From Lutibacter sp. Hel_I_33_5 (GTDB lineage: Bacteria; Bacteroidota; Bacteroidia; Flavobacteriales; Flavobacteriaceae), in contig NZ_VISM01000001.1 of the NCBI RefSeq assembly GCF_007827455.1, forward strand, positions 2,333,501 through 2,397,500: a stretch of 64,000 nt of DNA, written 5' to 3'. Each line of letters starts with the position of its first letter. Position 1 is the first letter of the stretch. The notes beneath the pieces were generated by a model that saw nothing but the letters and a program-made list of their open reading frames with translations, made no database searches and was not told where the DNA came from. Positions 1 to 64,000 of this stretch are shown piece after piece. The translations under genes were made by a program, and so were the position numbers.

Positions 1-516
1 CCAATAATCATCTGCTTTATCTACGGCAGAATTATGCTGTATTAATACATCTTTTAATTCTGCATAATTCCAAGCATAATACACTTGCATTTTATTGACG
101 ATGGAGTCATATTTACCAAAATCTGTTATTTGAGAATTCTTAAATCTTTCATGAACAAAATTTTCTGTGTCAAAATTTACATAGAAAGTTTCAATCATAT
201 TTTCTAACGTATCAACTTGAATTGAATCGAAATTATTTGTTTGTAACGTTTTTATGTTTTGCTTGATAAAGTTTTCTGCTTTCGCTATTTCAAAATCAAA
301 ATGCTTGATGTTATACTCTAATTCGTATTTATAAGCAAGTATATAAGATTCTAGATTTGATTGATTTTTGCGATATTCATTCCAATTATTAATCTGTAAA
401 GCAATTAAAATACCAATAACAACCAGTACAATTTCTCCAATGGCGTATTTAAAATACTTAGATGTTTTATTTTGTTCTAGTAAAGATTTTCGAATATGTC
501 TAAAGAATTTAATCAT
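1..516 (-). CDS. DUF6090-family membrane protein, C-terminus cut by window edge
   Basis: Reading the minus strand from the ATG at 514-516 gives an open frame of 172 codons that runs off the window edge. It begins MIKFFRHIRKSLLEQN and then has one hydrophobic segment (about residues 23-45) of the form YAIGEIVLVVIGILIALQ followed by INNWNE. This is the N-terminal signature I associate with DUF6090, a Bacteroidota family of about 230-250 residues. The remainder is charged and helical. Its start overlaps the stop of the upstream paralogue by 8 bases, so it is the third member of a translationally coupled tandem. Function is unknown. Confidence 0.85.
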   Translation of the reverse strand, partial: MIKFFRHIRKSLLEQNKTSKYFKYAIGEIVLVVIGILIALQINNWNEYRKNQSNLESYILAYKYELEYNIKHFDFEIAKAENFIKQNIKTLQTNNFDSIQVDTLENMIETFYVNFDTENFVHERFKNSQITDFGKYDSIVNKMQVYYAWNYAELKDVLIQHNSAVDKADDYW

Positions 517-1237
517 TTTCTAATTTTTTATCTATTAATGAAATTATTTCTTCTCCTTTTGATTTAAATTCTACTAAATCTGGAATGTATTTTCCATATA
601 ATATATAGTGAATCATAGTTGCATAATTTCTATATCTAACATCTGTTAAAGCATATTCTATAAATTCATCTGACATTAAACCTTTACCTAAATTTGCAAA
701 CCACGGTTGTGAATCTGCTATAGGAATTAAAAATTGTTGTGTGTCTTTTTTTAATTCTTCTAAATCTACATGAATATCATTTACTAAATCATTATATAAA
801 GAATAAATAACTAAGGTTAAAGAATCTTTAGTAGTGTTGTTAATTTTATTATAATCTAGAAGTAAATTGATACCATTTTGCCTTATTTTTAAATCTGCAT
901 ACCCCATATTTACAGCCCAACATGTGCTACAATTTTTTAAATCTCTTTTTTTCCATGTTTGATTAATTATTGCTAAATAATCTTTTTCTAAAGGAATGCT
1001 TACTTCAATTACATTATCTATATTCTTAATATCTTCTTGTAAATCAGATTTAATTGATTTATAAATATTTTGTAGTGTATTTTGTTGGTTTCTTTTTTCA
1101 TTCAAATTATTAATCTGTAAGGCAATAAGAATTCCAATAACAACCAATACAATTTCTCCAATAGCATATTTTAAGTATTGAGTAGTTTTACCTTTGATTA
1201 AAAGGTTCTTACGAATTTTTCTAAAGAATTTAATCAT
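509..1237 (-). CDS. DUF6090-family membrane protein
   Basis: A 242-residue protein with a short basic N-terminus (MIKFFRKIRKNLL), one membrane span at about residues 25-43 (YAIGEIVLVVIGILIALQI), then a long charged domain, the DUF6090 layout. The N-terminal 45 residues are almost the same as those of both neighbours, while the C-terminal domain has diverged strongly. That suggests duplication with a fixed membrane anchor and a changing periplasmic or cytoplasmic part. It overlaps both neighbours by 8 bases. A CSTC pair near residues 103-106 is absent from the neighbours. No catalytic motif is visible and the function is unknown. Confidence 0.9.
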   Translation of the reverse strand: MIKFFRKIRKNLLIKGKTTQYLKYAIGEIVLVVIGILIALQINNLNEKRNQQNTLQNIYKSIKSDLQEDIKNIDNVIEVSIPLEKDYLAIINQTWKKRDLKNCSTCWAVNMGYADLKIRQNGINLLLDYNKINNTTKDSLTLVIYSLYNDLVNDIHVDLEELKKDTQQFLIPIADSQPWFANLGKGLMSDEFIEYALTDVRYRNYATMIHYILYGKYIPDLVEFKSKGEEIISLIDKKLEND

Positions 1238-1988
1238 CTTTTAAATGTTTTTCAATATCTCTTGTTAGATCATTTAAATATTTAATCCAACTTTTAAATT
1301 GGTGTTCATTTCTTGTATTTACTACTTGTAATGTAAAAAGAATATTATTGAATTTATTATTATTTACAAAAGCTTTTTTAGACGAATTTGTGCTAATCTT
1401 AGGAATTTTTAAAAAACTTAAGGAGTCTGTTATCTTGGTTGTATTTGCATGTTTAATTAAATAAGGAAAAAGATGTGAGTCTGTGTTTTTACGATATTCT
1501 GCAGCCAACTGTTTATATCCTTCATACACAAATTTTATCTCTAAAATTCTTTTCTTTAACTCCTCATTTTTTAACGACTTTAAAGAACCAGAATTTATTA
1601 AATCGTCTATGGTAGATTGTGTTGGATTGTAAGTTAAAATATTACCAAGACCCTGTATCATATTTGTTATTGATGAATCTTTTACTTTTTCAGTATTTTT
1701 TTGATTGAAATATGTTAAATAATAATTAGAAATTTTCATATCTTTTTGAGTCTGAAAAAGTGATGCACGTAACAATTGAGTGTTACTAACTAGCTCAGAA
1801 ACTAAAGATTCTAAATATATTTTATTTATATTTTTTTCAGTATTTTTTTCATTCCAATTATTTATTTGTAATGCAATTAAAATACCTATAACTACCAGAA
1901 CAATTTCGCCAAATGCATATAAAAAATAATTAGAAAACTTGTTTTCAGTCAACAGACGTCGTCTTATTTTTCGGAGGAATGTTAGCAT
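1230..1988 (-). CDS. DUF6090-family membrane protein
   Basis: A 252-residue protein, first gene of the minus-strand DUF6090 tandem. It has a basic N-terminus (MLTFLRKIRRRLL), one membrane span at about residues 25-43, the INNWNEKN signature, and a long helical charged region rich in Asn, Lys and Ser. Its stop overlaps the start of the next paralogue by 8 bases. The 126-base gap to the divergent hydrolase gene must hold its promoter, but I see no unambiguous TAnnTTTG box. The role is unknown; small anchored proteins of this family are commonly found in multiple copies per flavobacterial genome. Confidence 0.9.
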   Translation of the reverse strand: MLTFLRKIRRRLLTENKFSNYFLYAFGEIVLVVIGILIALQINNWNEKNTEKNINKIYLESLVSELVSNTQLLRASLFQTQKDMKISNYYLTYFNQKNTEKVKDSSITNMIQGLGNILTYNPTQSTIDDLINSGSLKSLKNEELKKRILEIKFVYEGYKQLAAEYRKNTDSHLFPYLIKHANTTKITDSLSFLKIPKISTNSSKKAFVNNNKFNNILFTLQVVNTRNEHQFKSWIKYLNDLTRDIEKHLKDD

Positions 1989-2114
1989 ATGTAGTTTGGT
2001 TGGTTATACTATAAGTAGTTAAAATATTAAAATGTTACAAAAAATGGGTAGGTTAAAGTTACATATTTTATTATTAATTAAATTTTGGTAGCTTAGTGGA
2101 AACTAAATAAATAT

Positions 2115-2984
2115 ATGAGTTGGACTTTTTATTTAATTATTTTTATTGCTTTAGTAGTAGTTATTAGTATTGTTGTTTACTTTTTTCAGGAACAATTTTT
2201 ATTCCATCCAGAAAAATTACCTCAAGATTTTCAGTTTCAATATCAAAATCAGAAAGTAAAAGAATATAATTTAGAAATTAAAAAAGGAGTAAATATTAAC
2301 GGACTTCTATTTAAATCTAAAGGAAAACCAAAAGGATTGGTTTATTATTTAAAAGGCAATTCTAAAAGTATTAAAGGTTGGGGAAAATTTGCAGTAGATT
2401 TTACATTGCATAACTATAATGTTTTAATGATCGATTATCGAGGTTTTGGAAAAAGTACTGGTAAAAAGAGTCAACAAGCCATGAAAGATGATGCATTGTT
2501 AGTTTATGATAAAATAAAAGAGGTAGTTAAAGAAGAAGATATTATTGTGTACGGACGTTCTTTAGGTACTGGTTTGGCTACAAAAGTTGCCTCCATGAAC
2601 AATCCAAAAATGTTAATATTAGCGTGTCCATATTTTAGTATGAGAAAGAATGTAAAACGATATCTACCATTTATTCCTTTAGGCTTGGTAATGCGCTATT
2701 CTATGCCAACGTATAAATGGATAAAATATGTAAAATGTCCAATCAAAATTATTCATGGAACGGATGATAAAGTGATTAAATTTAAATCTAGTTTACGTTT
2801 GGCAAAGATGAAACCCAAACAATCTAGATTGTATCCAATTATTGATGGTGGACATAAAAATTTGCATAATTTTGAAAGCTATCATACTGCGTTAGAAGAA
2901 ATATTAAACTCAGAAGGAAAATCAGAAATTGATAGGGAACATACCAGTATAGATTTTGTGAGAACCAAGCAAAAAAAGAAATGA
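2115..2984 (+). CDS. alpha/beta hydrolase (BEM46-like)
   Basis: A 289-residue protein with an N-terminal membrane span (about residues 5-24) that anchors an alpha/beta-hydrolase domain. The nucleophile elbow is YGRSLGTG with Ser as nucleophile. A likely acid is the Asp in HGTDDKV, and the likely catalytic His is in DGGHKNLHNF. The usual oxyanion-hole HG before the first strand turn reads KG here (YYLKGNSKS), whereas the downstream paralogue keeps HG (YFHGNKGS). The 3' end overlaps the next gene by 4 bases (ATGA), so the pair is cotranscribed. Substrate is unknown; family members act on esters, lipids or peptides. Confidence 0.88.
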   Translation: MSWTFYLIIFIALVVVISIVVYFFQEQFLFHPEKLPQDFQFQYQNQKVKEYNLEIKKGVNINGLLFKSKGKPKGLVYYLKGNSKSIKGWGKFAVDFTLHNYNVLMIDYRGFGKSTGKKSQQAMKDDALLVYDKIKEVVKEEDIIVYGRSLGTGLATKVASMNNPKMLILACPYFSMRKNVKRYLPFIPLGLVMRYSMPTYKWIKYVKCPIKIIHGTDDKVIKFKSSLRLAKMKPKQSRLYPIIDGGHKNLHNFESYHTALEEILNSEGKSEIDREHTSIDFVRTKQKKK

Positions 2985-3772
2985 TAAAAAAAGCGTTTCG
3001 TTTTTTAGTACTAATAATTTTATTGTTAATGATATTATCTTACGGATTTCAAGAGAAACTTATTTTTTTAAATGAAAAACTGCCACAAGATTTTCAATAT
3101 AGTTTTGTGGGTGATTTTGAGGAAGTCAATTTAAAAACGGAGGATAATAATACAATTAATGCGCTTCATTTTAAGGTTGAAAATCCAAAAGGAATCATTT
3201 TATATTTTCATGGAAACAAAGGGAGTTTAGAACGTTGGGGAAACATCGTTCAACCATATACAAATTATGGATATGATGTTTTTGTAATGGATTATAGAAG
3301 CTACGGTAAAAGTACAGGAGCTTTTAATGAAGCAAAAATGTATGATGATGCTATGTTGTGCTATCATCATGTAAAAAAACAATATTCTGAAGATAAGATT
3401 GTTCTTTACGGTCGTTCTTTAGGAACTACGTTTGCAACTTTTGTGGGTTCAAAAAACAATCCAAAACATATAATTTTAGAAGCTCCATTTTACAATTTAC
3501 ATGCAGCAGCAAACTATCAATTTAAAGTAGTTCCGAAATTTTTGTTTAAATATAAATTGCCTACAGATAAATTAATTAGAAATATAAAAAGTCCAATTAC
3601 ATTTTTTCATGGAACTAATGATAAAGTAACTTCACCAGAAGATTCTAAGAGGTTGATGAAATTGGTGCCGCACCAAGAAAATGAATTGGTGATTATCGAA
3701 AGTGCTGTACATGGAAACATTGGCGACTTCCAAATCTATAAAGATGTCTTAACTTCTATTTTAGAAAGATAA
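2981..3772 (+). CDS. alpha/beta hydrolase (BEM46-like), paralogue
   Basis: A 263-residue paralogue of the preceding gene, sharing the LPQDFQ segment after the membrane anchor and the same fold order. It has the HG oxyanion motif (ILYFHGNKGS), nucleophile elbow YGRSLGTT with Ser, an acid in HGTNDKV and a C-terminal His in ESAVHGNIGDF. The N-terminal span (about residues 5-22) suggests inner-membrane anchoring with the catalytic domain on one face of the membrane. The start is fixed by the ATGA overlap with the preceding stop. Having two unequal paralogues in one operon suggests different substrates or a dimer; this is inference. Confidence 0.9.
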   Translation: MIKKAFRFLVLIILLLMILSYGFQEKLIFLNEKLPQDFQYSFVGDFEEVNLKTEDNNTINALHFKVENPKGIILYFHGNKGSLERWGNIVQPYTNYGYDVFVMDYRSYGKSTGAFNEAKMYDDAMLCYHHVKKQYSEDKIVLYGRSLGTTFATFVGSKNNPKHIILEAPFYNLHAAANYQFKVVPKFLFKYKLPTDKLIRNIKSPITFFHGTNDKVTSPEDSKRLMKLVPHQENELVIIESAVHGNIGDFQIYKDVLTSILER

Positions 3773-3787
3773 ACATCTAAGAAAACG

Positions 3788-3795
3788 TATCTTTG
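3788..3795 (+). promoter_or_regulatory. -7 promoter box (TATCTTTG) for the helicase operon
   Basis: TATCTTTG matches the Bacteroidota -7 consensus TAnnTTTG and lies 17 bases before the ATG of the DEAD-box gene at 3813, giving a very short leader. I do not see a clear -33 element. It is placed in the 40-base gap between the hydrolase stop and the helicase start, which supports a separate transcription unit. Confidence 0.55.
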
Positions 3796-3812
3796 CAAAA
3801 ATATTTTTAAGC

Positions 3813-5168
3813 ATGTCAACTTTCCAAGAATTAGATTTATCTAACCAGCTTCAATATGCTATTGATGACTTGGGTTTTGTAAATCCTACACCGATACAGC
3901 AAGAATCTTTTTCTATTGTTAGGTCTGGGAAAGATGTTGTTGGAATTGCACAAACTGGAACTGGTAAAACATTTGCTTATATGTTGCCAATTCTTAGAGA
4001 TTTAAAATTTTTAAAAACGCAACATCCAAGAGTCTTGATTTTAGTACCAACACGTGAGTTGGTTTTACAAGTAGTTGATGAAATTGAAAAGCTTGCAAAA
4101 TATATTAATGTACGTGTATTAGGTGTTTATGGAGGAACAAATATCAATACTCAAAAACAAGCCATTGCACAAGGACAAGATATTATTGTAGCTACACCAG
4201 GTAGATTATACGATTTAGCATTGAGTAATGTTTTAAAGCTAAAAACCATCCAGAAGTTAGTGATTGATGAGGTAGATGTTATGCTAGATTTAGGATTCCG
4301 TTTTCAATTATTAAATATTTTTGATTTATTGCCAGCTAGAAGGCAAAATATTATGTTTTCTGCAACCATGACTTCAGATGTAAGTGATATGATTACAGAC
4401 TTCTTTAAAAACCCTAAAAAAGTCTCTATTGCTGTAAGTGGAACACCATTAGATAATATTGTACAAGAAAGTTATGATGTGCCTAACTTTTTTACAAAAG
4501 TGAATCTATTACATCATTTATTAAAGGATAAAGAAACGTATAGTAAAGTATTGATTTTTGTTGCTTATAAGCGTACTGCAGATTTATTATTTAGTCAGAT
4601 AGAAGAGGTTTTTGGTGATGAAGCTTGTGTAATTCATTCTAATAAAACACAGAATTATAGAATCCGTTCTATTCGTCAGTTTGATGAAGGAAAAAACAGA
4701 GTTTTAGTTGCTACAGATGTGATGGCTCGTGGTTTAGATTTTGATAATGTTTCGCATGTTGTTAATTTTGATACGCCAGATTTTCCAGAAAATTACATGC
4801 ACAGAATTGGTAGAACTGGTAGAGCAGAAAAAGAAGGGAAGTCGATCTTATTTTCAACAAAAAAAGAATTAGCTTTTAAAAGTGAATTAGAGGTGTTAAT
4901 GGATTATAAAATTCCGTTATTAGAACTTCCTGAAGAGGTCGAGATTTCTACGCAGCTTACAGAAGATGAACGACCAAAAGAAGATAGAGAGCAATCTAGA
5001 AATAGAACAGGTTTAGAATATGTTCCTGGCGCAGCATTTCATGAAAAGAGTGAGAAAAACAGTAAAACCAACCAAGGAGGTTCTTACCGAAGAGAAATTG
5101 CTAAGAAATATAAAAAGCCAAAAACTAGAGGCGATAAAAATTACAACAAACGTAATAAGAAGAAATAA
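3813..5168 (+). CDS. DEAD-box ATP-dependent RNA helicase (RhlE-like)
   Basis: A 451-residue RNA helicase with all core motifs in order: Q motif GFVNPTPIQQ (21-30), Walker A AQTGTGKT (46-53), PTREL, TPGRL, motif II as DEVD rather than DEAD (152-155), SAT (183-185), RGLDF and HRIGRTGR. After the RecA-like core comes a basic, low-complexity tail rich in Lys, Arg and Asn, typical of RhlE-type helicases and likely to bind RNA. Family role is unwinding of rRNA or mRNA structure in ribosome assembly and cold adaptation. The stop overlaps the next start by one base (TAATG). The DEVD variant is tolerated in some DEAD-box relatives. Confidence 0.95.
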   Translation: MSTFQELDLSNQLQYAIDDLGFVNPTPIQQESFSIVRSGKDVVGIAQTGTGKTFAYMLPILRDLKFLKTQHPRVLILVPTRELVLQVVDEIEKLAKYINVRVLGVYGGTNINTQKQAIAQGQDIIVATPGRLYDLALSNVLKLKTIQKLVIDEVDVMLDLGFRFQLLNIFDLLPARRQNIMFSATMTSDVSDMITDFFKNPKKVSIAVSGTPLDNIVQESYDVPNFFTKVNLLHHLLKDKETYSKVLIFVAYKRTADLLFSQIEEVFGDEACVIHSNKTQNYRIRSIRQFDEGKNRVLVATDVMARGLDFDNVSHVVNFDTPDFPENYMHRIGRTGRAEKEGKSILFSTKKELAFKSELEVLMDYKIPLLELPEEVEISTQLTEDERPKEDREQSRNRTGLEYVPGAAFHEKSEKNSKTNQGGSYRREIAKKYKKPKTRGDKNYNKRNKKK

Positions 5169-5533
5169 TGCAGGTTTTAACAGCTCAAGAGTTGCATAAT
5201 TTAGCCATGAATATTGTTGGGAAGAAACTACAAAAAATGGGTTATGAGTTTCAAGCAATCAATAGTCAGTTAAAAAGACATCCTCAGTTTGTATTATTTA
5301 AAAAAGGCGAACCTACTATTTTTGTTTTAGTCAAAGCAACTAATAATATTCAGAACCCAGAAGAATACGATGTCTTATGGATGGAAACTTTTAAAGAACA
5401 TGCCAAGAAACAAAACGCTAAAGTTTGGTTTGCTGGCGTTGGAATTGCCAATGCAGAGAGTGTAGAGTCTCCCGTTTTTAAAGACCAACCTTATTATATT
5501 GCTTTTGAAGATTTTTTGAAGGTGTTGGAATAA
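5168..5533 (+). CDS. conserved small protein of unknown function
   Basis: A 121-residue soluble protein beginning in the TAATG overlap with the helicase stop, so it is translationally coupled. It has no signal peptide or membrane span. An alternating strand/helix pattern with conserved-looking QLKRHPQFVLFKKGEPTIFV and a later AKVWFAGVGIANAE segment suggests a small alpha/beta fold. Proteins of this type in flavobacteria are often labelled subunit F of the Na+-translocating NADH-quinone reductase. I do not believe that label: it has no ferredoxin cysteines, FAD or NAD motifs and is far too short. A nuclease-like (PD-(D/E)XK-type) fold is possible but unproven. Confidence 0.8.
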   Translation: MQVLTAQELHNLAMNIVGKKLQKMGYEFQAINSQLKRHPQFVLFKKGEPTIFVLVKATNNIQNPEEYDVLWMETFKEHAKKQNAKVWFAGVGIANAESVESPVFKDQPYYIAFEDFLKVLE

Positions 5534-5557
5534 AATTAAATATTTTAATAAAAATAA

Positions 5558-5884
5558 ATGAACATAGAAAACGCGCAACAACAAGTAGATGATTGGATTA
5601 AAACTCATGGAGTTCGTTATTTTAATGAGCTAACCAATATGGCACAATTAACAGAAGAAGTTGGTGAAGTTGCCCGTATTATTGCTCGGAGATATGGCGA
5701 GCAAAGTGAGAAGGAATCAGATAAGAATAAAGATTTAGGTGAAGAATTAGCAGATGTACTATTTGTAGTTTTATGTTTAGCAAATCAGACAGGAGTTGAC
5801 TTACAAGATGCTTTTGAAAATAAACTTGATATAAAAACTAAGCGTGACCATGACCGTCATCATAACAATGAAAAATTAAAATAA
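5558..5884 (+). CDS. MazG-like nucleotide pyrophosphohydrolase
   Basis: A 108-residue all-helical protein with the MazG/dUTPase-superfamily metal site: TEEVGEVAR (an EExxE-type motif near residues 28-36) and GEELADVLF (an ExxD-type motif near residues 67-75). Members hydrolyse NTPs or dNTPs to monophosphates and pyrophosphate and act in nucleotide-pool cleaning. It is a single MazG domain rather than the tandem-domain Escherichia coli MazG. It sits 24 bases after the preceding gene and directly abuts the next (TAA followed by ATG), so it belongs to the helicase operon. Confidence 0.9.
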   Translation: MNIENAQQQVDDWIKTHGVRYFNELTNMAQLTEEVGEVARIIARRYGEQSEKESDKNKDLGEELADVLFVVLCLANQTGVDLQDAFENKLDIKTKRDHDRHHNNEKLK

Positions 5885-6133
5885 ATGAGTTTTTTAGAGA
5901 AAGTAAAGAATCCACAATTTTGGACTAATTTTACAAAAGTTACACTTCCTTTTTTTATAATTCTGAGTGTATTGATGTTGTTCTGGAAAAACTGGAGTGA
6001 GATTTTTTCAGGTGATTTTGAAACCATTTCAAAAATGAATTTTGAAAATGGTAAATGGAAACCTTTTTTTGGAATTAAAATCGTTTCCAGTGTTTTGTAT
6101 GGATTATACACTACTAATAAAAATATGAAGTAA
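5885..6133 (+). CDS. small inner-membrane protein, unknown
   Basis: An 82-residue protein with one strong membrane span (about residues 16-36: KVTLPFFIILSVLMLFW) and a weaker hydrophobic stretch near the C-terminus (FFGIKIVSSVLYGLY). Its ATG follows the mazG-like stop with no gap, marking it as the last gene of the helicase operon. No family is recognised with certainty. The region after it holds a palindromic repeat that could end transcription. Confidence 0.75.
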   Translation: MSFLEKVKNPQFWTNFTKVTLPFFIILSVLMLFWKNWSEIFSGDFETISKMNFENGKWKPFFGIKIVSSVLYGLYTTNKNMK

Positions 6134-6154
6134 AGAACTTTAATAAATAGTTAT

Positions 6155-6222
6155 GTCATTTCGAGCGAAGTCGAGAAATCTAAATGTAAAAACTAAGATA
6201 TTTCGACTGCGCTCAATGTGAC
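6155..6222. repeat. palindromic dispersed repeat, type A (68 bp)
   Basis: The left half reads GTCATTTCGAGCGAAGTCGA and the right half, reverse complemented, reads GTCACATTGAGCGCAGTCGA, giving an imperfect hairpin with GTCA/TGAC ends. It lies between two convergent genes and may also act as a bidirectional terminator. A related half-element is at 44023-44050. Repeats of this kind (GTCATTTCGAnnnAGTCGAG) are scattered in many Bacteroidota genomes and have no coding capacity. Confidence 0.75.
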
Positions 6223-6241
6223 AAAAAAATATACTAAAGAT

Positions 6242-6406
6242 TTAATCCAATTGAATTAAATCAATAGTACTGTCTTTCACTTTCTGATTTAATTCTTTTA
6301 CATCGTTTTTAAATAGCGAATTCAATTTTAGTAATTCATCATCAATTTGTTTTGTGATTTCGTTTTTAAAATCGATTGCTTGTTGTGTAGGCGCGTAATT
6401 TCCAAT
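6242..6406 (-). pseudogene. severed C-terminal tail of the BNR/VPS10-like protein
   Basis: Directly after the TGA at 6407-6409, the same reading frame stays open for 54 more codons to a TAA at 6242-6244. It encodes a helical tail starting IGNYAPTQQAIDFKNEI and containing DDELLKLNSLFKND. Exported glycosyl-hydrolase/VPS10-like proteins of this group normally end with such a NYAPTQQAI segment after the LGHLNSL motif, so this is the original C-terminus. The intervening TGA is therefore a nonsense mutation, a sequence error or a readthrough site. Confidence 0.75.
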
Positions 6407-9349
6407 TCATGTTAACGAATTTAAATGCCCTAATTTGTTGTTTAAACGTATTGGAAAATTTAAAGGATCTTGATTACTCTTACTTTTTGTTTGATATAAA
6501 GTTTCTTCAATTTTTGTCATATCTTTTACCAAAGCACTTGCGAAGTCTAATAAAGTCTTGTGTTTTTCTTTGTCTTTAATCGATTTTTTTAATGCAGAAA
6601 CTTGGGTTCTAACTTTCTTTACATTTTTAAGTGCTTTATGAATTTCGGTCATTTTTGTATTGATATCATTAATAAAATCAAACTGAGTTTTCATATCACT
6701 TTCTGAAACTTCAGAAACAGGATTTCTAAGAATATTAAAGCGTTGAGATGTTTTTTCACCATTAAAAGATAATTCAACTTTATAATTTCCTGGCAATGCT
6801 TTTGGACCATTTAAAGAAGCCCACCATAAAATCATACCTTTCACTTTTTCGGCTCCAGGATACATCATGTTCCAATTAAAAATATTATTTCCGTCTTCTA
6901 CTTTTAATTTTTCTTCCTTTTTTTCTTTATCGTGTTCTGTGCTAAATTTTTTAATTAAATTATTTTTTTTATCAAAAAAGGAAAGTGAAATTGTATCTTT
7001 TTCTGTAGTTTTTTTAAGATAATAATTAATAGCAACTCCTCCAGAATGATTTGTACCTAAAGTTTTTGATGTTCTACCATTTCCACCATTTAGATTATAC
7101 GCATCTTTTGGTTTGTATAACACCATTTCTTTTTTTGTGGTTGATGATGTAAGTTGATGCAGTGGAGTTAGATCATCAATAATCCAAAGAGAACGTCCTT
7201 GAGTAGCGGCAATTAAATTATCACTTTTTATGGCTAAATCAGTTATCGGAACAATAGGTAAGTTTTGTTGAAAAGCTTGCCAGTTTTTACCATCATCAAA
7301 AGAAATATACATACCTTTTTCTGTTCCAGCATACAATAATCCTTTTCTTTTAGGATCTGCTCTTAAAGCTCTAGTAAATGCTTCGTTGCCAATTCCGTTT
7401 GTAATCTGTTTCCAAGTTTTACCGTAATTTTCAGTTTTATAGATGTAAGGTTTATAATCTCCAGACTTATATTTTGTACCCACTAAATACGCGCCACCTT
7501 TTGTAAAAGGATCAACTTCTATACAATTTATCATCATCCATTCTGGCATTTTTTTAGGTGTGATATTATTCCAAGTTTCACCATTATTTTTTGATATGTG
7601 AACCAATCCATCGTCTGAACCAGTATAAATTAAACCTGATTCATAAGGAGATTCAACTGCTGCGAAAATAGTTCCGTAATATTCAACACCTGTATTATCT
7701 TGTGTAATTGGGCCTCCTGAAGACTTTAATGTTTCTGGATCATTTCTTGTTAAATCTGGACTAATTACTTTCCAAGATTGACCTTCATTTTCTGTAATAT
7801 GTAAATGATTTGAAGCTGCATATAATTTCTTTTTATTATTCGGAGAAAAGAAGATTGGAAAATTCCATTGAAAACGATATTTAAAATCCTCAGCTCCGTG
7901 TCCCATCGGATCGTCTGGCCAAACATTTATAGCACGAGTTTCATTGGTTTTATGATTTTTTCTTGTCAATAATCCACCATAACTACCACCATAAACAATA
8001 TCATTATTTAAAGGATCAACAGCAATATGGGCACTTTCTCCACCTGCGGTAGATTCCCAATCAGATTCGGTAATATATCTTCCAGAAGTTCTGTGAGATA
8101 TTCTTACAGTAGAATTGTCTTGTTGTGCTGCATAAATTCGATACGGAAAATGATTATCAGTAGTTACTCTATAAAATTGTGATGTGGGTTGATTCATATA
8201 GGTTGTCCAATTTTCTCCTGCATCAAAAGAAACTTGTGCACCACCGTCATCTCCAATAATCATTCTTTGATTGTCTTCTGGAGCAATCCATAAATCGTGA
8301 TGATCTCCATGTGGCGCATTAAACGTTTTGTAAGTTTTTCCGCCATCGGTAGATTTATGATAACGTACATTTAAAACATATAAAATATCTTCATCCTGTG
8401 TATCTGCATACAAACGTGTGTAATACCAAGCTCTCTGACGAAGTTTACGTTCAGAATTTATTAGTTTCCATGTTTTTCCTGCATCAAAAGATTTATAAAT
8501 ACCGCCTTTTTCATTTTCAATTAAAGCCCAAACAATGTCAGAATTTACAGGCGAAACTGTCACTCCACTTATTCCCCACAACCCTTTTGGCAAGCCTTTG
8601 TTTTTTGATATATCATTCCATGTTTCACCACCATCGGTACTTTTATACATTGAAGAACCTTTTCCTCCAGAAGACAAACTATAAGGTGTTCTTCTTACAT
8701 CCCAAGTTGTTGCGTATAGAATTCTAGGATTATTTGGGTCGATTATTAAATCGATGGCACCAGAATTTTCATCAGAATACAAAACTCGTTTCCAAGTCTC
8801 ACCTCCATTAACAGATTTATAAACGCCTCTTTCTTGCGTTGGTTTGTATAAATCGCCTAACACAGCTGCAAAAACAATATCTGCATTTTTAGGATGAATT
8901 CTCATTCTAGGAATATGTCTTGAGTTTTTTAAACCGATATGTCTCCATGTTTTCCCAGCATTTTCAGACTTCCAAATTCCATCACCAGAAGAAACATTTC
9001 CACGTACGGTTTTTTCTCCCATTCCAACATACATCACATTATTATCAGATTCAGAAACAGCAACAGAACCAACAGAACCACCAAAAAAACCGTCAGAAAT
9101 ATTCTGCCAAGTATTCCCAGCGTCAATAGTTTTCCATATTCCACCACCTGTGGAGCCCATATAAAATAAATTTGCTTTGCCAGAAACACCTGTTACAGCA
9201 GCAGATCTACCGCCTCTAAATGGACCAATATTTCTCCATTTTACAGCACTAAAATATTCCTCAGAAACTTTGGTAGATTTTTTTTGTGCGTTAACTTTGT
9301 TGCTTGTTAAAAAAAACGAGCAAGCAATTAGTAGTAATATTTTTTTCAT
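6407..9349 (-). CDS. exported BNR/sortilin (VPS10)-like beta-propeller protein, C-terminally truncated
   Basis: A 980-residue protein with a signal peptide (first about 21 residues, ending in NAQ). It has many Asp-box/BNR repeats across residues 30-720, for example TIDAGNTW, SENAGKTW, STDGGETW, SFDAGKTW, SKNNGETW, TENYGKTW and SFDDGKNW. These predict one or two large beta-propellers, as in VPS10/sortilin and sialidase-like folds, followed by an FnIII-like region and a helical tail. Proteins of this type in flavobacteria are called glycosyl hydrolase, but no catalytic residue is established. The frame ends at a TGA, yet the same frame continues for 54 codons with the conserved tail, so the full length was about 1,035 residues. 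Confidence 0.9.
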   Translation of the reverse strand: MKKILLLIACSFFLTSNKVNAQKKSTKVSEEYFSAVKWRNIGPFRGGRSAAVTGVSGKANLFYMGSTGGGIWKTIDAGNTWQNISDGFFGGSVGSVAVSESDNNVMYVGMGEKTVRGNVSSGDGIWKSENAGKTWRHIGLKNSRHIPRMRIHPKNADIVFAAVLGDLYKPTQERGVYKSVNGGETWKRVLYSDENSGAIDLIIDPNNPRILYATTWDVRRTPYSLSSGGKGSSMYKSTDGGETWNDISKNKGLPKGLWGISGVTVSPVNSDIVWALIENEKGGIYKSFDAGKTWKLINSERKLRQRAWYYTRLYADTQDEDILYVLNVRYHKSTDGGKTYKTFNAPHGDHHDLWIAPEDNQRMIIGDDGGAQVSFDAGENWTTYMNQPTSQFYRVTTDNHFPYRIYAAQQDNSTVRISHRTSGRYITESDWESTAGGESAHIAVDPLNNDIVYGGSYGGLLTRKNHKTNETRAINVWPDDPMGHGAEDFKYRFQWNFPIFFSPNNKKKLYAASNHLHITENEGQSWKVISPDLTRNDPETLKSSGGPITQDNTGVEYYGTIFAAVESPYESGLIYTGSDDGLVHISKNNGETWNNITPKKMPEWMMINCIEVDPFTKGGAYLVGTKYKSGDYKPYIYKTENYGKTWKQITNGIGNEAFTRALRADPKRKGLLYAGTEKGMYISFDDGKNWQAFQQNLPIVPITDLAIKSDNLIAATQGRSLWIIDDLTPLHQLTSSTTKKEMVLYKPKDAYNLNGGNGRTSKTLGTNHSGGVAINYYLKKTTEKDTISLSFFDKKNNLIKKFSTEHDKEKKEEKLKVEDGNNIFNWNMMYPGAEKVKGMILWWASLNGPKALPGNYKVELSFNGEKTSQRFNILRNPVSEVSESDMKTQFDFINDINTKMTEIHKALKNVKKVRTQVSALKKSIKDKEKHKTLLDFASALVKDMTKIEETLYQTKSKSNQDPLNFPIRLNNKLGHLNSLT

Positions 9350-9408
9350 TTGAAAAGTATTGTGATTAGTGGCTTCTAATTTAAGAATTTTTATTGATTA
9401 TTTAGGCT

Positions 9409-10638
9409 ATGGATTTACTACTAGAACATTTAAAAAATAATAAAATAAATTCAGAGATCACTATTTCTGGTTCTAAAAGTGAATCAAATAGATTGTTGAT
9501 TTTACAGAAGTTGTTTTCAGAATTCACTATAGAAAATTTGTCTAATTCAGATGATGCTGTTCATATGCAACATGCACTTTCTACCAAAGAAGAATTGGTG
9601 GATATTGGACATGCAGGTACAGCAATGCGTTTTTTAACATCTTATTTTGCAGTAAATGAAGGAAGAGAGACTGTGTTAACAGGTTCCGAAAGAATGCAAG
9701 ATAGACCGATAGAAGTTTTGGTTAACGCCTTAAAAGATTTAGGTGCAGATATTTCTTATGAAGCTAAAGTTGGATATCCACCTATTAGAATTAAAGGAAC
9801 AAAACTCACAAAAGGTAGCGTTAAGATTAACGGAAATGTAAGTAGTCAATATATTTCTTCTTTGTTATTAATAGCTTCAAAGTTAGAAAACGGATTAGAA
9901 ATAGAGTTGATTGGTAAGATAACTTCTGTCCCTTATATAAAGATGACGTTAAGTTTATTGAATCAGCTAGGGATCTCTACTAGTTTTGAGGGAAATATTA
10001 TTAACGTTTTACCTTTAAAAAATATTCAAAAACAAACGGTTATTGTTGAATCTGATTGGAGCTCAGCTTCTTATTTTTACGGAATTATTGCTTTGTGCGA
10101 GCTTGGTTCGGAAGTGCAATTAACTGCTTACAAAAAAGATAGTTTACAAGGTGATTCTTGTTTAGCTGAAATTTATCAGCATTTCGGAATTGAAACTACT
10201 TTTGGTGATAATTCAATCACAATTAAGAAGGTAAAAGAGACCAACAAGGATACCTTAGAAATCAATTTGAAAAATGCCCCAGATATTGCACAAACAATAG
10301 CAGTTACTTGTTTTGCTCTAGGAGTTGCTTGCGATTTAACAGGGTTGCATACTTTAAAAATTAAAGAAACAGATCGATTAGAAGCTCTTAAAGAAGAACT
10401 AACAAAGTTTGGCGCAAAAATTTCTGTTACTAATGAGAGTTTGCATTTAAAAATATCGGATAAAATTTTATCGGGTGTGTCTGTAAAAACCTATAACGAT
10501 CATAGAATGGCAATGGCTTTTGTGCCTTTAGCATTAAAAACTTCATTAACTATTTTAAATGCAGAGGTGGTAACAAAATCATACACAGATTTTTGGTCAG
10601 ATATGCATAAAATAGGCATCACTACTCAAGAAGTGTAA
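9409..10638 (+). CDS. aroA: 3-phosphoshikimate 1-carboxyvinyltransferase (EPSP synthase)
   Basis: A 409-residue cytosolic enzyme of the shikimate pathway that joins shikimate-3-phosphate and phosphoenolpyruvate to give EPSP. Signature motifs are present: SGSKSESNRLLIL near residue 20 (substrate Lys, Ser and Arg), GHAGTAMRFL near 66-75 (PEP site), RMQDRPIEVLVNAL, KETDRLEAL and YNDHRMAMAF. The length is slightly short but normal for Bacteroidota versions. It is divergent from the BNR protein with a 59-base gap, and queA follows after 72 bases with its own promoter. Confidence 0.96.
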   Translation: MDLLLEHLKNNKINSEITISGSKSESNRLLILQKLFSEFTIENLSNSDDAVHMQHALSTKEELVDIGHAGTAMRFLTSYFAVNEGRETVLTGSERMQDRPIEVLVNALKDLGADISYEAKVGYPPIRIKGTKLTKGSVKINGNVSSQYISSLLLIASKLENGLEIELIGKITSVPYIKMTLSLLNQLGISTSFEGNIINVLPLKNIQKQTVIVESDWSSASYFYGIIALCELGSEVQLTAYKKDSLQGDSCLAEIYQHFGIETTFGDNSITIKKVKETNKDTLEINLKNAPDIAQTIAVTCFALGVACDLTGLHTLKIKETDRLEALKEELTKFGAKISVTNESLHLKISDKILSGVSVKTYNDHRMAMAFVPLALKTSLTILNAEVVTKSYTDFWSDMHKIGITTQEV

Positions 10639-10655
10639 AATAACTGGCAAAACAC

Positions 10656-10687
10656 TTGACAACGCCTATTCTCAAATCGTATATTTG
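10656..10687 (+). promoter_or_regulatory. queA promoter (TTG -33, TATATTTG -7)
   Basis: TTGAC at 10656-10660 and TATATTTG at 10680-10687 are separated by 21 bases counted from the end of TTG, matching the Bacteroidota -33/-7 arrangement (TTG, TAnnTTTG). The ATG of queA is 24 bases after the -7 box. This is the clearest two-part promoter in the window. Confidence 0.7.
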
Positions 10688-10710
10688 CCGCCATTAATAA
10701 AAACTATTTC

Positions 10711-11760
10711 ATGAAATTATCAAATTTTCATTTTGAATTGCCAGAAGAATTAATGGCAGAATATCCAGCAGAACACAGAGACGAATCTAGGTTAATGGTT
10801 TTGCATAGAGATACTCAAAAAATTGAACATAAACTGTTTAAAGATGTGATCAATTATTTTAATGAAGGTGATGTGATGATACTAAATAATACAAAGGTTT
10901 TTCCTGCACGTATGTTTGGTAACAAAGAGAAAACTGGAGCAAGAATTGAAGTGTTTTTATTACGTGAATTAAATGCTGAAAATAGATTGTGGGACGTATT
11001 AGTAGATCCTGCAAGAAAAATAAGAATTGGAAATAAATTATTTTTTGGAGAAGATGATAGTTTAGTTGCTGAAGTTATTGATAACACTACTTCAAGAGGA
11101 AGAACCTTACGTTTTCTTTATGACGGGCCTTATGATGAGTTTCGTAAAAAGTTACTAGAATTAGGAGAAACTCCTCTACCCAAATTAATTAAGAGAGACG
11201 TTGAAGCTTCAGACGAAGAACGTTACCAAACAATATTTGCAAAACATGAAGGAGCAGTTGCTGCACCTACAGCAGGGTTACACTTTTCTAAGCATTTGTT
11301 AAAGCGTTTAGAGATTAAAGGAATTGATTTTGCAGAAACAACATTACATGTTGGATTAGGTACGTTCAGTCCAGTGGAGGTTGAAGATTTATCGAAGCAT
11401 AAAATGGATTCTGAACAAATTAGGATTCCAGAAACAAGTGCAGATATGATAAATAATGCGATAGAAACTAAAAAAAGAATTTGTGCTGTAGGTACTACTG
11501 TTATGCGTACTGTAGAATCTTGTGTTTCTGCTAGTCAGCGTTTAAATTCTTTTGAAGGATGGACCAATAAATTTATTTTTCCTCCTTTTGAGTTTAGTAT
11601 TGCAAATAGTATGATTACTAATTTCCATACGCCTAAATCTACCTTATTAATGCAAGCAGCAGCTTTTGGAGGTTATGATTTTGTAATGGAAGCTTATCAA
11701 GTAGCAATAAAAGAAAAATATAAATTTCATACGTATGGAGATGCGATGTTAATTATATAA
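10711..11760 (+). CDS. queA: S-adenosylmethionine:tRNA ribosyltransferase-isomerase
   Basis: A 349-residue enzyme that transfers and isomerises the ribosyl moiety of SAM onto 7-aminomethyl-7-deazaguanine in tRNA, forming epoxyqueuosine. The sequence starts with the typical [19 protein letters not shown] and contains [30 protein letters not shown] and HVGLGTF, all family hallmarks. The length is standard. A strong promoter precedes it and a terminator hairpin follows, so it appears to be a single-gene unit. A queuosine precursor transporter at 43122-43823 fits the same pathway. Confidence 0.96.
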
Positions 11761-11783
11761 ATTTCAAAAATTATATAAATTCC

Positions 11784-11825
11784 CAAAACCTCATGAGATT
11801 TTCTTGTGAGGTTTTGTTTATTTTT
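11784..11825 (+). terminator. rho-independent terminator after queA
   Basis: CAAAACCTCA (11784-11793) pairs perfectly with TGAGGTTTTG (11807-11816), a 10-bp stem with a 13-base loop, followed by the T-rich run TTTATTTTT. It lies 23 bases after the queA stop and before the true rlmN ATG. This argues against the alternative GTG start of rlmN at 11806, which would fall inside the loop/stem. Confidence 0.75.
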
Positions 11826-11832
11826 ACCAAAT

Positions 11833-12873
11833 ATGAAACCTCAAAAAAAAGACATTCGCGCATTAACTAAAGACCAATTACGTGATTTTTTTGTAGATAA
11901 TGGCGATAAAGCTTTTCGTGGAAATCAAGTATATGAATGGCTTTGGAGTAAGTCTTTACATACATTTGAAGAAATGACTAATATTTCTAAAGAGACAAGA
12001 GAAATGTTAGAAAACAACTTTGTGATTAATCATATTGAGGTAGATTCCATGCAGAAAAGTAAGGATGGAACTATAAAAAACGGAATTAGATTACACGACG
12101 GTTTAATTGTAGAATCGGTGTTAATTCCTACAGAAAAAAGAACAACAGCATGTGTTTCTAGTCAAGTTGGTTGTAGTTTAGATTGTAAATTTTGTGCTAC
12201 GGCACGATTAAAAAGAATGCGTAATCTAAACCCAGATGAAATTTACGATCAAGTGGTTGCAATTGATAAACAGAGTAGGTTATATCACAATCATAAATTA
12301 ACAAATATTGTTTTTATGGGAATGGGAGAACCATTAATGAACTACAATAATGTTTTAAAATCAATTGAAAAAATAACCTCTCCAGAAGGTTTAGGGATGT
12401 CTCCAAAAAGAATTACAGTATCAACATCTGGCGTTCCAAAAATGATTAAGAAAATGGCAGATGAAGAAGTACGATTCAATTTAGCAGTTTCTTTACATTC
12501 TGCAATTGAAGAAGTACGAACTTCAATTATGCCTTTTAATACGAATTTCCCGTTAAAAGATTTAAAAGAATCCTTAGTCTATTGGTATGAAAAAACTAAG
12601 CGAGCAATTACTTATGAGTATGTTGTTTGGAATGGAATTAATGATCGAAAAGAAGACATAAAAGCGCTAGTCGATTTTTGTAAATATGTACCTTGTAAAG
12701 TCAATTTGATTGAATATAACCCGATTGATGATGGTCAGTTTCAGCAAGCAAGTTCGTCGGCAATTAATAATTATATTTCTAATTTAGAAATGCACGATAT
12801 TACAGTAAATGTTAGAAGAAGTAGAGGAAAAGACATAGATGCCGCATGTGGTCAATTAGCAAATAAGTCGTAA
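11833..12873 (+). CDS. rlmN: 23S rRNA / tRNA adenine-C2 methyltransferase
   Basis: A 346-residue radical SAM methylase that methylates A2503 of 23S rRNA, and A37 of some tRNAs, at carbon 2. The iron-sulfur motif is CSLDCKFCATA (CxxxCxxC). The methyl-accepting Cys lies in GKDIDAACGQL near the C-terminus, with its partner Cys in the conserved AVSLH/KVNLIEYNP region. I choose the ATG at 11833 (MKPQKKDIRALTK), which matches family N-termini, over a GTG at 11806 that would add nine non-conserved residues and start inside the queA terminator. The next gene begins directly after its stop. Confidence 0.95.
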   Translation: MKPQKKDIRALTKDQLRDFFVDNGDKAFRGNQVYEWLWSKSLHTFEEMTNISKETREMLENNFVINHIEVDSMQKSKDGTIKNGIRLHDGLIVESVLIPTEKRTTACVSSQVGCSLDCKFCATARLKRMRNLNPDEIYDQVVAIDKQSRLYHNHKLTNIVFMGMGEPLMNYNNVLKSIEKITSPEGLGMSPKRITVSTSGVPKMIKKMADEEVRFNLAVSLHSAIEEVRTSIMPFNTNFPLKDLKESLVYWYEKTKRAITYEYVVWNGINDRKEDIKALVDFCKYVPCKVNLIEYNPIDDGQFQQASSSAINNYISNLEMHDITVNVRRSRGKDIDAACGQLANKS

Positions 12874-13638
12874 ATGAATATTAAAAAGACCTTATTCTTT
12901 CAAATCTTTAAAACATTAGGTTTACTGGAACTTTTTATTGCTGCTGGCTTATTTTTAGATAGTAAATATTTTATTCCGCAGTATGCAAACGGTCAAAATA
13001 TTGCTACAATAATATTGACTTCAGTATTAGTGTATTTGTATTGGAAAGCGACTAAAAGAACAAGAGAACAAATAATTTATGCTGTTTTAATAGCCATTAT
13101 TGGCGAATACCTTTTTTGTCTTGGATTTGGAATGTACACCTATAGATTAGAAAATGTTCCACATTATGTTCCACCAGGACATGCCATTATGTATTTGGGT
13201 GTGTTTTATTTTGTAAGACAACCAAAGGTCATTATCAATCGAAAGAATTTAGAACTCGCGTTATATAGCATTAACGGATTATTTGCCACTTATTTTTTAC
13301 TTTTTAAAAATGATGTATTAGGTTTTTCGCTTACGGTTATCATATTTTATATTGTTTATAAGAAGCCCAGAGAGCGTCTTTTTTACTTAGGAATGTATCT
13401 AGCAATAGCCATTTTAGAATTAATTGGGACTAGCTATGGATGTTGGTGGTGGCCAACAACTTGGTTTGGAAAAGTTAGTTTTATTCCAAGTGGAAATCCG
13501 CCTTCGGGAATTAGTTTTTTCTATTTTGGTTTAGATTTAGGATGTCTATATTTCTATAAATTAAGACATAAAGTTGCGTGGAGTAGAATGAAAAATATTC
13601 GAAAAATACGTCAAGAAAAAGAGTTGATTACTTCGTAA
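12874..13638 (+). CDS. multi-pass membrane protein, unknown
   Basis: A 254-residue integral membrane protein with about seven or eight hydrophobic spans, for example around residues 8-28, 43-57, 68-90, 105-117, 130-146, 150-165 and 172-188. It has a striking aromatic loop, YGCWWWPTTW, and a PPGHAIMYLG segment that could place polar or His residues in the membrane. It lies between rlmN (no gap) and a geranylgeranyl-reductase-like flavoprotein followed by a polyprenyl synthase. A role in isoprenoid or lipid metabolism is therefore suggested by position only. No family is recognised. Confidence 0.8.
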   Translation: MNIKKTLFFQIFKTLGLLELFIAAGLFLDSKYFIPQYANGQNIATIILTSVLVYLYWKATKRTREQIIYAVLIAIIGEYLFCLGFGMYTYRLENVPHYVPPGHAIMYLGVFYFVRQPKVIINRKNLELALYSINGLFATYFLLFKNDVLGFSLTVIIFYIVYKKPRERLFYLGMYLAIAILELIGTSYGCWWWPTTWFGKVSFIPSGNPPSGISFFYFGLDLGCLYFYKLRHKVAWSRMKNIRKIRQEKELITS

Positions 13639-13650
13639 AAAGTTAGTACA

Positions 13651-14871
13651 ATGATTAAAAAGTTTGATGTAATTATTGTTGGTGGCGGTCCTTCTGGCGG
13701 TCAGTGTGCAAGAATATTATCAAAAAAAGGACATAAAGTGTTACTTGTAGAAAAGCACAATAGTTTTGAGGATAATAATTTTTCTAGTGCTGGAATGACT
13801 TTAGCCCCATTAAAAGAATTTGACTTGCCAGATACTGTTGTAGGTTCTTATTGGAAAGGGATAGATATTCAATGTTCTAAAAAGAATTATGCATGGAAAA
13901 GCAATAAAAGAGAAGGGGTAGTACTCGATTTTGGTAGACTTAGGCAGTTTTTAGCAGATGAAGCAGTAAACAATGGTGCAGAATTATTATTAGGATATAA
14001 ATATTATAAAAAAGAGTATGATGGAGATGCTGTAATTGCTCATTTTCAGAATTCTAAAACCAAAGAAAAAATATCTTTTAAAGCAAAATTATTGATAGAT
14101 GGTACTGGACCTGTAAGAAAAGTAATCTATGATGATAAAAATGAAGAACCAGAACTTTCAATTGGAACTGGAATTGAATATTTAATTAAGGTTGATGATA
14201 AAACCTATAATAGTTGTGCAGATAAACTAGTATTTTTTCTTGGACATAAATGGGCGAAAAACGGTTATGGTTGGATTTTTCCTATGGAATCTAATATCTT
14301 GAAAGTTGGTGCGGGAAAAATATTTGTTGAAGATGAAAATCAGGCGAATATTAGCATAAAAGAAGATACGTTAAGAGTAATTGAAGAGTTCTTAGAATTA
14401 AAAGAATATGAATTATTAGATATTCATGGTGGGATTATTAGATATAGTCCAGGTATAAATGACACTTTTTATAAAAACAAAGTTGTAGCAATCGGTGATG
14501 CAATTTCTGCAATTAACCCGAAAGGAGGAGAAGGAATTCGTTATGCCATGAGAAGTGCTACAGTAGCTTCAAAGTATATTGATACTTATTTATCTGAAGG
14601 AAAAGATGAATTTGATAAGTACAAAAAGAAATGGCGTTCTAAACACAGAATCTCTTGGAGATTAAGTGAGCTTTCTGCAAGAAAATTATACCTAAAATAT
14701 TCAGACTCAAAAATTGAAGAAAGAATCGGAATGTACCATTCAATCACTAATATGCAGGTATTAATAGATTCTTTATTTGAGTTTAAACCTGGAAAAATAT
14801 TTCATAAAATAGTATTGTTATACATGATGACTGCGAAGTTGAAATTAAAGAAACTTTTTTCAAAGTCCTAA
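13651..14871 (+). CDS. FAD-dependent oxidoreductase, geranylgeranyl-reductase family
   Basis: A 406-residue flavoprotein. The N-terminal Rossmann motif is VIIVGGGPSGGQCARIL (about residues 7-23) with the acidic ribose-binding end LLVEK. A second FAD motif, GDAISAINPKGGEGIRYAM, sits near residues 280-300. This layout is that of geranylgeranyl reductase and related PHBH-fold enzymes, which reduce isoprenoid double bonds or hydroxylate aromatic rings. It starts 12 bases after the membrane protein and is followed 53 bases later by a polyprenyl diphosphate synthase, which supports an isoprenoid substrate. Exact substrate is unknown. Confidence 0.88.
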   Translation: MIKKFDVIIVGGGPSGGQCARILSKKGHKVLLVEKHNSFEDNNFSSAGMTLAPLKEFDLPDTVVGSYWKGIDIQCSKKNYAWKSNKREGVVLDFGRLRQFLADEAVNNGAELLLGYKYYKKEYDGDAVIAHFQNSKTKEKISFKAKLLIDGTGPVRKVIYDDKNEEPELSIGTGIEYLIKVDDKTYNSCADKLVFFLGHKWAKNGYGWIFPMESNILKVGAGKIFVEDENQANISIKEDTLRVIEEFLELKEYELLDIHGGIIRYSPGINDTFYKNKVVAIGDAISAINPKGGEGIRYAMRSATVASKYIDTYLSEGKDEFDKYKKKWRSKHRISWRLSELSARKLYLKYSDSKIEERIGMYHSITNMQVLIDSLFEFKPGKIFHKIVLLYMMTAKLKLKKLFSKS

Positions 14872-14908
14872 GTAAGTATATACAAGCTAGTAAGAAAATA
14901 AATTTTTC

Positions 14909-14916
14909 TACTTTTG
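14909..14916 (+). promoter_or_regulatory. -7 promoter box (TACTTTTG) for the polyprenyl synthase
   Basis: TACTTTTG fits TAnnTTTG and lies 8 bases before the ATG at 14925, so the transcript would be nearly leaderless. No clear -33 element is seen. It may be an internal promoter of the preceding operon. Confidence 0.4.
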
Positions 14917-14924
14917 ATTTATAA

Positions 14925-15902
14925 ATGAAAGCAGTAGAGCAAATAAAATTTCCAATCAAAAATGAAATGGAACTCTTTGAACAAAAGTTCAAAGATTCAA
15001 TGCTTTCTAAAGTTCCACTTTTAAATAGAATCACGTATTATATCGTTAGAAGAAAAGGAAAACAAATGCGACCGATGTTTGTTTTTTTAGTCGCAAAGAT
15101 GGTTTCTGATGGTGGTTTTGATGAACGAACATATCGTGGAGCTTCTATTGTAGAATTAATTCATACAGCAACCTTAGTACATGATGATGTTGTTGATGAA
15201 AGTAATAGACGTAGAGGTTTTTTCTCCATAAATGCGTTATGGAAAAACAAAATTGCGGTTTTAGTAGGTGATTTTTTATTGTCTAAAGGTTTATTATTAT
15301 CCATAGATAATGAAGATTTTGATTTATTAAAACTGATTTCTATTGCAGTACGTGAAATGAGTGAAGGCGAGTTATTGCAAATAGAAAAAGCTAGAAAATT
15401 AGACATAACAGAAGATATTTATTTTGATATTATTCGTCAGAAAACCGCCACTTTAATTGCAGCATGTTGTGGTATTGGAGCGGCTTCTGTTGGTGCAAAT
15501 CAAGATGTAATTCAACAAATGAGAAAATTTGGAGAATATATTGGCATCGCTTTTCAAATTAAAGATGATTTATTCGATTATTCGGACGAAAAAATTGGAA
15601 AACCTACAGGAATAGATATTAAAGAACAAAAAATGACGTTGCCTTTAATCTATACCTTAAACAATGTTACTCGAAAAGAAAAAGCATGGCTCATTAACTC
15701 TATTAAGAAATATAATAAAGATAAAAAACGTGTTAAAGAAGTCATTGAATTTGTTAAAGAAAGTGGCGGTATAGAATACACCACAACTAAAATGCACGAC
15801 TATAAAAATAGAGCTTTGGCTATTTTAGAAAATTTCCCAGAATCTGATTATAAATCATCATTACTTAAAATGATTGAATATGTTGTGGAAAGGAAGATTT
15901 AA
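14925..15902 (+). CDS. polyprenyl diphosphate synthase (long-chain, quinone side chain)
   Basis: A 325-residue trans-isoprenyl diphosphate synthase with the first Asp-rich motif HDDVVDE (D87, D88, D91), the second Asp-rich motif IKDDLFDYSD, KQMRP for substrate binding near the N-terminus and GEYIGIAFQIKDD before the second motif. It condenses isopentenyl diphosphate with allylic diphosphates to make long chains, most likely for menaquinone in this group. The length agrees with octaprenyl/heptaprenyl synthases. Chain length cannot be read from the sequence with confidence. Confidence 0.93.
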   Translation: MKAVEQIKFPIKNEMELFEQKFKDSMLSKVPLLNRITYYIVRRKGKQMRPMFVFLVAKMVSDGGFDERTYRGASIVELIHTATLVHDDVVDESNRRRGFFSINALWKNKIAVLVGDFLLSKGLLLSIDNEDFDLLKLISIAVREMSEGELLQIEKARKLDITEDIYFDIIRQKTATLIAACCGIGAASVGANQDVIQQMRKFGEYIGIAFQIKDDLFDYSDEKIGKPTGIDIKEQKMTLPLIYTLNNVTRKEKAWLINSIKKYNKDKKRVKEVIEFVKESGGIEYTTTKMHDYKNRALAILENFPESDYKSSLLKMIEYVVERKI

Positions 15903-15949
15903 TTTTATACATTTTTGATTTTATTATAAATTTTGTTTAAACTAACATT

Positions 15950-17827
15950 ATGAAAAAAATTACTTTTTTTGTTGTTTTTCTTTTTTTTTATTTGCCTCAA
16001 ACAAAAGCACAGAAAACTTTAGATATTATTTTTTCTCAAAATCCATCTCAAGACAGTAGATGTAATTATTTTAATAATTACTTTTTAAATTCACCTAAAG
16101 AGATACGCTATTCTATTGTAATGGAAAATGAGAAACTGTACTTTGAAGTTACAAATAAATCTTGGGCAATTCATTTATTTAAAAATACTGGAGATGGTAT
16201 TGCCATAGATATAGTGTCGAAATCTAGTTATAATTGTGGTATAGATATGGGAAAATCTCAAATTAAAGGCACTATTTTAAAACCAGTTTATGCAAAGCAA
16301 TTAGTAAGAGGTTTTAAACCTTCAAGAGGAGGTGGATTTAGAACTTTAGTAGGTGCAATACCTCAAAATTTAAAACATGAAGAATTAGAGTTTAATATTT
16401 TATTTTTAAATAATAAAGTACTTTGTAGACAACAGAAGATTTATAATTTAGAATCATACCCTTGGGAATTACTAGATATGGGTGTTTATTTAGATTCACT
16501 TACTTATAAATCTAAGGAAATAAGAACAGTGAAAGATAAATTCATTACAAAGTATAAGAAGCTAAAATTTATAATCCCTTTTCAAAAAAATAAATCAGAA
16601 TATATTCCAGAAGATATCAAACCTTTATATGATTCTTTAAGATTGACGGATTTTAATATTAAAAAAATTAATATCAAAGCATATTCTTCAATAGAAGGTA
16701 GCTTGGAAAGAAATTTAGAATTACAAAAACAAAGAGCACATACTATCGCGAAATCATTAAAATCTTTTCAAAAGCCCGATATAGTTACAAATATATCTTC
16801 TTCAGAAAACTGGGTAGAATTTTTAAATGATATATCTAAAGGTAAATATAAGGATTTTAAAAAACTCAATAAAAAACAAATTAAACATAAAGTTATTGGA
16901 GTTGTTTCTAAAGAATTAGAAATGTTTTTAAAAAATCATAGAAAAGCAGTTATTATTCTTGAACTAGAAAAGAAAAATAAATACGGAGAAATGACTACTG
17001 GTAATCTGATTTCTAAATTTAATAAACTGGTAAAAGAGGATAATATTGAAGAAGCTTTAGTAATTCAAAATTCTATTTTCATGAAATTAAGAGAAGAAAA
17101 ATCACCTAATAAATTAAGGCGGTTAATTGTTCCAAAACAAATAAAGTTTATTCCTGTTTTAAATAAAAACAGCATTTTTAAATACTTATTAAATTTAAGC
17201 TATTCAAAAATTGTTTTTGATGAATTGAAAAAACTAGAAAAATTAGATTCAAAAAATAAAAGAATCAAATATAATTTAGTTGTTGTAAAATTTATTATTT
17301 GGAGAAATAATTGGGAAGGAATTAATGAGGAAGATTTCGAAAAAGAAATTAACCTACTGAAAAAACACGGAATTAAGCAAAATTTAATAGACAGGATGTT
17401 AGTGAATTTTCATATTGTAAAAGCTGAAAAAAATATGAAAGCTGGAAAGTATGATGAGAAAGATGATTCTGTAGAGTTTATAATTGATTCTTATGAAAAT
17501 TTCAATTTTTCTAATTATGATTATTTAAGTTTAGCCCAGTTTTTAACTTATTACTCTAATATAGATGATGCAACCGACTTATTAGATGACAAAGTAAGAA
17601 TGATAACAATAGATGAAAATTTATTATTTTATTATTTAAACTTAACAATAACTAATAAATATAATGTGGCATCTCAAAATTATAGAACTATCATGCTAAA
17701 TGCAATTAACATGAACAAAGAAAGGTTCTGTAAATTGTTTAATTCCTCATTAGAAAAAGGTGTGACTTTTCAGTTATTAGAAAATGAATATTTAAGAAAG
17801 ACATATTGTGAAAACTGTAAAAATTAA
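15950..17827 (+). CDS. secreted protein with OmpA-like segment, unknown
   Basis: A 625-residue protein with a clear signal peptide (MKKITFFVVFLFFYLPQTKAQ). Around residues 240-275 it has IKAYSSIEGSLERN followed by LQKQRAHTIAKSL. This is the pattern of Bacteroidota OmpA-like peptidoglycan-associated domains (a strand, a Ser-x-x-Glu-Gly turn, then a helix with conserved Arg-Ala). The rest is Lys- and Asn-rich with helical repeats in the C-terminal half and a terminal CENC. It is likely periplasmic or outer-membrane associated. It stands alone between the polyprenyl synthase and a minus-strand block. Function is unknown. Confidence 0.8.
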   Translation: MKKITFFVVFLFFYLPQTKAQKTLDIIFSQNPSQDSRCNYFNNYFLNSPKEIRYSIVMENEKLYFEVTNKSWAIHLFKNTGDGIAIDIVSKSSYNCGIDMGKSQIKGTILKPVYAKQLVRGFKPSRGGGFRTLVGAIPQNLKHEELEFNILFLNNKVLCRQQKIYNLESYPWELLDMGVYLDSLTYKSKEIRTVKDKFITKYKKLKFIIPFQKNKSEYIPEDIKPLYDSLRLTDFNIKKINIKAYSSIEGSLERNLELQKQRAHTIAKSLKSFQKPDIVTNISSSENWVEFLNDISKGKYKDFKKLNKKQIKHKVIGVVSKELEMFLKNHRKAVIILELEKKNKYGEMTTGNLISKFNKLVKEDNIEEALVIQNSIFMKLREEKSPNKLRRLIVPKQIKFIPVLNKNSIFKYLLNLSYSKIVFDELKKLEKLDSKNKRIKYNLVVVKFIIWRNNWEGINEEDFEKEINLLKKHGIKQNLIDRMLVNFHIVKAEKNMKAGKYDEKDDSVEFIIDSYENFNFSNYDYLSLAQFLTYYSNIDDATDLLDDKVRMITIDENLLFYYLNLTITNKYNVASQNYRTIMLNAINMNKERFCKLFNSSLEKGVTFQLLENEYLRKTYCENCKN

Positions 17828-17845
17828 TATCCTAAATTTTCAATC

Positions 17846-18174
17846 TTAGCACAGCACTTTACTCGATAAGATTTTTTTTAAAAGCCATAAAACCTCAATA
17901 TTATTTTCACCTTTTTTAGGTTGAATAAAAATGTTAATTGCTGTAACTATTTCTTTTTCAGTAGCAAAATGACGACAATGTCTTTGTCTACTTTGTTATA
18001 AAAAACACGTGCAATACCAGAAGTTATAATATTTATATGATTGCAAATTTTAACTGTCTGTTGTAAAATTGCAAGTTCAAGGTGTTTCTCAAAACTCATA
18101 ACCCTTTTAAAAGCTTCTGAAAGCTCAGGATTTTCTAATAATAAAGAAGCATTTTGATCGAAGAAGGAATTCAT
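17846..18174 (-). pseudogene. broken Crp/Fnr-family regulator
   Basis: From the ATG at 18174 the frame gives KHLELAILQQ, ICNHINIITSGIARVFY and KDIVV, which is the start of a cyclic-nucleotide-binding domain of flavobacterial Crp-type regulators. It then meets a stop at 17947. A shifted frame resumes with HFATEKEIVTAINIFIQPKKGEN and ends at 17846 after the sequence has lost similarity. A one-base loss or two-base gain near 17970 explains the shift. The second half of the sensor domain and the whole helix-turn-helix are missing, so the product cannot bind DNA. It lies 2 bases downstream of the GH3 gene on the same strand. Confidence 0.75.
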
Positions 18175-18176
18175 AA

Positions 18177-19685
18177 TTATAATTTTAAAAGTTCTTCTAC
18201 AAAAGCTCTAGAGTTCGATAATCTGGGTACCTTATGTTGTCCGCCTAATTTATTTTTTTGTTTTAACCAATCGTAAAACAATCCTTTTCTTGCTTGATGA
18301 ATTTTAGGTAAAGCCAACGTCATGTTATTATATCGCTTTGCTTCATAATCAGAATTGATAGATTTTAAAGCATTGTCTAATAATTCAATAAAATAATCTA
18401 AATTTTCAGGAGCTTGATTGAATTCAATAATCCACTCATGACTACCACTTTTTTTATCTTCCATAAAAATTGGTCCAACCGTATAATCAGAAATAGTAGC
18501 ATTCGTTTTTTCACAGGCTAATCGTAAACCTTCTTCAGCATTTTCTATAATTAACTCTTCTCCAAAAACATTAATATGATGTTTTGTTCGTCCAGTAATT
18601 TTTATTCGATACGGATTTAGATCTGTGAATTTTACAGTATCACCAATTAAATAACGCCACAATCCACCATTGGTTGTAATTAAAATAGCATAGTTAATAT
18701 CTTTTTTCACTTCTGATAAGGGAATTGCTTCCGAGTTTTCTCCATCATATTCATCCATCGGAATAAACTCATAAAAGATACCGTAATCTAACATTAGCAG
18801 TAATTCTTTAGAATTATTTCTGTCTTGTAACGCAAAGAAACCTTCCGATGCATTATAAGTTTCATAGTATTTAAAATCTTTTTTAGGAATTAGTTTTTTG
18901 TATTGTTTTCTATAGGGGTTAAAATTTACGCCGCCATGAAAATAGACTTCCAAATTTGGCCAAACTTCTAGAATATTGTCTTTTCCAGTTTTTTCTAAAA
19001 CACGATTTAATAGTACCAACATCCAAGAAGGAACACCAACTAAACTGGTAATATTTTCATTGATAGTTTCATTAATAATGGCTTCCATTTTGGTTTCCCA
19101 TTCCGCCATTAATGAAACTTCTTGACTGGGAGCAGAACTAAAGTCTGCCCAAAAAGGTAAGTTCTCTGTTATGATTGCAGATAAATCTCCGAAATACGAA
19201 TTATTATCTTCGTAAATAGTTGTGCTACCGCCTAATTTTAAGCCTTTACCTGTAAACATTTTGGTTTCTTCATTGTTGTTTATATACAGGCACAACATGT
19301 CCTTTCCAGCTTTCATATGGCAGTATTCTAGCGCTTCATCACTTACAGGAATAAATTTACTTTTTGCGTTAGTTGTTCCGCTAGATTTTGCAAACCATCT
19401 TATATCACTTGCCCAAAAAAGATTTTGTTCTCCTTTTCTACAACGCTCTATTAAAGGTTCTATACTTTCATATTGTTGAATAGGAACATTTTTAGCAAAT
19501 TCTTTATAACTTTCTATGGATGAAAAATTACAGTTTGTACCAAATTCAGTATTTTTTGCACTATTTAATAGTTTTAATAAGAGTTCTTCTTGTACATCCA
19601 TAGGATATTTTAAAAACAACTCTATTTGGTGCTTTCGTTTCTTTAAAAACCAAGAAATGATAGAATTAATAAACGGAAACGCCAT
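18177..19685 (-). CDS. GH3-family acyl-adenylate-forming protein
   Basis: A 502-residue member of the GH3 auxin-responsive promoter family, related to acyl-adenylate synthetases that link carboxylic acids to amines. The ATP-binding P-loop-like motif is FAKSSGTTNAKSKFIPVS (about residues 105-122). Later motifs include YNASEGFFALQ and LWRYLIGDTVKF, then ITGRTKHHINVFGEEL, typical of the C-terminal swivel domain. Bacterial members are common in flavobacteria and their substrate is unknown. The start ATG is near 19685, divergent from the DUF2797 gene with a 47-base gap. Confidence 0.92.
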   Translation of the reverse strand: MAFPFINSIISWFLKKRKHQIELFLKYPMDVQEELLLKLLNSAKNTEFGTNCNFSSIESYKEFAKNVPIQQYESIEPLIERCRKGEQNLFWASDIRWFAKSSGTTNAKSKFIPVSDEALEYCHMKAGKDMLCLYINNNEETKMFTGKGLKLGGSTTIYEDNNSYFGDLSAIITENLPFWADFSSAPSQEVSLMAEWETKMEAIINETINENITSLVGVPSWMLVLLNRVLEKTGKDNILEVWPNLEVYFHGGVNFNPYRKQYKKLIPKKDFKYYETYNASEGFFALQDRNNSKELLLMLDYGIFYEFIPMDEYDGENSEAIPLSEVKKDINYAILITTNGGLWRYLIGDTVKFTDLNPYRIKITGRTKHHINVFGEELIIENAEEGLRLACEKTNATISDYTVGPIFMEDKKSGSHEWIIEFNQAPENLDYFIELLDNALKSINSDYEAKRYNNMTLALPKIHQARKGLFYDWLKQKNKLGGQHKVPRLSNSRAFVEELLKL

Positions 19686-19694
19686 AGAATTTAG

Positions 19695-19702
19695 TAAGTT
19701 TG
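19695..19702 (+). promoter_or_regulatory. -7 promoter box (TAAGTTTG) for the DUF2797 gene
   Basis: TAAGTTTG fits TAnnTTTG and lies 30 bases before the ATG at 19733, in the divergent GH3/DUF2797 gap. It overlaps a possible upstream TTG start at 19700, which makes the ATG at 19733 the better start. Confidence 0.5.
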
Positions 19703-19732
19703 TTAGAAGCTAAAAATAATAAATTCTTTTTG

Positions 19733-20524
19733 ATGGAATACCAAGGTGTCTTAAAAAAAATGCCAACTGAATATTTAGACGAAATTCAGTACTACCTAGA
19801 TATGAACTCTGATTTTCTAAATGTTAATCAGTTATTAAATAAAGAGATTACCATTTCGTTTGTTAAATACGAGTGTTTAAACTGTCATTTAGAGAAACAA
19901 ATTTACCGTCAAGGATTTTGTAAATCATGCTTTTTTGAAACACCAAATGCTGGTGATTGGATTATGAGACCAGAATTAAGTAAAGCGCATTTAGGGATTG
20001 AAGATCGTGATTTAGCCTATGAACAAAAAGTGCAATTACAGCCTCATATTGTGTATTTGGCAAATTCGAGCAATGTAAAAGTTGGTGTTACAAGAAAACA
20101 ACAAGTTCCAACACGTTGGATAGATCAAGGAGCTCATGAAGCAATTGAAATTGTTGAGGTTCCTAATCGTTATTTAGCAGGGATTACAGAAGTTGCATTA
20201 AAAGAGCATGTCGCAGACAAAACCAATTGGCGTAAGATGCTTAAGAATGATATTGAAGATGAAAGTTTGGTAGAGTGGAGAGATAAATTAAAAGAATACA
20301 TTCCTGAAGAAGCAAAACAATATCTAATAGAGAATAATACAGAAACTAGTATAAATTTTCCAGTGCATAAATATCCAGAAAAACCAAAGAGTTTGAACCT
20401 TATTAAAACGCCTAGCTATTCTGGAAAGTTAGTGGGTGTTAAAGGACAGTATTTAATCTTTGAAGACGAAACTGTTTTTAATGTGAGAGCTAATGAAGGA
20501 TTGGTGGTTTCGATTAACGTTTAA
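19733..20524 (+). CDS. DUF2797 protein with zinc-ribbon-like cysteines
   Basis: A 263-residue protein of the DUF2797 family. It has paired cysteines (CLNC, then FCKSC about 15 residues later) that look like a zinc ribbon. These are followed by the strongly conserved GDWIMRPELS, LQPHIVYLANSSNVKVGVTR and PTRWIDQGA blocks. The VYLANSSNVKVGVTR stretch resembles GIY-YIG-like nuclease folds, which is a suggestion only. I choose the ATG at 19733 (MEYQGVLKKM) because family members begin there and the upstream TTG overlaps the promoter. The nitrilase gene follows after 3 bases, so they form an operon. Confidence 0.9.
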   Translation: MEYQGVLKKMPTEYLDEIQYYLDMNSDFLNVNQLLNKEITISFVKYECLNCHLEKQIYRQGFCKSCFFETPNAGDWIMRPELSKAHLGIEDRDLAYEQKVQLQPHIVYLANSSNVKVGVTRKQQVPTRWIDQGAHEAIEIVEVPNRYLAGITEVALKEHVADKTNWRKMLKNDIEDESLVEWRDKLKEYIPEEAKQYLIENNTETSINFPVHKYPEKPKSLNLIKTPSYSGKLVGVKGQYLIFEDETVFNVRANEGLVVSINV

Positions 20525-20527
20525 GGA

Positions 20528-21487
20528 ATGAAAAATAATCTATTAAAAGTAGCACTTGCACAAATTTCTCCAATTTGGTTAAATAAAGAGAAAACAATTA
20601 AAAAAATTGAAAAATCAATTTTAGACGCTGCAAAAGAAAATTGTGAACTTATTGTTTTTGGAGAAGCATTATTACCAGGATACCCTTTTTGGATTGCCTT
20701 AACCAATGGAGCAGTATGGGATTCTAAAATTCAAAAAGAGATTCATGCTCATTATGTTCGTAATTCTATAACGATAGAAAAAGGTGAATTAGATTCCATT
20801 TGTAAATTAGTTAAAGAAAATAATATTGCTATTTATTTAGGGATTATGGAGCGTGCCCAAAATAGAGGTGGACACAGTATTTATGCTTCTTTGGTATATA
20901 TAAATGCAGAAGGAGAAATAAAATCTGTGCATAGGAAATTGCAACCTACCTATGATGAACGATTAACTTGGGCACCTGGAGATGGAAATGGTTTACAAGT
21001 ACATCCATTAAAAGAATTTACCGTTGGAGGTTTAAATTGTTGGGAAAATTGGATGCCTTTACCAAGAACAGCCTTATATGGTTTAGGAGAGGATTTACAC
21101 ATTGCTGTTTGGCCTGGAAGCGATCATAATACAAAAGATATTACACGTTTTATTGCAAGAGAATCTCGCTCTTTTGTGATTTCAGTTTCTAGTTTAATGC
21201 AAAAATCAGACTTTCCAGCAAACACTCCTCATATAGAAAAAATACTAGAAAAATCACCAGAAACTTTAGCGAATGGAGGCTCGTGTATTGCTTCACCAGA
21301 TGGTGAGTGGTTGGTTGAACCTGTAATTAATAAAGAAGGTTTAATTATTGAAACCTTAGATTTTAATAGAGTTTTGGAAGAGCGTCAAAATTTTGATTGT
21401 GTAGGTCATTATTCTAGACCAGATGTAACCAAATTACATGTAAATAGAGAAAGGCAAAGTACAGTTTCTTTTAAAGATGAAGCGTAA
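20528..21487 (+). CDS. nitrilase (carbon-nitrogen hydrolase)
   Basis: A 319-residue carbon-nitrogen hydrolase with the full catalytic set: Glu46 in VFGEALLPGYPFW, Lys137 in HRKLQPTYDERLTWAPGDG, and Cys171 in GGLNCWENWMPL. The CWEN context and the RLTWAPGDG segment point to the true nitrilase branch (R-CN to carboxylate and ammonia) rather than amidases. It has no signal peptide. It is cotranscribed with the DUF2797 gene and converges with a LacI-type regulator 4 bases away. Substrate is unknown; nitriles or cyanide-like compounds are possible. Confidence 0.92.
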   Translation: MKNNLLKVALAQISPIWLNKEKTIKKIEKSILDAAKENCELIVFGEALLPGYPFWIALTNGAVWDSKIQKEIHAHYVRNSITIEKGELDSICKLVKENNIAIYLGIMERAQNRGGHSIYASLVYINAEGEIKSVHRKLQPTYDERLTWAPGDGNGLQVHPLKEFTVGGLNCWENWMPLPRTALYGLGEDLHIAVWPGSDHNTKDITRFIARESRSFVISVSSLMQKSDFPANTPHIEKILEKSPETLANGGSCIASPDGEWLVEPVINKEGLIIETLDFNRVLEERQNFDCVGHYSRPDVTKLHVNRERQSTVSFKDEA

Positions 21488-21491
21488 TTTA

Positions 21492-22505
21492 TTACTTAGT
21501 AGAATCTCTAATTACGATATCTGTTTTAATAACCTTCGTAATAGTATCTGTAATTTTCTTCTCTAATCTGTCAATTAAAATTTCAGCAGCATTTTCTCCC
21601 ATAATTTCTCCATGCTGACTAATAGTAGTCAGTTTTGGACTTGAATGTCTAGCTAAAATACCATTAGAAAAAGCAATAACAGCCAAATCTTTTGGAATGT
21701 TAGTTCCATTTTTTAAAGCTGATTTCATAGATGCAATTGCTGCAGATTCTCCAGTAGTTATAACAGCATCAATATTATTTTCTTTGAAAAAAGGTGTTAA
21801 AACAGTTTCGTATTTTTTATAATCCTTCTCAAAAATATTAATCACTAAATCTTGTTTAAATTCCAAACCAGATTTTTCTAATCCTTCTTTATATCCTAAG
21901 AAACGTTTCTTACCAATAATTAAATTACTCATGGTAGAAACAAAGGCAATATTTTTATGGCCAGATTTTGCTAAAAATTTAACGGTATCAGTTGCGCTAT
22001 TAAAGTCATTTGTGATTACTTTATCACAGTCAATAGATTCGGCAACTCTATCAAACATAACTATAGGTGTTCCTTCTTTAATCGTTTGGCTTAGGTGATT
22101 AAAATCTTGTTTTAATTCAGTTTCTTTAGCCATAGACATAATAAAACCATCAATACTTCCATTAGAAAGCATTTCAATAGTTTCTACCTCTTTTTTATAT
22201 GATTCGTTAGAGATACAAGTGATTATTTTATAACCACGTTTGTTGGCCGTTTTTTCAATTCCTTTAAAAACTTGAGCAAAAAAGTAATTTAACATGGTTG
22301 GAATGATAATTCCAATAGTTTTTGTACTTCTGTTTTTTAAACTTAATGCATTAAAGTTTGGTTTGTAGTTATTCTCCTTTGCATATTTCTGAATCTTATC
22401 TTTTGTGTTTTGACTGATTTCATAACTATCATTCAAAGCTTTAGAAACCGTAGATATAGATACATTAAATTTTTCTGCTATGTCTTTAATTGTAAGTTTT
22501 TTCAT
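21492..22505 (-). CDS. LacI-family transcriptional regulator
   Basis: A 337-residue regulator with an N-terminal LacI helix-turn-helix (TIKDIAEKFNVSISTVSKALN, residues about 4-24) and hinge. A periplasmic-binding-protein-like sensor domain follows, with motifs TIGIIIPTMLNYFF, IDGFIMS, IAFVSTMSN and DLAVIAFSNG. It should bind a palindromic operator and respond to a sugar or related ligand. No obvious target operator is visible next to it. It converges with the nitrilase gene and precedes the glycosyltransferase operon on the same strand only as its downstream neighbour, so the regulated genes may be elsewhere. Confidence 0.93.
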   Translation of the reverse strand: MKKLTIKDIAEKFNVSISTVSKALNDSYEISQNTKDKIQKYAKENNYKPNFNALSLKNRSTKTIGIIIPTMLNYFFAQVFKGIEKTANKRGYKIITCISNESYKKEVETIEMLSNGSIDGFIMSMAKETELKQDFNHLSQTIKEGTPIVMFDRVAESIDCDKVITNDFNSATDTVKFLAKSGHKNIAFVSTMSNLIIGKKRFLGYKEGLEKSGLEFKQDLVINIFEKDYKKYETVLTPFFKENNIDAVITTGESAAIASMKSALKNGTNIPKDLAVIAFSNGILARHSSPKLTTISQHGEIMGENAAEILIDRLEKKITDTITKVIKTDIVIRDSTK

Positions 22506-22558
22506 GAGATGCTAAAATACGAAAAATATAAAAAATCAATAATCAATATTGCAAATTG

Positions 22559-23989
22559 TTATGAACTTTTTATTAATTTTTGCTTTTTAAGCTCCCAAAT
22601 TAGGAATCCATAAACAAAAATGTATTCTAAAAGAACAAACCAAAGGTTTTCTTTCCAAGGATTATTGGCGTATGCTTGGTAACTAAAAATAATAACTAAA
22701 CTCCAAATTATTGGAAAACGATATTTTGTGAAAATAGATAAAATAATTAAGGTAGCTAAATACCAAGGATGCATTGTTGTGGTTGTAAAGTAGTAAAAAG
22801 ATAATCCAAATAATAGTGCGGTTATTAATTGTTTAGTTGAAGTGTTTTTTCTGAAAAAAGTAATAATTAATAAAAAAAGGATAGTGAGTATTGGCGCTAT
22901 TTTACCAATAATAGCAATTTCATTATAGCCTCTAAATAGATATCCAATTTCCCTAAATACATAATAAAAACTAGCATTGAATTCAAAATTTCTAAACCAT
23001 AGACTTACAGAGTTAGCATAGTTATTAATAAATTCTGATGAATAAAAAGGAAGGAATAAAATTAGTATTGTAGTTAAAATGATAAGATAAAAAGTGAATA
23101 GTTTTATTAAGCCATTAAATGAAAATTTTAGATTGTCATTGTGAAGAGTTTCCGACGAAATAATCTCATTATTAAAAAGAGATTGCTTCATTTCATTCGC
23201 AATGACGTTTCTCTTAACAAACCATTGATAAAACAACGGTAAAAATAACAATGGAATCAGTTTTATAGAAACGGAGCATCCTAAAAATATCGCAGCCCAT
23301 ATCCATTTTTGTTGATGTAATTTGTATAAACTCAATATTAAAAAGAACAACATAACAGGTTCAAAATGTAAATTACCTGTTAGTTCAATAATAATAAATG
23401 GATTGAGCGCATACCAAAATATATTTCTTGGATTTAATTGTAGCTTTTCTAACAATTTAGAACCATAATATAAAATACCAATATCGGCTAGAATAATTAA
23501 TAACCTCATAGTAATTACTGAAGCAAAAATACTTTTACTGCCAATAATTGCAGCAATTAAAAAACATAGTTGATTTATTGGTGGGTAATTGGTGTAATGA
23601 CTTCCGTTGGACTCTCCCATACCATTGTATAAATTAATGGCTTCATCAATTGGATACTTTTGTTGCTCTATAAAAGTTTGTGGTAAACTTAAATAGGGAT
23701 TAAATCCTTCAAAAATCATTCTTCCATCCCATATAAATCTATAAAAATCTTGTGATAGGTTTGGGATAGAAAACAAAAATATTAACCGAAATAAAATGGT
23801 TAAACCTATTAGAGTTGAAACGTCAATTTTTTTATTCTTTATTAAAAAGTAAAAACAAAAAAACAGTGAAAACCATAAAAAAAGTAACTGGTAGAAATTA
23901 GTTCTGTCTAAGAAATACGCTACAAAAAAATATAAAACGGAGCTTAAAAGTATTAAAAGAACATCTTTATATTTTTTAAAAAAAATCAT
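22559..23989 (-). CDS. GT87/mannosyltransferase-like polytopic glycosyltransferase
   Basis: A 476-residue membrane glycosyltransferase with about ten hydrophobic spans and a conserved early loop acidic motif, FYRFIWDGRMIFEGFNPY (about residues 82-99). The loop YTNYPPINQL follows, as in GT-C folds that use polyprenyl-phosphate sugars (GT87/DUF2029, MptA/B-like). Residues 262-285 (VIANEMKQS to TLHND) are encoded by a 72-bp palindromic repeat inserted in frame and are probably not ancestral. The start overlaps the stop of the preceding GT2 gene by one base. It is the last gene of a six-gene operon. Confidence 0.85.
   Translation of the reverse strand: MIFFKKYKDVLLILLSSVLYFFVAYFLDRTNFYQLLFLWFSLFFCFYFLIKNKKIDVSTLIGLTILFRLIFLFSIPNLSQDFYRFIWDGRMIFEGFNPYLSLPQTFIEQQKYPIDEAINLYNGMGESNGSHYTNYPPINQLCFLIAAIIGSKSIFASVITMRLLIILADIGILYYGSKLLEKLQLNPRNIFWYALNPFIIIELTGNLHFEPVMLFFLILSLYKLHQQKWIWAAIFLGCSVSIKLIPLLFLPLFYQWFVKRNVIANEMKQSLFNNEIISSETLHNDNLKFSFNGLIKLFTFYLIILTTILILFLPFYSSEFINNYANSVSLWFRNFEFNASFYYVFREIGYLFRGYNEIAIIGKIAPILTILFLLIITFFRKNTSTKQLITALLFGLSFYYFTTTTMHPWYLATLIILSIFTKYRFPIIWSLVIIFSYQAYANNPWKENLWFVLLEYIFVYGFLIWELKKQKLIKSS
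23135..23206. repeat. palindromic dispersed repeat, type B, inserted in frame in a gene
   Basis: This 72-bp element has GTCATTGTGAA at one end and TTCGCAATGAC at the other, an inverted repeat with one mismatch. Read on the minus strand it starts GTCATTGCGAATGAAATGAA, nearly identical to the start of the intergenic element at 43933. Its length is a multiple of three, and it adds exactly 24 codons to the glycosyltransferase without breaking the frame. Confidence 0.85.
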
Positions 23990-25482
23990 TAAGCTTTAGA
24001 AAAGATAGATTTAAAAAAGACGTAACCAAACCCAGCAAAAAGCATCAAATGAAAAGGGAATAAACCAAAGTCTCCACCTTGTTTGCCAACTATAAATGCA
24101 CTGTACATTCCGAATGCAAAATACAACGCTAATAAACCTTCAAGAATTACATGTGGAGAGACTTTTTTACGAATATATATATTGTTTTTCCAGCCATCCT
24201 TTAGATTTTTAATATTGAATTTTGGTGTTCTTACAAATTCACTTTTTTTACCAAAATGACCTTCCAAAACTGCTATTGTATTGTGTAAGGAAAAGCCCAT
24301 TGCAATAGAGAAAAAAGAAAAGAAAGCACCAATATATTTTATAAAATTTAAAAAACCACCACCATAACTATTCTTATACATAAACCAATAACAAACAAAG
24401 AAAATGATTGTGCTGATTACAAAAAAGCTCATCACAATAAAGTACATTTTTAAGTGTTCATATTCGTTTTTTATATAGAGCATAGGTATACTTAAAACTG
24501 CTACAATAAAAATGCAAGTAAACATAGAGCTGTTTAATAAATGTAAAAGTCCGTGAATCTTAGTTTTAAAAGACATGGTTTTACTGGTCAGAATTCTCTT
24601 TAACATTTTTTGAAAATTCTCTGCGCCTCCTTTATTCCATCTGAATTGTTGAGATCTTGCAGCACTTATCACTACAGGTAATTCAGCTGGTGTTTCTACT
24701 TTTTCTAAGTATTTAAATTTCCACTTTTTTAATTGTGCTCTATAACTTAAATCTAAATCTTCAGTTAAAGTATCTCCTTCCCAATTTCCAGCATCGTAAA
24801 TACATTCTTTACGCCAAACCCCAGCGGTTCCATTAAAGTTGATGAAATGCCCTTTACTATTTCTGCCAACTTGTTCTAAAGTAAAATGGGCATCCAAAGC
24901 AAAAGCTTGAATTTTTGTAAGTGTAGAATAATTTCTGTTGATATGTCCCCAACGTGTTTGAACAACTCCAATTTCTGAATCTTTAAAATAAGGGACAGTT
25001 TTTTCTAACCAACATGGTTTTGGTAAGAAATCAGCATCAAAAATGGCAATAAATTCACCTTTTGCAATTTTTAAACCTTCTTTTAAAGCACCAGCCTTAA
25101 AGCCTTCTCGGTTTTGTCTTCGGATATGTACAATATCTAAACCAGTTTCTTTTAACCTTTTTATGTGTTTTTCTGTGGATAAAATAGATTCGTCTGTAGA
25201 ATCATCTAGAACCTGAATCTCTAATTTCTCTTTCGGGTATTTTAATAATGCAATATTATCCAATAAACGCTCCATAACATACAACTCGTTATAAACGGGA
25301 AGTTGAATGGTTACAAAAGGAATTTCTTTTGCGTTATTGAAGTCAAGTTTAGGAGAACTGTCAACTTTTTTACTTGCTTTTAAATAGTTGAAAAGTAAAT
25401 TTAATTGAGCAATAGCATACATTAGAATTAATACTAATGCAATAGTATATATAGTTATAATAACGTAATCGATAACAATCAT
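23989..25482 (-). CDS. cellulose-synthase/CslA-like GT2 glycosyltransferase
   Basis: A 497-residue membrane GT2 enzyme. An N-terminal span (about residues 5-30) is followed by the catalytic domain with VTIQLPVYNE, LDDSTDES, the DxD-type FDADF, the acceptor-site TLTEDLDLSYRA (TED) and the QQFRWNKG (QxxRW) motif. At least four C-terminal spans follow. This D,D,D,QxxRW arrangement marks processive synthases such as cellulose and mannan (CslA) synthases. There is no PilZ domain. It overlaps the upstream GT2 by 4 bases and the downstream GT by 1. With a GH113 mannanase-like gene nearby, a mannan-type polymer is a reasonable guess. Confidence 0.9.
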   Translation of the reverse strand: MIVIDYVIITIYTIALVLILMYAIAQLNLLFNYLKASKKVDSSPKLDFNNAKEIPFVTIQLPVYNELYVMERLLDNIALLKYPKEKLEIQVLDDSTDESILSTEKHIKRLKETGLDIVHIRRQNREGFKAGALKEGLKIAKGEFIAIFDADFLPKPCWLEKTVPYFKDSEIGVVQTRWGHINRNYSTLTKIQAFALDAHFTLEQVGRNSKGHFINFNGTAGVWRKECIYDAGNWEGDTLTEDLDLSYRAQLKKWKFKYLEKVETPAELPVVISAARSQQFRWNKGGAENFQKMLKRILTSKTMSFKTKIHGLLHLLNSSMFTCIFIVAVLSIPMLYIKNEYEHLKMYFIVMSFFVISTIIFFVCYWFMYKNSYGGGFLNFIKYIGAFFSFFSIAMGFSLHNTIAVLEGHFGKKSEFVRTPKFNIKNLKDGWKNNIYIRKKVSPHVILEGLLALYFAFGMYSAFIVGKQGGDFGLFPFHLMLFAGFGYVFFKSIFSKA

Positions 25483-26177
25483 TTGAAACTATATTTAAAA
25501 ATCCAACTTAAAATTTTTATTCCTGCAAATATAGTTCCTTTTACGGTTCCAGAAACTTTAGAAACGCCAATTCTATTTCTGTATTTTACAGGTATTTCTT
25601 TATAAGTCATTTTTTGTTTTAAAACTTTTAACTGCATTTCTACTGTCCATCCATAGGTTTTGTCTTCCATGTTTAGAGCAATAAGTTTGTTGTATTTAAT
25701 CGCTCTAAAAGGACCTAAATCTGTAAACTTAGCTCCAAAAAAAAGTTTCATTAAAAAAGTTGCTAACCAATTTCCAAAAACTTGTTGAGGTGTCATAGAA
25801 TTACTTTCACGTAGTCGTTTAACACGCGAACCAATAACAAAATCAATGTCTTTTTTTATGATAGGACTTACTAGTTCTGTTAATTGCTCTGGATAATCTG
25901 AATAATCACCATCTAAAAAAACGATAATATCTGGATGCTGAGAGGAGTCATTTCGCGCTATATAATCCATTCCTTTTAGACACGCATATCCGTATCCTTT
26001 TCTATTTTCGGATAAAACTGTTGCACCAGCATTTTGGGCATTTTCTTCTGTTTTATCGGTAGAATTATTACTGATAACTATAATTTCATCAACAATTGAG
26101 GGAATATCATTAATAACATTTGCAATAGAATCTTGCTCATTATAAGCAGGAATAATAACCTTTATTATTGATTTCAT
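25479..26177 (-). CDS. GT2 glycosyltransferase (DPM1/polyprenyl-phosphate type)
   Basis: A 232-residue GT-A fold enzyme with IKVIIPAYNEQDSIANVI at the start, ISNNSTDKTEENA, and the metal-binding FLDGDYSDYPEQL at about residues 95-107. These resemble dolichyl- or undecaprenyl-phosphate sugar transferases that charge a lipid carrier. There are no long membrane spans, so it is likely cytosolic and membrane-associated. It would supply lipid-linked sugar to the GT-C-type enzyme at 22559-23989, which is inference from operon order. Neighbouring genes abut or overlap by 4 bases. Confidence 0.88.
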   Translation of the reverse strand: MKSIIKVIIPAYNEQDSIANVINDIPSIVDEIIVISNNSTDKTEENAQNAGATVLSENRKGYGYACLKGMDYIARNDSSQHPDIIVFLDGDYSDYPEQLTELVSPIIKKDIDFVIGSRVKRLRESNSMTPQQVFGNWLATFLMKLFFGAKFTDLGPFRAIKYNKLIALNMEDKTYGWTVEMQLKVLKQKMTYKEIPVKYRNRIGVSKVSGTVKGTIFAGIKILSWIFKYSFK

Positions 26178-26654
26178 TTAATTTAAATCCTTCAAATTAT
26201 TCTCGTTTTTAAAAGATGAGAAATTAGTCCACTCTTTTACTTTTTTACCGTTTTTGAATTTTAAAGCTTTAATCAATTTCTGCTTTTTGTATAATAAACA
26301 ATAGCCATTTTTTTGATTATTTTTTAATTGACATTTATGATTAACAAAACCACTTTCATCATAAAATAACCACCAATTTTGTTGTTTACCTTTTTTGTAA
26401 TGTCCCTCTTTTTCTTTTGTAGAGTTTTTTTTGTAAAAGTACCAATAATTAGTTTCTATGTTGTTTTTAAAATGGCCTTCTTTTTTTAAGCTACCATTTT
26501 TATGATAAAATTTCCAATAAGCAACTTTATTATTGTTTTCTACCCAACCTTCTTCTTTTACGTTACCATTTTTAAAATATGTTTTTTTATATTTTTTTTG
26601 TGAAAAAAGTGAAAAACAAATTAGAAAAATAAGAATTGAAAATTTACTTTTCAT
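26178..26654 (-). CDS. secreted MORN-like (YwqK-type) repeat protein
   Basis: A 158-residue protein with a signal peptide (first about 19 residues, MKSKFSILIFLICFSLFSQ). Roughly six 22-24-residue repeats follow, built on YxNGxxKxEGxxxNNxxxxYWxFY, as in MORN/YwqK-type repeat proteins. It probably forms an elongated beta-hairpin solenoid in the periplasm or at the surface. The label antitoxin often attached to YwqK relatives is not supported here because there is no toxin partner. It overlaps the polyferredoxin gene by 11 bases and abuts the GT2 gene. Confidence 0.85.
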   Translation of the reverse strand: MKSKFSILIFLICFSLFSQKKYKKTYFKNGNVKEEGWVENNNKVAYWKFYHKNGSLKKEGHFKNNIETNYWYFYKKNSTKEKEGHYKKGKQQNWWLFYDESGFVNHKCQLKNNQKNGYCLLYKKQKLIKALKFKNGKKVKEWTNFSSFKNENNLKDLN

Positions 26655-28224
26655 TAACTAGCTCCATTAAATCAACATCATTACCTAATAAAATTTCCGT
26701 TGGATTTATACGTCCATCTTCTGGGCCGTTTTCTAATTTTAAAACCCCACGAGGGCACACTGCAGAACAAACACCACATCCAACACAACTAGATCGAACA
26801 ATGTTTTCTCCTTTTTGTGCGTAAGCTCTTACATCAATTCCTTGTTCACAGTATGTAGAACAGTTTCCGCAAGAAATACATTGCCCTCCATTTGTGGTAA
26901 TCCTAAATCGAGATTTAAAACGTTGCACTAATCCCATATAAGCTGCTAAAGGACAGCCAAATCTACACCAAACTCTATTTCCCATTATTGGGTAAAAACC
27001 AGTACCAATTACGCCTGAAAATACAGATCCAATTAAGAATCCATAATAAAATTGTAAATCATAAGTTTTGATTCCTAAAATCATATCAGTACCAGAAAAA
27101 TAAGTATACAATGTAGCGGCAGTCATTAATAAAGCAAATACTAAAACTCCATGAATTAACCAACGTTCAATTTTCCAAGCAACTAATTTTTTACTAGAAT
27201 GCTGTCTATACGGGTCTCCTAAAGTTTCTGCTAAACCACCACAACCACACACCCAAGAACAATACCATCTTTTACCATAAAAGTAGACCATTACAGGTAC
27301 AATAACTAGCGTTAAAACGATTCCCCAAACCAACATGAAAATACCAAGATTTCCGTTGGCAATTAAACTATTAATATTCCAATCGAAGAAAAAATCGTAA
27401 TCTAAGGGAAATGCATTTTTAAAGTCGAAATAAGGTTTATTAAATCGAACTAATATTTCAGGAATGATAAAAGCAAATGCTACTTGAAAAAATAATACAG
27501 ATGTTGTTCTTACAATTTGATAGGCATTATGACGATATTTTATATACATTCTTACTGCCATTACAGTCATAACAGTGCAATATAAAAATCCGTATAAAAA
27601 CCATTGACTTGCTAAATTACCACTTAAACTCTGACTTATTGGATCTAATACATATGTCCAATTAACAATAAAATCTGGATAAAAATATAAGAGGATATAA
27701 AATCCTACCAAATAAACAAAAGCAAGCATACTTATCCAACCTTTATTGGTTGCTGCATGATGATAAATTCCGTTGTTTTTTATCCCTGGGTTTCCAAGTA
27801 ATATTACATCAGGAATGATGAACATTAGTGCGCCAATAATTCCTAAACCAAAAGTTAAGAACCAATACCAACCTTTGTTTGTTATTATTTTACCAATTCC
27901 CGCAGGTTTTAATAAATCGTATGATAAACTATGTGGTTTATCCCAAATTACCTTATCCCATTCATTATTTTTTTTATGTACCGTATTTGATGCTTCGATT
28001 GCTTCCACAATCTTTGAAGAAAGTTCAAATTGACTATCGAATTCCTTATCAACTACTTTCATTTTAAGCGAATTAATAAACCATTCGCTTTTTATATTTT
28101 TACTTTTTACTGTAGATTCAAATTGTCCTGAAGTTACTTTAAATTTACCAGTAAAAAGGAGAGAGGTAAAGAAGATTAAACCTACCAAGAAAATAAATAA
28201 CCCTATATTTTTTATTGCTTTCAT
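26644..28224 (-). CDS. membrane polyferredoxin (NosR/NapH/CcoG-like 4Fe-4S protein)
   Basis: A 526-residue protein with an N-terminal span, a periplasmic domain, then about seven membrane spans. It carries the paired Cys motifs CSWVCGCGG and WCRFGCPLAAYM that are typical of NosR/NapH/YccM-type electron-transfer proteins. The C-terminal end has two 4Fe-4S clusters: CISCGNCSTYCEQG and CVGCGVCSAVCPRG. It should move electrons across or along the inner membrane to a periplasmic partner. Nos genes are not nearby. It directly follows an FAD oxidoreductase (4-base gap), its likely electron donor or acceptor. Confidence 0.9.
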   Translation of the reverse strand: MKAIKNIGLFIFLVGLIFFTSLLFTGKFKVTSGQFESTVKSKNIKSEWFINSLKMKVVDKEFDSQFELSSKIVEAIEASNTVHKKNNEWDKVIWDKPHSLSYDLLKPAGIGKIITNKGWYWFLTFGLGIIGALMFIIPDVILLGNPGIKNNGIYHHAATNKGWISMLAFVYLVGFYILLYFYPDFIVNWTYVLDPISQSLSGNLASQWFLYGFLYCTVMTVMAVRMYIKYRHNAYQIVRTTSVLFFQVAFAFIIPEILVRFNKPYFDFKNAFPLDYDFFFDWNINSLIANGNLGIFMLVWGIVLTLVIVPVMVYFYGKRWYCSWVCGCGGLAETLGDPYRQHSSKKLVAWKIERWLIHGVLVFALLMTAATLYTYFSGTDMILGIKTYDLQFYYGFLIGSVFSGVIGTGFYPIMGNRVWCRFGCPLAAYMGLVQRFKSRFRITTNGGQCISCGNCSTYCEQGIDVRAYAQKGENIVRSSCVGCGVCSAVCPRGVLKLENGPEDGRINPTEILLGNDVDLMELVNEK

Positions 28225-28228
28225 AAGT

Positions 28229-29572
28229 TTATGCTTTACTAAAAATTCTTTTCCAACTTTTCTTTTTTAAGTTGATGTTTGTATTGTTTTCTTTATTGAA
28301 TTTATCCACAATTTCTGGTTCATGAAGTTTGTAAAATTCTGGGTCAAAATTTGCATCAGCTAAATGTTCTAACACATATTCTACCGATTTTTTTTGGGTA
28401 AGAATTTTATCAAAAAACTCATGACGCATTCTAATTCCGAATGTATTTATCCCAATAAATTGGTGTGTTTTTTTATCATAATTAATATGAATACACTTTT
28501 TTCCATCTTCATGTTCCCAATAAAAACGTGCTTCGTTTTCTTTTGATTTTGCCCAAACCCAACCATAAGTTTGGTATTCTATATCCATAAATTTGGCAGA
28601 ATTAAACCAATGACCTGGTTTATATTCTGTTTTTTTATTGCAAATGGTTTGTGCAACAGTTTCTCCCATCATTCTTCCGGTATACCAAACTGCTTCAATA
28701 TTTCTACGCTCTCCAATAGCTTCATGTTGTTCTGCACAATCACCAATAGCATAAATTCCATCAATATTTGTTTCCAAAAAACGATTGACTAAAACACCTC
28801 TATTTGTATTAATTTCACTTTCTTTTAAAAAACTAACGTTAGGAGAAACACCGGCTGTTAATCCAACAACATCGCAAAAAATTTCTTCACCAGTTTCAGC
28901 TATTACAATTGATTTTACTCTTCCGAGATCGTCAGATTTTATTTCTTTTAAATTAACGCCTAAACGTAAATCAATATGATTGTCTAATATCTCTTTATTT
29001 ATCATGTTAGATTCTTGTTCTGGTAAAACACCATTCCAAAAACTATCTTCTCTTACTAAAAATGTTACGGGAATATTTCTACTATGCAACATTTCAGCAA
29101 GTTCTATCCCAATTAAACCACCACCAACTATTACTGCTCTTTTACACTCTTTATTATCTGGTGCAAATTTTTCTAGTTTTTCTAAATCTTGTTTGTGGTA
29201 CATACCCATAACGCCATCTAAATCTTGCCCTGGCCAACCAAATTTATTTGGTTTAGATCCTGTAGCAATAATTAATTTATCATACGTTAAATTAGTGCCG
29301 TTAGAAAAGTTTAAAATCTTGTCATTAGTATTAATGTTATCTACAAATCCTTGTTTGAGTTCTATATTGTTTTTTTGCCAAAACCAATCTTCATAAGGTT
29401 GTGTATGTTCAAATTTCATATGCCCCATATAAACGTACATTAAGGCTGTTCTAGAAAAAAAGTACTTTGATTCTGCAGAAATCACAGTGATTTTTTTATC
29501 AGAATTCTTTCTAATATGTCTTGCAGCGGTAATTCCTGAGATTCCATTACCTATTATTGCAATATGTTCCAT
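28229..29572 (-). CDS. NAD(P)/FAD-dependent pyridine nucleotide-disulfide-type oxidoreductase
   Basis: A 447-residue flavoprotein with an N-terminal FAD Rossmann motif (IAIIGNGISGITAARHI, residues about 4-20) and an NAD(P) motif (RAVIVGGGLIGIELAEML, about residues 144-161). The second FAD motif, GIYAIGDCAE, lies near residue 280, followed by an extra C-terminal domain of about 120 residues. The order resembles NADH-dependent rubredoxin or ferredoxin reductases and nitrite-reductase flavoprotein domains. It is first in the operon with the polyferredoxin, so it likely exchanges electrons with it. The 151-base upstream gap is shared with a divergent operon. Confidence 0.9.
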   Translation of the reverse strand: MEHIAIIGNGISGITAARHIRKNSDKKITVISAESKYFFSRTALMYVYMGHMKFEHTQPYEDWFWQKNNIELKQGFVDNINTNDKILNFSNGTNLTYDKLIIATGSKPNKFGWPGQDLDGVMGMYHKQDLEKLEKFAPDNKECKRAVIVGGGLIGIELAEMLHSRNIPVTFLVREDSFWNGVLPEQESNMINKEILDNHIDLRLGVNLKEIKSDDLGRVKSIVIAETGEEIFCDVVGLTAGVSPNVSFLKESEINTNRGVLVNRFLETNIDGIYAIGDCAEQHEAIGERRNIEAVWYTGRMMGETVAQTICNKKTEYKPGHWFNSAKFMDIEYQTYGWVWAKSKENEARFYWEHEDGKKCIHINYDKKTHQFIGINTFGIRMRHEFFDKILTQKKSVEYVLEHLADANFDPEFYKLHEPEIVDKFNKENNTNINLKKKSWKRIFSKA

Positions 29573-29681
29573 AGTTTTAGTTTGATAGCTTTTAAGTCGA
29601 AGCTAAAGTTAAGAACTTAATATTTAACTTTAATTTAGATTTGTTATAAATAAAAAATGAGTTTAGCATTTTGTAAGTAAT

Positions 29682-29689
29682 TATATTTG
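29682..29689 (+). promoter_or_regulatory. -7 promoter box (TATATTTG) for the GH113 operon
   Basis: TATATTTG fits TAnnTTTG and lies 34 bases before the ATG at 29724, inside the 151-base divergent gap. It would start the four-gene plus-strand operon 29724-33607. A convincing -33 element is not seen. Confidence 0.5.
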
Positions 29690-29723
29690 TTTGTGACTTA
29701 TGGAGTATTAAAATTATTTATAC

Positions 29724-30587
29724 ATGAAAAATTCAATTTACAAAGTACTATTTACTTTTATCATTTTAATAAGTTTAAATACTTATGGACAAGAAGATGA
29801 TACAGACACCAAAAGTAATATCCAAACGTACACTCCCTCTAAATTATTAGATAACGGACAATGGGATATTAAGTTTTTTAATAGTGTTTATACGCAAACA
29901 AAACAAACAGATTCGGGTAGTAAAAGTGTAACCATACCGAGACAGAATTTCTTTACATCAACCGTAGAGTTTTTTACTGGAATCAATGATAATAACAGAA
30001 TAAATATTGGTGCTATTGTAGAATTTAGATCAAATACTTTTAATGGTAGAAATGCTTTTTCTGTCTTTAGTTTTGATGGAAGAGCAGGGTTAACTACGAT
30101 TGCACCAGCAATTAAATGGCAGCCTCTTGAAAAAGTTGGAAATTTTTCTATTCAAACTGCATTACACATTCCTACAATAAGTGATGAAGAAAATACTGAT
30201 GGATATTTAGATCAAACTGCTTGGTCATTTCAAAATAGATTTTTTTATGATTACACTTTTCCAAGCGGTAATTGGCAAATATTTACAGAGTTAAATACAG
30301 AGTATAGTTTTGGATCTGATCAAAGTTTTGCAAATAACACTTTTCTGTTTTCACCTGGGTTCTTTTTAAGCTATTTTCCAAGTAATGAATCTACCATACT
30401 TGTATTTACTCAACACTTGCAAAGAGTAGGAGATTTTGCTCAGAATGGAACATCTTTAGGTTTAGGTGGAAAGTATCAACTAACAGATGTTTTAAATTTA
30501 GAAGTTTTGTATAGTAAATTTGTTAGAGGAAATAATTTTCAAGGGTTAGGTAATACTTATAGTATTGGTTTAAGAGCTCTTTTCTAG
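29724..30587 (+). CDS. outer-membrane beta-barrel-like protein, unknown
   Basis: A 287-residue protein with a signal peptide (first about 22 residues, ending in TYGQ) and many amphipathic strands with aromatic girdle residues. Examples are NGQWDIKFFNSVYTQT, NIGAIVEFRSNTF and LNLEVLYSKF, and the C-terminus ends in LRALF with a terminal Phe typical of outer-membrane barrels. It is likely a barrel or transporter-like outer-membrane protein. It opens an operon with the GH113 enzyme and is followed by it after 27 bases. No specific function can be assigned. Confidence 0.78.
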   Translation: MKNSIYKVLFTFIILISLNTYGQEDDTDTKSNIQTYTPSKLLDNGQWDIKFFNSVYTQTKQTDSGSKSVTIPRQNFFTSTVEFFTGINDNNRINIGAIVEFRSNTFNGRNAFSVFSFDGRAGLTTIAPAIKWQPLEKVGNFSIQTALHIPTISDEENTDGYLDQTAWSFQNRFFYDYTFPSGNWQIFTELNTEYSFGSDQSFANNTFLFSPGFFLSYFPSNESTILVFTQHLQRVGDFAQNGTSLGLGGKYQLTDVLNLEVLYSKFVRGNNFQGLGNTYSIGLRALF

Positions 30588-30614
30588 AAAAATAACTTAT
30601 TTTAGGAGTCAATT

Positions 30615-31616
30615 ATGAAAAAATATAAACTCCTTTTTATACTACTGATACAATTTAGTTTTGGTTGCCAAAGTCAGCAGCAAAAAATAAATGGTATCAG
30701 TTTTGTTGCTTCTGGCGAAAAAATTATTCAAAAAAATGTTACACCAGTTGCAAATGTTTCAGCTAATTATGCTGCATTAATGCCGTTTGGTTTTATTAAA
30801 AATTTAGCAGCTCCTACAATTAATCATAATACAAATAGACAGTGGTTTGGCGAAACTGAAAAAGGAATTATTCAATACGGAAAATTACTTCAGAAGAACA
30901 AAATCCAATTAATGATTAAACCTCAAATTTGGGTTTGGCATGGCGAGTTTACTGGTAATATTTTAATGAAATCTGAAGAAGATTGGAAGGTTTTAGAAGA
31001 TTCTTATCGTAGTTTTATTTTGACTTATGCTAAGGCTGCAGAAGTTTTAAAAGCTCCAATTTTTTGTATAGGAACTGAGTTAGAGAAATTTGCATTAAAT
31101 AGACCAAGATATTGGCGTCATTTAATTAAAGAAATTAGAAAACTATATAAAGGAAAACTAACATATGCAGCAAATTGGGATGAATTTAAACGAATTCCGT
31201 TTTGGGATGATTTAGATTTTATTGGTATTGATGCTTATTTTCCTTTAACAGATAAAAAATCACCAACTATAGAAGAATTTGAAAGTGGATGGAATTCTCA
31301 TAAAAAAACGATTAGTGCTGTTCAAAAGAAATATAACAAACCTGTTATTTTTACAGAATACGGATATAGAAGTGTAAATTTTACGGGTGCAAAGCCTTGG
31401 GAATCGAATAGAGTAAAAGATAATGTAAATTTAGAAGCTCAAATAAATGGATATCAAGCATTATTTAATCAGTTTTGGAAAGAAAAATGGTTTGCTGGAG
31501 GTTTTATTTGGAAATGGTTTCATGATTATAAAAAAGGTGGTGGTTTAAAAAATAATAGATTTACTCCACAAAATAAACCTGTAGAAAAAACGATAAAACA
31601 ACAATATGAAAACTAA
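30615..31616 (+). CDS. GH113-family lipoprotein (beta-mannanase-like)
   Basis: A 333-residue protein with a lipoprotein signal (lipobox FSFGC, acylated Cys18) and a TIM-barrel. Motifs INGISF, LMPFGFIKN, IKPQIWVWHG, FCIGTELEKFAL (likely acid/base Glu) and KPVIFTEYGYRS (likely nucleophile Glu) fit glycoside hydrolase family 113, whose known members are endo-beta-1,4-mannanases. Being a lipoprotein next to outer-membrane proteins, it is probably periplasmic or surface attached. The opposite operon holds a CslA-like GT2, so it may trim a self-made glycan rather than degrade food. It overlaps the next gene by 11 bases. Confidence 0.85.
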   Translation: MKKYKLLFILLIQFSFGCQSQQQKINGISFVASGEKIIQKNVTPVANVSANYAALMPFGFIKNLAAPTINHNTNRQWFGETEKGIIQYGKLLQKNKIQLMIKPQIWVWHGEFTGNILMKSEEDWKVLEDSYRSFILTYAKAAEVLKAPIFCIGTELEKFALNRPRYWRHLIKEIRKLYKGKLTYAANWDEFKRIPFWDDLDFIGIDAYFPLTDKKSPTIEEFESGWNSHKKTISAVQKKYNKPVIFTEYGYRSVNFTGAKPWESNRVKDNVNLEAQINGYQALFNQFWKEKWFAGGFIWKWFHDYKKGGGLKNNRFTPQNKPVEKTIKQQYEN

Positions 31617-32340
31617 CATTGGTATTGTTTTAATAATAACGTTATTGCTTTCTTCATGTATTGGAAGTGTAGATTTAGACACTAATTTACAATCTTATTT
31701 AGATGATAACTCATTATTAGAAAAAGGTGAAGTTATTGCATGTGCGGCAAGTAAGAAAAATGATGATACTACAGCATTTATTTTTTATTATCCAATTGTT
31801 GGGGCTGAAGAAATTCTATACTTTGAAACTGAATCTGCAGGTGTTGATCCTAATGACTTTTCTAACTATCATTTTAAAGCACTTCCAAAAGAACCAGTAT
31901 TCAATGGGTATTTAGAGCGTTTTGTAAAAGGTGAAGTAAAAGAAGTTTATTGTTTGGTGACTTATATTGTTAATAATACACTTCATAAATCGAATCCAAT
32001 TAGATTAAAAAATCAATCAAAACCTACAGAATGGAATGAAAAAGTTTCAATTGACTTTACACAAAGTACGATGCCAGTTTTTTCTTGGAAAGATGGAATT
32101 TATGATGATACAGAGATTTATTTTGAAGTATTAGCTGATAAAGAAAATAATTTACTTTCTGGAACATATACATATGATAAAAAGTTTCAGTATTATAATT
32201 TAAATAATGTGGTGTTAAATGTAACAAGAAATATACCACCCAAACTAGAGTCATCAGAAGAATATTCTTTCACACTTATGGGTGTAAGTAAAGATAATTG
32301 GGTAAATTTGGTAGTTCAAAAAACCTTTATAATACCTTAA
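31606..32340 (+). CDS. lipoprotein, unknown
   Basis: A 244-residue protein with a lipoprotein signal (LLLSSC, Cys18) and a soluble domain rich in strands. It contains a CLVTYIVNNTLHKSNPI segment that hints at an FnIII-like fold. The start overlaps the end of the GH113 gene by 11 bases, so they are translationally coupled and probably act at the same membrane. No catalytic motif is seen. The Omp85-like gene follows after 4 bases. Confidence 0.8.
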   Translation: MKTNIGIVLIITLLLSSCIGSVDLDTNLQSYLDDNSLLEKGEVIACAASKKNDDTTAFIFYYPIVGAEEILYFETESAGVDPNDFSNYHFKALPKEPVFNGYLERFVKGEVKEVYCLVTYIVNNTLHKSNPIRLKNQSKPTEWNEKVSIDFTQSTMPVFSWKDGIYDDTEIYFEVLADKENNLLSGTYTYDKKFQYYNLNNVVLNVTRNIPPKLESSEEYSFTLMGVSKDNWVNLVVQKTFIIP

Positions 32341-32344
32341 ACTG

Positions 32345-33607
32345 ATGAGGTTTAAAATTTCATTTTTACTATTTATTCTTTGTAATATTCATATTACAAA
32401 AGCTCAAGAATATAAAATTGAACACCTTAAAATTAATGGGTATAAAAAAACAAAACTTAGTTTTTTAAAATCTATTGTTGTTACTAAACGAGGAGATCGA
32501 TTAGATTCACTTACTTTAGAAAAAGACATTATTTCTTTAAAAAGATTAGCGGCTATTTCTAATGCTTATTTTAAAGTAGGGTATTCTGAAAATAAAAAAT
32601 CAAATGTTGAAATTATTGTAGAAGAAAATTTCACAATCATTCCTGAAGTAAATTTATGGACATCTGTTAACAATCAATTTTCCTATAAACTTGGATTGTA
32701 CGACTATAATTTTTTGGGAAGAAATATTGGGTTAGGAGGGTTTTATCAAAATAATGGATTTGATACCTATGCGATTAATTTTAGGGCTCCAAATTTATTT
32801 TCTAGAAAATGGGGGTTGGCAATCAATCATCAAAATTGGAAAAGTGAAGAGCCATTATATTTTAATTCTGGTTCTGCAAATTATTTGTATAATAATATTT
32901 CTTTCGAAATTTTAGGGTTACATCAAATCAATTTTAATAATAAAATTAGTTTCGGGATAAACTTTTTTAATGAAAAATATAAATACTTATCTGGTGTTAC
33001 ATCAGCAACAATTCCATTAAATCTAGATTTAAATAAGAAGCTCTTAAAGTTTGTATATACCTACGATAATTTAAATTATTTTTATCAATATATAGATGGA
33101 TTTAAAAGTGAATTGTATCTGCAATATGTTGTAACGGAAAACGATTTCCAGAATCAATTTTTTGTATTTTGGAATGATTTCTTTTACTTCAGGAAAATGT
33201 GGTCAAGCGGAGTTTTGGCTAATAGATTACGAATAGGTTTGGCCAAAAACGATAAAACACCTTTTGCTCCTTTTGCTATTGATAATAATTTGAACATCCG
33301 GGGTGTTGGAATCCTAGTGGATAGAGGTACAGGAAGTGTTGTATTAAATTCAGAATATAGACATACGTTGTTAGAAAAAGACTGGTTTGTTTTACAAAGT
33401 AATACTTTTATTGATGTTGGTTCTTGGAGAACTCCAGGTGGTGATTTAAATGATTTAACCAATCATAAAAACATTCAATTATTTTCTGGTGTTGGTTTAC
33501 GATTTATTCATAAAAAAATATTTAATGCGACTTTTAGAATAGATTATGGATTTAGTTTAAAGGATAAATCAAGAGGAATTGTTTTTGGTATTGGTCAATA
33601 TTTTTAA
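32345..33607 (+). CDS. Omp85-like outer-membrane protein with POTRA-like domain
   Basis: A 420-residue protein with a signal peptide (ending in TKAQ). A POTRA-like region (about residues 22-100) begins YKIEHLKINGYKKTKLSFLKS and ends with the EIIVEENFTIIPEVNLW transition into a barrel. The rest shows alternating strands with NFLGRNIGLGGFYQNN, as in the BamA/TamA superfamily, and ends in GIGQYF with a terminal Phe. It is shorter than BamA and has only one POTRA. It may insert or export a partner in this operon, such as the GH113 lipoprotein; this is inference. It is the last gene of the operon. Confidence 0.85.
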   Translation: MRFKISFLLFILCNIHITKAQEYKIEHLKINGYKKTKLSFLKSIVVTKRGDRLDSLTLEKDIISLKRLAAISNAYFKVGYSENKKSNVEIIVEENFTIIPEVNLWTSVNNQFSYKLGLYDYNFLGRNIGLGGFYQNNGFDTYAINFRAPNLFSRKWGLAINHQNWKSEEPLYFNSGSANYLYNNISFEILGLHQINFNNKISFGINFFNEKYKYLSGVTSATIPLNLDLNKKLLKFVYTYDNLNYFYQYIDGFKSELYLQYVVTENDFQNQFFVFWNDFFYFRKMWSSGVLANRLRIGLAKNDKTPFAPFAIDNNLNIRGVGILVDRGTGSVVLNSEYRHTLLEKDWFVLQSNTFIDVGSWRTPGGDLNDLTNHKNIQLFSGVGLRFIHKKIFNATFRIDYGFSLKDKSRGIVFGIGQYF

Positions 33608-33642
33608 TCTTATTTAAATTTCTTTTCTTTTTAGAAAGTACT

Positions 33643-33650
33643 TAGTTTTG
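33643..33650 (+). promoter_or_regulatory. -7 promoter box (TAGTTTTG) for the phosphatase gene
   Basis: TAGTTTTG fits TAnnTTTG and lies 18 bases before the ATG at 33669. It is also the left arm of a small inverted repeat (TAGTTTT / AAAACTA, 33643-33660), which could be an operator or chance. Confidence 0.5.
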
Positions 33651-33668
33651 TCTAAAACTAAATAGTAT

Positions 33669-34397
33669 ATGCGAATGTTTGCAATTGGTGATATTCATGG
33701 TGGATTACGAGCTTTAATTCAGGTTTTAAATCAGCTAGAAATTAAAGAAGATGATACCCTTATTTTTATGGGCGATTATGTTGATGGTTGGAGTGAATCT
33801 GCACAAGTTATCGAGTTCTTAATTAATCTCTCTGAAAAAATAAATTGTGTTTTTATTAAAGGAAATCATGATGTTTGGTGTCAAGAATGGTTAGAAAAAG
33901 AAGCAGTGCACCCTTCTTGGTATATGCATGGAGGCAAAGAAACCATGGAAAGCTATGAGCGATTTTCTCCTGAAGAAAAAAAGCAGCATTTAATTTTTTT
34001 TCAAAACATGCCTTTATATTATTTAGATTCTCAAAATAGACTGTTTTTGCATGCAGGATTTACTTCATTACATGGTGTAGAAAGAGAATTGCATCAACAA
34101 AATTTCTATTTAGACAGGTCGCTTTGGGAAATGGTTTTAGCAATGGATTCGGAACTTTCTGTTAGTTCAAAATTTTATCCTAAACGATTACAACATTATA
34201 AAGAAATTTATATTGGACATACACCTACAACAAATTATGAGATCAATGTTCCAATCAATAAAGCAACTATTTGGAATATTGATACTGGCGCAGCTTTTAA
34301 AGGAAAAATTTCAGCATTAAATATCGATACAAAAGAAGTTTTTCAAAGTGATGCTTTACCAGGTTTGTATCCAGATGAAAAAGGTAGAAATAAGTAG
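33669..34397 (+). CDS. calcineurin-like metallophosphatase
   Basis: A 242-residue cytosolic phosphoesterase with the metal-site motifs AIGDIHGG (D8, H10), MGDYVDGW (D35, D38) and IKGNHD (N65, H66). Later His residues appear in LHAGFTSLHG and YIGHTPT. The pattern matches the PPP/ApaH-like group that includes serine/threonine phosphatases and diadenosine tetraphosphatases; substrate cannot be told. It has its own promoter and converges with a sterol-desaturase-family gene 4 bases after its stop. Confidence 0.92.
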   Translation: MRMFAIGDIHGGLRALIQVLNQLEIKEDDTLIFMGDYVDGWSESAQVIEFLINLSEKINCVFIKGNHDVWCQEWLEKEAVHPSWYMHGGKETMESYERFSPEEKKQHLIFFQNMPLYYLDSQNRLFLHAGFTSLHGVERELHQQNFYLDRSLWEMVLAMDSELSVSSKFYPKRLQHYKEIYIGHTPTTNYEINVPINKATIWNIDTGAAFKGKISALNIDTKEVFQSDALPGLYPDEKGRNK

Positions 34398-34400
34398 TTT

Positions 34401-35267
34401 TTATTTCTTGCTTAAAGGATAGATTTCTTGCCCAATAAAATCTTGCGGAAAAACGTCATCATCATCAAAACCAAGTTCAATATTTTTTCCATCTGAAGGT
34501 ATATAATCTGTTTTAAAAAGATAATCCCATAGGCTTAAAGTGAGTCCAAAATTAACACCTGTTTTATTCGGAATTTCTTTACTATGATGCCAAATATGCA
34601 TTTTAGGATTATTAAAAATATATTTGAAAACACCCAAAGAAATGTTGGTATTGCTATGATTAAAATGGCCCCATGTAAGTGTAAATAAATGCACTAAAAT
34701 AAAATCGTCAATTCCAAAACCTATCAATGCTAACGGAATATATTCTAGGGTTCTGTATACTACAGTTTCCATCCAGTGAAAACGTAAATGAGCTGCAAAT
34801 CCCATTTCTTTTACTGAATGATGGACTTTGTGAAAATTCCATAAAAAAGGAACTTTATGTAGTAGTCTGTGGATAAAATATTGAATGAAATCTCTTACCA
34901 GAAAGAGAATCAATAATTGACTCCAAAAAGGAAACTCTTCTACATGAAAAAAAGTAAGATTGTCAATTCCGATAGCTTTTAAATTATCGTTAAAAAAAGT
35001 TACAGCAACATTAGAAATTGCATTATAACCAATTAAAGAAAATAGAAAGAAATTAAAGAACATGTAAAAAGTATCTAGCCAAAAATCACGTCTAAAAAGA
35101 GCTTGTTTTTTTCGCCAAGGAAGTAAGATTTCTATAAAAAAGAAAATTAAAGAAATAGCAATTAACCAATAGAAATAATTACCCCAATGTGGGTTTAAAA
35201 TTTCATTGATTAGATAGTTGTAATATCCAACAAAAGACTCTTTTGCTATGTCAAAATATTTAGTCAA
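34401..35267 (-). CDS. sterol desaturase/fatty acid hydroxylase family protein
   Basis: A 288-residue membrane enzyme of the fatty acid hydroxylase superfamily with di-iron His motifs: HRLLH (133-137), HKVHH (146-150) and later HIWHH. It has about four membrane spans. Members hydroxylate or desaturate lipid chains, sterols or carotenoids. The start overlaps the stop of the preceding glycosyltransferase gene by 8 bases, so they are cotranscribed and both may act on membrane lipids. Substrate is unknown. Confidence 0.9.
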   Translation of the reverse strand: MTKYFDIAKESFVGYYNYLINEILNPHWGNYFYWLIAISLIFFFIEILLPWRKKQALFRRDFWLDTFYMFFNFFLFSLIGYNAISNVAVTFFNDNLKAIGIDNLTFFHVEEFPFWSQLLILFLVRDFIQYFIHRLLHKVPFLWNFHKVHHSVKEMGFAAHLRFHWMETVVYRTLEYIPLALIGFGIDDFILVHLFTLTWGHFNHSNTNISLGVFKYIFNNPKMHIWHHSKEIPNKTGVNFGLTLSLWDYLFKTDYIPSDGKNIELGFDDDDVFPQDFIGQEIYPLSKK

Positions 35268-36930
35268 AATTGATATTTTTTCTAGTGCTATTTATAGACC
35301 AATTCATGTTTTTATTTATAAAACCAAATGCTATTTTATAATCTCCTTTTATATTTTTTGATGTTACTTTAAACTCGATTTTTTTAGATTGATTAGGATT
35401 TATTAAGATACTGTTTTCTTCTAAATTTCTCAAATTATCATCCCTTTTTTCTTTACCAATTATTGAAATATAGATTTTTGAAGAAGATATATTTATAGTT
35501 TTATTTCTGTGATTTTTTAAGGTGATAAATCCTGAGAGCACATCTTTTTTTAAAGAAATGTCTTTTGGATTAAAATCAATTTTAATGTTGTTAAACGAGG
35601 TGAAATTATCAATTAATTTATAATGAATTGTTTTTCCCATTCGGGTTTTTAAATCGATACTAGTATTAAAAGAGTGTCTTTTAATGAGCATAATATCTTT
35701 ATTCTGAATAGAATCTTCGTACTGCCAAATTTGATATTGAGATTTTTTAAACTCACCTGGAAACATAGCGATACCTAATTTTTTGGCATAAAAAGAATAC
35801 ATTGGTGCTTCTCGTAGAGATTCATTTCCAGCATCAAATAAAACAGGTTTTCCTTGTGAAATTTTTGTGATGTCTTCTGCCCATAAGTTTCTATCGTGAT
35901 AATAATCGGTACCTAGTTTATTAGACGGAAATATCTGAAAAGATAAGTACAATCGAATTATAAGTAACAAAAAGACAAAGGGTAACACTAAACTATAAAA
36001 AAGTGTTTTCTTTTTTAAAGATGAATAATATTTAGCAGATAAAATAATGATAGGGAAAATTGCAATAGATGTCCAATGAATATGAACAAAACCTTTTAAA
36101 GAACTAAATAAGAAAAATAAAAAAGATCCAATTGCTATAAATTTCAATGTTTTTTCAAATTGATTTTTTGTTTTAAAAATAAAGGGAATCCAAATTAAAC
36201 CTAATCCAATTATTGGGATTTGTTGACTTATAAATTCGCCAAAAAAGCGAGTTTGAAAAGGATTAGATCTTCCCACTAAATGAAATTTTAAAGAAGCAAA
36301 ATTATGATCTATTTGCCATAATATATGAGGTAAATAAAACACAATAACTAACGCTAGAGCAGTATAAAAATATTTGTTAGTCAGTAATTTTAAGTTAGAG
36401 ATAATTACAAATCCAATAAATAAAATTGCATGATATTTAGCATAGAACATCAAGGCTATAATAATGCTTAGAATAAACATATTCTTTTTAGAACTACGTT
36501 CTAAAAATTGTTTATAATAATATAAAAAAGCCATGCTTAATGCAACCAAACTAGAATCTGGAAAGGCAATAAATGTGATATAGTTTAAAAGAGGAAATCC
36601 TAAAATTATGAGATATAAAAAATGCTTTTCTTTTCTTGTCCAAGGTCTAATTTTAAAAAGAAAATAGAGTGCAATTGAAAGTAACAGTACATTTCCAAAA
36701 CGAACAGCGATTTCACTTTCAAAAAATAGTTTACCAAAGTTTATTAATAAAGAAATTAAAGGAGGATGATCGTAATACCCCCAATCTAATTCTTGTGAAT
36801 AAAACCAATAATAGGCTTCATCACTTGTAAGTTCAGTTGTAGCAATTTGAAAAAAATTCAACAAAAACCAGAATACTATAAAATGGTTTTGGTTAAATTT
36901 TTTAGAAAAAAAATGAATGATTTGTTTCAC
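35260..36930 (-). CDS. ArnT-like GT39/83 polyprenyl-phosphate glycosyltransferase
   Basis: A 556-residue polytopic protein. The first periplasmic loop has the GT-C signature ELTSDEAYYWFYSQ and DWGYYDHPPLISLLI (about residues 33-65). About ten to twelve membrane spans and a soluble C-terminal domain of roughly 170 residues follow. ArnT-like enzymes transfer a sugar from an undecaprenyl or dolichol carrier to lipid A or protein. It is the first gene of a two-gene unit with the sterol-desaturase-family gene. Acceptor is unknown. Confidence 0.88.
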   Translation of the reverse strand: MKQIIHFFSKKFNQNHFIVFWFLLNFFQIATTELTSDEAYYWFYSQELDWGYYDHPPLISLLINFGKLFFESEIAVRFGNVLLLSIALYFLFKIRPWTRKEKHFLYLIILGFPLLNYITFIAFPDSSLVALSMAFLYYYKQFLERSSKKNMFILSIIIALMFYAKYHAILFIGFVIISNLKLLTNKYFYTALALVIVFYLPHILWQIDHNFASLKFHLVGRSNPFQTRFFGEFISQQIPIIGLGLIWIPFIFKTKNQFEKTLKFIAIGSFLFFLFSSLKGFVHIHWTSIAIFPIIILSAKYYSSLKKKTLFYSLVLPFVFLLLIIRLYLSFQIFPSNKLGTDYYHDRNLWAEDITKISQGKPVLFDAGNESLREAPMYSFYAKKLGIAMFPGEFKKSQYQIWQYEDSIQNKDIMLIKRHSFNTSIDLKTRMGKTIHYKLIDNFTSFNNIKIDFNPKDISLKKDVLSGFITLKNHRNKTINISSSKIYISIIGKEKRDDNLRNLEENSILINPNQSKKIEFKVTSKNIKGDYKIAFGFINKNMNWSINSTRKNINFD

Positions 36931-36965
36931 GAACTCTTGTGTGTAATTGTATTCTTTTCTAAAGT

Positions 36966-37004
36966 AAAAACGTTTACTTCAAAGTTAATGAAATAAACGT
37001 TTTT
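36966..37004 (-). terminator. terminator hairpin of the arsenosugar operon
   Basis: AAAAACGTTTACTTC and GAAATAAACGTTTTT form a 15-bp stem with one mismatch around a 9-base loop, in the 99-base gap between the arsM stop and the next minus-strand gene. Read on the minus strand, the hairpin ends in TTTTTACTTT. A short palindrome (CCGATTATCGG, 37019-37029) lies at the arsM stop. Confidence 0.6.
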
Positions 37005-37029
37005 AAAATAATTTAATACCGATTATCGG

Positions 37030-37998
37030 CTAACAACAACCTCCACCATCATAATGAAACGTAGAAGGAGAAAAGAAAATATCATCTCTACCTAAAGCTT
37101 CTAAAGCGGCAGCAGTTTTATCACAAATTGCTAAGGGTTGGTTTTTTAGTAATGTATGTCCTAAACCATCATCAAAATAATCATCTTCACCATAATAAAT
37201 AGCCGCTTTTCCAGTAAAAATACAAGGGCCGTCAGCAGGCATCGGATCTTTAATTGCAGCAACTTCTATAGATTCAATATAAATTAATTCGTCTGTTGGG
37301 TAATTCTTAGGGTCAAGAATTCGATATGGTTTTCTAGCTCTAATTTCTATGGTTCCAAAACCAGCATCAGTTAATGCTTTTACATAATCGGCAATTGATA
37401 AACTTCCGCTTAAACATAAAGCACGTAAACGTTCATCGTTACGTAATTCATCATTCATTGGTTGTTCACACGTAGGATCACTCATTACTAAACGTCCGTG
37501 AGGTTTTAAAACTCTATGCATTTCTGCAATCGCTTTCTTTAAATCATCAGACTTAAAAATATTAAACAAGCAGTTTTGCGCAGCAACATCTATAGAATTA
37601 TCATCCACAGGTAAATCCATTGCATCTCCTTTTCTAAGGTCTACAAAATCACTCTTAAACCAATCATTCTGTTCTTCAGCAATTTTAAAATTTTTGCGCG
37701 ATGCTTCAAGCATTTCATCAACAACATCTAAACCAATTACGCCATCTTTATTTCTATTAAAATAAGCGAATTGTAGTAATTCCATTCCACCACCAACACC
37801 AACATATAGCATCTTAGGATTGTTTGTTAAATCGCGTGCATGTACTGTAGAACCACAACCGTAATTCATTTCTTGCATGATTCTTGGAATCTTTAATCCA
37901 GGTAATTCCCAAATAGGATTTGTAGTACAGCAAAGCCCTACATCTGGTGTTAAAGCTGCCTCTTTATATACGTTATGTGTGGTTTCTAAGTAACTCAT
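37030..37998 (-). CDS. arsM: arsenite S-adenosylmethyltransferase of arsenosugar biosynthesis
   Basis: A 322-residue class I methyltransferase. The SAM site is LYVGVGGGMELLQFA (about residues 64-78) with GLDVVDEM after it. Cysteines in conserved positions (C48 in MNYGCGS, C143 in AQNCLFNIF, C177 in DPTCEQP, C195) fit arsenite binding by an ArsM-type thiolate set. The C-terminus ends GGGCC and the N-terminus has CC at 23-24. It should methylate As(III) to di- or trimethyl forms in the cytosol. It is the last gene of an operon with arsS, a PNP and a TIGR04282-type transferase, which supports the arsenosugar subtype. Confidence 0.88.
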   Translation of the reverse strand: MSYLETTHNVYKEAALTPDVGLCCTTNPIWELPGLKIPRIMQEMNYGCGSTVHARDLTNNPKMLYVGVGGGMELLQFAYFNRNKDGVIGLDVVDEMLEASRKNFKIAEEQNDWFKSDFVDLRKGDAMDLPVDDNSIDVAAQNCLFNIFKSDDLKKAIAEMHRVLKPHGRLVMSDPTCEQPMNDELRNDERLRALCLSGSLSIADYVKALTDAGFGTIEIRARKPYRILDPKNYPTDELIYIESIEVAAIKDPMPADGPCIFTGKAAIYYGEDDYFDDGLGHTLLKNQPLAICDKTAAALEALGRDDIFFSPSTFHYDGGGCC

Positions 37999-38071
37999 TT
38001 TTTTTAGTTTTCGGTTTTCAGTTATCAGTTTTTAGTCAAGTTACAGACTGTTATCTGATTTACTGCAAACT

Positions 38072-38884
38072 TTATATTGTTTTAATTAATTCTTTAAATA
38101 ATGTTATCATTTTTGGTTCTGTTTTTCCAGCAATTTCAATGATTTCTGCAATATTAACAGGTTGTAAATTTTTAGGATCACATTCATCGGTTAACACAGA
38201 AATTGCGGCACAGTCTAAATTCAATTGTTTAGCAACAATGACTTCAGGAACTGTACTCATACCAACGGCATCCGTTTCTAAAATTTGTAACATTCTATAT
38301 TCTGCACGTGTTTCAAGTTGAGGTCCTACAACACTCGCGTAAATACCTTCATGCAATTCTATATTATTTTCTAAAGCAATTTCTTTAAGTTGATCATTTA
38401 TTTTTTTCGAATACGGTTCTAACATATCCGCAAAAATATTTCCAAAAGTGTTAGCTCCTTTAAATGCTAATGGCGATCCACCTTGTAAATTAATATGATC
38501 ATCAATCAACATTAAATCTCCTTTTTTATAGTTTAGATTGATGGCACCAGCAGCATTTGAAATTAACAATGTAGTGATGCCTAAAGAATGCATCGTTCTA
38601 ATTCCATAGGTAACTTCCCAAAGATTATAGCCTTCATATAAATGAAAACGACCAGACATTACCAATACTTTTTTACCAGATAAGGTTCCGTAAATTAATT
38701 TTCCAGAATGAAACTCTACAGTGGCAGTTGGAAAATGTGGAATTTCAGAATAGGCAATTTCTTGTTCAATTGTAATCTCATCAACTAATTTTCCTAAACC
38801 AGTTCCTAAAACAATTCCTAATTGAGGGTTTGTAATTCCTTTTGATGTAAGAAAATCTGAGGTTACTTTTAAATGTTCAATCAT
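38072..38884 (-). CDS. purine nucleoside phosphorylase (in arsenosugar operon)
   Basis: A 270-residue trimeric-type PNP with LGIVLGTGLGKLVDEI, MSGRFHLYEGY (phosphate and sugar sites) and ISNAAGAINLNYKKGDLMLIDDHINL. A VGMSTVPEVIVAKQ segment carries the active-site Met, and VLTDECD contains the base-contacting acidic position. It cleaves purine nucleosides with phosphate to base plus ribose-1-phosphate. Its place between arsM and arsS-pathway genes suggests it removes adenine from a dimethylarsinyl-deoxyadenosine intermediate, as MTA phosphorylase does for methylthioadenosine. That is inference; a housekeeping purine role is the alternative. Confidence 0.9.
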   Translation of the reverse strand: MIEHLKVTSDFLTSKGITNPQLGIVLGTGLGKLVDEITIEQEIAYSEIPHFPTATVEFHSGKLIYGTLSGKKVLVMSGRFHLYEGYNLWEVTYGIRTMHSLGITTLLISNAAGAINLNYKKGDLMLIDDHINLQGGSPLAFKGANTFGNIFADMLEPYSKKINDQLKEIALENNIELHEGIYASVVGPQLETRAEYRMLQILETDAVGMSTVPEVIVAKQLNLDCAAISVLTDECDPKNLQPVNIAEIIEIAGKTEPKMITLFKELIKTI

Positions 38885-38895
38885 AAATTAATTAA

Positions 38896-39624
38896 CTATT
38901 CTATCACCAATTTTCTAGTCGTTTTTTTATCACCTTTAATTACTGAAAGTAAGTAAATTCCAGTATTTAAATTAGAAAGGTCTAATTTGTTTGTGCCTTT
39001 TTCTTTAGGTTGATGATATACTTGTTTCCCTAAAACATCAAAAATACGGATTTCAGTTTTAGCCATGTCTACATTAGTAAATTGAATACTATTTTTTGCA
39101 GGGTTAGGGTAAAAACTAAAGTTAGTTAACGATGTTTTTTCAACATTTAATATTGAACAAGAATTTGCTGTAAATGGTGTGTATTTTCCATAATCCCAAA
39201 ATGCTGTATATTGAAGACAATAGAAAAATACTGTATCATATTTAGTGATATCTGCTCCATTTGGAATGTTTGCGGTGTAAGACTGAACGCCAGAAAAACC
39301 TACTAAACCAAAAGAAATATTATCAACTGTAGTTGGATTTAAACCTTTTAATTCATCATTTGTTTTTCCTTCAGATTTTATTAAATATGCTCGTACATCT
39401 GGCCCAGAAGCAGTAGAAAAATTACTGCCAAAATCTAGATTTACACTGGTTCCGTTTGCGTTTAAAACTACAGAAACATCCCCGGAAATATTGTATGATT
39501 GTGTTGATGTATTATTACCAAAGCTAGAAGCAGATTCGGTACATTGAGCGCTTGTGTTAAGAACTAAAAAAGAAGTTAAAGCAAAAAATAATATTGCTTT
39601 TCTAAAAGGTAAAGTTAGTTTCAT
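38896..39624 (-). CDS. DM13-domain secreted protein with T9SS sorting domain
   Basis: A 242-residue protein with a signal peptide (ending near SAQ, residue 27) and a DM13-like domain (about residues 40-157). The domain has GDVSVVLNANGTSVNLDFG, SGPDVRAYL, a GVQSYTANIPNGADI block and VFFYCLQYTAFWDYGKY with a Cys at 136. A C-terminal T9SS type A sorting domain follows (FYPNPAKNSIQF to TRKLVIE). DM13 has been proposed to be a cytochrome-like redox or electron-transfer module. Its presence inside the arsenosugar operon (11-base gap to PNP, 3-base gap to the transferase) suggests an extracellular redox step with arsenic or its thiols. That is inference. Confidence 0.8.
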   Translation of the reverse strand: MKLTLPFRKAILFFALTSFLVLNTSAQCTESASSFGNNTSTQSYNISGDVSVVLNANGTSVNLDFGSNFSTASGPDVRAYLIKSEGKTNDELKGLNPTTVDNISFGLVGFSGVQSYTANIPNGADITKYDTVFFYCLQYTAFWDYGKYTPFTANSCSILNVEKTSLTNFSFYPNPAKNSIQFTNVDMAKTEIRIFDVLGKQVYHQPKEKGTNKLDLSNLNTGIYLLSVIKGDKKTTRKLVIE

Positions 39625-39627
39625 AAT

Positions 39628-40233
39628 TTATTCTTTAATGATTTTTAACAATGAGTCGTGTTTTTTTAAGTCTTCATACACATCAATGTCATTTAATTCT
39701 TCAAGTTGAAATGTATTTTGATTCTTTAAATCTTCTAAAGTGGCTTTTCTTACAGAAGAAGTTCCCCAATTTTTATTTTGAAAGATTTCTGGATAGTTTT
39801 TTTTCATCCCTAATAAATAGTACCCTCCGTCTTCTGCAGGTCCAATAACAGTATCATTTTTATCAAGTTGATAAAAAGCTTCATTTATAATTTCTTCTGA
39901 TAAATCAAATAAATCACTACCGATAATCATCACTTTTTCATATCCTTTTTTAAATGAATTTTCAAAAGCATTCTGCATTCTAAAGCCTAAATCATTTCCT
40001 GTTTGTTGATGTTTTTGATATATTGATGAATCCCAAATATCATTTTTTCTAATCTTAACAGAATAATAAACGGCCTTATCACAATCTAAATATTGAGTTA
40101 CCTTTTTAGTTTGATGTAGTAGTTTTTTGTAAATTTTTAAAGCATTTTTATCACCAATGGTTTTAGCGAGCCTAGTTTTTACTTTTCCTAATTCAGGATT
40201 TCTAGTAAAAATTAAAAGTAAGTTTTTACTCAT
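39628..40233 (-). CDS. TIGR04282/DUF2064-type arsenosugar biosynthesis glycosyltransferase
   Basis: A 201-residue nucleotide-sugar-transferase-like GT-A protein with LLLIFTRNPELGKVKTRLAK at the start and the motifs QTGNDLGFRMQNAF, IIGSDLFDLSEE and GPAEDGGYYLLGM. These match the DUF2064 family, one branch of which (TIGR04282) is named for arsenosugar biosynthesis. It should be cytosolic and move a sugar or glycerol-type group; the reaction is not proven. The gene overlaps the rhodanese gene by 8 bases and lies 3 bases before the DM13 gene. Confidence 0.88.
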   Translation of the reverse strand: MSKNLLLIFTRNPELGKVKTRLAKTIGDKNALKIYKKLLHQTKKVTQYLDCDKAVYYSVKIRKNDIWDSSIYQKHQQTGNDLGFRMQNAFENSFKKGYEKVMIIGSDLFDLSEEIINEAFYQLDKNDTVIGPAEDGGYYLLGMKKNYPEIFQNKNWGTSSVRKATLEDLKNQNTFQLEELNDIDVYEDLKKHDSLLKIIKE

Positions 40234-40747
40234 ATACTTTTTCTCCTTTTACTAACCACTGACTCCATTCTTTAGTACACGTATGTACTTTTTCGGTTGA
40301 TTTTTCTTTAGAATTAAAAACAGTATTACCGTTGTTTTTCCATTCAAAAATTCCGCCATATAAGTTTAGAACATTAGTATAACCAGCTTTTTTAAGTTTT
40401 TCTGCCACAATTTCCGATCGAACTCCTAAGCTACAATAAACCACAATTTTTGCATTTTTATTAGGAAGGTTTTTAGTTGTTTTTTTTAAGTTGAACTTAT
40501 CATACCCTACAAAGAGCGCATTTTTTAAATGACTGACTTTATATTCTTTTTTTTCTCTTGCGTCTAATAAAATAATGTTATTGTCAGCTAGAGTGGAGTC
40601 GAAAGGTTTTTTTGTTATTTTCTTTAAACTATCAACAGAAATATACGGAACACTTTCAGTATTATATTTTTTTAATAAATCTTTTAAACTCTCTTGAGAA
40701 AAAGAGTTTAAAGAAATTAATACAAATAAGAAGACTATTTTTTTCAT
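40226..40747 (-). CDS. exported rhodanese-like sulfurtransferase
   Basis: A 173-residue protein with a signal peptide (first about 18 residues) and one rhodanese domain: ILLDAREKKEYKVSHLKNAL, then the active-site loop VVYCSLGVRS with Cys105 and GGIFEWKNNGNTV. A C-terminal HTCTKEWSQWL adds another Cys. It is exported to the periplasm and may handle persulfide or arsenic-thiol species. In the arsenosugar operon it sits between arsS (33-base gap) and the TIGR04282-type transferase (8-base overlap). Its task in arsenic metabolism is inferred from context only. Confidence 0.87.
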   Translation of the reverse strand: MKKIVFLFVLISLNSFSQESLKDLLKKYNTESVPYISVDSLKKITKKPFDSTLADNNIILLDAREKKEYKVSHLKNALFVGYDKFNLKKTTKNLPNKNAKIVVYCSLGVRSEIVAEKLKKAGYTNVLNLYGGIFEWKNNGNTVFNSKEKSTEKVHTCTKEWSQWLVKGEKVYE

Positions 40748-40780
40748 TTATAAATGAACACTTAATTTTTCTAACAACTA

Positions 40781-41833
40781 TTACGCTACAACACCTTGGC
40801 AACTACTTCCTGCACCAGCAGTACATCCATAGCAATGTTGATTGATAATTATATTTCTGTTTTGTAATAATTCTTCGTTATATTCTGAAATGTGTTTTAC
40901 TTTACTAGCTACTTTTAAATTTAGCATTTGATTAAAATCACAATCGTATAAATTTCCGTCCCAACTAACCGATAAGGTATTGGTACACATTACATTTTCT
41001 ACTGCTAACGGATTATATGCTTCTACTAATGCATACATGTAATCTTCGTAATTTTCTGAAGCAATTAAATAATCTAAAAATCGACTGATTGGTAAATTTG
41101 TAATAGCAAAAAGTTGATGAAAATCGATGTTAAAATCCTCTTTCAACGCTTTTTTAAAGTCGTTTTCTAACGCCATTTGATCTCCAGGTAAAAATGCACC
41201 TGAAGGATTATATACCAAATCTAATTTTAAATTTGAACCTTCTTTTCCATACCCAACTTCGTTTAGCATTTGTAATGCTTTAATCGATTTGTCAAAAACT
41301 CCGTCACCTCTTTGTTTGTCTGTTTTACCACGTGTCCAATGCGGCATTGATGAAACTACATGAACATTATGCTTTTTAAAGAACTCAGGTAAATCGTAAT
41401 ATTTTTTATTAGCTCTAATGATAGTTAGGTTTGAACGAACGATAAAATCTTTAATTCCTGCTTTTGATGCTTCTTCTACAAACCACCTAAAGTTAGGATT
41501 CATTTCTGGTGCGCCACCAGTTAAATCTAACGTGTGAGCTCCAGTTTTTTTAATGACATCCAAACATTGCTGCATGGTTTCTACCGTCATAATTTCTTTT
41601 CTGTCAGGCCCTGCATCTACATGACAATGAGCACAAACTTGATTGCACATATACCCTAAATTAATTTGTAGAATTTCTAACTTTTTAGGACGTAAAGGAA
41701 ATTGATTGGTTTCTTTTATTTTTTTAGCAAACGTTGGTAATTCTCCATCAGCAAACATTCCGTTTGAAAGAATTTCTAACTGACGTTGTGTGTTTGCTAA
41801 ATCGTTATTTCTTGCTAATAGTGATTTCTTCAT
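40781..41833 (-). CDS. arsS: arsenosugar biosynthesis radical SAM protein ArsS
   Basis: A 350-residue radical SAM enzyme. The cluster motif is CNQVCAHCHVDAGPDRKE (C63, C67, C70). The C-terminal Cys-rich part ends HCYGCTAGAGSSCQG (C334, C337, C345), typical of ArsS, a family that in some species contains selenocysteine. Here all are ordinary Cys codons. ArsS is reported to attach a 5'-deoxyadenosyl group from SAM to dimethylarsenite, giving dimethylarsinoyl-deoxyadenosine, the precursor of arsenosugars. It is followed 33 bases later by a rhodanese gene and preceded by an arsenosugar-associated peroxidase-like gene. Confidence 0.92.
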   Translation of the reverse strand: MKKSLLARNNDLANTQRQLEILSNGMFADGELPTFAKKIKETNQFPLRPKKLEILQINLGYMCNQVCAHCHVDAGPDRKEIMTVETMQQCLDVIKKTGAHTLDLTGGAPEMNPNFRWFVEEASKAGIKDFIVRSNLTIIRANKKYYDLPEFFKKHNVHVVSSMPHWTRGKTDKQRGDGVFDKSIKALQMLNEVGYGKEGSNLKLDLVYNPSGAFLPGDQMALENDFKKALKEDFNIDFHQLFAITNLPISRFLDYLIASENYEDYMYALVEAYNPLAVENVMCTNTLSVSWDGNLYDCDFNQMLNLKVASKVKHISEYNEELLQNRNIIINQHCYGCTAGAGSSCQGVVA

Positions 41834-41835
41834 TT

Positions 41836-41936
41836 ATGCTGAACTTGTTTCAACTTCTCATTTTAATGGATCCTGATTTTCATCCGGATAAGCGACCTCT
41901 AAAATTTTGCTTTAGGCAAAATTAGAGCCTGCTTAC
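41836..41936. repeat. degenerate dispersed repeats with hairpin between arsS and its upstream gene
   Basis: The 99-base gap contains a decayed unit that reads ATGCTGAACTTGTTTCAACT, resembling common Bacteroidota GTCATGCTGAACTTGTTTCAG-type repeats, and an ATCCTGATTTTCATCCGGAT palindrome. A long imperfect hairpin follows at 41888-41936, with arms about 22 bases built on CTCTAAAATTTTGC and GCAAAATTAGAG. The hairpin sits directly on the stop codon of the upstream gene, so it may act as a partial terminator or mRNA stabiliser inside the operon. Confidence 0.6.
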
Positions 41937-42268
41937 ATTTCTAATTTATTCACTTTATTCATCATTTGAACTCCATGTACTAACGTTGCACCACTTTTTA
42001 TAGCAGCTCCAACATGAACAGCTTCCATCATTTCTTCTTTGGTAATTCCACGTTGTAAGCCATCTTTTGTGTATGATTCTATGCAATATGGACATTGTTC
42101 TGTATGAGAAACTGCCAAAGCAATTAAAGATTTTTCACGAGCAGTTAATGCTCCTTCTTCAAAGACTTTTCCATAATAATCAAAGAACTTGTTACCAAGT
42201 TCTTCGTTCCATTCTGTTATTTTTCCAAACTTTCTTAAGTCAGCCGGGTCATAATATGTTTTAGACAT
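41933..42268 (-). CDS. arsenosugar biosynthesis-associated peroxidase-like (CMD family) protein
   Basis: A 111-residue protein of the carboxymuconolactone decarboxylase/AhpD-like family with the CxxC-type active site HTEQCPYCIESYT in an all-helical fold. A short variant named for arsenosugar clusters starts MSKTYYDPADLRKFG, so I place the start at the ATG at 42266-42268. An upstream ATG at 42325 would add 19 unlike residues. It likely has peroxidase or thiol-disulfide activity in the cytosol. It precedes arsS with a 99-base gap full of repeats. Confidence 0.85.
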   Translation of the reverse strand: MSKTYYDPADLRKFGKITEWNEELGNKFFDYYGKVFEEGALTAREKSLIALAVSHTEQCPYCIESYTKDGLQRGITKEEMMEAVHVGAAIKSGATLVHGVQMMNKVNKLEM

Positions 42269-42341
42269 TTGTTTTATTTCTGTTGAAAAGTAAAAATACG
42301 AATTGTTTTCAAGCTTTTTTATCAAAAAGTAATAGTGTTTC

Positions 42342-43052
42342 TTACTTTCCGTTTAAACTCCAGTCGTATTTTAAATAACTAACTTTTGTTTTTTTGGTAG
42401 TTATAACATCTGAATATTTATTTAAATATTCTTTTAGAGAACCATTTGTTGTAAAGTCTTTTTTGTACCAATCAAATATTTTAGAAAGTTGAGCTTTCTT
42501 TTCAGAGACTTTATTTCTTTTAGGGTCATTAATAAATTTCTTCATTAATTCTTCTGTTTTTGCTTCGTAGTTTTCTTCTGTAAAAGCAAAGTTTCCTAAT
42601 TGTGGACAAGATCCTGAAGCACAATTTACCGCTACATGAATTTTTGGATCTTTATAATTCTTTCTTAAAACATCATGTTCAATATTATTTAAGGTATATG
42701 TTTTTCCACCAACATTTGCAAACGGAATATTCCAAGCATCTTTCCCTTTTTTCTTAACTTTCATGATGCTTTTTAATGGGTAATTTTTTAAAATTAATTT
42801 AACAGTATATGCATTATATGCATTTGCCCAAAAAGCTTTGGTTTTTGCTGCAGACCAAGATTTGTCTATTTTAGTTTCTACTAAACATGTTAAGTAAGCG
42901 TCTAGTTTAGCTTCATCTTTTTTGAAGCCTTTATAATCTACATTACCATCTTTATCTACATGCGTTTTTAATAATGAATCAAATTTTTCAGTTTGCGCAT
43001 TTATGTTAAATGTTAACATAAGAATAAAAATTATTGCGATACTTTTTTTCAT
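42342..43052 (-). CDS. exported DUF547 protein
   Basis: A 236-residue protein with a signal peptide (ending NINAQ) and a DUF547 domain. Conserved blocks are AFWANAYNAYTVKLIL, NIEHDVLRKNYKDPKIHVAVNCASGSCPQL and FDWYKKDF. DUF547 looks like a papain- or transglutaminase-type fold, with an invariant Cys in the CASGSCP segment and a His in KIHVAVNC. It is frequently found next to arsS/arsM genes. It is the first gene of the operon, so its promoter is in the 69-base gap upstream. Function is unknown. Confidence 0.85.
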   Translation of the reverse strand: MKKSIAIIFILMLTFNINAQTEKFDSLLKTHVDKDGNVDYKGFKKDEAKLDAYLTCLVETKIDKSWSAAKTKAFWANAYNAYTVKLILKNYPLKSIMKVKKKGKDAWNIPFANVGGKTYTLNNIEHDVLRKNYKDPKIHVAVNCASGSCPQLGNFAFTEENYEAKTEELMKKFINDPKRNKVSEKKAQLSKIFDWYKKDFTTNGSLKEYLNKYSDVITTKKTKVSYLKYDWSLNGK

Positions 43053-43121
43053 GATTATGATATTTAATTTTAAGTTTAGACGAATGGCTATTTATAAGTT
43101 TACAAAAATGTTGCCAAAATT

Positions 43122-43823
43122 TTAATCGGTTATTTCTTCTCCGATTTTTAAGTTGAATTTTCTTCTAAAAAGATACACAATTCCGTATAAAATTGGTGTG
43201 TCTAGGGCAGCTACTATTATTTTAAAGAGTATTCCGCTTATTAGTAAGCCTAAAAACAAGTCCCATTTTATGATTCCGAAAGAGCATAATAAAAGTAAAA
43301 CTGTTAATGTGTCTACAATTTGTGACGTAAATGTTGAGAAGTTATTTCGAAGCCATAGGTGTTTTCCTTTGGTTAGATTTTTCCAAAAATGATAAACTCT
43401 AATGTCTATAAATTGTGCAAATAAATAAGCTAACATAGAAGCTAATACTGCTAATGGTGCAGCGCCAAATACATCTAAAAAAGTATCGTCTTTAACAGGA
43501 GACCATGAAATTGCTGGTACACTTTTAGATACATATATTATTAAAAGAGAAAAAAATGAAGCGAAAATTCCGGCAATAACAACTTGATTAGCTTTCTTTT
43601 TTCCATAGATTTCTGATAAAATATCGGTGATTAAAAAAGTGATAGGATAGGGTAATAAACCTACAGAAATTTCAAATAATTTAACATCAAATAGTTCTAT
43701 GTCGATTGGATACCAATAAAAGAATTTTTGAAAAATTAAATTTGAAGTAACTAATGATGCAATAAACAACGCAGCTAAAATTAAATAGATTAATTGTGCT
43801 GAGGATTTTTGTTTCGCTGTCAT
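43122..43823 (-). CDS. queuosine precursor transporter (YhhQ/QPTR family)
   Basis: A 233-residue inner-membrane protein with about six spans and the family motifs SNLIFQKFFYWYP, GLLPYPITFLITDILSEIYG and AQFIDIRVYHFWK, ending in short C-terminal acidic residues. The family imports queuine, preQ1 or related 7-deazaguanines for tRNA queuosine. It complements queA in the same window. It ends 69 bases from the arsenosugar operon and is a separate gene; no preQ1 riboswitch-like structure was recognised upstream. Confidence 0.9.
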   Translation of the reverse strand: MTAKQKSSAQLIYLILAALFIASLVTSNLIFQKFFYWYPIDIELFDVKLFEISVGLLPYPITFLITDILSEIYGKKKANQVVIAGIFASFFSLLIIYVSKSVPAISWSPVKDDTFLDVFGAAPLAVLASMLAYLFAQFIDIRVYHFWKNLTKGKHLWLRNNFSTFTSQIVDTLTVLLLLCSFGIIKWDLFLGLLISGILFKIIVAALDTPILYGIVYLFRRKFNLKIGEEITD

Positions 43824-43932
43824 AAAACGAAGTTAATGAATTTAGATTATTAGATTGCTAGACTTTCTAATTTTTAAATTCGATTATAAATATGCTTAGC
43901 CCCGATTGAAGCATTTGTTTGAGCTCTTTTTT

Positions 43933-44011
43933 GTCATTGCGAATAAAATGAAGCAATCTGCTATTTTAATGAGATTGCCACAGTTTACAAAAAAGTAAAC
44001 TTCGCAATGAC
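43933..44011. repeat. palindromic dispersed repeat, type B (79 bp)
   Basis: It starts GTCATTGCGAATAAAATGAA and ends ACTTCGCAATGAC, so the ends are inverted repeats (GTCATTGCGAA). The first 27 bases match the inserted element in the GT gene at 23135-23206 (minus strand) with one or two differences. The inner part contains a second hairpin, TTTAC(N)GTAAA. Confidence 0.8.
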
Positions 44012-44022
44012 AAAAAAAGCGA

Positions 44023-44050
44023 GTGCATTTCGACTTCGCTCAACATAAAC
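44023..44050. repeat. type A half-repeat
   Basis: ATTTCGACTTCGCTCAA differs by one base from ATTTCGACTGCGCTCAA in the right half of the repeat at 6155-6222. The other half is missing here, so this is a decayed copy placed directly after a type B element. Confidence 0.6.
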
Positions 44051-44082
44051 TTCAAGCGGGAATAGCTTCCAATTAAAATCAT

Positions 44083-44090
44083 TATTTTTG
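44083..44090 (+). promoter_or_regulatory. -7 promoter box (TATTTTTG) for fabD
   Basis: TATTTTTG fits TAnnTTTG and lies 49 bases before the ATG at 44140, downstream of the repeat elements. No clear -33 element is seen. Confidence 0.45.
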
Positions 44091-44139
44091 CGGCGATTAA
44101 ATAATTAAACGAATTATCAGTTACATAAATAAACATTAC

Positions 44140-45027
44140 ATGAAAGCATATATTTTTCCAGGTCAAGGAGCACAATTTCCAGGAATGGGATTGGATTTAT
44201 ACGAACAATACCCTTTGGCTCAAGAATATTTTGAAAAAGCCAACCAGATTTTAGGGTTCAATATTACCGACATTATGTTTGAAGGTACTGCGGAACAATT
44301 GAAAGAAACTAAAGTAACGCAACCGGCTATATTTTTACATTCGGTAATTTTAGCAAAAGTATTAGGTGATTCTTTTCAGCCAGAAATGGTAGCGGGTCAT
44401 TCTTTAGGTGAATTATCTGCATTGGTTGCTAACGGAGTTTTATCTTTTGAAGATGGATTAATTTTAGTTTCTAAGCGTGCTTTGGCGATGCAGAAAGCAT
44501 GTGAAATTCAAAAATCAACGATGGCAGCTGTTTTAGGATTGGAAGATAAAATAGTGGAAGATATTTGTGCAGAAATTGATGGAGTAGTGGTTGCTGCAAA
44601 TTATAATTGCCCAGGGCAATTAGTAATTTCTGGTGAAGTTTCTGCAATTGAAAAGGCTTGTGAAATATTAACAGAAAAAGGCGCAAGAAGAGCATTAATT
44701 TTACCTGTTGGTGGTGCTTTTCACTCCCCAATGATGGAGCCTGCAAGAGAAGAATTGGCTGCTGCAATTGAAGAAACTACTTTTAGCGAACCGACTTGTG
44801 CAGTATATCAAAATGTGCCAGCAAAAGCTGTTACAAACCCTGATGAAATAAAAGAAAATTTAATTGCGCAATTAACTGCTCCTGTTAAATGGACACAATG
44901 TATCCAGTCTATGATTGCTGATGGAGGAACTGAATTTATTGAAGTTGGACCTGGTAAAGTGTTACAGGGTTTAATGCGTAAAATTGATAGATCTGTTGCT
45001 GCGAGTGGTGTTAGTTTGGAGGCGTAG
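44140..45027 (+). CDS. fabD: malonyl-CoA:ACP transacylase
   Basis: A 295-residue enzyme that loads malonyl groups from CoA onto acyl-carrier protein for fatty acid synthesis. The N-terminus has PGQGAQFPGMG; the nucleophile elbow is VAGHSLGELSALVANG with Ser88, the catalytic His is in GGAFHSPMM, and an ending of FIEVGPGKVLQGLMRKIDRS is standard. The last codons (RSVAASGVSLEA) differ from a second copy of this tail 1.3 kb downstream (RSVAASGAVLE), showing that the 3' end was duplicated around the Fic gene. The gene is intact and likely essential. Confidence 0.96.
   Translation: MKAYIFPGQGAQFPGMGLDLYEQYPLAQEYFEKANQILGFNITDIMFEGTAEQLKETKVTQPAIFLHSVILAKVLGDSFQPEMVAGHSLGELSALVANGVLSFEDGLILVSKRALAMQKACEIQKSTMAAVLGLEDKIVEDICAEIDGVVVAANYNCPGQLVISGEVSAIEKACEILTEKGARRALILPVGGAFHSPMMEPAREELAAAIEETTFSEPTCAVYQNVPAKAVTNPDEIKENLIAQLTAPVKWTQCIQSMIADGGTEFIEVGPGKVLQGLMRKIDRSVAASGVSLEA
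44978..45027 (+). repeat. fabD 3'-end direct repeat, left copy
   Basis: The repeat starts GTAAAATTGATAGATCTGTT and is identical for 25 bases (44978-45002) with 46313-46337, then similar for about 20 more. In this copy it is the functional 3' end of fabD and ends at its TAG. Together the two copies bracket the Fic gene, like attachment-site duplications left by insertion into a gene 3' end. Confidence 0.85.
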
Positions 45028-45137
45028 TTTTGATCTTTCTAGATTAAATCAGTTATAAATTTATTTTCGATATATATCAAACCAATATTTTAGCAATCAA
45101 TAAAAATTACTTTTTTTGCTCAAAAAAAGATGTAATA

Positions 45138-45189
45138 CTGCTCATAATAATATAATTTGAGCAGCATTCAATTAAAGTTTGGGCAGTAT
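45138..45189 (+). promoter_or_regulatory. candidate operator of the Fic gene
   Basis: CTGCTCA (45138-45144) and TGAGCAG (45158-45164) form a perfect inverted repeat with a 13-base spacer. A third, related half-site, GGGCAGTAT, follows at 45181-45189, and the first half reads ATACTGCTCA, its near mirror. A -7-type TATATTTG is at 45194-45201, 40 bases before the start codon, so a bound protein would block the promoter. The Fic protein has an N-terminal winged-helix-like domain that could be the binder; this is inference. Confidence 0.45.
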
Positions 45190-45240
45190 TTTGTATATTT
45201 GTACTTAGTAAAGTAATAATTAGATAGCTAAATTGAAAAT

Positions 45241-46302
45241 ATGTTAAAGGTTAAAAAACAAGCAATTATAGATTTTGTAAGAGCAAATCAACCAGTAGAA
45301 AGGGCGAGCATTTACAAAGGAGTAAAAGTAAAAATGGGGGAAAGTACCATAAGGAGGCTGTTATTAGAAATGACTCCAAAATTAATAAAAACACATGGCA
45401 ACGGAAAAGCAAGAAGGTATTCAATCTCTGATGCATACGAGTTGTTTGTTCCAATCGACCTTAAAGCATATTATAACTTGCTTCCGGAAGAACGTAATGC
45501 AAAGAAATTTTTTAACCTTGAATTGATTCCAAAAGTGTTGAGTAAAGCGGAACTATTTACAAAAGAAGAAATTGAACAGTTAAATTTATTGCATGATAAG
45601 TATACTAAAAATATTGCTCCACTGTCTAGTAGTGAATATAAAAAGGAATTAGAAATTTTGGCAATCGATTTGTCTTGGAAATCTGGTGAGATAGAAGGAA
45701 ACACTTATACTTTACTTGAGACAGAAGCACTAATAAAGTATAAGGAGCTTGCTGAAGGTAAGAAGCAAGAAGATGCTATAATGCTTCTTAATCATAAAGA
45801 TGCTTTAGATTTTATTATAGCTGAACCAGATTATTTGAAACCTTTGACAATCAATCGAATTGAGGATATCCATTCTATCCTAATTAAAAAATTAGGAGTT
45901 GAAAGAAATATCCGAAAACGTGGAGTTGGAGTTGGAGGAACAGAATACAAACCTTTAAGTATGGAGCAGCAAATAGTAGAAGTTCTGCAACAAATGTGTG
46001 ATTTAGTAAACGAAAGGAATAATATATTTGAAAAAGCATTATTATTATTAATCTTATTATCATATATTCAAGCATTTAATGATGGTAATAAGCGTACTGC
46101 CAGAATTATAAGTAATGCCATTCTTATGGAAAATGGATATTGTCCATTGTCTTATAGAAGTGTAAAAGCTTCTGATTACAAAAAAGCAATGCTCCTCTTT
46201 TACGAACAAAACAATATTACTGAATTTAAAAAGATATTTATAAATCAGTACAAATATGCTGTAAACAAATATTTTAATTTAGAACCAAAGCTAACAGAGT
46301 AG
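45241..46302 (+). CDS. Fic-family protein with altered active-site motif, inserted beside fabD
   Basis: A 353-residue protein. The N-terminal about 65 residues look like a winged helix (IDFVRANQPVERASIYKGV, STIRRLLLEM, GNGKARRYSI). A Fic domain follows. The inhibitory-helix motif SGEIEGN (148-154) precedes the core, as in class II Fic proteins. The core motif reads YIQAFNDGNKRTAR: at position 277, where Fic enzymes have catalytic His, there is Gln (CAA codon at 46069). AMPylation activity is therefore doubtful. The gene lies between two copies of the fabD 3' end, with a candidate operator upstream. No separate antitoxin gene is seen. Confidence 0.85.
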   Translation: MLKVKKQAIIDFVRANQPVERASIYKGVKVKMGESTIRRLLLEMTPKLIKTHGNGKARRYSISDAYELFVPIDLKAYYNLLPEERNAKKFFNLELIPKVLSKAELFTKEEIEQLNLLHDKYTKNIAPLSSSEYKKELEILAIDLSWKSGEIEGNTYTLLETEALIKYKELAEGKKQEDAIMLLNHKDALDFIIAEPDYLKPLTINRIEDIHSILIKKLGVERNIRKRGVGVGGTEYKPLSMEQQIVEVLQQMCDLVNERNNIFEKALLLLILLSYIQAFNDGNKRTARIISNAILMENGYCPLSYRSVKASDYKKAMLLFYEQNNITEFKKIFINQYKYAVNKYFNLEPKLTE

Positions 46303-46312
46303 TGTTTACTAA

Positions 46313-46359
46313 GTAAAATTGATAGATCTGTTGCTGCTAGTGGAGCAGTTTTGGAATAA
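46313..46359 (+). repeat. fabD 3'-end direct repeat, right copy (gene fragment)
   Basis: This orphan copy of the fabD tail encodes KIDRSVAASGAVLE followed by TAA at 46357-46359, in the frame expected of fabD but with no start. It is followed at once by the terminator at 46381. This copy probably represents the original fabD 3' end, while the left copy came with the inserted DNA. Confidence 0.85.
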
Positions 46360-46380
46360 GATTACTTATATTTTAATTAA

Positions 46381-46410
46381 AAAGAGCATGTTTACATGCT
46401 CTTTTTTTGC
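46381..46410 (+). terminator. rho-independent terminator (original fabD end)
   Basis: AAAGAGCATG pairs perfectly with CATGCTCTTT around a TTTA loop, followed by a run of T. It is 22 bases after the stop of the orphan fabD tail, the normal place for the fabD terminator, and now serves the Fic gene too. Confidence 0.85.
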
Positions 46411-46439
46411 ATTAATTTTTTTCACCCTTTTTTACCATT

Positions 46440-46487
46440 AATGGACTGAACTCGACAGGTAATGGATTGAGAGCGACACTAAATGGA
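46440..46487 (+). promoter_or_regulatory. three direct repeats, 21-bp spacing, upstream of the LRR gene
   Basis: AATGGA occurs at 46440, 46461 and 46482, exactly 21 bases apart. The context is similar as well: AATGGACTGAACTCGACA, then AATGGATTGAGAGCGACA, then AATGGATTAG. Two helical turns of spacing place all copies on one face of the DNA, as for LytTR-type regulators, which bind paired direct repeats about 21-22 bp apart. A LytTR regulator is encoded at 57110-57853. The last copy ends 8 bases before a possible -33 TTG. Confidence 0.55.
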
Positions 46488-46494
46488 TTAGCTA

Positions 46495-46525
46495 TTGTGT
46501 AACTGTACCTCTTGTTTCATCTTTG
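46495..46525 (+). promoter_or_regulatory. candidate promoter of the LRR gene (TTG / CATCTTTG)
   Basis: TTG at 46495-46497 and CATCTTTG at 46518-46525 (one mismatch to TAnnTTTG) are 20 bases apart, close to the spacing seen for queA. The weak -7 box fits a promoter that needs an activator bound at the 21-bp repeats just upstream. The ATG is at 46561. Confidence 0.4.
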
Positions 46526-46560
46526 AAATTGAAAACTATATTAATTTAATATAAAGACAA

Positions 46561-48315
46561 ATGAAAACAAGAATACTTTTTTTAACGCTAATTACTTTTT
46601 TAGTATGTAATAGTAAAACATACGCGCAAGTAGATGTTGTAACAGGTTTAGGTTTGCCCACGGATATGGCAATTAACGGTAACGATATGTATATTGTAGA
46701 AAATGGAGGTAGAAAAATTTTAAAAATAGATATAACATCGCCAATACCTACAACTGCAACAGATATAATAACAGGTATAGGTGGTGGGGCTGGATTACTT
46801 TTAAATGGGAATGATTTATATATAGCAGAAAATTCGAATGGTAAAATTTCAAAAATAGACATTACAGCAGCTACACCAGTAGTTATAGATGTTATTACAG
46901 GTTTATTTAACCCTCAGGATATGATTTTGAGTGGTAATGATTTATATATAGTTGAAGGTATTGGTGGTAAAATTTCAAAAATAGACATAACTGCTACTAT
47001 ACCTGTTGCTGTTGATGTTATAAGAGGTTTAAATAATCCATCAGATATAATATTAAACGGAAATGATTTGTATATATCTGAATTTGCTGGTAATAAAATT
47101 TCAAAAATAGATATTACAGCCACTACCCCTGTAGCAATTGATGTAGTAACCGGTTTAAATTGGCCATCAAAATTAGAATTAAATGGAAATGATTTGTATA
47201 TATCTGAATTTTTTGGTCAAAAAATTTCAAAAATAGATATTACTGCTTCATTACCAACAACTGCTACAGATGTAGTAATAAATTTAGCTGGAGTTACTGC
47301 AACTAAACTTATTGGTTCAGACCTATATATAGCAGAATATAGTGCTGGTAAAATATCTAAGCTTTCTTTAACAGCTAGTGGTTTAACAAATGTACCAGAT
47401 CCTAACTTAGAAAATTATTTAGAATTACATAACGCACAGGGTATGCCAGTCGCTCTTAATTCTCCAAATAGTATGGGTGATGGTATTAATGGAAATGGTA
47501 CTGTTTTTACTAATAGAATAAATACGGTTACAAAACTAGAAGTACCAAATTTAACCATATCTAGTATGGTAGGTATAGAAGATTTTGCTGCTTTAAAAGA
47601 GTTAAATTGTAAAATGAACCAAATTGGTACTATAGATTTATCTCAAAATACGTTATTAGAAAAACTAAATATAGGTCAAAATCAACTAACTATGTTAGAT
47701 GTTACTAGTAATGTAAATTTAATAGATTTAGTCTGTTTGTCAAATCAAATCACTTCCATAGATTTATCTATGAATAGTATGTTATTAAATTTTGATGGAG
47801 GTAATAATAAATTTACATCGTTAGATTTTAGACAGAATACTAAAATTACTACCATTAATGGAAGTACTAATCAATTAACTAATGTAAATGTTTCTGGTGT
47901 AAGTACTTTAACAACCTTAGCTTTAATAGATAATCAACTATCTTCTTTAGATGTATCAACAAATATAAACCTTAGAGCTTTTTTTATTAATAAAAATAAT
48001 TTTTCAAATATAGATGTTACTAATAATCCATTAATTGATAGTTTTTATGTATCAGATAACCAATTTGCAAGCTTAGATTTAAGTGCGCAAACTAATATGA
48101 GGGTTTTTAGGGCTGAAAATAATATGTTTACTGCCCTAGATTTTAGCGCATTCTCTAGGTTGTTTACTTTGATTCTTAATAATAACCAGCTCGTTAGTTT
48201 AAATATAGCCAACGGTAATAATACGGGTTTATTTAACTTTAATATATCAGGAAATTCTGGTTTAACATGTGTTACTGCAGACGCAGCAACACCTGCAGCA
48301 GGTTTGTCTGCTTAG
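46561..48315 (+). CDS. secreted beta-propeller/LRR protein, N-terminal part before an in-frame TAG
   Basis: A 584-residue N-terminal piece of a giant exported protein, with a signal peptide ending TYAQ (residues 1-22). Residues 23-270 hold about six repeats of some 40-45 residues built on GNDLYIxExxxGKISKIDIT, a beta-propeller. Then come leucine-rich repeats of BspA type (about 21 residues, L-x-x-L-x-x-xxNxLxxLD). The frame stops at TAG (48313-48315), but the same frame stays open after it. In the two later domain ends of this protein the aligned residue is Trp (GLSGWYKD, GLTGWTFD), so TAG replaces TGG. The gene should be read together with 48334-52452. Confidence 0.85.
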   Translation: MKTRILFLTLITFLVCNSKTYAQVDVVTGLGLPTDMAINGNDMYIVENGGRKILKIDITSPIPTTATDIITGIGGGAGLLLNGNDLYIAENSNGKISKIDITAATPVVIDVITGLFNPQDMILSGNDLYIVEGIGGKISKIDITATIPVAVDVIRGLNNPSDIILNGNDLYISEFAGNKISKIDITATTPVAIDVVTGLNWPSKLELNGNDLYISEFFGQKISKIDITASLPTTATDVVINLAGVTATKLIGSDLYIAEYSAGKISKLSLTASGLTNVPDPNLENYLELHNAQGMPVALNSPNSMGDGINGNGTVFTNRINTVTKLEVPNLTISSMVGIEDFAALKELNCKMNQIGTIDLSQNTLLEKLNIGQNQLTMLDVTSNVNLIDLVCLSNQITSIDLSMNSMLLNFDGGNNKFTSLDFRQNTKITTINGSTNQLTNVNVSGVSTLTTLALIDNQLSSLDVSTNINLRAFFINKNNFSNIDVTNNPLIDSFYVSDNQFASLDLSAQTNMRVFRAENNMFTALDFSAFSRLFTLILNNNQLVSLNIANGNNTGLFNFNISGNSGLTCVTADAATPAAGLSA

Positions 48316-48333
48316 GTAAAAGATGCACCCCAC

Positions 48334-51300
48334 ATGTTTAACGCTACTTGTACAAACGCATTAACATACGTACCAGATGATAATTTAGAACGTTACCTAG
48401 AAACACATGATGCCAATGGTGTATTTGTTGGTCATGGTGCTGCTACAAGTATGGGTAATATAACCTCTACAGTTGGGCCTTTAGTTTTAGATAATCATGT
48501 TTTTACAAATCGAATAAATACGGTTACAAAATTAGAAGTACCTAGTTTAATGATTTCTGATATGACAGGTATTCAAGATTTTGCTGCTTTACAAAGGTTA
48601 GAATGTTCTAATAATACTATTTCAAATTTAGATTTAAGCTCAAATACAGCACTAAACTATGTTAAGTGTGAGGTAAATCAAATAACAAATTTAAATGTAA
48701 CAAATAGTCCAAACTTAAATTTTTTAGCATGTCCTATAAATATGTTACCTGCTTTAGATGTAACACAAAACCCAAATTTAACAATCTTAGATTGTGATAC
48801 AAATAAAATTACCAACTTAGATGTAACACAGAATCCTAAATTATATTTATTAGATGCTCAAGATAATTTGTTAACTGCTTTAGATGTTAGTCAAAACCCG
48901 TTACTTTTTACGTTGGTTTGTAGCAGTAATCAAATTCCAATGATCGATGTAAGAGCCAATACTAAATTAAATGCATTTAATTGTAGGGATAACTTACTTA
49001 CAAACTTAGATTTAAGTTTAAATACTGATTTAGAGATACTTGATTTTTCAAAAAACAGTATTTCTAGTATCAATTTAGTAAACAACCTAAAACTTAAAAT
49101 TCTGTCTGCAGCAGAAAATCTACTAAGTAATTTAGATGTGCATTTAAATACTAGTTTGCATAATTTAACTTGTAATAATAACCCCAATTTAAGTAATTTA
49201 AATATTGCTAATGGAAATAATGCAAGTTTTACGTTTTTTCAATCAATGAATAACCCGCTTTTAACATGTATAAAAGCAGATGCTGCTACACCTGCTATTG
49301 GATTATCTGGTTGGTATAAAGACCCACAGCATATGTTTAGTACAACATGTGCTGCTATTTGTTCTATTGTAACTACTGCAGATACAAACTCAACACTTGA
49401 AGATACTGCATTAACTGTAGCTGCTGCAAATGGTGTTTTAGCAAATGATACAGCAGGTTCTTGCTCATTAACTGTAACTCAATACGCTTCTGGAGGAACT
49501 TCTTATTCAGCAGGATCTACAGCAACCCTCACAGAAGGTACAATTATTATAAATGCAGATGGAAGTTATACATTTACACCAGCTGCGGATTTTTGTGGAG
49601 CGGTGCCACAAATTACATATACAACTACAGATGGTACCACAACAAGTAATAGTACTTTAGATATATCAGTTACCTGTGTAAACGACGCACCTGTAGCAGT
49701 AAATAACACCATGTCTGGTGTGCCTTGTCCAGTAGCTACAATACCAACAATACATACCAATGATACTGATGTTGATGGAACTTTAGATCTTACAAGTTTT
49801 GTTTTAATTGATTCGAGTAATGCCTCAAATACCGGGAATATAAGTACACCATTAATTGTTGCTGGTGTAGGTACTTTTACAATTAACACATTAGGTTATG
49901 CTTTCTTTAATCCAGTAGCAGGTTTTACCGGTGCTATTGCAACAGTTAATTATACGGTAAAAGATAATGACGGAGCAACGTCTAACATTGCTACTTTAAC
50001 ATTTAATCTAACTACAAATTTAGCAGCATATCCAGATACAAATACAACAAATGAAGATACAAGTTTAACAGTTACTGCACCAAATGGATTATTAGTAAAT
50101 GATACGGGATCTTGTGGACTTTCTGTTGTAGATTTTTCTGTAGGTGGAACAACTTATACAGCAGGGTCATATGTTGTATTATCAGAGGGATCATTGATCA
50201 TAAATTTTGATGGAAGTTACTCATTTATACCCACTACAAATTTTTGTGGAGTCGTTCCTCAAATTACTTATAAAATTACAGATGGTTTAACTACAGCTAC
50301 AAGTTCATTTGATATTACAGTTACTTGTATAAATGATGCACCTATAGCTATAGATGATGTTGTAACAACATCTACAAATACTCCGGTTGTAATTTCTGTA
50401 AAATCAAATGATACAGATGTAGAAAATGATCCTTTAACGGTTTCTCCTTTAACTTCAAGTCCTACTAACGGAACAATAGTGTTAAATTCAGATGGTACCA
50501 TTACATATACACCAAATTCTGGATTTACAGGTACAGATAGTTTTACATATACGGTTTGTGATCCTTCAGGAGCGTGTGATACTGCAACGGTAACAGTAAC
50601 AATAGCTGGCTGTACTTTAGTAACATTAATACCGGATGTTAATTTTGAGCAAGCTTTAATAAATCAAAGTATTGATTCAGATGGAGTTATAAATGGTCAG
50701 GTTTGTACAGCAGATATTAATACTATTAAATTTCTTGATGTTAGAAACTTGAGTATTAGATTAATGACAGGTATAGAAGATTTTAGAGATATTGAACAAT
50801 TATATGCCTCTAAAAATTTACTTACAAGTATCGATGTAACTCAAAACTTAAATTTAATTAAATTAGTTTTAGGTCAGAACCAAATTACAGGAAATTTAAA
50901 TGTAAGAAATAACAGGAATTTAGAACTTTTAACTTGTGATAATAATCTAATTACCACGTTAGATGTAACACAAAACATAAAACTTAAAGGATTACATTTT
51001 TCGAACAATAAAGTTCCAACGATTGATGTGACTAATTTGTCAGATTTAGAAGTGTTAACTTTTGATACCAATCTAATAAGTAATTTAGATGTTTCGCAAA
51101 ATTTAGCTTTAATTGATTTAGTAGCGGATAACAATTTACTACCCACTATAAATGTTACAAACAATAGGTTGTTAACCAGACTTGCTTGTCAAAATAACAT
51201 GTTAACAAGTTTAGATGTAACACAAAATACGGTGTTAGAAACATTAGCATATGGAGATAATAATATATCAAGTATAGATTTATCTCAAAATTCGAAAATA

Positions 51301-52452
51301 AAATATTTATTCTGCTATAGAAACGGAATATCTACCATTGATTTATCATCTTTACCTTTGTTAGAAGCATTGCATTGTAGAGGTAATATATTAGTTGATT
51401 TAGACTTAAGTATTCAATCTAATTTTGTTCAATTATTTGGAGATTCTAATAAATTAACTAGGTTGAATATAGCAAATGGAAATAATTCAGCATTCTCCTT
51501 TTTTGAGATAACAAGAAACCCTGATTTAAAATGTGTTCAAGCTGATGCAGCAACTCCTTTAACTGGTTTAACAGGTTGGACTTTTGACCCTCAAACATCT
51601 TTTAGCACAGACTGCTCATCCGTTTGGTCAATAAACGTTTCTGCTACAACGCTAGCAGCACTATTAAGTGTTATTCCTTCTATAGATATATCTCCAAGTG
51701 ATGGTGTAATTAGTTTAGCAGAAGCAGCAGCGTATACTGGCACTTTAGATTTAAGTGGTACGGGTATAACAGATGTAGAAGGTTTACAGGCATTTACAGG
51801 GATAACAACTTTAGATGTTTCAGGAAACGGAATTACAGATTTAAGCCCATTAACAGGTCTAGTAGGGGTAACTATTAATAGTAGAACAACTGGAGAAACA
51901 AAAAATGTATCAGTTAAAGCGATGGCTTTAGAAACATTAATTATAAAAAACAATAAGATAGAGAATGTTAATTTAGATAAACTATCGAGCCTAAAAGAAA
52001 TAGATCTAAGTGATAACCCAGATTTGGTAACGGTAAGTTTAAAAAACGGAGCTAACGCAAGCATTACCTCTTTTAATGCTAGCAACACACCATTATTAAC
52101 TTGTATTATGGTAGATGATATTAACGCAAGTTATTTAACCAATTGGACCAAAGATGATGCAAGTACTTTTGTAACGGATGCTGCAGATTGTACCCAAAGA
52201 GTATTAAGTGTTAGTGAGCTAGATCTACAGAGTAAAATTAGTATCTATCCAAACCCAGTAAAAAGTACACTTACAGTACAATTGAAAAGTAATTTGGCTT
52301 TAAAAAGTATCGAAGTGTATAATCTAGTGGGAAAACGTGTTATGATAAGTAAAGAAAAAGAAGTAAACCTAAGTACTATATCAAACGGAATGTATCTAGT
52401 AAAGGTAATTACAGATAAAGGAATACGTATTCAAAAAATAGTGAAAGAGTAA
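48334..52452 (+). CDS. secreted LRR/Ig-like protein with T9SS sorting domain, part after the TAG
   Basis: A 1,372-residue continuation in the same frame as 46561-48315, without a signal peptide of its own. Domains in order: LRR array (residues about 1-330); three Ig-like/tandem-95 domains of about 95 residues marked by VLANDT, ADGSYTFTPAADFCG and CVNDAPVA (about 345-760); a second LRR array (about 765-1090); a short helical and LRR part; and a C-terminal T9SS type A sorting domain (SIYPNPVKSTLTVQL to IVKE). The whole protein (about 1,960 residues) would be secreted and anchored by T9SS. As split, this part could not be exported unless the TAG is read through. Likely adhesive or surface role. 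Confidence 0.88.
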   Translation: MFNATCTNALTYVPDDNLERYLETHDANGVFVGHGAATSMGNITSTVGPLVLDNHVFTNRINTVTKLEVPSLMISDMTGIQDFAALQRLECSNNTISNLDLSSNTALNYVKCEVNQITNLNVTNSPNLNFLACPINMLPALDVTQNPNLTILDCDTNKITNLDVTQNPKLYLLDAQDNLLTALDVSQNPLLFTLVCSSNQIPMIDVRANTKLNAFNCRDNLLTNLDLSLNTDLEILDFSKNSISSINLVNNLKLKILSAAENLLSNLDVHLNTSLHNLTCNNNPNLSNLNIANGNNASFTFFQSMNNPLLTCIKADAATPAIGLSGWYKDPQHMFSTTCAAICSIVTTADTNSTLEDTALTVAAANGVLANDTAGSCSLTVTQYASGGTSYSAGSTATLTEGTIIINADGSYTFTPAADFCGAVPQITYTTTDGTTTSNSTLDISVTCVNDAPVAVNNTMSGVPCPVATIPTIHTNDTDVDGTLDLTSFVLIDSSNASNTGNISTPLIVAGVGTFTINTLGYAFFNPVAGFTGAIATVNYTVKDNDGATSNIATLTFNLTTNLAAYPDTNTTNEDTSLTVTAPNGLLVNDTGSCGLSVVDFSVGGTTYTAGSYVVLSEGSLIINFDGSYSFIPTTNFCGVVPQITYKITDGLTTATSSFDITVTCINDAPIAIDDVVTTSTNTPVVISVKSNDTDVENDPLTVSPLTSSPTNGTIVLNSDGTITYTPNSGFTGTDSFTYTVCDPSGACDTATVTVTIAGCTLVTLIPDVNFEQALINQSIDSDGVINGQVCTADINTIKFLDVRNLSIRLMTGIEDFRDIEQLYASKNLLTSIDVTQNLNLIKLVLGQNQITGNLNVRNNRNLELLTCDNNLITTLDVTQNIKLKGLHFSNNKVPTIDVTNLSDLEVLTFDTNLISNLDVSQNLALIDLVADNNLLPTINVTNNRLLTRLACQNNMLTSLDVTQNTVLETLAYGDNNISSIDLSQNSKIKYLFCYRNGISTIDLSSLPLLEALHCRGNILVDLDLSIQSNFVQLFGDSNKLTRLNIANGNNSAFSFFEITRNPDLKCVQADAATPLTGLTGWTFDPQTSFSTDCSSVWSINVSATTLAALLSVIPSIDISPSDGVISLAEAAAYTGTLDLSGTGITDVEGLQAFTGITTLDVSGNGITDLSPLTGLVGVTINSRTTGETKNVSVKAMALETLIIKNNKIENVNLDKLSSLKEIDLSDNPDLVTVSLKNGANASITSFNASNTPLLTCIMVDDINASYLTNWTKDDASTFVTDAADCTQRVLSVSELDLQSKISIYPNPVKSTLTVQLKSNLALKSIEVYNLVGKRVMISKEKEVNLSTISNGMYLVKVITDKGIRIQKIVKE

Positions 52453-52615
52453 AAGAAACTAGTTGTTCTTTAAAAAATTAAAGCCCCCAGAATACTAAAG
52501 AGCAACTGGTTTAAAAAATAGTTTTTTAAGATTAGTTGTTTATTAATACCATAAGTACAAAGTTAATAACATTCAATAAAAGGAATAATAGCACATTAAC
52601 GGGTTGCTTATGGTG

Positions 52616-52637
52616 TTTTAAAGTTATAACTTTAAAA
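52616..52637. repeat. 22-bp perfect palindrome
   Basis: TTTTAAAGTTA is followed directly by its reverse complement, TAACTTTAAAA. Allowing a two-base bulge (TG), the stem extends by ATGG/CCAT on the outside. It may be an operator or a transcript hairpin. There is no T run after it. Confidence 0.75.
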
Positions 52638-52724
52638 CCATTAATAAAATTAGCTTTTACATCTAACCAATTTAGAGTATTAATATTAAAAAAAAAGAGA
52701 AAGTTTATTTGGGGAAAGTTGCTT

Positions 52725-52777
52725 TTAATTGTTGTTAAACCATAAGGTTATAAACCTTATGGTTTAACAACAATTAA
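52725..52777. repeat. 53-bp perfect palindrome (25-bp arms, 3-base loop)
   Basis: The left arm starts TTAATTGTTGTTAAACCATA at 52725 and ends at 52749. After ATA (52750-52752) the exact reverse complement runs 52753-52777. It ends 31 bases before the ATG of the first sensor kinase gene. The perfect arms would form a very stable hairpin in RNA or a cruciform in DNA. It may end LRR transcription, protect the kinase mRNA, or be a binding site for a dimeric regulator. Confidence 0.85.
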
Positions 52778-52808
52778 TTCCTTTTAAAACAAAATTGTAT
52801 CTTTAAAC

Positions 52809-55742
52809 ATGCTAAAAAAACTAACCAAACTACTTTTTTTTAGCTTGTGCATTTTTTTATATGCACAAGAACCCATACGCTATACAACAAAACAAAGCTT
52901 GCCTTCTAACCATATTTATGATATGCAAGAAGATGCCGATGGTTTTATGTGGTTTGCAACCAATAGAGGTTTGGTAAAATACGATGGTGAAACCTTTAAA
53001 ACTTTAACGATAAAAGACGGATTACCGAATAACGATACTTGGGCATTAGATTTAGATTTTCAAGGTAGGCTCTGGTATTTCTCTAAAAGCAGTTACCAAG
53101 GGTATATTAAAAATGATAGTATCTATAAGTTTCAAGAAGAAAGTAAAAAAGTTAGGACTCCTTCTTTGTTTAGTAAAAATAAAGAAATGTTCTGGTATTA
53201 TTCAAGAACTGGAGTTATAACGCTTAAAGATGATAAACTAGTAAATTTATTACCTTTTAAGGATGTTACGTACAGCTTACATGCAACAAAAATAATAAAG
53301 CAACTTAATTTAGGTAACCAGCATTATACTTATATTTTTATCCCAACAACTAAAGAGTTTTTCTTTTTTATAAAAGATAAACTTCTGGTATATGATTTTG
53401 ATTTTAATTTTAAAGAAGAAATTCCAAATACGACAAAGGTTGATTTTACGGATGTAAATACTGTAGCACAAGGAATATTACCCAATAATCAATTCTATAA
53501 AACTAACGGCTCTATAATATTTTTTTTTAATGTAGTAACTAAGAAATTTTCTAGTTTTGATCTTAAATCTATAGACCGATCCTTAAAAACATTAAATTTT
53601 TTAAAAATTAAAGCAGTTAAAGATGAAATACAAGTAAGTTTTCCAGGACATTTATTAATTTTTAATTATAATTTAGAGTTAATCAGTAAGCATTCGTTTA
53701 TACATGAGGCTTCTAATATAGCTAGTTATAAAGATAGTAAAGGGAATATATGGTTGAGAGATTTTACGAGTGGTATTTCTTTAATACCAAATACCCAAGT
53801 ACATTCTCGATATTATTTTAACAATAAAAAAGTACAGAAAATAGCCGCTATAGATAGTCTATTAATTTCAGGCATTCAACAAGATGGATTCTATACATTA
53901 AATCCAAAGACAACTTCAATTAAAAAGGTTGTAAAATTAAAAAATTCACAAGCCGAAATATATCAAATAAAAAAAGATGCAACCTCACAATTCATAACAC
54001 TTGTTTCAAGTTATGAGAGTTATTTCTATAAATCTTCATTACAGTTTCAAAAACAACATAAAATTAAGTTACATTATCAAGATTATTATAATGATCAATA
54101 TGGTTTTAAAGACATTAGACGTTTTAATAATTTTGATTATTACACTAGTGCTCATAGTATATCTAAAATAAACCCTACTACTAAAAAAGGTCCTATTGTA
54201 TCTGATAAATTAGGTTTAATTATCAGTGAAGTTTTTAAAAATAGTTTGTTTTTTGGTGGTAGTGATGGTTTACATCAGCTTGTAAATGACAGCCTGTCTA
54301 GGCCTAAACTTAAGCATAGACTTCTTAAAGTATCTGTAAGTTCTATCGCAGCAACCAAAAATAATCTATGGGTTGGTACAGATGGCCGTGGTATGTATAG
54401 TTATAATGAAAAGAACTTAGCACATCTTAAAGTAACTGATGGTCTTAGCATACAACGCATTCTTCATAAAGATTCTCTAATATGGATTGCAAGCAACATA
54501 GGCGTGCATAAGATTACATTAGACCAAAATAGTTTAGAAAACTCAAAAATCACCAATAACTTTTTTGAATCTGATGGTTTGTTGCAAAATAATACAAATG
54601 ATATTGCTATGATAGACAGTATTTTGTATGCAGCAAGTGATATTGGTTTAGCTAAAATTAATGTAAATAGTGAGATTTATAAAACCAAACCAAAACTTTA
54701 TTTTAAGACTAAAAAAGATACAATGTCTTTTGCTAAGGAAGCTAGAGATAATATTTCTATTTCTTTTGGTTTGCAGGATTTTGTAAATCAAGAAAACACC
54801 AGTTTTGAATATCGTTTATTACCAAATCAAAAAAAGTGGGTAACAACCCAAACAAGAATTTTAAATTTTTCTAACTTAAAGCCAAACCTTTATGTATTAG
54901 AGGTTAAAGCTACAGACCAACATACTAATTTTACTATCAAAAAGCAATATATAGAGGTAATGCCTCTGTGGTGGCAAACACTAGTAGCGAAAGTAAGTTT
55001 TTGTCTTCTAGGTCTTTTTATCATTTTTGGCTTTTTTCAAATAATTAAAAAAAGAATTGAACGTAAAGAGAAAGCAAAAACATTATTAAATAAACGTATT
55101 TCTGGTTTAGAATTGCAATCGTTGCGTAGCCAAATGAACCCTCATTTTGTACATAATTCTTTAAATGCAATTCAATATTATATTCAACGGAATGAGGTGG
55201 AATTATCGGAAGATTATTTATCAAAATTTTCCAAATTAGTCCGTTTGTTTTTTGAGTATTCTAGAAGAAATACAATAACTATTGCAGAAGAAATTGGTTT
55301 GTTAGAAAATTATTTGTTGATAGAAAAATTACGTTTTGAAGATAAGTTATCTTTTAAAATAGAAGTCGATAAAAAGTTGGATGTAGACGATCAAAACATT
55401 CCTTCAATGATTTTACAACCCATCATAGAAAATGCAGTAAACCATGGTTTATTTCATAAAAAAGAGAATGGTTTTGTACGTGTTAACTTTCAACAAAAAG
55501 CAAAGAATTCTTTTACAGTTATTATAGAAGACGATGGTATTGGTATAAAGAAAGCAAAAGAGATTTATAAAAATTCAACAAAGAATTATCAATCTAATTC
55601 TACCAATGTTTTAGAAGAACGATTAAGTCTTTTAAAACAAAGTCATGATTGGGATATTGAATACACAATAAAAGATTTGTCTAATTTTAAAGAAAAGACA
55701 GGAACAAAAGTTATTTTAAAATTCAATAAATTAGGTGATTAA
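52809..55742 (+). CDS. hybrid-type sensor: periplasmic propeller, Y_Y_Y domain and LytS-like histidine kinase
   Basis: A 977-residue membrane sensor. A signal peptide (MLKKLTKLLFFSLCIFLYAQ) is followed by a two-component-regulator propeller region (repeats such as ADGFMWFATNRGLVKYDG, SKGNIWLRDF and NNLWVGTDGRGMY). Then come a Y_Y_Y domain, one membrane span (about residues 725-747) and a short coiled region. The His_kinase core is RSQMNPHFVHNSLNAIQYYI (phospho-His in NPHF) with IIENAVNHG and EDDGIG in the ATPase domain. It lacks a receiver domain. It is upstream of a second kinase with a near-identical core and a LytTR regulator, likely its target. Confidence 0.9.
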   Translation: MLKKLTKLLFFSLCIFLYAQEPIRYTTKQSLPSNHIYDMQEDADGFMWFATNRGLVKYDGETFKTLTIKDGLPNNDTWALDLDFQGRLWYFSKSSYQGYIKNDSIYKFQEESKKVRTPSLFSKNKEMFWYYSRTGVITLKDDKLVNLLPFKDVTYSLHATKIIKQLNLGNQHYTYIFIPTTKEFFFFIKDKLLVYDFDFNFKEEIPNTTKVDFTDVNTVAQGILPNNQFYKTNGSIIFFFNVVTKKFSSFDLKSIDRSLKTLNFLKIKAVKDEIQVSFPGHLLIFNYNLELISKHSFIHEASNIASYKDSKGNIWLRDFTSGISLIPNTQVHSRYYFNNKKVQKIAAIDSLLISGIQQDGFYTLNPKTTSIKKVVKLKNSQAEIYQIKKDATSQFITLVSSYESYFYKSSLQFQKQHKIKLHYQDYYNDQYGFKDIRRFNNFDYYTSAHSISKINPTTKKGPIVSDKLGLIISEVFKNSLFFGGSDGLHQLVNDSLSRPKLKHRLLKVSVSSIAATKNNLWVGTDGRGMYSYNEKNLAHLKVTDGLSIQRILHKDSLIWIASNIGVHKITLDQNSLENSKITNNFFESDGLLQNNTNDIAMIDSILYAASDIGLAKINVNSEIYKTKPKLYFKTKKDTMSFAKEARDNISISFGLQDFVNQENTSFEYRLLPNQKKWVTTQTRILNFSNLKPNLYVLEVKATDQHTNFTIKKQYIEVMPLWWQTLVAKVSFCLLGLFIIFGFFQIIKKRIERKEKAKTLLNKRISGLELQSLRSQMNPHFVHNSLNAIQYYIQRNEVELSEDYLSKFSKLVRLFFEYSRRNTITIAEEIGLLENYLLIEKLRFEDKLSFKIEVDKKLDVDDQNIPSMILQPIIENAVNHGLFHKKENGFVRVNFQQKAKNSFTVIIEDDGIGIKKAKEIYKNSTKNYQSNSTNVLEERLSLLKQSHDWDIEYTIKDLSNFKEKTGTKVILKFNKLGD

Positions 55743-55796
55743 AAAATAATTATATAAAACGGATAATAGTTTAATGTTAATACACTTTTAATACAT

Positions 55797-57113
55797 ATGT
55801 TAATTTGGTTATTCTTATTGGGTATTACTTTTTCGTTTATTATACCTGCAGTAAATCTTTATTTAAGCGAAAGAAAAATACCTTACATATTTTATATAGG
55901 TTATATTCTTACTAGTGTAATTTTTATACTTTTCACTTTTGTAAAATATAATAATCTCATACTTTTTAAAGACGTAGATTTCACAAATTTTTTTAGTTAT
56001 GAAAGAATTATAAATTCTATAGCAGCAATATTTTATTATACCTTTCTATGGCATTATGTAGAAAATTCTAAAAGAAAAAAGGCATATAGAAAAATACTAA
56101 ATAGATTAATTTTTTTCACTTTCATTGCATCCGTATTTATTACAATATTAGACGTTTTTAAGTTTGGTAACAATATTGTAGATATAGTTACTCTTGTATT
56201 AAGTTTATTAGTAATCATATATATTCTAATATTGTGTGTAAAACTTATAAGTGATAAAAACAATGTTTTTAAAATTATAGGTGTTGGGTTTTTAGGTTTT
56301 ATGGTTTTAGTAACAGGGTCTTTATTTATTGATACAGTTCCAGCTTTAAGTTTCATTTCAGACAATCCTCATAAATTGTATTTAATAGGCGTAATTTTTG
56401 AACTAACACTTTTAAATTATGCTTTAAATTTATCGAATCAAGATCATATAAAATCTTTAAGTTTAGAAAAAAACAGCATGGAAGGGCTAGCTCTTAGATC
56501 TCAAATGAATCCTCATTTTGTACATAATTCGTTAAATGCGATACAATATTATATTCAAAGGAATGAGGTAGATTTATCGGAAAATTATTTGTCAAGATTT
56601 TCTAAATTAGTTCGTTTATTTTTTGAATATTCGAGAAGAACTACCATTTCAGTTTCAGAAGAAATTGTATTGTTAGAAAATTATTTAATTATAGAAAAAT
56701 TACGTTTTGAAGATAAATTATCTTTTAATATAAATGTTGATGAAAAAATGGATGTTGAAGAGCAACATATACCTACAATGATTTTACAACCCATTGTAGA
56801 AAATGCAGTAAACCATGGGTTATTTCATAAAAAAGAAAAAGGTACTGTGAGTGTTAATTTTATAAAAAACTCAGAAAATTCTTTTACAGTAATTATAGAA
56901 GATGATGGAATAGGTTTAAAAAAAGCAAGAAAAATATATAAAAACTCTTCTAAAAACTACCAATCAAATTCTACTAATGTTTTAGAAGAAAGATTACAAC
57001 TTTTAAAACAGAGTAAAAAGTGGAAAATAGAATATAGTATCAAAGATTTATCAGACGATGATAATAAAACGGGTACTAGAGTGACTTTATTATTTAAAAT
57101 AAATAAACTATGA
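55797..57113 (+). CDS. seven-span sensor histidine kinase (LytS-like core)
   Basis: A 438-residue sensor. The N-terminal 200 residues form about seven hydrophobic spans, recalling the 7TM part of 7TMR-type sensors but without an extracellular domain. A kinase core (about residues 230-438) follows with RSQMNPHFVHNSLNAIQYYI, LLENYLIIEKLRFEDKLSF, IVENAVNHG and EDDGIG. About three quarters of core residues are the same as in the preceding kinase, so the core was duplicated and joined to a new sensor. The stop overlaps the response-regulator start by 4 bases (ATGA), so the pair is coupled. Confidence 0.9.
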   Translation: MLIWLFLLGITFSFIIPAVNLYLSERKIPYIFYIGYILTSVIFILFTFVKYNNLILFKDVDFTNFFSYERIINSIAAIFYYTFLWHYVENSKRKKAYRKILNRLIFFTFIASVFITILDVFKFGNNIVDIVTLVLSLLVIIYILILCVKLISDKNNVFKIIGVGFLGFMVLVTGSLFIDTVPALSFISDNPHKLYLIGVIFELTLLNYALNLSNQDHIKSLSLEKNSMEGLALRSQMNPHFVHNSLNAIQYYIQRNEVDLSENYLSRFSKLVRLFFEYSRRTTISVSEEIVLLENYLIIEKLRFEDKLSFNINVDEKMDVEEQHIPTMILQPIVENAVNHGLFHKKEKGTVSVNFIKNSENSFTVIIEDDGIGLKKARKIYKNSSKNYQSNSTNVLEERLQLLKQSKKWKIEYSIKDLSDDDNKTGTRVTLLFKINKL

Positions 57114-57853
57114 AAGTAAATGCAATTCTTATAGATGATGAACCAAAAGCGTTAGCAATTCTTAAAAATAAAATTGAAAGGTTCTGTTCTAATGTAACCA
57201 TTATTGGAGAAACTCAAAACCCAGAAGAAGCAATAGAAATTTTAGAAAAGACACAGCCAGAACTTGTTTTTTTAGATATTGCAATGCCACAAATGAGTGG
57301 TTTTGATTTGTTAAGTAAAATTAAAAACCCCACGTTCGAAATTATTTTTGTTACTGCTTTTGATGAATATGCTATTGAAGCAATTAATCATTGTGCAATA
57401 GGTTATTTACTGAAACCAGTAGATAATCAAAATTTAATTTCTGTTGTACAAAAAGCTACTAATAATATTGAAGAAAAAACTGCTTTAGAAAAAAACAAAA
57501 TTTTAATAGAGAATTTAGGAATACAGACATTTCAAAAAAAGAAAATAGTAATCCCTACAAAGGATGGATTAGAATTTATAGAAATAGAAAGAATTATTTT
57601 TTGTGAAGGTGTAGATGGGTATACTAAAATTCACCTTATAAATAAGCAAACTATATTAAGTTCCCATAGTATTGGTCATTTTAATAAGCTATTAGTAACT
57701 CAAGGATTTTATTTAATTCATAAGTCTTATTTTATTAATATTGATCATATTTCAAAATACTTAAATGAGGGATATGTTGTTTTGAGTGAAAACCATAATC
57801 TTCCAATTTCTAGAAGTAGAAGAAATGATTTTGTTAATAGTTTAAAGAAATAA
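57110..57853 (+). CDS. LytTR-family response regulator
   Basis: A 247-residue response regulator. The receiver domain has DDEPKA (acidic pocket), phospho-acceptor Asp56 in VFLDIAMPQMSG, Thr in FVTAFDEY and the Lys in LLKPVDN. After a linker it has a LytTR DNA-binding domain (about residues 145-245) with IVIPTKDGLEFIEIERI, HLINKQTILSSHSI, FYLIHKSYFINID and LPISRSRR. It should bind direct repeats with 21-22 bp spacing. It is encoded with two sensor kinases and is the only response regulator in the window. The three repeats at 46440 are a candidate target. Confidence 0.94.
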   Translation: MKVNAILIDDEPKALAILKNKIERFCSNVTIIGETQNPEEAIEILEKTQPELVFLDIAMPQMSGFDLLSKIKNPTFEIIFVTAFDEYAIEAINHCAIGYLLKPVDNQNLISVVQKATNNIEEKTALEKNKILIENLGIQTFQKKKIVIPTKDGLEFIEIERIIFCEGVDGYTKIHLINKQTILSSHSIGHFNKLLVTQGFYLIHKSYFINIDHISKYLNEGYVVLSENHNLPISRSRRNDFVNSLKK

Positions 57854-57903
57854 AAATTTAAAAAATAGGTGTTTTCACCCTTTTACAAAATAAAATAAGA
57901 TAA

Positions 57904-57982
57904 TACTTTTGTTGTGGTAACTCCCCACAGAAACTAAGTTGCTAAAACACATTGTACATTAGTATAATGTGTTTTATTTTTT
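57904..57982 (+). ncRNA. candidate small RNA with promoter and terminator
   Basis: After the LytTR gene, TACTTTTG (57904-57911) fits the -7 consensus. It is followed by a small hairpin, TGTGG (57913-57917) with CCACA (57925-57929), then a terminator: AAAACACATT (57944-57953) paired with AATGTGTTTT (57966-57975) and a run of T. A transcript of about 65 bases is possible. The simpler view is that only the hairpin is real and serves as the terminator of the kinase/regulator operon. Confidence 0.35.
57944..57982 (+). terminator. terminator after the LytTR operon
   Basis: The perfect 10-bp stem AAAACACATT/AATGTGTTTT with a 12-base loop is followed by A and six T. It lies 91 bases after the LytTR stop and overlaps the stop of the convergent minus-strand gene, so it serves the plus strand mainly. 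Confidence 0.75.
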
Positions 57983-58840
57983 AGAAATCAAAAAGCTCTT
58001 AGAGATCATTCCTTTATCTGTTTTAAGTTTTAGAATATATAAACCATTAGAAAGTTTTTCTATCCCAATTCTTGATTCATTATTTTTTGGAGTATCATTT
58101 TTCCAATAAAATAATTCTTGTCCTAGTAGGTTAAATCCTTTTAAAGAATGAATTGTAACAGTTTCTTTTGAGTTTTTTCTGACTACAATTTCATTAGAAT
58201 TTTCGTCTATATAGAATTGTAATTTATTTGATAAAACATTATTTTCTACGTTTAGAGGTGTTTCTCCAAAAGTTATATAAAACCTATTTTCATATGTTCC
58301 TTCAGGAAGGTTTAATGTTAATGGTGAAGATAAATCATGTGTAAGATTTGTTTGACTATCTTTAATAAATATTTTTCTGTTAATGTTTTCAATATCATCT
58401 AACATTAAATAAGTCTCTTCTGATGAGTCAATTTTAATTACAATAGGAACTTCAAGTGTGTCCGTAAGTTCTTGCACACCTGCAATTACTAATTTATCTC
58501 CATCTTCTGTAAATTGAAAATAAATGTCAGAATCTTTAATTTCAATTTTTTTACTATCAAAACCAGTTTCTATTTCAAATGTTTTTCCTTCAGAAAAAGA
58601 AATACCCACTTGTGAGTGTAAATAAAAGCCTTCTGAGTTTTTAGCTTCGAAACCTAGTTTAAGGACTTTGTATTCTAATGTTTCTTTATTACTCTTTGTT
58701 CTAAAAAAGTGCGAATCGCCAGCTTCTGTCTCAAAATAGCGTTGACCATTTCTAAAATTAATAGTTGCCGCTAAACCTGTAGCTGTTTCTGCAAAGAAAC
58801 CTTGACCAACTGGAATATATCTTCCAGGGGTGCTGTATAC
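57974..58840 (-). pseudogene. C-terminal part of the LamG protein, out of frame, with T9SS tail
   Basis: This frame continues the protein of 58771-62076 after a frameshift near 58826-58845. It begins about GRYIPVGQGFFAETATGL, where the upstream frame would instead read nonsense to a stop. It ends with a T9SS type A sorting domain (NGLYILKLKTDKGMISKSFL) at 57974. A GTG at 58607-58609 could be taken as a start but is internal. The region contains strands typical of the domain before the sorting signal. Without repair of the shift the protein lacks its T9SS sorting signal and would stay in the periplasm. Confidence 0.8.
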
Positions 58841-61800
58841 GTTTCGCCTCCTAATCCTGCAGTTCCGCTCACAGCCGTATCTGCTGCAGTTCCCATAGTT
58901 GCATTTCTATAACTATAGCCTCCAATATATCCAGATTGCCAGTGCCCTTCTTCTCCAGAGCCTGTAACTTCATTTTTATGTTCCCAAAAATATAAAGTAG
59001 CTAAATTAGAACTATCAATAAATAGTTGATTTGCGTCTAATGCTGATGGATAAGGGTTTCCCAATAAACTAGTTTTGTCTGCATCAATACCAAAAGAATA
59101 ATCTCCGTCATTTGGAACGCCTTTAAAAGTATAGTTTTGAGTTGCTCCTGGACTTTTTAATAAGAAACCTTCACCTGGATTAAAAGTTCCTAATTCTCCC
59201 TTCTGAACCCATGATGATCCATCAGTTCCATTAAGGTAATCATAAATCCAATAACTTGATAATGTGAGTGGTCCTGTTGAACCATCGTAACCAGTTGTGA
59301 ATGCCAAATCTGGTGGATTTGATACATCAGATGTGGGTGTTGTTCCGTTTTTTAGAACACCAGGAACAGTATAGTTCGAAGCGCCACTTAAGACTGGTGA
59401 ACTCCAATAATTATATCGATAGACACTTGCTAAATCACTATTTTGATCTATATAAAGGTTTCCTGCTCCACTATTCATAGAACCACCAGTATGTGTTTGA
59501 ATTAATTGAGAAGATCCTGTTAAACGAATATCACCTTCATTAACAATTCCGTTGGTAATTTGTAATCTAGTATTTGTGTTTAAAACAAGCTTGCCGCCAC
59601 TTTCTACTTCTACTTCTCTAACGTCTCCATTTTCTGTGATAGCTAAGGATCCGTCCGCTGTATTTTTCACTAATAATTTAAAGCAATCATCATTGGTGTC
59701 TGGAACATTGGAATCTCCAGATCCATTATAAAACTGAGTGTCATCTACTACAATCTTATCAATAAATTCTAAAGAGAACTTTCTATTATTTACAAAGGTT
59801 ACATTTTCTGCTCTATAAAAGTTACCTCCAATATGCGTTAAATCATAAACATGTGAAGGAGATAATAAATTATCATTATTATCAATTACTAACTGTATAG
59901 TAGAGCAATCAGATTTCCCAGAAAGATCAACACTATTTAAATCAAAAGTAACGGTAACGTTACCTGGATTATTTCGTCTACTAACTCTCCATCTTGTGTT
60001 TAGTCTTTCTTTATAATTTGCGGTATTGGTAGTAAAACTTAAAGCATCTCTATTATTTCTTCCCCAAAATAAGAATTCATCATCGGTCATACCGGATGGA
60101 TTATTTATTCTTACAATTCCTGTTCCTTGAGAATCGTCATGCCTTGAACCATCAGAAGCTTGTCCAATTCCTGCTACATCGAAATCATAATTACCATTAT
60201 CATCTTCATTATAAAAATCGTTTGCATCTAAAGTACTATTGTATTTTGCTTGTAAATAGTTTTCTACAATTATCTTCTGAGCTAAATTTAAAGGTTTGTC
60301 GTAATAAAAAACTTCTGCATAATTCCCACTTGTATATTTATTCTCAGTGTATCTTTTTGCAATACTTAATAAGCTGAAATTAAAATTTCCTGTTGAAGAA
60401 ACTGTTGACCCAGCTATACCGTTTTGTCTTATAATATTATTAGCACCATCATATTCAGAGTTCATGATTTTAAACCCTGAAACTGAAAGACCATTTGTAA
60501 CTATGGATTTGGTTCCGTTTCTGTAAGAATGTAAGTCATTAGTATTATTTAATCTATTTAATAAAACTGTTCTGTTATTATTATTCCAATCTAATTGTCC
60601 GGAGGTAGAAGCAGATAATATTCCTGTCCAGGTTGTACTAGTGTAATTTGTAATGTCAGCAGCTACATAGGCTGATAATTGATTTGAAGTATTAGAAGTA
60701 ATATTTGCTACTAAATGATCATTTCCATCAAAATTAACAACATCATAAGAATTTATTGTTGCAGAAACATTTGGATCACCTCCAATTGTTGAAACATTAC
60801 TGCCATATCCACTTTGATCTGACCACGCTGTAAGATTATCGCTCCCATCTTTAGTTACTCCATTTTCTGGTAATATCCAGAATTTTAGTGCAGAACTACC
60901 ATCTGTTTGTCCTACACCTCCTGGGCCTAAATAACCTACTACATCAGTAGAAACAATATTTAGTCCACCAATTAAAAATTCTTGATTAATGCCAGAATTA
61001 CCAGTTTCTGTATACGTATTTGCTGCAGTATCTACAGTAGGTGATATTGAAGCCCATGTTGTATATGAATTATCTGTTCTATTATATCCTTCAATATTTG
61101 GTTCAGCTAATTGTGCAGCAACATAAGAGGTATAATCATAAACTCCAGTATATGTAGGCGATGTTCCACCAGCTACATAAACTCCATAATAAATATCGTT
61201 AGACCCAATTGTATTTGTAATTCCCGTTTCGGAATTTGGAGTAGTATCTACTCTATAAATATGTACTCCGTCTGGAGTTCCTGTTATTGTATTTACCTCA
61301 AAATCTCCTCTATTTGTAGAGGTTAATGAAACACTACTTCCGCCATAGGTATAGGAAGAAGCATTTCCTATTGCAGCACCTGAGGTTTCCCAATCTGTAG
61401 CTGCATTCATATTGGTTAATGTTCCGTCTGGTCCAGTTACAGCTGTTAATGTTGTTCCAGAAGCTTCATCAAATCTCCAATAACCTGCAAGTCCAGTTTC
61501 CGAACCTGTTAGTTTTTGACACATATTTGTTCTTAGTTCAGTTTCAGAACGTGCGGTTGTCCAAACTCTCACTTCATCTATTTTCCCATCAAAATAATTA
61601 TCAACTCTACCAATCCATCTTAATGGGTCAACTGGTGTCCCAGTAGTTCCTGTTCTTGTGGTTACTAAAACGCCATTAATATAAACTCTTAAATTAGTGC
61701 CTTCATAAGTCATTGCTACATGGTTCCACTGATTCTCAATAAAACTATTAGATGGAGTATTGCCTGATTGCCATGTGGTTCCATTTCCAAAACCGAAGTG

Positions 61801-62076
61801 AATTCTATTGTTTTGATACACCCACATACCTGGAGCTCTATTAGCTCCGCCAGAACTTTGATTACCAATAAATCCGTGCCAAGAACCATTTACTTGTGAA
61901 GAATAAATCCAAGCTTCTAAGGTGAAAGTAGTACTTAAAGCGATACCTGATGCGCCAAGATCTATATAATCATTCGTTCCATCGAAATCTAAAGTGGCTC
62001 CAGAACCAGGAGACTGACTTAGAAGGATTGAACTATAAAAAAGAGCAGTTAGTAGGGTGATAACTCTTAGCTTCAT
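58771..62076 (-). CDS. secreted LamG-domain protein, frameshifted before its T9SS tail
   Basis: A 1,101-residue protein with a signal peptide (ending LLSQS). A LamG/concanavalin-like domain at about residues 27-205 shows FDGTNDYIDLG, FTLEAWIYSS, NQWNHVAMTYEG, LRVYINGVLV and KIDEVRVWTTARS. A second LamG-like part follows at about 395-625, then beta-rich regions. The frame ends after GLGGETYTAPLE in a foreign stretch of about 16 residues. The following DNA in another frame continues the protein (57974-58840), so one base was lost or two gained near 58835. LamG domains bind carbohydrate, lipid or protein, so an adhesin or surface enzyme is likely. Confidence 0.85.
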   Translation of the reverse strand: MKLRVITLLTALFYSSILLSQSPGSGATLDFDGTNDYIDLGASGIALSTTFTLEAWIYSSQVNGSWHGFIGNQSSGGANRAPGMWVYQNNRIHFGFGNGTTWQSGNTPSNSFIENQWNHVAMTYEGTNLRVYINGVLVTTRTGTTGTPVDPLRWIGRVDNYFDGKIDEVRVWTTARSETELRTNMCQKLTGSETGLAGYWRFDEASGTTLTAVTGPDGTLTNMNAATDWETSGAAIGNASSYTYGGSSVSLTSTNRGDFEVNTITGTPDGVHIYRVDTTPNSETGITNTIGSNDIYYGVYVAGGTSPTYTGVYDYTSYVAAQLAEPNIEGYNRTDNSYTTWASISPTVDTAANTYTETGNSGINQEFLIGGLNIVSTDVVGYLGPGGVGQTDGSSALKFWILPENGVTKDGSDNLTAWSDQSGYGSNVSTIGGDPNVSATINSYDVVNFDGNDHLVANITSNTSNQLSAYVAADITNYTSTTWTGILSASTSGQLDWNNNNRTVLLNRLNNTNDLHSYRNGTKSIVTNGLSVSGFKIMNSEYDGANNIIRQNGIAGSTVSSTGNFNFSLLSIAKRYTENKYTSGNYAEVFYYDKPLNLAQKIIVENYLQAKYNSTLDANDFYNEDDNGNYDFDVAGIGQASDGSRHDDSQGTGIVRINNPSGMTDDEFLFWGRNNRDALSFTTNTANYKERLNTRWRVSRRNNPGNVTVTFDLNSVDLSGKSDCSTIQLVIDNNDNLLSPSHVYDLTHIGGNFYRAENVTFVNNRKFSLEFIDKIVVDDTQFYNGSGDSNVPDTNDDCFKLLVKNTADGSLAITENGDVREVEVESGGKLVLNTNTRLQITNGIVNEGDIRLTGSSQLIQTHTGGSMNSGAGNLYIDQNSDLASVYRYNYWSSPVLSGASNYTVPGVLKNGTTPTSDVSNPPDLAFTTGYDGSTGPLTLSSYWIYDYLNGTDGSSWVQKGELGTFNPGEGFLLKSPGATQNYTFKGVPNDGDYSFGIDADKTSLLGNPYPSALDANQLFIDSSNLATLYFWEHKNEVTGSGEEGHWQSGYIGGYSYRNATMGTAADTAVSGTAGLGGETYTAPLEDIFQLVKVSLQKQLQV

Positions 62077-62160
62077 TGGGGGTTTACTATTACTTTTTAG
62101 ACATTACTTTTAAGCAAAAGTCTCAACAAGTACATATACCTTATGATTGATAAGAATATT

Positions 62161-62176
62161 CATTTGGGGACAAATG
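62161..62176. repeat. small inverted repeat upstream of the LamG gene
   Basis: CATTTG and CAAATG form a perfect 6-bp inverted repeat around four bases, 85 bases before the LamG start (minus strand). It may be an operator or chance in this AT-rich gap of 128 bases. Confidence 0.3.
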
Positions 62177-62204
62177 CAAGTTAAAAATACTAAAAAAAAA
62201 TGAA

Positions 62205-63212
62205 TTATTGCTTTTCTTGCCACTTCCATGCGGAAAGTAGGGCTTCATCAAGTGTTTTTTCTGTCTTCCAATTGAGTTCTTTGTTGGCTATTGTAGTGTC
62301 TGCATACGCAGCTGTAATATCACCAGCTCTACGTCCTACAATTTTGTAATTTAAAGGTTTTCCTGTTGCTTTTTCAAAAGATTGTATTACTTCTAATACA
62401 GAGCTTCCAGTTCCAGTCCCAACGTTAAAAAACTCGAAATTAGTTTTATTTCTTTTTTCAATTAATCTAGATAAAGCAGCAATATGTGCTTTTGCTAAAT
62501 CTACAACATGTATATAATCTCTTACAGCAGTTCCATCTACAGTATCATAATCATCTCCAAAAACAGATAATTCTTTTCTGATTCCTGCTGCTGTTTGTGT
62601 AACAAAAGGAATTAAATTTTGAGGAACACCTAATGGTAATTCGCCAATTTTAATACTTTCATGTGCTCCAATAGGGTTAAAATAACGTAATGCTATTGCG
62701 TTTAAGTTATAAGAACCACAGCTTTCTTTAATGATTTCTTCGCCAATCTGTTTGGTGTTTCCGTATGGAGATTCAGCAGGTTTTGTAGGCGCGCTTTCCG
62801 TAATTGGTAATTGATCTGCCTGACCATAAACTGTACATGAAGAACTAAAAATAAAGTTATCTATTTTTCTATTCTTCATTTCTTGTAAAATATACACCAA
62901 AGTTGTGATGTTATTTTCGTAATATTTTAGAGGCTCATTTACACTTTCGCCTACCGCTTTTGAAGCCGCAAAATGGATAATTCCATCTACAGTATTGTTT
63001 TCAAAAAAATGTTGCACATCTTTTTTTACACGTAAATCAATTTGATAAAAATCTGGTTTTGTGCCAGAAATGGAAGTAATTTGATCTAAAACTTCAATTT
63101 TTGAGTTTGATAAGTCGTCAATAATAACTACCTCAAAACCTGAGTTTTGTAATTCTACAACGGTATGCGATCCTATAAAGCCTAATCCGCCTGTAACTAA
63201 TATTCTTTTCAT
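62205..63212 (-). CDS. galE: UDP-glucose 4-epimerase
   Basis: A 335-residue SDR enzyme that interconverts UDP-glucose and UDP-galactose. The N-terminal GxxGxxG is VTGGLGFIGSHTV. The active site is SSSCTVYG with Tyr150 and Lys154 in SPYGNTKQIGEE, and RYFNPIGAHES and YIHVVDLAKAH are GalE hallmarks. The length is standard. It lies 43 bases downstream of a sugar aminotransferase gene on the same strand, so it probably belongs to a nucleotide-sugar or polysaccharide locus that continues outside the window. Confidence 0.95.
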   Translation of the reverse strand: MKRILVTGGLGFIGSHTVVELQNSGFEVVIIDDLSNSKIEVLDQITSISGTKPDFYQIDLRVKKDVQHFFENNTVDGIIHFAASKAVGESVNEPLKYYENNITTLVYILQEMKNRKIDNFIFSSSCTVYGQADQLPITESAPTKPAESPYGNTKQIGEEIIKESCGSYNLNAIALRYFNPIGAHESIKIGELPLGVPQNLIPFVTQTAAGIRKELSVFGDDYDTVDGTAVRDYIHVVDLAKAHIAALSRLIEKRNKTNFEFFNVGTGTGSSVLEVIQSFEKATGKPLNYKIVGRRAGDITAAYADTTIANKELNWKTEKTLDEALLSAWKWQEKQ

Positions 63213-63255
63213 TGTTTGTTTAAAAAGTTCGAATTAGCCAGCTAAATTACTTAAT

Positions 63256-64000
63256 TTATTTTAAAAAATCGTTGATTGTCTTAGTTATGAACTCCAATTG
63301 CTCAGTATCTAATTCGGTATGCATTGGTAGAGAAATAACTTCATCAATTAATTGATTAGTTATTTTAAAATCATTTTCATCATAACGATCATCTTTATAT
63401 GCTTTTTGAGCATGTAAAGGAACAGGATAATAGATAGCATTTGCAATACCATTATCTAATAAATGTTGATGTAATTCGTTCCTTTTTCCGTTTGTGATTT
63501 TTAAGGTGTATTGATGAAAAACATGGCAATTACAAGTGTCACAAATTTCTCTACAAGAACTGGTAGTTGGAGTTATAATATTCGGATTGTTAGCGAATGT
63601 ATTGTTATAAAAACGCGCCGCATTTCTTCGAGCTTCACAATAGGAATCTAATAAGGGTAATTTTGCTTTTAAAACAGCTGCTTGAATAGAATCTAATCTT
63701 GAATTTACACCAACAACATCATGATAGTAACGTTTGTACATTCCATGATTTACCATGCCGCGTAATGTGTGGGCTAATTCATCATCATTAGTAAAAATAG
63801 CACCACCATCACCATAACATCCTAAATTTTTAGAAGGGAAAAATGACGTTGTTCCAACATGCCCTATAGTTCCAGCTTTCTTTTTAGAACCATCTTTAAA
63901 AGTGTAATCTGCCCCAATTGCTTGTGCATTATCTTCAATAACAAATAAATTATGTGCTTCGGCAATTTCCATAACAGCGTCCATATTGGCAACTTGCCCA
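63256..64000 (-). CDS. DegT/DnrJ/EryC1/StrS sugar aminotransferase, N-terminus outside window
   Basis: The frame is open to the window edge; the ATG at 63984 is internal (preceded by GQVAN). Visible parts include VIEDNAQAIGADY, the PLP-lysine segment SFFPSKNLGCYGDGGA, GVNSRLDSIQAAVLKAKL and YYPVPLHAQKAY. These are typical of nucleotide-sugar aminotransferases that make amino sugars for polysaccharide. An extra Cys-rich stretch, SCREICDTCNCHVFHQY, follows the central domain and may bind metal; such inserts occur in some Bacteroidota members. It pairs with galE downstream. Confidence 0.9.
   Translation of the reverse strand, partial: GQVANMDAVMEIAEAHNLFVIEDNAQAIGADYTFKDGSKKKAGTIGHVGTTSFFPSKNLGCYGDGGAIFTNDDELAHTLRGMVNHGMYKRYYHDVVGVNSRLDSIQAAVLKAKLPLLDSYCEARRNAARFYNNTFANNPNIITPTTSSCREICDTCNCHVFHQYTLKITNGKRNELHQHLLDNGIANAIYYPVPLHAQKAYKDDRYDENDFKITNQLIDEVISLPMHTELDTEQLEFITKTINDFLK

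Follow-up and report, generated by a model that had tools for sequence, protein, structure and literature searches.

According to a passage of PMC8787705, a large part of the arsenic in seaweed and fish is present as arsenosugars and arsenolipids. The closest described system is that of Synechocystis sp. PCC 6803, in which arsM and arsS are the arsenosugar genes (Xue et al. 2019, as cited in an excerpt of PMC8552651), and ArsS is credited with the adenosylation of arsenic (Cheng et al. 2021, as cited in an excerpt of PMC12159101). In the portions of the literature on arsenosugar synthesis that were available, only ArsM and ArsS are assigned, and the later steps are given without description. 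A phosphorylase that cleaves a 5'-modified adenosine in biosynthesis is described in part of PMC8694150 for the fluorometabolite (FlB) and nucleocidin (NucPNP) pathways; the same excerpt gives NucPNP a slight preference for adenosine over methylthioadenosine and no activity on sulfamoyladenosine, so that it is an imperfect precedent for a step by a purine nucleoside phosphorylase (PNP) in an arsenic cluster. The role of these enzymes is the one proposed below for the PNP, but in fluorine or methylthio chemistry.

The DNA analysed here (the window) is a stretch of 64,000 nucleotides from Lutibacter sp. Hel_I_33_5. Its ArsM and ArsS belong to the same named families as those of Synechocystis sp. 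PCC 6803, but in the window they lie together with a TIGR04282 protein, a PNP, a rhodanese, a DM13 protein and a DUF547 protein. An earlier note on this DNA had listed eight genes in tight order on the minus strand between 37030 and 43052. All eight were found by open reading frames and profile matches with the domains that it had named, and the PNP-ArsS proximity counts in the window's family (see below) show clustering far above chance. The features are as follows, in the direction of the minus strand.

43122..43823, minus strand: queuosine precursor transporter, upstream of the DUF547 gene (TIGR00697)
42342..43052, minus strand: DUF547 protein with a signal-like N-terminal segment (PF04784, 83.9 bits)
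41933..42268, minus strand: CMD/AhpD-like protein TIGR04169 with the CxxC motif CPYC (TIGR04169, 192.5 bits, cut-off 120)
40781..41833, minus strand: ArsS, radical SAM enzyme with CX3CX2C as CNQVCAHC (TIGR04167, 442 bits, cut-off 300)
40226..40747, minus strand: rhodanese with a signal-like N-terminus and the active loop CSLGVR (NF045521, 200.4 bits, cut-off 145)
39628..40233, minus strand: TIGR04282 protein, CofC-like, putative nucleotidyltransferase (TIGR04282, 215.9 bits, cut-off 134)
38896..39624, minus strand: DM13 domain with a T9SS type A C-terminal sorting domain (PF10517, PF18962, TIGR04183)
38072..38884, minus strand: PNP of the trimeric type (NF006054, 322.4 bits, cut-off 218)
37030..37998, minus strand: ArsM, arsenosugar-type arsenite methyltransferase (NF038099, 573.9 bits, cut-off 400)
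36965..37005, no strand: inverted repeat directly past ArsM, possible transcript end (17 nt, 94%, 7-nt loop)
35260..36930, minus strand: PMT_2 membrane glycosyltransferase, probably no part of the cluster (PF13231)
34401..35267, minus strand: fatty acid hydroxylase/sterol desaturase-like protein (FAH), which may be an outlying member (PF04116, 105 bits)

The CMD open reading frame was called from a TTG at 42325; since the TIGR04169 match begins only at residue 22 of that frame, translation more likely starts with the ATG at 42268. The spacers between consecutive genes, in order from DUF547 through to ArsM, then measure 73, 99, 33, -8, 3, 11 and 73 bases. Sigma-70-type promoter matches numbered 38 against a shuffled mean of 51.4, that is, below the chance level, and the inverted repeat at 36965-37005 was absent from the output of the terminator scan. 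The queuosine precursor transporter is a recurrent neighbour in close relatives, occupying the equivalent position in loci L004, L005, L007 and L142.

Four of the window's proteins (ArsM, ArsS, TIGR04282 and TIGR04169) score above the cut-offs of NCBIfam models named for arsenosugar biosynthesis, so this kind of cluster is already known. The earlier note had counted four to five arsenosugar-linked genes; four stand by NCBIfam description, while the fifth, the rhodanese, is linked through the name of its model only (NF045521, rhoda_near_glyco). Its arsenosugar assignment is upheld by these curated models and by gene surroundings that are conserved in Bacteroidota as well as in Proteobacteria. 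Its description of a complete set does not hold: the window matches four of the five models of the NCBIfam arsenosugar set (NF038099, TIGR04167, TIGR04169, TIGR04282 and TIGR04283), and the fifth, the second glycosyltransferase family TIGR04283, is missing from the genome (best score in a whole-genome profile search 64.4 bits against a cut-off of 182). Membership also varies among related loci. In the best 80 of at least 587 relatives, TIGR04283 was present in 33, the rhodanese in 53, DUF547 in 39 and DM13 in 11, and TIGR04169 was a same-strand neighbour of ArsS in 76, as it was in 21 of 29 Bacteroidia regions and 78 of 100 regions of the phylum sample. The window's full set is thus one variable version of a known kind of arsenosugar cluster. 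The PMT_2 protein was considered as a replacement for TIGR04283 and is an unlikely one, no match of at least 60 bits being found in the same 80 loci. Unlike the members of the NCBIfam set, the window's PNP and DUF547 protein match models or domains that carry no arsenosugar name. Within the literature searched, mainly open-access and among the matches listed for broad queries, there was no description of this gene set or of its PNP, and nothing direct on PNP or methylthioadenosine phosphorylase (MTAP) with arsenosugars or on DUF547 with arsenic.

Judged from its sequence, the cluster of this marine-type bacterium probably serves to convert toxic arsenic into sugars that contain it. An opposite reading, in which the genes serve the uptake and breakdown of algal arsenosugars, draws on a cassette of SusD, symporter and phosphoesterase with SusC that lies beside ArsS in 14 of the best 80 of at least 587 relatives; however, no gene of this cassette was found near the window's cluster, and in Synechocystis, according to the excerpt of PMC8552651, synthesis begins with the reactions of ArsM and ArsS, which leaves the breakdown reading very improbable. 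The main reading, to which we give a probability of roughly 0.6, is an arsenic-detoxifying biosynthetic cluster that would run from ArsM through ArsS to phosphorolysis by the PNP and activation by TIGR04282, with an exported arm thereafter. ArsM would form dimethylarsenite, and ArsS would attach the 5'-deoxyadenosyl moiety from SAM to the arsenic, so forming a 5'-deoxy-5'-dimethylarsinoyl-adenosine; for these two steps the proposal rests on the excerpts of PMC8552651 and PMC12159101. The PNP of the cluster would then remove adenine by phosphorolysis to yield 5-dimethylarsinoyl-ribose-1-phosphate, and TIGR04282, acting as a CofC-type nucleotidyltransferase, would activate the sugar phosphate so that it can be passed on to an acceptor, either glycerol or a lipid, with TIGR04283 as the probable transfer enzyme in relatives. 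The rhodanese, DM13 and DUF547 proteins may act outside the cytoplasm on the product, or on its redox or thio state. What we observe is the identity, order and co-location of the genes and the residues of the pocket; all steps after ArsS and all chemistry of the exported proteins are inferred. What is new is that the comparison with relatives points to the PNP as a candidate for the cleavage of sugar from adenine, the step after ArsS.

PNP and ArsS often lie close together in the window's family. Among the listed places there (150 each for PNP and ArsS), 122 PNPs belong to genomes for which an ArsS is listed too, and 91 of these 122 lay within 15 kb of it, as compared with about 1.05 of 122 expected from random placement in a 3.5-Mb genome. 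Besides the window, the PNP was linked in 9 of the 29 Bacteroidia regions, seven of these nine outside the window's family. The phylum sample consisted of 100 regions (99 genomes) fetched from 128 ArsS places absent from the earlier samples; here the PNP was linked in nine regions, all in the window's family, and in none of the 87 outside that family, which means that the pathway can do without PNP linkage. Locus L194 was skipped for its overlap with L165. Same-strand adjacency of PNP and TIGR04282 was seen in 49 of the best 80 of at least 587 relatives. These counts bear on the possibility that the PNP is a housekeeping purine-salvage enzyme caught in an operon, where it would clear adenine and nucleosides outside the arsenic chemistry. 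Almost every genome of the family has a PNP: among 199 genomes searched, it was present in 190 and single-copy in 188 of these, while ArsS was present in 159. In the window genome, the PNP is the only TIGR01697 member, so it probably also performs ordinary purine salvage, and for this genome we rejected the idea that the cluster holds a dedicated additional copy. On the other hand, the linkage reappears where the genes are arranged differently, and it holds in 91 of 122 listed cases; we regard a purely housekeeping role as unlikely. Among the genomes sampled from Bacteroidia, 9 of 30 with ArsS had a second PNP, versus 5 of 148 without it.

The active site offers a further comparison. In an alignment to the human-type PNP chain 2a0x, the window PNP has D233 where the human enzyme has N243, and I245 where it has H257; we take these two human residues to belong to the substrate site, with His257 binding the 5'-OH. 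Since Ile replaces this His, the PNP should accept a 5'-substituted 6-aminopurine nucleoside. All 78 linked PNPs with a readable site have Asp233 and Ile or Leu at 245 (three linked fragments without a readable site stand outside the count). Six examined genomes carry one linked and one unlinked PNP, and in five of them (G070, G079, G103, G130 and G521) the unlinked copy keeps His, which speaks against the housekeeping role, the linked copies having Ile or Leu; the unlinked copy of G081 has Leu. The six do not include G624, which has two PNPs and two ArsS, nor G084 and G132, whose second PNPs are unlisted. In favour of the housekeeping role, PNPs with Ile, Val or Leu at 245 also occur in ArsS-lacking genomes, including 7 of 18 chosen ones, so the residue alone is no sign of arsenic. 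Asp233 was rejected as an arsenic-specific adenine switch, because Bacteroidia generally have it (48 of 50 unlinked copies with a readable site); the 51 other PNPs and a further 20 in the residue comparison were a hand-chosen, non-random set. In the PNP tree, built without one fragment and three rows of less than 75% coverage, one branch (99/94) held all 68 linked rows together with 22 other non-His rows, and the His rows lay outside; the linked PNPs did not form one clade (four label changes, at least two of them forced).

Of the features of canonical 6-oxopurine PNPs, the window PNP has the match to the PNP family model NF006054 and lacks the Asn and His of human positions 243 and 257. It scores 269.9 bits against the inosine/guanosine-specific model TIGR01700, below the cut-off of 293.35, and 97.2 bits against the MTAP model TIGR01694, far under the cut-off of 274.85; it may work like an MTAP, though it is no member by that model. 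The same pocket change would equally suit 5'-deoxyadenosine and methylthioadenosine, and the PNP, or MTAP elsewhere, could thus salvage these SAM by-products and not an arsenic nucleoside. No separate MTAP appeared in a PF01048 search of the genome, whose two members are the cluster PNP and one at 18936, and this agrees with by-product salvage. However, arsenic adenosylation, as presented in the excerpt of PMC12159101, should consume the deoxyadenosyl group and not free it, and salvage by itself leaves the tight PNP-TIGR04282 linkage unexplained; we therefore hold by-product salvage to be quite unlikely, more so than the housekeeping role.

Some plasmids of Proteobacteria carry a different phosphorylase. 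MTAP was found in three of six distinct plasmid ArsS loci, and none was seen in the other three. It adjoins TIGR04282 in Cupriavidus sp. KK10, adjoins TIGR04283 in Burkholderia glumae (for Burkholderia plasmids, 1 of 47 records was examined), and in Acinetobacter portensis lies two genes from TIGR04282 on the opposite strand. These three clusters share ArsS, TIGR04282 and DUF547 with the window; they differ from it in having TIGR04283, which the window genome lacks, and MTAP, with no PNP within the stretch seen. Such a replacement of PNP by MTAP counts against the housekeeping role. Elsewhere in Bacteroidota, no MTAP was seen near ArsS in the best 80 of at least 587 relatives, the 29 class-sample regions or the 100 phylum-sample regions.

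As for the remaining proteins, TIGR04282 scores 31.4 bits against Pfam CofC (cut-off 22) but 30.5 bits, far under the cut-off of 105, against the true CofC model TIGR03552. Its G..K[TS]RL motif, presumably a mark of nucleotidyltransferases, is kept in 31 of 31 rows, and its predicted structure has a pLDDT of 96.1. DUF547 is present once in the 3.1-Mb genome, in the cluster, and in 0 of 14 control genomes; N77, N80, H139, C144 and C149 are invariant in 31 of 31 rows, and the structure prediction is confident (pLDDT 93.5). Its sequence gave no convincing match among solved structures. Cys105 of the rhodanese loop is invariant in 18 of 18 rows, and C28, C136 and C156 of the DM13 protein in 11 of 11. 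The N-termini of rhodanese, DM13 and DUF547 are signal-like, those of DUF547 and rhodanese being hydrophobic, and the three proteins look like an exported arm. These N-termini would also fit a cluster that makes arsenolipids (arsenosugar phospholipids) for the envelope, with the exported proteins and the nearby FAH acting on the lipid. FAH was present in 22 of the best 80 of at least 587 relatives, and in Thiodictyon, as in the Acinetobacter cluster, ArsS has a gene of the sterol desaturase family next to it; yet the window's FAH is separated from the cluster by the inverted repeat and PMT_2, and no lipid-joining enzyme was identified, so arsenolipid synthesis seems possible but rather unlikely. 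Returning to the arsenosugar pathway, its fullest form would combine three parts new to description: a PNP suited to arsenic nucleosides (MTAP in some proteobacteria), a misnamed TIGR04282 making a nucleotide-activated arsenoribose, and an exported finishing arm whose product might be a thio-arsenosugar, for example, or a form bound to the surface or to lipid; this combination is offered tentatively, as only slightly less doubtful than arsenolipid synthesis.

Overall, the comparison recasts TIGR04282, a glycosyltransferase by its NCBIfam name, as a nucleotidyltransferase candidate, and ties DUF547, of unknown function, to ArsS, beside which it recurs across phyla. Of 345 genomes sampled from the phylum, 134 had ArsS, so this chemistry may be common.

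Eight genes lie in tight order on one strand of the window, as the earlier note had described, and all were found on the minus strand at 37030-43052 with short intergenic gaps and an 8-base overlap between the rhodanese and TIGR04282 genes.

Cluster genes in order, all minus strand (NCBIfam and Pfam)
from 43052, DUF547 protein
start better placed at 42268, CMD-like protein (TIGR04169)
then ArsS (TIGR04167)
then rhodanese (NF045521)
then TIGR04282 protein
then DM13 protein with T9SS sorting domain
then purine nucleoside phosphorylase (PNP)
down to 37030, ArsM (NF038099)

The proposed arsenosugar links hold by name for four of the eight, whose NCBIfam descriptions contain "arsenosugar biosynthesis" and whose matches exceed the cut-offs. 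By reading, ArsS has an intact CX3CX2C motif, the CMD-like protein an intact CPYC and the rhodanese an intact CSLGVR. An inverted repeat follows ArsM; upstream of the cluster, a perfect 17-nt inverted repeat with 57 nt between its arms (43927-44017) looks like a mobile repeat remnant. This kind of cluster is already known and named by NCBI. What is new is an exchange between PNP and methylthioadenosine phosphorylase (MTAP) with a pocket change, the interpretation of TIGR04282 as CofC-like, and the partnership of DUF547 across phyla; no report of these was found in the literature covered, which leaves out most subscription journals.

According to two papers, arsenosugar synthesis begins with steps catalysed by ArsM and by ArsS, a radical SAM enzyme, and arsenic is adenosylated in the radical SAM step (PMC12159101, PMC8552651). 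Adenine removal would be the next chemical need after ArsS. Two enzyme families occur in the same gene company, namely a Bacteroidia PNP without the 5'-OH histidine and, in three proteobacterial clusters, MTAP; both would be expected to cleave 5'-deoxy-5'-substituted adenosine.

Human PNP positions 243 and 257 presumably read the purine and the 5'-OH. When the window PNP was aligned to chain 2a0x, which we take to be human PNP altered at 257, Asp233 and Ile245 fell at these positions. Asp together with Ile or Leu was present in every readable PNP linked to ArsS in three sets (68/68, 9/9 and 1/1), His in none, while a chosen set of 50 readable unlinked PNPs had His in 27, Leu in 14, Val in 5 and Ile in 4 at position 257. 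Six genomes examined have one copy of each kind; the unlinked copy carried His in all but one of them, where it carried Leu. In a tree built with the pocket site's own column kept in, one branch (support 99/94) sets apart every one of the 68 linked rows together with 22 of the 23 remaining non-His rows; the linked rows need four changes, at least two of them forced, and are not one clade. Among 18 chosen genomes lacking ArsS, seven had a non-His PNP and 11 a His PNP, and these non-His enzymes count against an arsenic-only role.

The linkage itself was examined in 199 Flavobacteriaceae genomes, mostly one per genus, with ArsS in 159 and PNP in 190. Of the 122 PNPs listed from genomes with a listed ArsS, 91 lay within 15 kb of it (median distance among these about 2.1 kb), versus about 1 expected. 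A second PNP was present in 9/30 genomes with ArsS versus 5/148 without it in a Bacteroidia sample. The cluster PNP is the sole TIGR01697 PNP of the window genome, where PNP_UDP_1 has a single further member, and it therefore probably does double duty.

Neighbours were counted with profiles built from first-round hits. Among the best 80 of 587 loci from one ArsS scan, all from close relatives and several cut by contig ends, CMD occurred in 77, TIGR04282 in 75 (including a shorter paralog), PNP in 61, rhodanese in 53, ArsM in 51, DUF547 in 39, TIGR04283 (a second glycosyltransferase family) in 33, a fatty acid hydroxylase/sterol desaturase-like protein (FAH) in 22 and DM13 in 11. The commonest order was CMD-ArsS-rhodanese-TIGR04282-PNP-ArsM, in many cases with FAH, DUF547 and TIGR04283 coming after it, whereas DUF547 stood upstream of CMD in the window and in L004, L005, L007, L124, L142, L212 and L213; the partner set is therefore kept while the order changes. 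Wider samples gave CMD 21, TIGR04282 18, DUF547 10, PNP 9, ArsM 9, TIGR04283 5 and rhodanese 1 in 29 Bacteroidia regions, and CMD 78, TIGR04282 56, TIGR04283 43, ArsM 18, DUF547 13, PNP 9 and rhodanese 7 in 100 Bacteroidota regions. All nine PNP cases of the phylum sample were from Flavobacteriaceae (0/87 regions from other families), and seven of nine in the Bacteroidia sample came from other families. Three loci (L145, L147, L206) carry an epimerase and an SDR gene between TIGR04283 and ArsS, with no PNP in the stretch seen. In 14 of the 80 loci (L027:11124-18800 and 13 more), genes for SusC, SusD, a sodium/solute symporter and a metallophosphoesterase form a cassette next to CMD-ArsS, either upstream of CMD or inserted ahead of the rhodanese; it may import phosphorylated arsenosugars.

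Among plasmid records, 52 carry ArsS, of which 47 are from Burkholderia; one Burkholderia record and the remaining five were examined and counted as six loci, with a phosphorylase in three and DUF547 in four.

Plasmid loci with a phosphorylase
Acinetobacter portensis: ArsS, TVP38/FAD oxidoreductase, DUF547, TIGR04283, TIGR04282, methyltransferase, phosphate transporter; then, on the opposite strand, S-methyl-5'-thioadenosine phosphorylase and a sterol desaturase family gene
B. glumae: TIGR04282, TIGR04283 and S-methyl-5'-thioadenosine phosphorylase on one side of ArsS, DUF547 on the other
Cupriavidus: TIGR04283, TIGR04282, phosphorylase (TIGR01694, 276.2 against a cut-off of 274.85), radical SAM gene, then DUF547

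No such phosphorylase was seen in the stretches from Thiodictyon, Pseudanabaena and Hymenobacter. A radical SAM protein weakly similar to TrsS and tetraether lipid synthase is encoded alongside the cluster in Cupriavidus (L209:13392-14864) and B. glumae (L210:11096-12493). FAH and phosphate/sulfate permease genes recur near arsenosugar genes across phyla (L208, L209, L211 and the FAH-bearing loci among the 80), a hint that the products may be lipids and that arsenate may enter the cell there.

Phosphorolysis would yield arsenoribose-1-phosphate, which the TIGR04282 protein could then activate. Although NCBI names this protein a glycosyltransferase, we read it as a candidate activating nucleotidyltransferase because it matches Pfam CofC above the cut-off, keeps G..K[TS]RL in 31/31 rows and has a confidently predicted fold; it fails true CofC membership. 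Among TIGR04282-like ORFs of the 80 loci, the N-terminal nucleotide motif was present in 63 and absent in 24, and relatives encode a second such protein without it (L031:1823-2500, L027:11124-11800 and similar). Sugar transfer by TIGR04283, a family absent from the window genome, would come last. The rhodanese, DM13 and DUF547 proteins (the last a single copy in this genome) form a putative exported arm: their N-termini are strongly hydrophobic, scoring 2.6-3.1 (11-residue scale) where none of the five remaining cluster proteins exceeds 1.7, and each keeps invariant Cys residues in aligned rows. At a guess, this arm might serve thio-arsenosugar formation or a redox step. Since a search for the ACR3 arsenite pump gave nothing above the cut-off in the window genome (best 58.9 versus 282.8 bits), arsenosugar formation may weigh more in the arsenic tolerance of this Lutibacter strain.
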